Made by a program: the position numbers and the translations under genes
NCBI RefSeq assembly: GCF_002775205.1
Contig: NC_036456.1
Span: 25,331,850 to 25,395,849, forward strand
From: Xiphophorus maculatus
Lineage: Eukaryota; Chordata; Actinopteri; Cyprinodontiformes; Poeciliidae
Length of the DNA: 64,000 nucleotides
Direction: 5' to 3'
The notes under the pieces: generated by a model
Told to the model about the DNA's origin: nothing
Databases searched by the model: none
Seen by the model: only the letters and a program-made list of their open reading frames with translations
Part shown: piece by piece, positions 1 to 64,000 of the stretch
Position numbering within the stretch: the stretch's first letter is position 1
Layout of the letters: each line of letters starts with the position of its first letter

Positions 1-1143
1 AGTAATGATGAAATGGACGTACACCGGCGAGGCCTAAATAACACCGACCTCAGTGAGGGAGGTGCTAAACGCAGCCAATCATCTGGCGAGGTCAATCAGA
101 GGCCACACTCCCTCGCTCAAGTCACCCCGCTCTCTCCGTCACTCCACCAGTCGACCCCTTCGCCCAAGTTCAGATCGTCCTCCGTGTCTTTAATGGAGGA
201 GACGAGGGCGCATCGACAAGCTCAAAGGCTAGCGGGGGTCTACGCCAACCGCTCACGACGCCGGCCCAACCCGCAGCCACACCCAGACGCTGCTCAGCAG
301 CTGGTTCTCCTCTACCCAAACTCCCCCGCCTACCAGTACCACCCCGTCCTCCCTTCGTTTCCCTTCGTTGCGCCCTCACCTCTAAACCGACACCACTACT
401 TGTCCGACTATGTCACCATTTCCTCACTGGAGCGTTTCCCACATGTAGCGAGGCGAGACTATATGCCAATGGATGCTGGCGTCTCGCGGCCGGCTTTCTA
501 CCCCTTATCCCACGATTCGCCATCAGTATCGCCAATTAGGAGGAACTTTCGCCCTTGTGGATCAGGGGGTCTTGGACTGGCTCGGGTCTACCAAACAGGA
601 AGCAATGGAGGGAGGCTACTGGGTGTTGGACACACGGAGGGGGGGCATTACAGTGACGACTCCAACTTCTTGCCTGGGTTACCTCGCCGCGTTGCCAGCC
701 AACCGGATGTTAAGTTTCATCTATCCAGGAGCGCAAACCCGACCTTTAATCCTGCCTCTGAGTTCAGACCCCTGGGTTACTATCCTCACCTTACACGACC
801 CTCCAGACCCACTTACCTCCCGCTCAACTCTTCGCCGCTGCCTGATCGGCCCGCCTCCATGTGCATGATCGGCGGTGCCGCAGGAAGCTACAGCAACTCC
901 GATCCAGAGGTTTTCTACCCCTACTACTGCCCACCTCATCAGCTGGGGAAGATGGTGGGGTCCGCCGGGTTGGCCAGGATGAGGTTTTCCTCCGGAAGTC
1001 TTCAGCTGGATGAGGAGGATGAGGAGGAGGAAGAGGGTGTTGCTAAAAAGGAATCCAAGGTTGAGGTTGAACAGGACAAGAAAGAGACCAGCGAAGGAGA
1101 GAAGGCAAAAACCCAAGCAAAGGTCACGAAAGTCTCTCTCTGA
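1..1143 (+). CDS. frmd7: FERM domain-containing protein 7-like, C-terminal exon (5' partial)
   Basis: The frame is open from base 1 to a TGA at 1141-1143, giving about 380 residues, so the exon begins left of the window and the FERM domain itself is not seen. The visible part is a low-complexity, probably disordered tail. It is rich in Ser, Pro, Arg and Tyr, has a region with SDYVTISSLERFP near residue 140, and ends in a Glu-rich stretch (about residues 340-350) followed by Lys-rich sequence. Identity is inferred mainly from position: stk26 lies convergently downstream, and as I recall human FRMD7 and STK26 are convergent neighbours at Xq26.2, FRMD7 having one large last exon. FRMD7 is a membrane-cytoskeleton scaffold linked to neurite growth and idiopathic nystagmus. 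A different FERM protein tail cannot be excluded. The Arg/Pro/Ser codon use is GC-rich compared with the flanking DNA, as expected for a real exon. Confidence 0.65.
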   Translation, partial: SNDEMDVHRRGLNNTDLSEGGAKRSQSSGEVNQRPHSLAQVTPLSPSLHQSTPSPKFRSSSVSLMEETRAHRQAQRLAGVYANRSRRRPNPQPHPDAAQQLVLLYPNSPAYQYHPVLPSFPFVAPSPLNRHHYLSDYVTISSLERFPHVARRDYMPMDAGVSRPAFYPLSHDSPSVSPIRRNFRPCGSGGLGLARVYQTGSNGGRLLGVGHTEGGHYSDDSNFLPGLPRRVASQPDVKFHLSRSANPTFNPASEFRPLGYYPHLTRPSRPTYLPLNSSPLPDRPASMCMIGGAAGSYSNSDPEVFYPYYCPPHQLGKMVGSAGLARMRFSSGSLQLDEEDEEEEEGVAKKESKVEVEQDKKETSEGEKAKTQAKVTKVSL

Positions 1144-1221
1144 AATGAGAAACTTTTGCGTTCCCTCGCAATACTGTACTTATCAGTAATGCAGTATAAT
1201 TGAATACTGCATGCCTTTCTT

Positions 1222-1554
1222 GGGCTGCACAGTGGCGCAGTTGGTAGCACTGTTGCCTTGTAGCAAGAAGGTCCTGGGTTCGATTCCCGGGGTCTTTCTG
1301 CATGGAGTTTGCATGTTCCCCCTGTGCATCTAAATTCCTCAATAACCTAGGGGTGAGTGTGTGTGTGAATGGTTCTTTGGTTCTGTGGTGAATGGTTCTG
1401 TATGTCTTTGCGTTGCCCTGCGACAGACTGGCGACCTGTCCAGGGTCCAGCTACGTTCCGGGCCTCTCGCCCGGAACGTAGCTGGAGATAGGCACCAGCA
1501 ACGTTCCCGACCCCATTAGGGACAAGGGTGAACAGAAAATGGATGGATGGATGG
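1222..1554 (+). mobile_element. tRNA-derived SINE-like repeat with (ATGG)n tail
   Basis: The element starts with GGGCTGCACAGTGGCGCAG. It carries a B-box-like GGTTCGATTCCCGG, then the block TGCATGGAGTTTGCATGTTC, and a segment 'tggcgacctgtccagg', and ends in AGAAAATGGATGGATGGATGG. This order matches a short interspersed repeat that is very common in percomorph fish. The tRNA-like head is degenerate, so it is not called a tRNA gene. It lies between the two inverted arms of a DNA element, which suggests a nested insertion. Confidence 0.75.
1446..1486. repeat. Perfect 18-bp inverted repeat (hairpin) inside the SINE
   Basis: The arms 1446-1463 and 1469-1486 are exact reverse complements (TCCAGCTACGTTCCGGGC and its complement) separated by CTCTC. 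The right arm corresponds to the normal SINE sequence, while the left arm replaces what is usually a different sequence at this point in related fish elements. Confidence 0.85.
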
Positions 1555-1662
1555 AAGCCTTTTTTACAGCGGCCACCGTAAGAAAGGCTTACAGTATTCA
1601 ATTATAACTGATAAGTACAGTTTTGCGAGGGAACGCAAAAGTATTGCGAGGGAACGCAAAAG

Positions 1663-3712
1663 AAAAAAATTCCCCATGTCCCCTAGGGGGCTCCGTAGTT
1701 TACATCCGTAACTGCCATGATTTTTAATGACTTATCGCGTGAACTAGCGTATTCACGCGTGATTTTAACATTAGCTGAATGTAGACAAAGATTTGCGCTC
1801 ATTTGTAATGGAAACGCAGCTAATAAATGTGATAAACGTTAAGGTGGAAACAAAATGCAGCGTTGCCTTGTTTAGTAACACTTAGAAACGACTGATGTTT
1901 AGTAAATGTTTGATTCAATATATTCAATAATTAAGTAAAGGCTCGAGTTTTGATTTTCTTTCCCCTTTGCTCACATCAATGTTGATTACAGTTGTGATGA
2001 ATCTGGGTTCTAACTGTGGTCTAGTGGTTTGTAGCTGATTCAAGGAGTTAACAATTTTCAAGATCAAGTTATTTAACGTCAGTTTATAAAAATATAAAAA
2101 GAGAATCTGGAGACAGATTAAAGTTAAGTATCTATGCTGCAACAGTCAACAAGAAGAAATCCTTGATGGTTGCTTCAATTACGTTTGTTTCTCTTCAGAC
2201 TGGTAAATTTCACAGTATTGATGTCTGTGGTTTTTGCAATATGAGGCAGAATCCCAAAGTTGAAACTATTAGGGTGGGCATATTGTTTTAAAACATAAAA
2301 ATAATTTTATATTTTTAATTTGCTTGGCAATAAATTAAACATGCAGAATTTAAATTAAACAAAGTCTATTTTGTCTTTACAAATAGTGGATATTTCCTGA
2401 GGTTTTAGGGAATTTTTCTTTATTTGGACTTTCTGTCTCAGAGATAAAAATAACATCTAATTACCAAGTTTAACAGAGGAAGAAGAGACATTAACAAGGG
2501 TAAAACTCCAAGTGAATAATTATTTCTTCATTAATATCATTACTGTGACCCCCAAATAATATTGAATACACAAATATGAGTGGTATTTTTTTTAACATAA
2601 TTTATGTGTCCCAAAAATGGATACCTACTGGTCATAAAAATAACCGTGGTTGTATATTATATTACATTTTGGATTCAGGTAAATTTGACTTTCATGAATC
2701 CAAAATTCTGTCAGCAATCTTAAAACATAAAAAGTAAAAACCCATCAATGGTATTAAGACAGTCAAGACACTTTATAAACCTTTAAAGTAAAAAGAGGTG
2801 AAAGGTATTTTTTTCAATCAAGCTTAAATATTTATTCATAAAACTCTAAAGTCCTGCTACAAAAAAAGTCTGTTACTGTAAAATCTTACATCTGTAATTT
2901 TACATTTCCCCCTTTAACAAACTTTGTTAAATCCCTTATGATATATATATATATATATATAAAAAGACAAAACAAATTTACAGAGACCAAGTCTTATAGT
3001 GTCTTTGGTACAAACAGTCAGTAATTTGTTTAATTACAGTTCCCTGGATTCATTTGAGGCAATGGAAACAAATAATATTTGTTGTGGCCAGTTATGCAAA
3101 ATTTTGTGGATTGTAATTTCTACCAATTTAGTTTTTTTCTATGGGCAGTTAGAAAATATTTAAGTAAGTTTAGAACCAAAATTTGTAATTAACTTTTATA
3201 TTTGGAATTGTTTAGATTACGTTGGTAATTGTTAAACCCTCCCATTAATTTGCGTAATTAAGAACACACCGGGTGCTTGGTGGAGGTCTATTCTTTTACT
3301 AAATAGCGGTATTTTTTCAAGAAATAAAGAATATATATCTTTACAAAACAATCAAGTCAGAAGTGCGTGCAAATCAAACCACCTGTTATCACCCACGGCC
3401 TTTGTTGGAGTTTTTGGTTTTGGAATATAGAAGGCCGCGACAATATTTAACAGAATGCAGAAGTTTCTTAACAATATAACTTTCTGAATTTGTGTATTTA
3501 CTTTACTTTACTGAAAGTCTGACTTTCCACGACTATGGAAGATGTTTCTTTCTGAATAACTTGCTGAATAACAAAACAAGGAAAGTTTTACAGCAAATAA
3601 TTATTTTACAACCTGAAGCGCAAACAAAAAAAACACAAAACAAAAGAAAAACCAATTGGAAGTTGTATCTACTTATTTTTACTTTATTTACAATACCATA
3701 TTTACTAGTTAG
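1663..3712. other. AT-rich non-coding spacer between frmd7 and stk26
   Basis: No convincing exon is visible on either strand. The sequence is AT-rich with short homopolymer runs and a (TA)n microsatellite at about 2938-2961. Short open frames here have no splice context and no recognisable protein similarity. Confidence 0.6.
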
Positions 3713-4155
3713 CTTCAGAGGCTAATCTAGCAAACTGGTTAGCAAGCCACTAGCTGCCTAGCTTGGCTAGTTTGTGTTGGCTCCCAAAACAACTGGATTT
3801 TTAACCCTAATACGTTTTTTAAATATGATGTCCCTGGACATGAAACTTGTAAAGCGTTTGACATTTTTTGTAGAATTAGCTTTGGTATTTTTTGTGTATT
3901 TTTCTTTAACTTTGCTTTCGTTCTTTCTTTTTGGACAGTTTCTGCTGTAAACAATAGGATCCAAGAGGCCAAATAAAATGAAGCAATAATGTTTTAGAAT
4001 ATTTTCAAACATGCCTGCGTTTGCTGATTTACCAGTTAGCTTGAGAGGCTACATTAGCTGGCTAGCATGTAGCTAGCTGCCTAGCTCAGCTAGTTTCTGT
4101 TAGCTCCCAAAAATAACTGGATTTTTAACCCTGATAGGTTTTTTTAAACTGGATT
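3713..4155. repeat. Two dispersed GCTAGC-rich repeat copies downstream of stk26
   Basis: About 3713-3830 and 4043-4155 share the order 'agaggcta..tta / gctgcctagct / gctagttt / tagctcccaaaa / actggatttttaaccct'. Two more diverged copies lie at about 5400-5490 and 5555-5645, inside stk26. The four copies within 2 kb suggest local duplication of one element. No coding potential is seen. Confidence 0.65.
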
Positions 4156-4339
4156 CTCCCTGGGAAAGGAGGACATAATATTAACACATTTCTAAATTCA
4201 TACAATTAAATTGCAAGTTTACGTTCTTCAAAGTTTCGGACAGCTCCAATGACAAAATGATCGCAATTGTGGGTAATTTTGACTTTGACTGAACTTTAGT
4301 TTGGGGAACCATAATTAAACAACCTTACAGAGAACTCAA

Positions 4340-5125
4340 AACAAATTTATTATTGGCATAAAATCTGTCTCAAGTGCTACTGAACAAACATACAGACATT
4401 TACAAACTTAAAGCAAGTCATGAAACAAAAACAGAAGCTACCACTGCTGATGGACAAAAACCTTCATCAGTGTTGTATTTCTAGGAGTTTTGTTGAAACT
4501 GAAATCAATGAAAAAAGTTAAACTAGAAAATTATATAAACAAAAAGTAAGGCACATGGTGTTTTTTTCCCATTAATCTGCATATTTCTATCAAATAACAA
4601 TATCTGTATTTCAAATTAAACTGGAAGAGGGAAAACGTCCTTAACCAGCAGCAGTAAATATATAAAACATAGTGTATATATTACATTATTAGTGTGTGAT
4701 GAGACGTTTGTGTACAGAGAGGAGACATCGCACCGCAAATCTCCTCTGTTTTCATCATCCAGCAGCGTCACCCTACAGGGAGACAGTCTCTTCCTAATTT
4801 CCTTTTATTTATCCGCTCATCCATCCATCCATCCACTTATCAGTTTGTTGTATATCTGTAACAGAAAGATTTCATAGTTTTAATAATTTGGAGTACTTCA
4901 ACTCTAAAGAGAGTCCAATTGTTCCTCCTAAGCAGTGACATAACCACATTTGAACACTTTATATACTCAAACAAAATTTTGATGGCAAGAAATTCCAGGT
5001 TTTTGTTGCTTGAGTATAAAGTATTTTGAGTATTTTTAAATTTTGGTAGAGAACCTTCTGCAGACCACAAAATGAAGAAGACAATTTAATCATACACGCC
5101 TAAACAAAAAGCTAAATTAGCAAAA
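4340..5125 (-). other. Probable stk26 3' UTR with candidate polyadenylation signal
   Basis: This is the stretch directly downstream of the stk26 stop codon on the minus strand. An AATAAA on the minus strand (4346-4351 as TTTATT on +) is a candidate cleavage signal. It would give a 3' UTR of roughly 0.8 kb. A short ATCC run lies at about 4820-4840. The assignment rests on position and the hexamer only. Confidence 0.35.
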
Positions 5126-35885
<30,760 letters not shown>

Positions 35886-36250
35886 AGTTACTTCGACCTC
35901 TTTTCCTCCTCCTGGCTCCTCTGTTTTCTTGCTTTCTTCCTTTCTTTCTCCTTTCAGCTCCTGGTTTCTTATTCCTTCTCCTCGTCGGGTTTTTTTTTTT
36001 AACTCCACAAAGTCCCCTCTGAAACGGGTGAACCGGTTTGACTTCGAAGCGGAGGAATATTTCCGACACACAGACAGCTTTGTTTGGCAGCAGAGTGAAG
36101 CGGACAAACTCCAAAACTCAAAGTGTGACACAGAGAGTCTGCAGCTAGGAGAGAAAAAGAAAAAAATGCTGTTGAGCAAACAAACGAGGAGAAGGACGAG
36201 CCTTTCTGAGGGAGGAGCGACAGAAAGTTCAGTCTGAACAGGAGAGTCTG
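35886..36250 (-). promoter_or_regulatory. stk26 5' UTR and promoter-proximal region (candidate)
   Basis: This is the sequence just upstream of the stk26 ATG at 35885. It is more GC-rich than the surrounding intron DNA, with a polypyrimidine/polypurine stretch at about 35895-36000 and a T10 run at about 35991-36000. No TATA box is evident. The gene next to it on the right (start 37490) is transcribed away from it. Confidence 0.4.
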
Positions 36251-36679
36251 CTGCCTCCCTCTACTGGCTCCCATCTGGCCCAGAAAGCGTGTTTCTCATT
36301 TGTTTTGCACTGTGAAATATTTCAGATGGTCTAAAAAAACCCATTAATAATACACAATTATTAATGTATATTAATAATATATGTATGTAAAATGACATAC
36401 ATTTTAATATCATACTTGATATCTATATTTGATCTACAGTGTGTCATACATTTTATATATATAAAATGTAAAAAAATAAAATAAAATCTTACCAAGTAAT
36501 TTTGGTTTAAATGAAATGTGAAGGAATTATTGACTTTAAACAAACTGTTATTACTTGCTGAAAACTTGCTGAAAAATTTGTAGGTTTGTTTTGTCTTATT
36601 TTAAGTGTATTAAGATTTTTGCACTGAAAACTAGACCAAAAAAACTTAGCACGATTTTGTGCTTTTGCAGTGTAATTTC

Positions 36680-37130
36680 ATTTAAAGCTGCAGTATGTGA
36701 CTTTTAAAAAAATATATTTTTGTACATATTTGTTGAAATATGACAGTATGGTATGAGACAGATAACCTGTAAGAAAATGATCTCTGCTTTCTCCCAGTGC
36801 TTCCAGTGCTAACTAAAAAAAAAACAATCAGAACTGGGGGGAGGGTCTTAGCAATGTCCGTTATGCCTGTGTGTGTGGCTCCTCCCCTACTCTAAAAAGA
36901 ACCTGTTGTGAATGCTAATGCTAGTTAGCATGGCATCCAATGACAGGGATAAACGGTTTTCTTGTAAAGGCGTGTTGTTTCTTTGCCATTAGCACATTTA
37001 GCAGAGTATTCATGAGATTGATTTACAGCGCAAAGACCCTCCTCCTGGCTCCTGATTGGTTGGTTTTTACTGGCATGGTGCATTTTTTCACATGGCGATA
37101 GTAGCTAAAGGTAAAAGTGTAGAAGTTCTA
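36680..37130. mobile_element. MITE-like repeat between stk26 and the DHHC gene
   Basis: It opens with TTAAAGCTGCAGTATGTGAC, a sequence that commonly opens fish repeats. Its inner parts CAATCAGAACTGGGG + GGGTCTTAGC and CAAAGACCCTCC + TCCTGATTGGTTGGTTTT form imperfect inverted arms. It fills most of the spacer between the two divergent genes. Confidence 0.6.
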
Positions 37131-37409
37131 TCTTTTCAGATTAGACATTATACTTATTATATTATGTCTATGGTGGTATCAATCCGAGCTCTTTGGCTGT
37201 TAGATGTTACTGTTGATCATTTTGAATCTAAATGCTTTTTTAAACTTGTATTTTTGAAACAAAAGAATATGCTATTTTAAACATTTTACTTATAATTGGG
37301 AATTTACTTGACACATTCTTATGTGAAGCAAAGCGTATTTGTTGCGATGTTATTTTGGTACTTTTTAAAACTAAAATACAGGTAAATCCAGTTGATATTG
37401 TAGTTTCCT

Positions 37410-37489
37410 ACGGCCCGCGAATGCACCGCCAGGGTTTCGTCCTGACGTAATCGACAAACGTCGAGAAGGGGGCGGAGCCCGACGGAAAG
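37410..37489 (+). promoter_or_regulatory. Core promoter candidate of the DHHC gene
   Basis: A short CpG-rich patch immediately upstream of the ATG at 37490. It carries a CRE/ATF-like TGACGTAA at 37443-37450 and an Sp1-type GC box, GGGGGCGGAG, at 37468-37477. No TATA box is seen. This fits a housekeeping-type promoter; binding is inferred from the motifs only. Confidence 0.55.
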
Positions 37490-40400
37490 ATGGCGTTTTT
37501 ACGCTGTAGAAGAGATCCCTGTGGTGTTATTTGCCTGGTTTTAACTTATTTCAGCGTGTTTTACGCGGACTATGTGGTCATACAGTATGTTCTCATCCCT
37601 GCCTACGCTGACAGGTCAGTAACGGAAGTTTTAATCCCGTTTAAACCGTTTAAAACAGCCGACATGGCGTCTGTTTCTGTTCGCTGCCTCTCCATTCATT
37701 TAGCAAACAGGTCTGACAGCATCCCGAGTCTACTCCGAAAACGGTCGTTTTATAATGTATCTTTTTTACTTTTAATCACAAGTATCAGCGAGTGTGTGAG
37801 TTTAAGGTGGATATTTGTAATAATTAAAATCAGATAAATCCTTTTAAAAGACAACAAACAAAAACATTAGCTGTTTGCTAACTGGGTTTACGTCAGTTGA
37901 TGTCATCCTGCTTGTGCGTTTTTTTATAGAGCAACAAAATCTCTTGAATATGAAAAAGAAAAACTTGCTTTAAGTTTTAAACTTGTTTATGATGCAGTTC
38001 GTTGGCGACAGCTTTGAACATTTTAAAGTGTTGATTTAAAAAAAACAAACTAAACAACAACAACATGAAGCTGCTTTCAGTTCTCTTTTTCTTTACATGT
38101 GATCATTGACCCATGTGACCCAGTCTGTGAAATCATCAGTCATGATAGAAACACTTTCTTTTATTTCCAATGCACATAAAAAAGCTGGTTTTAAGGGAAC
38201 AAAAACACTTAAAAGGTTGAACCGCAGATTGTTTATTCAATGCATCTGCTGTAGAATAAACTAAATGTTTGTTTTCTGAGACACTAAGTGAATTTTCTCC
38301 TGCTGCTTCTCTCTAACAGCGTTTGGGGAATGCTGCATGGATCCTTGTTCAACCTGATCCTGCTGCTGCTGCTGGCCTGCCACTCCAAAGCCGTCTTCTC
38401 AGATCCTGGTTGGTCAAAGTCACTAAACGCTTCAGCTGCAGACTCTTTTCTTCACAGTTACTGTTGCAACGCTTGGTCTTAGTAATCATGCATACAAACT
38501 TTATTTAATGTTCTGTCAGTTAAACTCACAAAGAGTTTAAATTCAACTGTCAGACTTACTTTATTTTTTAAACCAACAACTCATATCTGTCTGATGTGTG
38601 AAATATTTGCGTTTAAGAGCTAACCAGGGTTTTGTAATCCTTTAGATTTGTAGTTTCATTCCAGGTAAAGCAAATTATCAAGTAAAACGTTAATATAACT
38701 CGGAGCTGAGCGATACACAACTAGACAACACTGCAAAAACACACAATTTTACCAAGTATTTTTGTTTCTAGTGTAAATATCTTGGTACACTTAAAATAAA
38801 ACAAAACTAACTCACAAGTAACTTTTAAGAAAAATGTAGCAATCTGTCTCTGCGTTTCGTGTTTCGTATCCGTGTCTCCAGGCATGGTGCCGCTCCCGGA
38901 CACGGCCTTGGACTTCTCAGACCTGCGATCTCAGTCGTCTCGGATGAACGAGCGGGTCAGTTTCTCACCATCTCTGTTCAAAAGTGAAGGAGGTTCTGAT
39001 GGCTGAGTTTGATCAAGTTGAATTATTTTCTTGTTTTAGCTTGTTAAATGTTGAAAATGTGCCGTTTTCTTAAATTCTATTTGGCTCCTGATGTTTGGTA
39101 AAAAAAAAAAAAAAAGAAAACGGTCCATGCTGGTGAGTTGAGAGGCCCTGGTCGGTTCTGACTCGATCGGTTCTGCAGAACCTCTGTGAGCCTCTGGTGG
39201 TTGTTGTTGTCAGGGCTGTGAGGGCTGGACTGTGTGCAGCCGCTGCGAGACATACAGACCTCCCAGAGCGCACCACTGCAGGGTCTGCCAGAGGTGCATC
39301 CGCCGCATGGACCATCACTGTCCCTGGTGAGACCGCACACGTCCATCCATCCATCCATCCATCCATCCATCCATCCATCCATCCATCCATCCATCCATCC
39401 ATCCATCCATCCATTTTTTTCTCTTGTCTTCTTCATCTTCCTCTTCCTCCATTTTTCAGGATCAATAATTGTGTCGGGGAGTTGAACCAGAAATATTTCA
39501 TCCAGTTTCTCTTCTACACCGGTGAGTCGCTACAGAAATCTGTTCTCTCCATTTTTACTGTGATTAAAAAAAAAACAAAAAAAACAAGCAGTTCTTCCAC
39601 CTTTAATCACTTTTACCAACAAACCAGACAAACCAAACTGCCTGGTTTACTGGAATCAGACCTGAACTGGGTCCCAGCTCAGACCTGGCTGAGTCTTGTG
39701 TTTTCATTTGTGTGCATGCAGGCGTCGCCAGCCTGTACTCCATGGTTCTGGTGGTGTGGGCCTGGGTGTGGCGGATCCGGAACGAGAGGGAAGGCGACGC
39801 CGACAAGGAGGGAGACGAGTCGCCGAGCAAACATCTGATAGTGTGAGTTCAGTGGACAGCAGGGGGCGCACCTGTGGGTGTTGAAGCTTCCTGTTCACGG
39901 TGCGTTTCCTCTTGTCTCTGGGTCAGAGCTCATTACCTCATCCTGCTGGTGGAGTCGGTTCTGTTCGGGGTGTTTGTCATGGTCATCTTCTACGATCAGG
40001 TAGGAACGGCTCTGTTTCCTGCCTCTGAACTGATCCTGGACTCATTTACCTCCAAAAACACAAAATCTTACCAAGTGTAAATGTCATAGTACACTTGAAA
40101 TAAGACAAAAGTAACGTAAAAGGTCATAGAGGCTTATTTCAAATCGATAATTCCTTAATAATTGAAACTAGTCCCATTGGCAGATTATTTAACTTAAAAC
40201 AAGACATTCTTCCCATGTTTCAGTATTGAAAATGCTTGAATGCTTCTTGAATTTTACTGTGGGAAAAGTTTACAAACCCTGATATGTTTATTTAAGATAT
40301 AAAAAACATGTTTTTAAAATAAAACTCCTCAACTGGTTCAAATTCTGTAAAAAAAAAAAAAAAAAAAGAAAAAGATAAATAAAATAAATGTTGTTAGAAG

Positions 40401-41599
40401 CATTTATTTAGCTGCAGATTAATCCTTTAGCAAACACAAATGATTAAGTTTTTGCTGAAAAATTAGACAATGAAATTTTTTTGTTTCTTGTTTAAAGAAG
40501 TTATTGAATTATTTGTTTATTTTCATCTCTTGAAGCTTTTGATTTATTTTATATAAAAGGCTTAAATGAAAACTGTTTTTATTTGATTAATGGTCAGAAT
40601 AATCAATAATTGGTCGTCTCCCCTCAGCTGATCTCCATCATCACTGATGAGACTCCCATCGAACAGATGAAGAACCGGCTGATGATCAGAGACCGGAGCT
40701 CTTCCTTTTCCTCCTCGCCGTCCTCCGCCTCTCCGCAGCAGCCGCCCCATCACCTGCCGCACGCCACCCGCAAGCCCAAGCTGGCTCTGCTGAGGGAGGT
40801 CTTCGGAAGAGGTGGGTGTCGATCCGTCTTCACTAAAACTCCTCATCCTGGCCAGAGATGGGAAACCAGAACTGCTTCTCTCTGCCTGCTTAACGATCCC
40901 GCTTAATGTGTGACGTATTTTTACGCGCTCCGTATTTTGCTTTGAAAAATATCCAAGATGGCGGCCTGGCAGAAGCGCTCCAAAATATGTTAACATAAAA
41001 AAAAAAGAGGCAACTTAGGGTGCGTTGCAAAATGTTCAGAACTTTAATCACAATGAAAGGAGAAAATACCTGCAACATCCTCAAATACTTAACGAATGTA
41101 TCGTGTTTGATACGTTGCTTAGCAACAGCGGTGACTCGGGAGCAGCGTCTCCTGCTATGAATGTCCCAGGTGACGTTAAACTTCTCCTCATCCTGGTTAT
41201 TGCATTAACCTGAGAGCCATACTGTACGAAAAATCTCCTTCTAATATTAACATTTACACTCATATTCCGTAAACTTAAACATATTTTCTGACGAGACTCA
41301 TTTATTAAAATGAAACATGTTTCATGTTAAAATGTTAATTTGAAGGAGGGATTCTTATTGTTCAAGCAAGTTTTAATTTTCTCTGAATCAAAATGAACAC
41401 AGTGCATATTTGAATTAAAGAGTTTATTTCCTAACTCAATGAGAATCAATAAACTAATCGATTTCCATCCCTAACAACATTCCCGACTCATCAGCTTCTT
41501 TGTCCAGGTTCGGTTTTCTGCTGGCTGCTGCCGCTCCACTCCAACCCGCCATCAGCTGGAGGAATCATCTACTCCGCCCTGCCCGACTACGACGTCTGA
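37490..41599 (+). CDS. DHHC-type palmitoyltransferase (ZDHHC3/7-like group), 9 exons
   Basis: Exons: 37490-37614, 38320-38408, 38882-38955, 39214-39326, 39460-39521, 39722-39842, 39927-39999, 40628-40811 and 41508-41599. All junctions are GT-AG, and the frame holds to a TGA, giving 310 residues. The enzyme would transfer palmitate to protein cysteines at Golgi or plasma membranes. Visible features: four hydrophobic segments (about 12-35, 47-68, 150-172 and 196-218); the Cys-rich core from [17 protein letters not shown] to [16 protein letters not shown] with catalytic Cys132 in DHHC (129-132); and DETPIE at 226-231, which takes the place of the usual TTxE motif after the last membrane segment. 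The tail has a Ser/Pro-rich linker (about 240-262) and ends PDYDV, a possible PDZ ligand. It is not the sequence I recall for mammalian ZDHHC3, 7 or 21, so no symbol is given. Confidence 0.9.
38735..38835 (+). repeat. Family B repeat fragment in DHHC intron 2
   Basis: It begins ACACTGCAAAAACACACAA and keeps the first 100 bp of family B ('accaagtatttttg', 'acttaaaataaaacaaaact'). The inverted right half is absent. Confidence 0.7.
39342..39414 (+). repeat. (ATCC)18 microsatellite in DHHC intron 4
   Basis: About 18 perfect ATCC units. The repeat starts 15 bp after the splice donor at 39327 and takes up more than half of a 133-bp intron. Confidence 0.95.
40053..40215 (+). repeat. Family B repeat fragment in DHHC intron 7
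   Basis: It has CCAAAAACACAAAATCTTACC, 'agtacacttgaaataagaca', 'aataattccttaata' and 'cccattggcagattattt', which is the order seen in family B, with deletions. A poly(A) run follows at about 40348-40366, and the stretch to 40620 contains family D-like words. Confidence 0.65.
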
Positions 41600-42224
41600 C
41601 CTCCAACCTCCGGCCTCTGACCTGTGAGCGGAGGAGCTGATGTTTGTGTGCGAAGAAATGACTTTGCTGCCTAAAAATGATGTCTCATCTTTCAGCTGAG
41701 AGGTGAAAATGAAGAAGGGATGACTGAGCAGAGCCTGTTTGCATTCAGATGGTGAATGAATGAATGAATGAATGAATGATGCACTGAGTCCTAATGATTT
41801 TACCCTCCAGGACCTAAAGAAGCGGTTTAGCTTCAGACTTATCAAACACTTTTTACTGAATTCCTGTGACGAGGAAACGACACTGAGCTTCTTGTGGCCC
41901 GAAGTTTTACGACCAGCAATTCCTCAAATCTTTATGTATCTATTTATAGCAGCATTTCTCTGGAAACTGGGAGAATCAATCCGTCTTTAATAACTTTTGT
42001 CCTGGTTTAAACGGTAACCATGCAGAACTCATGCAGTGTGTACATCAGGGATGGACCGAATGTGTCAAACTTCGACTAATATTTCAGTACATTACTTTTT
42101 AAAAATCACAAAATGCAAACATTAATAGAAAAATGATTAATTTTTGGTATTGAATATTAATCTTGTTGCACTGCTAAAAACACTTTCCAATAACAATAAA
42201 TCTAATATAAATAATGGTGGTTTG
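41600..42224 (+). other. 3' flank and probable 3' UTR of the DHHC gene
   Basis: It follows the stop codon at 41599. An (AATG)n microsatellite lies at about 41754-41778. No further coding exon is seen. The true 3' end cannot be placed from sequence alone. Confidence 0.45.
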
Positions 42225-42610
42225 TATTCCTGTCACAATAAGACATTTTTCTGGACAATAAATTGTCTTAAAAGTTATTACGAAAAACGATTTTATTGTT
42301 GTTTTGAGACAATTTTCAAGTAATATAATAGTAACGTAATAATACAAGAATATATTCTCAAAGATCAATAAACTTTAAATTCTGATGCACATTTAACACT
42401 GGAATACAAAGACATTTTTAAATAAAACAAATAAAATTATTTCTGAAGTTTCTGTAAACAAAATTGTTCCTCAAAAAAAAAAGCAACTTGTTGAGATTAA
42501 AATCCCAGACCGAAACTTTTATCATCCAGTTTTTGGTAGAAAAACGATAAACCGTACAAATGGATGCAACATTACTGAGTTTGTTTAAATTTATCATGTG
42601 ATTAAATAAG
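42225..42610 (+). repeat. Interspersed repeat family A, copy 5
   Basis: It begins near CCTGTCACAATAAGACATTT. It contains AAAAGTTATTACGAAAAACG, GTTTTGAGACAATTTTCAAG, 'tattctcaaagatcaataaa', TTTATCATCCAGTTTTTGG and 'tttatcatgtgattaaat'. Confidence 0.75.
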
Positions 42611-45229
42611 TTCTAATAATTTTTCATTATAAATCTTAATCCCAATCTGATGGAGTCCAACAGCAAACCTTTAAACACCCAAACAAGCTTAAATATTTCA
42701 GTTTCATGTTTCAGGAAATTAGTTAATGTCACTTTTAAAACAGCCACCAGAAACTTTAATACTCAGCAGTTTGTGCTGAATTTTACTTCAGCATCAAGGT
42801 AGAAGAAAAAAGTTTTCTCAATTAATTTAATTCCTTTTTTGTTGTTGACATCATCAGCAAACAGAAAAATTTCCATCACCATGATTGACTTATTTAGCCG
42901 TTTTATTGTTTTTATTTCTCAGCAGCGCCCCCTGCTGTTTATTACAAAGGTTTCTGGTCTTTATGAAGAAATTTTACAAGTTCAAAAACTCAGGAAACTT
43001 CTATAAATGTGGATAAAAATGATTTGCGTTTAAATACAAATGAAATTAGCAGGTTAAATTGGGAATCATTTCTTATTTCAGTCGTTTAATTTTGTGTAAG
43101 TAAATTGATTAATCTGTCAAGTCTAGATGATTTAATAATACTTTCATGATAGGTCTATATTTATGCTGTATTTACAGATTCACATTAATGCTAAACACAA
43201 ACAGGTGCAATTCAACATCCATGAAGAGCTTTTTTTTTCTACTTTTATTTTTATTTTTTATGACTTTTGCTCAGTCAGAATACGCTCACTCTACGTTTTC
43301 TGTTACAGAACTGAAGAGACTATTAATTACATATTTATCATTTCTAACTGTGATTATAAATGTTTACTTTTATGTAAGGGATGAAGTTGCCTTTCCACAC
43401 AAAATAAAGTTTAAATTTCTGCTTAATTGATGAGAAGAGTTTGTCCTTTAGGGGTTCTGCTCATTTCATCCCTTTTCTTTTACCTGATTCCCACAAGATA
43501 TTTCAGTGTTAATTTATCTGACTAAAACTAGTAACTAAAATATTTTGCCAACTTCTTTTTAAAGCTGCAAGTTGCTTTTAGGACAGCAACTTGCAGTTTT
43601 AGCTCCAATTTACTTCAATTTGAACTGATTCACCCACATTACCAAGTTAATAACGAGTGTTTCTATAGATTTTATTAAGATTTCTAGACTTAAACCAAAG
43701 ATTTAGGTGTAATGAATTACATAGTTTGTGTTTTAAATGTCATAAAGAAGCTAATCAGTGTCTTAGAGCTCAGATAGCATTTCTAGCTAGAGCTAACTGA
43801 TGTAGCTAAAGAGCATTTAAATATCCAGTATTTAAACTGTATTAGTGCAAATAACCAAACCAAAGATGGAAACCTAACAAAAAAATAGGATGTTATGTTT
43901 AAACAGGTTTATTTAATACAAATAAATATTAAGGACAGCAGTAGAGCAATTTCTGCAACTAGCCAAGCGGTGCTAGCCATCAGCTAGCTATTCAGTCATT
44001 TTTCATTTAGTAATAAAGCCCAGTGTCTGTTGTTGCTAGCCAACATTTGGGAAGTTTTAACCTGTTAAAGTATGACAATGTTTGTAATCATGTTAGAAAA
44101 ATGTGGCAGAACACACAAAGGGTTCCTAAAAACTGAAATAGGTCATTTTGAAAATGAAAATGTTTCAAAACAAAGACACAAAGGCAACTTCATCCCGTTT
44201 GTGTTTTTATATAAATGTGTTTATAGGTATTTTGAATTGTGTGTCCGGCGTGGGTTCAGACACACAGGTGCTTTATTGGCTTATGAATTATTCTCAGTGT
44301 CACAAAAAGCATCACAAAAAGAGCTGCTAATTGAAAAGATGGAATAATAAAAAAAAATGTTTTCATTGAATTATGTTAATTTGATCACTTTAATTAGCCT
44401 CTACCAATAACACGCCACTCGGTGTAAAAATGTGGTGAATATATTGGAAAGAAATTATGAGAAACTTGGAGAGATTCACAATTTAACCAGGTTAATTTCT
44501 TTTAAAGCATGGTTCATATTACTTATTAGTTACAGTTTCATTATGCCAGAGTAAAACCAGATATTTGGTTAAAATACAAATCAAAATTAATCAGATCACG
44601 AAACTGGACCTGAAACAATTCCTCAGTTTAAGTTATTCTGAACAAAAATGAAACAAAACTTAAAAAACATAAAGACAGTGAACATTAGTTAACTGGAAGT
44701 AGGTTTAAAAAATACAAATTTGTATGTTTCCATTTATTTTCTAGCTAAAATGGATAAAATGTTTGATAAAACTGCAGATTTGATTTAATTGGTTGATAAA
44801 AATTACTGATTGTTTGCAAACATTTATTAAATCTCTTTAATACTGTGTTTTAAATAATTTCTTTAAAACACACTGACATTTGTAAAATGGTTTCTCCATT
44901 GGGGAAAGAAAAAAAACTCTCTGGGTTCAGTTGAACAGAAGCTGCTGTTCTGCTGGTAGTTTGTATGATGTTAACATGATTTCTGAAGGTTTCTCATAAC
45001 TTCTGTCCGCTGTGGTAAATCCTGGTCCGGTTCTGGTTCTGTGTGTGAAGGTTCATGTTTTATACTGACTCGTTATGAAGGGAATCGTCAATGAGTCTCT
45101 GAGATATTTATTTTGATTTCTAACATTATCGTTTTGTAAAAAGGTTTGAAAGGGAAAGGAAACTCAAAGATTTATTATTTGAAGTTGAATTTATTTTAGT
45201 GAAGCACCTGAAAATATTTCAGACTCTTG

Positions 45230-45233
<4 letters not shown>
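42611..45233. other. Intergenic AT-rich DNA, no gene recognised
   Basis: This is the middle of the 5.4-kb spacer between the DHHC gene and the minus-strand secreted gene, which converge on it. GCTAGC-rich words occur at about 43780-44040. An AATAAA at about 43403 could be a distal polyadenylation signal. I see no exon. Confidence 0.45.

Positions 45234-45315
<82 letters not shown>
45234..45315 (+). repeat. (TG)41 microsatellite
   Basis: An uninterrupted TG tract of about 82 bp, ending in GCGTGC. Such alternating purine-pyrimidine tracts can adopt Z-DNA. The 90-codon frame with a (CV)n run across it is an artefact. Confidence 0.95.
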
Positions 45316-45319
<4 letters not shown>

Positions 45320-45430
45320 CTATCAGGGTGCTGGTTTCCTTGGTTGTGATAAATGCAGTTGATCTGTTTTTCCGTTTTTATTTTATTTTATTAGGGTGCG
45401 CTTGTTTTGATTCATCTCAGCTCTCCATTA

Positions 45431-45745
45431 CACTGCAAAAACTCAAAGTCTTACAAGTATATCGGATCTAGTTTCTACTGCAGATATATTAGTTTTGTCT
45501 TATTTCAAATGTACTGTAATTTCTTGATATTGATGGAAAAAGGTCCAGTACATTATTTCACTTATAATAAGGGAAAAATCTGCCTGTGGAACTATTACTT
45601 ACTCTGAAGTTTTTATGAATTTGTTTACTTAAAACAAGATCATATTTCTTGCTGAAAAGTTATTTGTAAGTTAGTTTTATCTTATTTCAAGTGTACTGAG
45701 ATATTTTGACTAAAAACTAAACAAATAGAGTTTGTTTTTGCAGTG
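45431..45745. mobile_element. Family B element, complete copy
   Basis: It starts CACTGCAAAAACTC and ends TTTTTGCAGTG, so both terminal inverted repeats are present. The total length is 315 bp. The internal palindrome and the words 'ttgtcttatttcaaatgtact' and 'aagttatttgtaagtt' are kept. Bases just outside (TTA and TAG) allow a TA target duplication. Confidence 0.8.
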
Positions 45746-45751
45746 TAGAGG

Positions 45752-45985
45752 GTAGTTTTAAGTCAATAATTCCTTAATATAGATTTTTTTTTTTTTAAAG
45801 TCCAAGATAATTTCACTTTTAACAAGACAATTGTCTCATGTTATAAGTGAAAAACTCTAATCAATATTAAGGAATTATTGACTTAGAACAAGTTTATATT
45901 TCTTGCTGAAAAGTTACTTATAAGCTTTGTCTTATTTTAAGAGTATTGAGACATTTGCAGTAGGTGATATTTTGTTTTTGCAGTG
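45752..45985. mobile_element. Family B element, partial copy directly downstream
   Basis: It starts inside the element (TTTTAAGTCAATAATTCC), continues with TATAAGTGAAAAACTC and 'attaaggaattattgactta', and ends TTTTTGCAGTG. The left terminal part is missing, so it may derive from a tandem event with the copy at 45431-45745. Confidence 0.7.
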
Positions 45986-46998
45986 TCTAACACTAATTAA
46001 GATAAAAATCCAACACAGGTGAACAAAACAAGCGCACTCCAGCTAGCGTGAAGGAAGAAGCTAACAGTTAGCCGCCACCCAAACAGTTTTTTGGCTCATA
46101 AAACCTGTTTTTTTTTTTTTATTTAAACAAACCCAAAAGTGTCTAATCTAGAACTGTTGTCACACATTAAAACCCAGTAAAAAATGTTTTTATTTGGAAA
46201 ACTCTGAGGGAAACATTTTACTGTGCAGTTTAGAAGAAGTAGCTCTGAAGCTGACAGAATGTCTTTTCTTAAATAGAGGTCAGCGTTTGTATGTTTCTCC
46301 TGCAACGGTTAGTTTTGAGTGAAAACCGAGTTTGATATCTTGTGGTTTCTTGTTGAACAAGTTTACAGCTGAACTCTGTTTGCTTTAAGATGTTGTTACA
46401 ATCTTGATACCGTGACCGGTGTATTTCTTTTCTTCTTGACATGCTGCTCGTTAAAATCCAAATAAAACCGATGTCTTTTAATCTACTCTGCCTCAACTTG
46501 ACGTGTCTGACCCACGGATTTATACACTTTAAATTTTGCTGATTTAAATACACAGAAAGTGACATGTTTCATATAATCTGGTTAGTTGAGAGAAAGGGAA
46601 AATAAGGCTGATGGAATATTAAAGTCTAACACAAGACAAGAGACAGACGATAGTCAAATGTTTTATTTTATTGAAATTACTTAAAGTTAGAGTGTCTGCC
46701 TAAACCTATTTAGTATGATTTATCAAAATCAAAGCGAAGCAGAAAAATATATGCAAACCTGAGTAGAATAAAAAAAAAATTACAGATATTGAATAAATGG
46801 ATCAAAACTTAAGGCATAAATTGTGGATTAAATCGGTAAATATATTCAAATCAAGGATGAACCATATAAAAGCTGCAGCAGTAAAACTCCTGAAATGAGA
46901 TCAGAAAGAGAAAGTTTGAGAAAATATGCAGGAAAATATATGTAAATAAAAAAAATAAAATCACATATACCTGCGTGGATACGTTGCACTTTCCATGA
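45986..46998. other. Spacer and probable 3' UTR of the minus-strand secreted gene
   Basis: Non-coding by inspection. The right part would be 3' UTR of the gene ending at 46999 on the minus strand. A minus-strand AATAAA (TTTATT on +) occurs at about 46665, a candidate poly(A) signal. Confidence 0.4.
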
Positions 46999-49900
46999 TT
47001 AAACACCAGATGTCGCTGTTGCATTGGCTAGCATGCTGCTGCTTTTCAGAAGAAGCAGAGCGCTGTCAGATGGCAGCCCCATGCTCACCAGCTCATCTTT
47101 AATCTGGAAAATAATTTATTTATTTAAAAAAAAAATCTAAAATCTATCACTTTGTTCAAACTCAAAATGGTTTTGCTTTTGCCTTCAGATTAAACAAAAA
47201 ATAATCTGCATAAACTTTGTTTTAACTTATTAAACGTAGCAAACATTGGCCCTAAGGATGTTAGACTCAATCTGAAAACGAAGAGATTAACAGATTATAT
47301 AAATTTCTACGCAAAGTCCATCAAAGAACATGATGTTGGTTATTCAAGAAAGAGTAGCTCTACGTAATCATATTTTTACTCAAGTAAAAGTAAAAAGTAT
47401 TTGGTAAAAAGGCGACTCAAGTCCTGAGTAACTAATCAAATTATCAATCATTTAATATTTAAAAATTACATCATCAGACAGACCAAAGCATAAAGTTAAA
47501 TGGACATTTTGATATTTTATGTACAAAAGTGACAGTAATTCTGATAAGTAACTAAAAAAATAACAAAATCAGGCAAAAGAAAATTTTTCCAAATCAGTTT
47601 CTTTTAATAAAAAACGTATGAAACTTTAACAGAACTGCAGGTGTCTGTCTGGTGAATATTTGATAAAAACATGTTTGTTTTTCATTCACTGGGAAGAAAA
47701 TCCAGAAGTTTTACTCAAGTAAGACCAGAAATACTTCATAATACAATTACTCAAGTACCGTGATCCTAAAAATGTATTTATTTATTTTTTTCAAAAAACT
47801 TACTTAAGTAAATGTAAATTTAACTGGCTACTACCCAACTCTGTTGGTAATAATTTCACCATCATTACAAATTAAAACTCTTTATCTGCATCTATGTGCC
47901 AAATTCGTATCGTATCGAATTCATTCGTTTGTTCGGCCACACAAAAATCAGTCCAAGTTCCAGGAACGGCCCCCGGGCCACCCTTTGGACACCCCTTATT
48001 GTAAGTGATAAGAAATGGGGAGAAGCAGCAACACTCTGTAGTTTCCAGCCAAAAACTCACCTTTTGCAGGACGACTTCGTTGACACTTCCTCCTTGTGAC
48101 AATGAAGACAAAACCTTCATGTTCAATCGAACCACCATCCCTACAGGACAGCAGGTTCAGAGCAAGTCAGTGGAGATTTGAACCGGATCATGCGTTTAAT
48201 AAACAAGCATAATTGAACCGAAAGTACTTGGACTGACAGATCAAGATGAGATCGAGGAGTTTACTCACCAAGCTCGACTTGCACAATGACGCATCGAAGC
48301 TCAGAGTGATACTTCGCTGAACTGTGACAAGAGAGAATTGATTCAATGAACTGCAGACCAGCGGTGTGCAAAGTGCACAAACAGTGTTTTTAAAGCTATA
48401 GCATCATTTCTAGTAGAAATATGTTAATGCACTTGAAATAAGACAAAACTATGTTAAAAGATATGGGAGCTTGTTTTAAGTAAACAATTTCTTAATTGTG
48501 AAGAAGAGGGACTAATTTTATTGGCAGATAAATCCACTTATAACAAGACGATTTCCCCATGTTACAAGTGAAATAATCTGCCAATGGATCTAATACTTTT
48601 TCATTAATATCAAGTAATTGTTTACATAAAACAAACTCCTGATAAGTTACTTTTGTCTTAATTCAACTGTGCTAAGATATTTGTGCTAGAAACTGGACAA
48701 AAATCCTTGATTGTGTGTTTATGTAGAGATGATATGCAGGTTTTATTGTTGAGAAGAATCACAGTAAGCTAATTTTTGCATTTTTAATTTAATGAATTTT
48801 GTGACCCTGCAGTAGTTTAAATTTGCTAGTTTTGGACACCACTGGTGTAGAGCACAGTTAACTTCTTTCAAAAAGCTGAATATAGATCTCTAGACTTTAA
48901 GTATTTGAGCCAACTATTAGAACAGGAAACCAAATAAACTATATATTGAACAAAGAACCATCGTTATGTTGCAGATCAGAACGTTACCTTTCCATTATCC
49001 CACTGCTTACCTGCCTTTCTTCCACCGAGCTCCAGAGATTAATACACACTTTTCTTGTGTCCCAACATGCTTGAAACAGGCAATAGTTGAATGTAGACCA
49101 GACTTCCTCAAACTGTGCACTGGTTATTTGACATAGCATGAGCTTAAAGTGCAACAGTTGGCTTATTGTGTTAAAGATAATAATGATAAGTGGCTTATCA
49201 CCAAGTCATTCGAAAGAAAAGCTGAACATACCAGTGACAAAAACACAATGCCATCGGCAGACAGATCAGGAATGTTTATGTTAAGATTTGAGCGCTATGA
49301 GAAACTCTGAGAGTCTTTGACAGCCCAGCAGTCAGTTTTTATCTCAAACAGAGAAGTTCAAGTATTGTGACGTCTTGCTGGCCATAGCTGGAACAAGAAG
49401 CAGGAGATGGACGGATACAAAGCAGATCTTGCGATTTACCGGTATGTCTACGTTCCAACCCTGATCTGTAGTCAAAGGATCTAGATCACGGCCAAAAGAA
49501 TGAGATTCTAGATAAAAGTGGCTGAAGTTAATTTCCTTCAGAAATCTACCAAACAAAACAGAACCGAGTTCAGTAACTAAACTATGTCTTCAGTGCAGGT
49601 TGGCATTCAAATCCTTTCAGTGTTTGTCCTGTTTTTGAGAAAACAAAAAAGCTGCCAAACAACCAATCAAACATCTGAGGAGGGCGGAGCCACTGAGAGT
49701 GAGAGCTGAGCACCGAAAGGGAAAAAAAGTGGAAACTTGCTCATTTGATGAAAGTTGGCTCTTTTTGCTCACTATAAAGAAAGGATTCTCAGATTTAGAT
49801 AATTTATGGGCTTTTTTCCCTAAAAATAATATCCCTATTTATTGATTATTACATTTCACATATTTGGGGTTTGACTAATAATTTCTTGTGTTATTTATAC

Positions 49901-52900
49901 ATATTGTATATTTTAAAAAATCCAGCTGATACTTTATTAGAAGATACTCACTTCAGCGTTGCCTGGACAACGAAACAGATGGGGTGGCTCTCTCCTTCTT
50001 CATTAACTGATGGCGCCCATGTCAGAGTGAAGTTTCCAGATCCTGATGAATTCTTAACCACACCGGCCGGCCCGCTGAACAGCAGCTCAGAGATTCTTTA
50101 AAACAGAAAAGAAAACATACATTTCATAGAACAATGAGATCAATAAGTGAACTTATGATTACAGCAATACTATCAATCATATCAAACCTTTGATTCATAT
50201 TTCTGAAGTTATTGTTAGTCAAAAACAAACTATTTTGTTTGGTTCTTTGTCTTGATTTAACCTTTATCTTATTGAAAACAATTGAAATAACTTTTTTTCT
50301 TGATGACACAGACCTGTGATATTCTAGAAACAGGTTGAATACTTAAGATTTAATAAACAAATTCAATGCAGTGAGGAATTTCAGATGGCATTTTCAATGA
50401 AACAGGGTGAAGCTAACACTAGGAACATTTTTTGTTTCAAAAGTACCAATAAAATGTGCCAAATATGTACCACCAATGCCTGTTGATGCATATTTTACAC
50501 ACACCAAAGACTAAATTGGAGGCACTTTACCATCTAGTGGTTAAAGTTATGCCACCTTTTTACTTGGCTAAATTAATATCTATGATAGGTTTGCTAATAT
50601 TAAACTTCTACCAAATAGACATTAGTAATACTAAAACTTATAACTGGTAAAAGAATTTGTACAAAAGGTACAACTGGATTTTGCATGAAGTATTTAAGGT
50701 CAAGCCACATTTTGAATGGAGGAGATGTTTTGGTCTTCACTCACGTAGCATTAGCAGCCTCGGCAGCGATGCTAATTGTCAGGGGTTGATTCACGTTGGA
50801 GAGAAACGTGGCTCTGTGTTCTGGAGTTGGAGGAAGAAACTTTGGAAGAAACAATCCTTCTGTGCAGGATGGTACCACAGGGTCCACTGTAATGAAACAG
50901 AGAAGCACCTCAGTCAATGTAAAAAAAAAATAAAAAAATGCAGGTGATATAACCTAAAATCAATTTATTGGGCGGATCATCTTGAACTTCCCATCAAGGT
51001 AGTTCAAATGTTTTATCTTTTATCAAACTATTTGTGTTGGAAGTGTGAAGTTTTATTTCTCCACTTTGCTGAACATAATTTGCACTCAGCCTCATTTTGT
51101 CACCTTCGTTCACCTGGAAATGCCTCCATGCCGCCGGCATTGCTCCTCCTCTTCTACCCGGCTGGTTAAAGTCTTTTATAAATACAGTACAACTACACAC
51201 ACAGTATCGAACGATGTCGGCATCGGCTCATCCCTATTTAAAGTCACAGTACCGCCCAAACTGCTATGTCTGTGCGATGTTACAAGCTCTACTGAGAGTT
51301 TAAGATAGAAACTCTTACCACGTAAAACAAACTGGAGTGGTATTTTGCTGATTGCCTGACTGGTCGTTTTGGTTTCTTGAGCCCCATAAACACGAGTCAA
51401 TGTAATAGTTTGCTGTGGGAAATCCTCCAGTACCAGCTGCACTGCGTACGGACCTTCACTGGTGCTATTGGTGCTGTTGAAGGAGAGAGTGCAGGACTGC
51501 ACAGAAAACCATTGGTTTAGTCAGAGGAAGCATTTCATGCTGCATAAACCTGCATAGAGGTGGAAGGTTTTACTGCTTGTCACTCACTGATGTCAGGTTT
51601 AGGACAGATGGAGGAGCACAAGGGTTACATTCATACAACGAATCAGATCCAAATCTGCATTTCACGTTGTCTCCATCAGGGTCAAACGCCATCAAGTTGA
51701 AATCTCTTTGACAGTTTGAAGGAACCCTGAAAGACAAAAGTTACTGGCTGTTGTCTTCACTCAACGTTTCATTCTCATCCCAGCTTTTGTTTTTCAGCGT
51801 TGAACTGGAACACAAACGTCTTTATGTCTCGCTGAACCTGTCACCCTTCTGGTTTTCTCAAAGTTTCTGCCTTTCTGACGCTCTGTTCACGTTACCCTTA
51901 TTTCTGACAAGTTCTGACTGTTTTATTTTATTTAGGTGTTATCCATCTTTGTCTGTCTTCAAACTCACGCATTTTCATCGTCGGAACAAAAGCACATTTT
52001 TGGCAGTTATCCTCAATAAGATCAAAACATCTCAAATTCCAATCAACTGACGGATCTTTGTGGTTGTTGTTAGTCGACTAACAGGTTCTTCAAGGAAGCT
52101 TCTGTTGAACTTTGGGATAAACAGTAAACATATTTTAAGAGTTTGTTACGTATACTGCTCTTTCTTTTTTTAGTTATTCTCAGTTATCTCTGTAAACTTG
52201 ATCCAAAAAAATGTACACTGCAAAAACGAAAAGTCCTACCAAGTATTGTTGGTCTAGTTTCTAGTAAAAATATCTCACTACACTTAAAATAAGACAAAAC
52301 TAACTTACAAGTTACTTTTCAGCAAGACATAGGAGCATGTTTCCAGTAAATAATTCCTTAAAATTGATAAAGAAGTACTAATTAGATTGACAGATTATCA
52401 TTACAAAACATTTTTCCCTTGTTATAATTAAATAATCTCCCAATTGAACTAGAACTTTTTCATCAATATTAAGGATTTACTTGCTTAAAACAAGCTCCTA
52501 TTTCTTGCTGAAAAGATACTTGTAAGTTAATTTATGAATTTCTAGGCAAGGCCCATGTGAACTTAACTGTCTTTTTTAATGTTAATATAACCAGTAAGCA
52601 CTGGGTAGACTTCCTGTGAACCTGTAATGTGGGAATCTGAACCACAATAACTATTCAGGTGCAGAACATGACATGAACTGGGACATCAACGCAGCAATCA
52701 TGGAGTAAAACATGCTAAAAACATGCAGCAACTTCAGCTTAGGAGGCAAATCCAGAGAAAATTTAGATAACTGGAACAGAAATGATCTTAGCAGCTACGT
52801 ATTTTAAGTGTATTAGGATATTTACTCTAGAAACTCCAACAAAAATACTTGGTAATATTTATTGTTTTTGGAGTGCAGTGAAGATGCGTACCTCACAGCT

Positions 52901-53754
52901 GGAATGATGGTGCTCTGAGGGGAAATGTTTGGCTTTTTGGTATCCGATCGTATTCCCAGTTCCACAAAAGTCAAAGCTCTCCAAGCCACAACGTTATTTT
53001 GGGTATAATATATCCAGTCGCCACCCGCAAGCCTTTAGTGGAAAAAGAAACTCATATAAAACAAATATGGTAATAAGGCTGTTTCTGAGTCTTGAAAATG
53101 ATCATATAGCTTTTATAAAAAAGTAGTTTAATGTTCTTGTGCTTTTTCTGACAAACAATTTGTTGTTCCAGACAGAAGTTGATCACAAAAAAGTCTGTTT
53201 ACTGCTAGAAAAGTAACTAAAATGTATTTTTTGACTAAAGAAAATGACAGAAAAACCAAAACCAATCAATAACAACACTATAACTCAAAATATTTCACTT
53301 TATGACATGAACAATTTACCCCCAAGATGTAGGTAAATGTTAAAAGCAACTGCAATGCGTGTTTTTTAAAAGCGCCCTTACACAAGCTGGGCTAAATAGT
53401 ATGGATAAATAACTGTAGTCATCGTTCCTTCTCGCTGACACCATTCACCGCTGGGCTCCATGTCGATCTTCTGCAGTGTGGGAGTCAGGCTCCCACAGTA
53501 ACCACTGCAGTACCAGTAGTCATAGTGGCTGCAGGAGGTGAAGCCCAGCTTGTAGCGTAAACTCACCTGCAGAGTTAGAGGCAAAAATGTTCAAATAAAC
53601 ACAACCCCACCTGTAGATGCTAATAAATGGAGTTATTAGGTACCGTTACGGATCCATCTTTATGAACTTGCTTTGGGTAGTAGGTCATCATTGTGCCCAA
53701 AAAGTGAGAGGCGTGTGTGCCGCTGAGCAACAGCAGCAGCACCAAGCGCAGCAT
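46999..53754 (-). CDS. Secreted cysteine-containing protein of unknown function, paralogue without mucin domain, 10 exons
   Basis: Exons in transcript order: 53754-53644, 53566-53382, 53032-52892, 51726-51588, 51496-51319, 50886-50745, 50095-49952, 48321-48269, 48140-48061 and 47103-46999. Frame is kept across all GT-AG junctions, giving 425 residues. A signal peptide is clear (Leu-rich, ending SGTHA at 15). The ectodomain has paired Cys motifs (YWYCSGYCG, GEWCQREG), then FDPDGDNVKCRFG, then ECNPCAPP, an SEGPYAVQLVLEDFPQQTI segment, VPSCTEGLFLPKFLPPTP, and a YHSELRCVIVQ segment. There are several N-glycosylation sequons (NIS, NLT, NST, NAT, NFT). No transmembrane helix or GPI-type tail is visible, so it is probably secreted. 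The fold and function are unknown to me; I recognise the pattern only as a recurrent uncharacterised fish family. The gene next to it (54977) is its divergent paralogue. Confidence 0.87.
47345..47845 (-). repeat. Interspersed repeat family E, copy 2, in the last intron of the secreted gene
   Basis: It carries TTTTTACTCAAGTAAAAGTA at the left, ACTCAAGTAAGACCAGAAAT and AATTACTCAAGTACCGTGAT in the middle, and 'cttacttaagtaaatgtaaa' then 'ctacccaactctg' at the right. This is the reverse of the TACTTGAGTA pattern at 32800-33535. Confidence 0.6.
48382..48725. mobile_element. Family B element in intron 7 of the minus-strand secreted gene
   Basis: It begins CAGTGTTTTTAAAGC and contains 'cacttgaaataagacaaaact', TTGGCAGATAAATCCACTTA, its inverse TACAAGTGAAATAATCTGCC, and 'gctagaaactggacaaaaat'. 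The terminal repeats are degraded. Confidence 0.7.
52204..52880. mobile_element. Family B element interrupted by about 280 bp of foreign sequence
   Basis: The left part runs from ACACTGCAAAAACG to about 52521 (ACTTGTAAGTTAA). The missing right part, ATTTTAAGTGTATTAGGATA to TTTTTGGAGTGCAGTG, resumes at about 52800. The sequence between them (52522-52800) does not belong to the family. The whole lies in intron 3 of the minus-strand gene, and its right end is about 10 bp from the exon at 52892. Confidence 0.7.
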
Positions 53755-54976
53755 CTTGACTGTTGGAGGTCAAGAGGAAGAATGTCAAATTAAAGGAACA
53801 ACTCAGACACCTCGTCTTCTGCCACGCCTTTCTCAGCGACAATCAGGTTGGACAAGATGTTTGTCTTCTTTTATCTGCTCTGATAAAAGTAGACGTACAT
53901 CTTTTATCATTTTTGGACATATATCTTTTATCACCAGCTTTTACACTCAGGTGAAGCTCCCCAAACATCTGCCCCCCGTGGTTCCCTCTTTCCTTGGTTT
54001 GGTCCGAAGTTACTGGACGACAGTAACGTTAGACTGTCTTGCAGTCCAAAGTGTTTTTGTCTCTCTTGATGGCAAAAACATGTTTGTTTTCCTTTCGAAT
54101 TCGATCACTGCAACCTTTGGAAGAAGCGTCATCTCTGAGTTCTGAGATCGGTTTTACCCGGCAGACGTCACAGAGAGCAATGAAGAGATACTTTATGGTT
54201 CTCCACCCAGAAAGGAGCTTTCGCTTTGAGCCACATACCATCCGCAGCACAATGCTCTGCTACAAACACAGCAGAGAACTGAATCAGTCGTAACAAAATG
54301 CTCCACCATTTCACTGTGGTTCTGATATCAACCAACAAACCTTTTTTAAATTTGTCTTGTGTCCATGAATGTGCATCTTTCTGCCTAGACTCGTTTGTAT
54401 GGAAGCTTCCCAGCAGATAAATGTTTTCCTTAAGTTTATTTTTTGCTTTTTTTCAAACTTTTTTACTAGATTTTTGTAGGTTTACAAACACATTCACATA
54501 ACAATAGCAACCACACACAAAGTTTTTATTTTAATTGGACCTTTTTGATAGAGTTTATTAAATATATCAATGTGTTTTAATCGGGTGAAGTGTATGGGGG
54601 GGGCTCTTAAAGAGACAGAGGCCCAATTTCAGAGTGCTTTTAATGGACACTATTAAATATCAATAAGCTGGACATTTTTATTAAAGAACCTGGTTAAGTT
54701 TTTGTTTTGAATTTTGTTCACAGACAAACTCTTAATGAATTTCTGTTTCTAAACAACATGTTTGTGACCTTTGCATCTGGACATTTTCTATTTCCTCTTA
54801 TGAATATTATCTCTGGCTTTCAGAAATTTTCCCCAAACCAGGTAACATCCTGGTCCGTCATGCAAATCCAGACCAGGACATTTTCCATGAATGGACCAGA
54901 GGTTGTCTGGTGAAGTTTAACTGCATTTGCCTCTGAAAACTTTAGTTTTTGATCTGGAGGCTTTAACTCTGTCAAC
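53755..54976. promoter_or_regulatory. Shared upstream region of the divergent secreted-protein pair
   Basis: The region separates the start codons at 53754 (-) and 54977 (+) by 1.2 kb. On the left-gene side the octamer CTTTTATC/GATAAAAG occurs four times within 65 bp, at 53868-53875, 53882-53889, 53901-53908 and 53925-53932. One of these could act as a TATA-like element. No matching cluster is visible close to the right gene. Short open frames across the region are not supported as genes. Confidence 0.45.
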
Positions 54977-57900
54977 ATGTTGCCGTCTGTGTTGCTGCTG
55001 CTGTTAATCAGCGGAGCTCAGGCTGCTTATTATGGTGCAGTCTTTACCTACGCCGTTGGAAACCTTCCGCCAGGTGGATATCCAGTAAGTTGAGCTTCCT
55101 TATTAATACTGTATTATATTTTATTCTGGTAAAAAAACAAAAAACAAGATGTGTTTACGAACTCTTCACTGTGAATCCACAGGCAGTCAAAGACTTTAAG
55201 GCGAGCTTCAGCTCATGTGAAGAGTTCGACTCTCGGGTTTGTTATGGAGACTGTAGTGGGATGCCAGTTTATCCAGTCGATGAAATCAGAGGTGAATGGT
55301 GTCAGAAGGGATACACTTGGAGTTACTACCCTTCATATCTGGGTGTAAACAATGGAGAGTAAGTCTACTTCAGCATTAAATGGAAACGTATTTTATTATG
55401 TTCGTATTATTGTAACCAAGAACAGTGTTTCCTAAACTCCTGCAGGACAGATCCATCAGTTGGGCTGATTAGGTTATAATCAGATGGTAGAAAATATCTA
55501 GTTTTGTCTGTTTTTAGAGAGAGAGAGCGTTACATGCTTACATTGCAGAACTGTATCATCCACTGTAGGTTTGATGCTACAAACTGGATAGGAAACAGAA
55601 ATGGGATTGAAACGTCAAAAGCAGTTTTGCACTTTGACTATAGAAAACGTTCTGACATCAACAAACCAAACTCATCACCCCAAACCGCCATCATCCCCAT
55701 GTTCAGGTAATTCTGGTTGTCATTTTTAATTTCATTAAAAACAGACCTTTTAATTGACAGCAGAGTATTTAGATGACTGTTGTTTATGTTTTGTTTCATA
55801 ATCATTACAGATGAAACTCTGTGAATCCGTCATACTGAACCAGAGACCAGAGTTACACGAAGCTACAGATTGTTATCGTCATAAAAAATTAACAGTTGTT
55901 CCTATTTCTTTTAAAACAAAATCAGTTAGATGAGTTCACTCTGACCCAAAATTCATTTTGGTTCAAAGTGAACATTAATCAACTTAAAACAAGTGATTGG
56001 ATAAATCAGTGTTACATAAATTTAACTAAATTTGTTCTGTAGAGACAGCTCACTATGAAACTAAAACATAAAATGATGAAAAACAAAATATTCTGGGGGA
56101 AATAACCTTTTATTTTTAAAAATAATCAAACAAACACATGAGAGGACTGGATGTAACTTATGTTCTGTGTTTCTTTTTCTCTCAGAGTTCCTTCAAACTG
56201 CCACAGAAACATCAACTTGTCGGTCTCTGACCCAGATGGAGACGACGTTCGATGCAGATATGCAGCTGATCCAGAGTGTTTCACCTGCACACCTCCACCT
56301 GTCCTCAACGTTTCATCAGTGAGCATCAAATGTTGACATTAAAGAAACCAGGTTTTCTTATTTTTTTATTACATGTGACCATTGAGTGAGTTAGAAAGAG
56401 TTCACCCCTCTGGGACGCATTACTTAACTTTTTAAAACTCTCATGAAGCTGGAAAACCTGAGAGCAAAGTGGTTTTCTTAAGTCAAAATGAAAATATTAG
56501 TTAGATATATTAGTAATATTAGTTTGAGGCGTCTTGAACCTGTCGAGCATCTGTCTAAAAGTAAAATATATTTGTTTCTCTGTTTCATTATCTGTTGAAT
56601 GATCCCACTGGAACCTGACATGTTTTGTTGAATCTTATTTATAGTAAAATCACAATAAATAAATGTAAGTATTTAAATTCAGTTTTAATTTGGACCCTTT
56701 TCTCCTCCTCTCTGTTCTCTCCAGTCTTGTTCTCTGTCATTCAGTCCCACTAACAGCAGCGCTGAAGGTCCGTATGCGGTTCAGATGGTGGTGGAGGATT
56801 TTCCCAGACACAACGTCACTCTGACTGATAGCTTTGGTGTTCAGTCGGTGAAAACTACCAGCGCTGCCATCAGCAGAATCCCTGTCCAGTTTGTTTTCAG
56901 AGGTAAAACTGCATCATTTGATTCACCTAAAGTACATGAAGGAATGCGAAAACAAAATTTAACCACAGCGAGAAATATCTGGTTAGATTAAATACTCTCC
57001 CTCCGGCATCATGTTGTTTGATTTAATAACCAAACCGACCAGTTCCTTTCAGCTTGAATTAATTTGTTTCTTTGTTATTTTCTTCCAGTGGATCCTGCAG
57101 CTCCGTCCTGCACAGAAGGTGAATATCTGCCCAGGTTTCTGCCTCCAACTCCTGAACATGGAGCTCAGATCCTCACCAACTTTAACCAGGCTCTGAAAAT
57201 CAGCATCAGAGCAGAAGCAACCCAGGCTGAGTGAGTGATCAATACAGGAACTTCATAACATTAACTTTTCAGACAGAATAGAAGCTAATCTGATGTATTA
57301 AATAACCCCAATCCATTTAAGTAACATTGATGCTTCAAAAATAAAATGAAATAGCAAAAGATTTTTGGGTAAATTTTCTCTAAGCCTAAAATTATTGTTA
57401 AAAAAAACCTATAAAACTACAGGAATTGTCCAAACATTACTGATGTTATTGAAAACATGCTGCCAATGGCAACACAAACGGTTGTTTTTGCATGTAGAGA
57501 CGCTTTGGAAATATCAGTGCAACAAACTGTTTATTTCCTGTTTATTAAAGGATCTCTGAGCTCCTGTTCAGCGGACCGCCCCGTTTAGCCAAGAGTTCAT
57601 CTGGATCAGGAAACTTCACCCTGACATGGACACCACCTGCCAGTGACGGAGGACTGAAACAAACTATCTGCTTTGTTGTCCAGGCAAAGTTAGGGCTTTA
57701 TCTTATTAATGCAAGGGAAAAAAGCTTAAATTATGAATTTAGCTCTGTGCTGCTTATTGAAATAAAGCTGGTTCACAGCAAAGGCTTTGCAGTACATGAG
57801 CCCTGTTAGGTCTAGCTGAGGGTTCATCTCAGTCTTTGCATGTTTGGCACCAAAACCAATGAGAATCTATGTGGTTTGCATGAAAATGAAGGATAATTCT

Positions 57901-60900
57901 GACCCATCTGCTCATTTAAACTTTAGAAACACTGAGTGCAGAGACACCGAGACATAAAGTTATGAGCTGGCTGGAAATGTTGTGGTTTTCTCTCAAACTG
58001 GTCCAAGACTGGAACCTTGAGGAACTTCAGAAATAATTTTAGTTCACCCAGTTCAACCATTAAAACTGGTAAAATTTAATGGTGCTACTGTGTGCTACTA
58101 TGGGTCTGAACCATTTTGGATAAACACTGAAGCATGCAAATGAATTGGAAACACTCCTTGTTATGTTCTGGATCCAAACATAAGGGGAAAAAAACTCATC
58201 TAACCAGTTTCTGATACACACAAGGAGAGAAAAAATTCAAATGAGTAAACAAATTAGTACCTATTTTATAACGTTGCATTTACTGTAGGAAATAACAAAT
58301 GTTAAAACAAACAGTTTTAATTAAAACATGGAAGTCTCATGTGCTCATGCTGTTTACCAGCAGTTAAAAAAAACTTATGCTGAAGGTTTCATGTCTTAGA
58401 TGCAACTTATTTTGACTCCTAAAGATTAAAACTTACATCCAGCAGCAGTTTAACACGTCACCTGGATTCCAGCTTTTGCACAAATTTAGATGCTGAAGCC
58501 AAGATTTTACATTTTGATCACAACAGAATCATAACTGTGTTGAGCTAAAATCTTGTATCTCTAGCAAAGATTTTTGCACTGTATTGATTTTGTTGAAGTT
58601 GTTGTTTTAAGACTTAAACTGAAACGATTAGTTGTTTTAATAATTTTCCATCTAAGCTGTTGCTCTAATTACCTCCCCAGTTCCTCCGGCTCTGTGTACC
58701 AGTCTGACCTTCGATGCGTCTTTGTGACGACTGGAAACAGTGAGTGGAAATCAGTTTGGTCTTTAGGAGGAATTCAATTTGACTTTTCCTTAATGATAAC
58801 ATGCTGCTCTGTTACAGCGCCTGTTCCCCCTCCAACTACGGCTGCACCCACATCACCACCACCACCCAGTTATAGACTCATGTCTAGTTTAACAACCCAA
58901 CCTTCAGTTACCCCTCCACCAACAACAACTACACTCACAACTACAACCAGCCAACTCACCACAACTACATCTCCACCACCAACAACTACACTCACAACTA
59001 CAACTACATCTCCACCAACTGCAACTTCGGTCACAACTACAACCAGCCAACCCACCACAACTACATCTCCACCACCAACAACTACACTCACAACTACAAC
59101 TACACCTCCACCAACTGCAACTTCGGTCACAACTACAACCAGCCAACCCACCACAACTACATCTCCACCACCAACAACTACACTCACAACTACAACTACA
59201 TCTCCACCAACTACAACTACAACCAGCCAACTCACCACAAACCACCACAACTACACCTCCACCTACTACATCTACGACTATGCTGACTCCTACTACCAGT
59301 CTACTCCACCAACTGCACCCCCAATTACAACCAGCCAAACCACCACATCTCCACCAACTACAACTCTCACAACTGCAACTACACTCACAACTACAACTAC
59401 ACCAACTGCAACTTTGGTCACAACTACAACCAGCCAACCCACCACAACTACATCTCCACCACCAACAACTACACTCACAACTACAACTACAACTACACCT
59501 CCACCACCAACAACTACACTCACAACTACACTCACAACTACACCTCCACCAACTGCAACTTCGGTCACAACTACAACCAGCCAACCCACCACAACTACAT
59601 CTCCACCACCAACAACTACACTCACAACTACAACTAGACCTCCACCACCAACAACTACACTCACAACTACACCTCCACCTCCACCAACTGCAACTTCGGT
59701 CTCAACTACAACCAGCCAACCCACCACAACTACATCTCCACCACCAACAACTACACTCACAACTACAACTACATCTCCACCACCAACAACTACACTCACA
59801 ACTACAACTACACCTCCACCAACTGCAACTTCAGTCACAACTACAACCAGCCAACCCACCACAACTACATCTCCACCACCAACGACTACACTCACAACTA
59901 CACCTCCACCAACTGCAACTTCGGTCACAACTACAACCAGCCAACCCACCACAACTACATCTCCACCACCAACAACTACACTCACAACTACAACTAGACC
60001 TCCACCACCAACAACTACACTCACAACTACAACTACATCTCCACCACCAACAACTACACTCACAATTACAACTACACCTCCACCAACTGCAACTTCAGTC
60101 ACAACTACAACCAGCCAACCCACCACAACTACATCTCCACCACCAACAACTACACTCACAACTACAACTACATCTCCACCAACTACAACTACAACCAGCC
60201 AACTCACCACAAACCACCACAACTACACCTCCACCTACTACATCTACGACTATGCTGACTCCTACTACCAGTCTACTCCACCAACTGCACCCCCAATTAC
60301 AACCAGCCAAACCACCACATCTCCACCAACTACAACTCTCACAACTGCAACTACACTCACAACTACAACTACACCAACTGCAACTTCGGTCACAACTACA
60401 ACCAGCCAACCCACCACAACTACATCTCCACCACCAACAACTACACTCACAACTACAACTACAACTACACCTCCACCACCAACAACTACACTCACAACTA
60501 CACCTCCACCAACTGCAACTTCGGTCACAACTACAACCAGCCAAACCACCACAACTACATCTCCACCACCAACAACTACACTCACAACTACAACTAGACC
60601 TCCACCACCAACAACTACACTCACAACTACAACTACACCTCCACCACCAACAACTACACTCACAACTACAACCAGCCAACCCACCACAACTACATCTCCA
60701 CCACCAACGACTACACTCACAACTACACCTCCACCAACTGCAACTTCGGTCACAACTACAACCAGCCAACCCACCACAACTACATCTCCACCACCAACAA
60801 CTACACTCACAACTACAACTAGACCTCCACCACCAACAACTACACTCACAACTACAACTACATCTCCACCACCAACAACTACACTCACAATTACAACTAC

Positions 60901-63168
60901 ACCTCCACCAACTGCAACTTCGGTCACAACTACAACCAGCCAACCCACCACAACTACATCTCCACCACCAACAACTACACTCACAACTACAACTACATCT
61001 CCACCAACTACAACTACAACCAGCCAACTCACCACAAACCACCACAACTACACCTCCACCTACTACATCTACGACTATGCTGACTCCTACTACCAGTCTA
61101 CTCCACCAACTGCACCCCCAATTACAACCAGCCAAACCACCACATCTCCACCAACTACAACTCTCACAACTGCAACTACACTCACAACTACAACTACACC
61201 AACTGCAACTTCGGTCACAACTACAACCAGCCAACCCACCACAACTACATCTCCACCACCAACAACTACACTCACAACTACAACTACAACTACACCTCCA
61301 CCACCAACAACTACACTCACAACTACACCTCCACCAACTGCAACTTCGGTCACAACTACAACCAGCCAAACCACCACAACTACATCTCCACCACCAACAA
61401 CTACACTCACAACTACAACTAGACCTCCACCACCAACAACTACACTCACAACTACAACTACGCCTCCACCAACTGCAACTTCGGTCACAACTACAACCAG
61501 CCAACCCACCACAACTAGATCTCCACCACCAACAACTACACTCACAACTACAACTACATCTCCACCACCAACAACTACACTCACAACTACAACTACACCT
61601 CCACCAACTGCAACTTCGGTCTCAACTACAACCAGCCAACCCACCACAACTACATCTCCAACACCAACGACTACACTCACAACTACACCTCCACCAACTG
61701 CAACTTCGGTCACAACTACAACCAGCCAACCCACCACAACTACATCTCCACCACCAACAACTACACTCACAACTACAACTAGACCTCCACCACCAACAAC
61801 TACACTCACAACTACACCTCCACCTCCACCAACTGCAACATCGGTCTCAACTACAACCAGCCAACCCACCACAACTAGATCTCCACCACCAACAACTACA
61901 CTCACAACTACAACTACATCTCCACCACCAACAACTACACTCACAACTACAACTACACCTCCACCAACTGCAACTTCGGTCACAACTACAACCAGCCAAA
62001 CCACCACATCTCCACCAACTACAACTCTCACAACTGCAACTACACCAACTGCAACTTCGGTCACAACTACAACCAGCCAACCCACCACAACTACACCTCC
62101 ACCACCAACAACTACAACTACACCTCCACCAACTGCAACTTCGGTCACAACTACAACTACACCTCCACCACCAACGACTACACTCACAACTACAACTACA
62201 CCTCCACCAACTGCAACTTCGGTCACAACTACAACCAGCCAACTCACCACAAACCACCACAACTACACCTCCACCTACTACATCTACGACTATGCTCACT
62301 CCTACTACCAGTCTACTCCACCAACTACAACCAGCCAAACCACAACAACAACTACACTTCCTGGAACCTCCATCACAACCTCAGCGCTGGACGCAGGACC
62401 ATGTAAGTTGACTTTAGAGAGCATCACCAAACCTGGTAAATGTAGACTGTTTCATGAAGCCTTTTATTATCAAATATGTCCTTTGGACACCCAAAAATGT
62501 GTTTTGAAATTGTGTAAAAAGATGTACAAAGTAGCCACTATTCATAGTTCAGATTCAAATATTATTTAGATGCATGACATTTTCTTTTTTACTTTCATGA
62601 ATGTGATTAATTTCAACCTGCTGCTCCGTCCACAGTTACAGCTCCTGTTGCCCCTCCGGTTACATCTGCACCCCTGAGTTAATTATCCTGGTGAATAGTA
62701 ATGTTGACTCTCTGTGCTTCTAGATTATGTTTTGGCTCTAAATGCAAAGATCTCCACCACACTGTCAATGGAGACTGACTCTGGAACCATCATAAACCTG
62801 GTCAGTAACCTCCTTCACGTTAATATTAATGACAACAGTTTCATTCTGGTCCAACAGGTTCCGCTGTTTCTGCAATAAACTGTTTTGTTTTTATCTTGTG
62901 GATTGATTTCTTGTACTTGAATAGTAAAAATATTACTCTATCTTAAGAAATTTGTAAGTGTATAACCCATTTAGCCCAAAGCACCAAATCTCAACTTTGA
63001 TTTTTAGCATGAAAATGTACTTTAGTTTTGTTCTGTGTGGCTTATTGTTTATATAATGTGTTTTTTCTTCAGATCGAAGATGAGCTGATAAGACAAGGAC
63101 TGCCGTCAGACATAATGGTGGAGCTGCTCAGCAGTGGAGCAGTAAAATTTACAACAGTCGCCCCCTAG
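54977..63168 (+). CDS. Secreted mucin-like protein of unknown function, paralogue with Thr/Pro/Ser domain, 11 exons
   Basis: Exons: 54977-55084, 55183-55358, 55569-55706, 56186-56318, 56725-56902, 57089-57230, 57551-57688, 58681-58739, 58818-62402, 62724-62800 and 63073-63168. Frame is kept throughout to TAG, giving 1,609 residues. A signal peptide (LLLLLISGAQA) is followed by an ectodomain homologous to the neighbour at 46999-53754: GEWCQKG, SDPDGDDVRCRYA, ECFTCTPPP, SAEGPYAVQMVVEDFPR, PSCTEGEYLPRFLPPTP and YQSDLRCVFVT. Exons 5 and 6 have exactly the same lengths as in the paralogue (178 and 142 nt). Exon 9 (residues about 358-1552) is an uninterrupted Thr/Pro/Ser array that would be heavily O-glycosylated. 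The C-terminal 57 residues (YYVLALNAKISTT.., IEDELIRQGLPSDIM..) resume the shared domain and end TTVAP without a membrane anchor. The role is unknown; a mucus or surface-coat protein is an inference. The donor of exon 7 (GTTAGG) is weak. Confidence 0.87.
58900..62345 (+). repeat. Coding Thr/Pro/Ser tandem array with higher-order repeats
   Basis: The basic unit encodes variants of TTTSPPPTTTLTTTT and PPPTATSVTTTTSQPT. Longer blocks containing a Tyr/His-rich island recur; the marker TATGCTSACTCC begins at 59279, 60251, 61076 and 62291. The spacings of 972, 825 and 1,215 bp are all multiples of three, so the frame is never broken. Copies 1-3 of the long block are nearly identical, and copy 4 is diverged (Asp to His, shortened). 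Because the array lacks stop codons in several frames, long His/Leu/Gln-, Val/Gly- and Cys/Trp-rich shadow frames appear on both strands. Confidence 0.93.
62636..62682 (+). pseudogene. Relic or cryptic copy of the 5' end of the mucin exon
   Basis: TTACAGCTCCTGTTGCCCC, followed by CTCCGGTTACATCTGCACCC, resembles the acceptor and start of exon 9 at 58812-58850 (TTACAGCGCCTGTTCCCCC, then CTCCAACTACGGCTGCACCC). In the phase required by exon 9 it reaches a TAA at 62680-62682. No GT donor precedes the stop that would restore phase. It is therefore best read as a dead exon fragment within intron 9. Confidence 0.6.
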
Positions 63169-64000
63169 TGGCTAAACATGAGAATGAATTTGATCTTGAA
63201 ACGTGACTTTATATTTCTCGTTTTTCTTTAATCTCTCATCTGCATCATGGAGTTATAGTTATTTGAATCAATGAAAATGAAAGTTTATAATTCTTTTTGT
63301 TGAATGTGAACAAAGACTGTAAAGCTAGAATACTCTGATAGAAATTGTTCACCAATAGATGCAAGCAATAAAATGTCCTTTGGCCTAATAATAACATCAT
63401 GTCTTTTAAAATTTAAGGGACAGTTTTTGGATAAATAAATGGTATAATGAAAGGACATCCTTAAAGATCTATAACATTTCACACTGTAACTTGAAAACAT
63501 GGTATCCAATTTCCAAAATAAATAAACAAAACAACAGAAACAACAAATAAAATGATTTATAAAGTCTCTAAACAAACTTGTCCTTCAAAAAAAGGGTTAG
63601 TTGAGACAAAAACACCAGACTGGAGACTTTTGTTATGCAGTTTTTGGTAGAAAAAAGAGAAAAAATCATGCAAGTGGAAAGGAATTTGTTTTAATTGATC
63701 ATGTGATTAATTGATTTATTGCTTATTGCAACAAGTTTATTCAGGCATTTCACTAAAATGCACCCTGGATGCTTTCTAGTAGAGACTTTCTGGTTGGAGA
63801 ACCCAGTGGAATAAATTAATATTAGATAAATTAGGAAATTAATTTTTTTATTTTGTATACGGTAGCAGTAACTGTGCATGTCAACTTAAAATTTAATATT
63901 TGTAGATTCTGAAGCAGAAAACTGCTTGACAATTGATCCAATGGTTGCACATTTTATTAACCATTCAGACTAACAATTCAATACAGACACAACCAAAACC
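63169..64000 (+). other. 3' flank of the mucin-like gene with family A repeat
   Basis: The sequence after the stop codon is non-coding. AATAAA at 63368-63373 is a candidate poly(A) signal. From about 63385 to 63735 there is a partial family A repeat (AAAGGACATCCTTAAAGATC, 'acttgtccttcaaaaaaagg', TTTTGTTATGCAGTTTTTGG, ATCATGTGATTAATTGATTT). Nothing is recognised after that. Confidence 0.55.

Follow-up and report, generated by a model that had tools for sequence, protein, structure and literature searches.

Tyrosine-rich islands in a fish mucin-like gene as a candidate compensated frameshift amplified with its repeats

A mucin-like gene and its head-to-head paralogue

We analysed a 64,000-nucleotide stretch of DNA, referred to throughout as the window; all coordinates are positions within it, and + denotes its forward strand. 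It contains a gene with a long Thr/Pro-rich exon, here called the host gene, and a paralogue that lacks this exon (Table 1). The host gene was delineated from splice sites together with the open reading frame, and AG/GT signals were present at all 10 introns. The gene is presumably expressed, and its product is predicted to be secreted, the hydrophobic N-terminus (MLPSVLLLLLISGAQA) being a putative signal peptide. Over its 1195 residues the mucin exon consists of 81% Thr, Ser and Pro and comprises 30 units headed by TSQ. By architecture, with this long tandem-repeated Pro/Thr/Ser-rich domain, the host gene looks like a fish mucin gene. Gel-forming mucins are characterized by VWD/C8/cystine-knot domains, and membrane mucins by a SEA domain or transmembrane segment; in Pfam and hydropathy analyses, the host protein had the features of neither class. 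Pfam searches with E up to 1 returned no families in the N-terminal 357 residues or in the C-terminal 59 residues, just a sub-threshold Peptidase_M3 match (E 0.078) on the mucin exon, and just a sub-threshold cystine-knot match (E 0.11, 13.3 bits vs a cut-off of 24) on the paralogue. Outside the N-terminus of the host protein, none of the 19-residue windows had a hydropathy above 1.6. Comparison of the N-terminal 357 residues with PDB sequences gave 10 rows up to E 5, the best being titin (8.1e-05 over about 50 residues), and homology was not accepted. Rfam gave no matches in the window at gathering scores.

Table 1. Positions of the genes, islands and island edges in the window
Feature	Position	Strand	Description
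Host gene	54977..63168	+	11 exons, 1609 aa; reading frame open through all 11
Parts of host protein			Hydrophobic N-terminus, N-terminal 357 residues, mucin exon, short C-terminal part
Paralogue	46999..53754	-	Head-to-head with host gene; 10 exons, 423 aa, without mucin exon
Mucin exon	58818..62402	+	3585 nt, phase 1-1, AG/GT flanked
Island copy 1	59240..59299	+	NHHNYTSTYYIYDYADSYYQ
Island copy 2	60212..60271	+	Identical to copy 1
Island copy 3	61037..61096	+	Identical to copy 1
Island copy 4	62252..62311	+	One substitution, D to H
First shift point	59238..59241	+	CAA overlap of in-frame and frame-displaced array matches
Island 5' part	59242..59263	+	22 bases identical to array at 62082, one frame off
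Island 3' part	59264..59299	+	Thr/Pro-type in +1 frame by codon content only
Second shift point	59296..59303	+	Probably +2, CTACATCTAC-like to CTACCAGTCTAC

Four islands and their register

The Thr/Pro array of the mucin exon is interrupted by four islands of 60 bases each, which sit in 4 of the 30 TSQ units and take the place of the central part of a unit that is otherwise standard (TSQLTT ... TPPTA). The initial annotation had placed an interrupting motif at 59279, 60251, 61076 and 62291, and each of these positions falls 39 bases inside an island. Across the four copies of 60 bases there is one difference in total, a GAC to CAC substitution in copy 4 (YAHSYY vs YADSYY), which was missing from that annotation; a single difference is too little for a meaningful dN/dS. 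Copy 4 also has outer flanks that differ from those of the other copies, and a 12-base stretch after the island is absent from it. All Asn and all His residues of the mucin exon, and 28 of its 29 Tyr residues, lie inside the islands. The NYT sequon noted earlier was found in all four copies, and the islands hold the exon's only N-glycosylation sequons. C occupies position 3 in 17 of the 19 island codons and position 2 in 941 of the 1103 array codons. A search with the island core as a DNA pattern gave no matches in viral_contigs, a collection of viral sequences with little bearing on an animal gene.

Successive islands are spaced 972, 825 and 1215 bases apart, and blocks 1–3, each beginning at an island, have these same lengths. 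Compared pairwise over 825 bases, the blocks differ by 10, 15 and 21 mismatches, and their gaps are all multiples of 3. Copies 1–3 were multiplied inside longer repeats, and not as a lone island. The earlier proposal of block copying is thus well supported as to the copying itself, with the amendment that copies 1–3 spread as longer repeats rather than as the island alone.

Read one base later, the island gives Q-TTTTTPPPTTSTTMLTPTTS, exactly as had been claimed. A codon-frame model trained on the array decoded only the four islands as array-type sequence one base out of register. The edges agreed to one base across training sets (each half of the array, and the full array) and across switch costs of 1e-3, 1e-6 and 1e-9; relaxing the switch cost to 0.1 added a small number of short segments close to the exon ends. 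In the +1 frame, the island scored +22.0 bits under the array codon model, better than chance: the highest of 20,000 base shuffles scored 12.1, and 1003 in-frame array windows averaged 33.3 (sd 7.5). This score was reached by none of 20,000 back-translations of the island peptide using the gene pair's own codon usage, and by 122 of 20,000 when C-ending codons were favoured 10:1. Any codon for Tyr, Asn, His or Asp that ends in AC is bound to read as Thr after a shift of one base, and the Thr-rich +1 reading, taken by itself, is therefore less telling than it appears.

Exact array matches at the DNA level are independent of this caveat. Copy 1 and its flanks (59220-59339) were searched for matches of at least 12 bases to the array outside the islands. 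Matches starting at 59220, or at or after 59304, were all in frame, and every match within 59238-59264 was one frame off, with a maximum length of 22 bases. The register switch, with its two edges and its four copies, lies in an open reading frame with matching splice phases.

Origin of the islands

At the left edge, an in-frame match at 59220-59240 (to 58944) overlaps a displaced match at 59238-59255 (to 60542 and 61367) by CAA. The bases from 59238 to 59263 show 0 differences in 26 from ordinary units, pieced together from two array places and one frame displaced. Alignment to the framework units at 58946, 59042 and 59138, three of the five units compared, placed a 10-base gap at the first shift, with five more gaps downstream, one of them also of 10 bases; alignment to the units at 60536 and 62072 placed the gaps elsewhere, with no clean 10-base gap. 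An out-of-register junction (net +10, CAA overlap) may be a better description of the first shift than a point frameshift; a single inserted A is possible. At the right edge, an in-frame array match is back at 59304. The second shift is probably +2, a size suggested, on thin evidence, by one 14-base near-repeat inside the island, and direct alignment to an array string gave another gap placement.

The best account of these features is a compensated frameshift followed by higher-order repeat amplification, to which we assign a probability of about 0.85. The starting point would have been a TSQL-headed unit of the Thr/Pro array, in which an out-of-register join, probably of net +10 (equivalent to +1 in frame), shifted the next ~60 bases by one frame. 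The frame would then have been restored ahead of the next unit by another change, probably of +2, close to CTAC-CAG-TCTAC, and the unit with its island would have been carried to four places via unequal exchange of repeats. A Thr codon (ACN) turns into NAC when reading starts one base earlier, which is why the islands encode Asn, His, Tyr and Asp in place of Thr and Pro. We infer the direction (Thr/Pro first), as well as what the two changes were and in which order they came, with the ancestral state taken from units within one sequence. The initial annotation had likewise proposed a compensated frameshift, and this stands up well, since the matches change register at ACAAACC and return after CAGTCTACTCCA; taken as a whole, its interpretation is supported in part.

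A variant within this account is that an array-type patch entered out of register in a single event, by insertion or conversion (template switching or unequal exchange); both edges would be out of phase and the total length in frame, and there would have been no frameshifted intermediate. Two sequential shifts and one such patch are indistinguishable from the present sequence, and we regard the single event as a serious possibility, at somewhat below even odds. The 3-base overlap at the left edge resembles a join of two repeat copies, although a comparable overlap was not seen at the right edge. The variant also gains from the fate of a half-completed change: without the second shift, translation through copies 1–3 would end at a stop 112, 108 and 108 codons on, respectively, at the cost of the C-terminal part; the argument is valid for three of the four places, since copy 4 would meet no stop inside the exon. 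The 3' part is unlike the present units, as expected of another donor, but a donor for the whole patch was not found within the window.

The 3' part also bears on a different reading, in which the Tyr-rich 3' part (YYIYDYADSYYQ) is older or foreign, the shifted array is confined to the 5' eight codons and the Thr/Pro-like +1 reading is a by-product of NAC codons. In favour of this reading, no array match of at least 12 bases exists inside 59265-59303, and the best local alignment of the 3' part to the array did not stand out against controls in which its codons were permuted (228 of 500 scored as high), although base shuffles did so in just 5 of 500. Its divergence also differs from that of the 5' part: the best ungapped array match has 11 differences in 36 bases, vs 0 in 26 for the 5' part (Fisher p 0.0016), a contrast not easily explained by simple drift following a single event. 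Taken alone in the +1 frame, the 3' part scored +13.5 bits, which 301 of 20,000 back-translations reached with C-ending codons favoured 10:1. Against this reading, only 11 of 20,000 reached that score with the gene pair's own usage, in which 67 of 112 Tyr, Asn, His and Asp codons end in C. Moreover, nothing similar stands out elsewhere in the window: on both strands the best score was 24, vs 23.6 on average and 30 at most in a baseline of 60 shuffles on part of the window. We consider an older or foreign 3' part improbable. As to the earlier claim that an ordinary array preceded the shift, the 5' part, an exact array match, agrees with it; an ordinary unit throughout is unsupported given the lack of such matches in the 3' part.

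An assembly or sequencing error at two points, subsequently propagated, is conceivable in that low-complexity arrays are difficult assembly targets, but was rejected as highly improbable: both shift points are exactly common to the four copies, copy 4 has its own flanks, substitution and 12-base difference, and the frame is open on either side of every island. An intron within the mucin exon was also rejected, as the islands keep the frame and no splice pair was found by eye, and so was coding in the +1 frame, which has a stop-to-stop reading of 1172 aa but is at odds with the splice phases.

Known systems and possible function

In the MUC1 frameshift protein, the frame is not known to be restored; unlike this, the frame of the islands is restored after ~60 bases and the C-terminus is kept. 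The likeness is that a frameshift inside a mucin tandem repeat yields an unrelated peptide, ADTKD-MUC1 involving a cytosine duplication in MUC1 linked to kidney disease (PMC7248079). A further parallel is offered by pairs of mutually compensatory frameshifting mutations (pCFMs; Biba, Klink and Bazykin 2022, PMC8935012), which were identified in alignments of vertebrates and insects and involve indels of 1-2 bases. The islands share with pCFMs two close frame-breaking changes, a short other-frame segment, quite different residues and an otherwise unchanged protein; they differ in being inferred from repeat units in one gene, in a first change that may be +10, and in amplification of the segment to four copies. 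As in pCFMs, the island DNA is homologous to its ancestor in another frame, with the array standing in for the ancestor and with exact 18- and 22-base shifted matches as the basis for the 5' part and codon content only for the 3' part; the frame is restored by the second change, with an in-frame match from 59304 and the gene open to 63168. Compensated frameshifts are already known, and the islands are a clean candidate example. In literature searched by titles and abstract openings, we did not find a mucin described as having a frame-shifted tyrosine island, which is not proof of absence.

The mucin-like PSGL-1 carries an N-terminal sulphotyrosine cluster whose sulphation has been shown (PMC9372746). 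PSGL-1 and the islands are alike in having clustered tyrosines in a mucin-like glycoprotein with glycosylated Thr nearby, a comparison of how they might work and not a sequence relation; unlike PSGL-1, the islands are known from sequence alone, and their tyrosine sulphation is potential, as is the cross-linking that the initial annotation suggested. Tentatively, each island may form a short stretch poor in potential O-glycosylation sites, with an N-glycosylation sequon and clustered, potentially sulphated Tyr near Asp; a neutral, tolerated patch is an equal possibility. It seems doubtful that selection converted the shifted patch into a sulphotyrosine/N-glycan module and distributed it over the mucin; were this true, a new functional motif would have been born from a frameshifted repeat. 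Thr-rich arrays lie one base from Asn/His/Tyr-rich sequence, so that mucins are a ready store of quite different peptides, and this locus seems to have drawn on that store with both edges still readable. The unshifted sister units alongside provide an internal comparison, and the birth of a motif by frameshift would be testable in one gene.

Each island contains 7 Tyr, accompanied in copies 1–3 by 2 Asp. Among 998 array windows translated in the shifted frame of the islands (183 with a stop), the mean is 3.2 Tyr and the maximum 6, with no more than one acidic residue. Copies 1–3 exceed these values; this excess, and the divergence from the array of the Tyr-rich 3' part and not of the 5' part, are hints compatible with a selected module.

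Host gene and islands

From the genes present and their exon layout, the window reads as animal DNA, most probably that of a bony fish. The host gene was assembled from the sequence, with GT/AG boundaries in 10 of 10 introns and a frame open up to the stop (Table). The frame of its mucin exon is fixed by both splice junctions, and the coding reading is therefore Thr/Pro in the array and Tyr/His/Asn in the islands, the four segments interrupting it. Thr, Ser and Pro make up 81% of the exon residues, and the islands contain 28 of the 29 Tyr, all 9 His, all 8 Asn and 7 of the 8 Asp. Each island carries one N-glycosylation sequon (NYT), as proposed in the initial annotation, and the exon has no other sequons. 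The only hydrophobic window in the predicted protein is N-terminal, and no Pfam family was found at E up to 1 in the N-terminal 357 residues or the C-terminal part. Read one base later (the +1 frame; 58893-62411), the exon has a stop-to-stop open reading of 1172 residues, rich in Gln, Leu and His, whereas the other shifted frame contains 10 TAG codons; the array thus tolerates shifts more in one direction.

Table. Features located in the window
Feature	Position	Strand	Description
Exon or open frame matching kinases STK24/STK25/MST4	15370-15864	-	residues 31-89, best E 2.8e-27
Open frame over simple repeat, HPSI-type	20399-21429		from sequence
Open frame over simple repeat, DGWM-type	39077-39529		from sequence
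Open frame over simple repeat, Cys-Val runs	45124-45471		from sequence
Head-to-head paralogue of host gene	53754-46999	-	423 residues; without mucin exon
Host gene	54977-63168	+	11 exons assembled from sequence; stop at 63168; 1609 residues
Mucin exon	58818-62402	+	phase 1-1; contains all four islands
Island copy 1	59240	+	60 bases
Island copy 2	60212	+	60 bases
Island copy 3	61037	+	60 bases
Island copy 4	62252	+	60 bases; single substitution GAC to CAC

Out-of-register reading of the islands

In the +1 frame the island yields TTTTTPPPTTSTTMLTPTTS, the reading given in the initial annotation. NAC codons (Tyr, Asn, His and Asp) necessarily give Thr when read one base later, so that a Tyr-rich peptide with C-ending codons looks Thr-rich in this frame by necessity; three separate tests were therefore applied. 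Whether trained on one half of the array, the other half or the whole, a codon-frame model run at switch costs of 1e-3, 1e-6 and 1e-9 placed switches in the four islands only, with edges consistent to one base; relaxing the cost to 0.1 added a few short segments towards the exon ends. When the island peptide was back-translated using the codon usage of the host gene and its paralogue, 0 of 20,000 sequences attained the observed score, and 122 of 20,000 did so when C-ending codons were favored 10:1. The third test, DNA identity, is independent of codon choice. The stretch 59220-59240 matches the array exactly from 58944, in frame; 59238-59255 matches 60542 and 61367, and 59242-59263 matches 62082, both exactly and one frame displaced; 59304-59317 matches 18 array places, back in frame. 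The left edge therefore shows the switch of register directly at the DNA level.

The 3' part of the island matches the array less cleanly. The 5' part shows no differences in 26 bases (two array places combined), whereas the best ungapped match of the 3' part differs at 11 of 36 bases, as counted on the alignment (Fisher p 0.0016), and no array match of at least 12 bases lies within 59265-59303. Aligned to the array, 59264-59303 does better than base shuffles (5 of 500 attain its best score) but no better than permutations of its own codons (228 of 500). In the +1 frame the 3' part has Thr/Pro-like codon content (13.5 bits), a score attained in 11 of 20,000 back-translations with the gene pair's usage and, once C-ending codons are favored 10:1, in 301 of 20,000. 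Either an array type that is older or has been lost supplied some of the patch, or rapid change followed the shift in the 3' part.

Probable frame changes and amplification

Aligned with standard units 58946, 59042 and 59138, the first change appears as a clean 10-base insertion (+1 in frame); the same alignments contain five further downstream gaps, one also of 10 bases, and those to units 60536 and 62072 place their gaps elsewhere. The array matches to the left and right overlap by CAA, which suggests, from sequence comparison, an out-of-register join between two repeat copies. The first change may instead have been a single A inserted in a parent sequence not seen here. Of the frameshift previously placed at the ACAAACC junction, the register switch stands, but the 10-base insertion and CAA overlap may be better described as an out-of-register join than as a point shift.

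The second change lies near CTAC-CAG-TCTAC, where a 14-base near-repeat, CCTACTACATCTAC versus CCTACTACCAGTCTAC, would amount to +2; direct alignment of this stretch to an array string places the gaps differently. When the switch cost is loose, the path of the frame model crosses the third frame at 59297-59300, as expected of two single steps. The proposed return to frame at this change holds: the array match is in frame again from 59304, and the gene stays open to its stop. Without it, translation would end after 112, 108 and 108 codons in copies 1, 2 and 3, and copy 4 would meet no stop within the exon.

Islands occur in 4 of the 30 TSQ-headed units of the exon. The blocks starting at islands 1, 2 and 3 span 972, 825 and 1215 bases; over 825 bases, pairs 1-2, 2-3 and 1-3 differ by 10, 15 and 21 mismatches, and every gap (12, 42, 66, 96, 135 and 147 bases) is a multiple of three. 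These alignments with in-frame gaps support copying of islands 1-3 within longer blocks. Copy 4, at the array end, differs from the others in its outer flanks, and 12 bases are absent 3' of its island. A single island origin followed by unequal exchange would account for both the block alignments and the differences of copy 4.

Possible role of the islands and origin of the mucin exon

In vertebrates and insects, pairs of compensated frameshifts are an established origin of new protein sequence; PMC8935012 gives 624 candidate genes, of which six pass stringent filters. The mucin locus works like such a pair and shows those of its features that need no relatives to be tested; narrow literature searches, covering titles and abstract openings, found none described from a mucin array. 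By composition, each island is a gap of ~20 residues in dense potential O-glycosylation, and its tyrosines lie near Asp. By analogy only, the islands may be likened to mucin-like PSGL-1, described as carrying sulphated tyrosines (PMC9372746). Each island has 7 Tyr, against a mean of 3.2 and a maximum of 6 in 998 array windows displaced in frame as the islands are, and copies 1-3 have 2 Asp, against at most one acidic residue in those windows. This excess is the one hint of selection, and a weak one.

The N-terminal part of the paralogue is identical to the host protein at 185 of 350 aligned residues and its C-terminal part at 19 of 57, with the same intron phases flanking the mucin-exon site. 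The 3.6-kb exon sits at a phase-1 junction in the plus-strand gene only, so that one of the two genes has either gained or lost it; from sequence, it looks as if one paralogue acquired the mucin domain. Elsewhere in the window, the three open frames over simple repeats are probably not genes. The intron 3' of the mucin exon contains, at 62593-62673, a diverged copy of the exon start and upstream intron (58785-58849; alignment score 54, maximum 29 in 300 shuffles). By eye, this copy reaches a stop in the same phase; it is probably what remains of an exon start that was duplicated.
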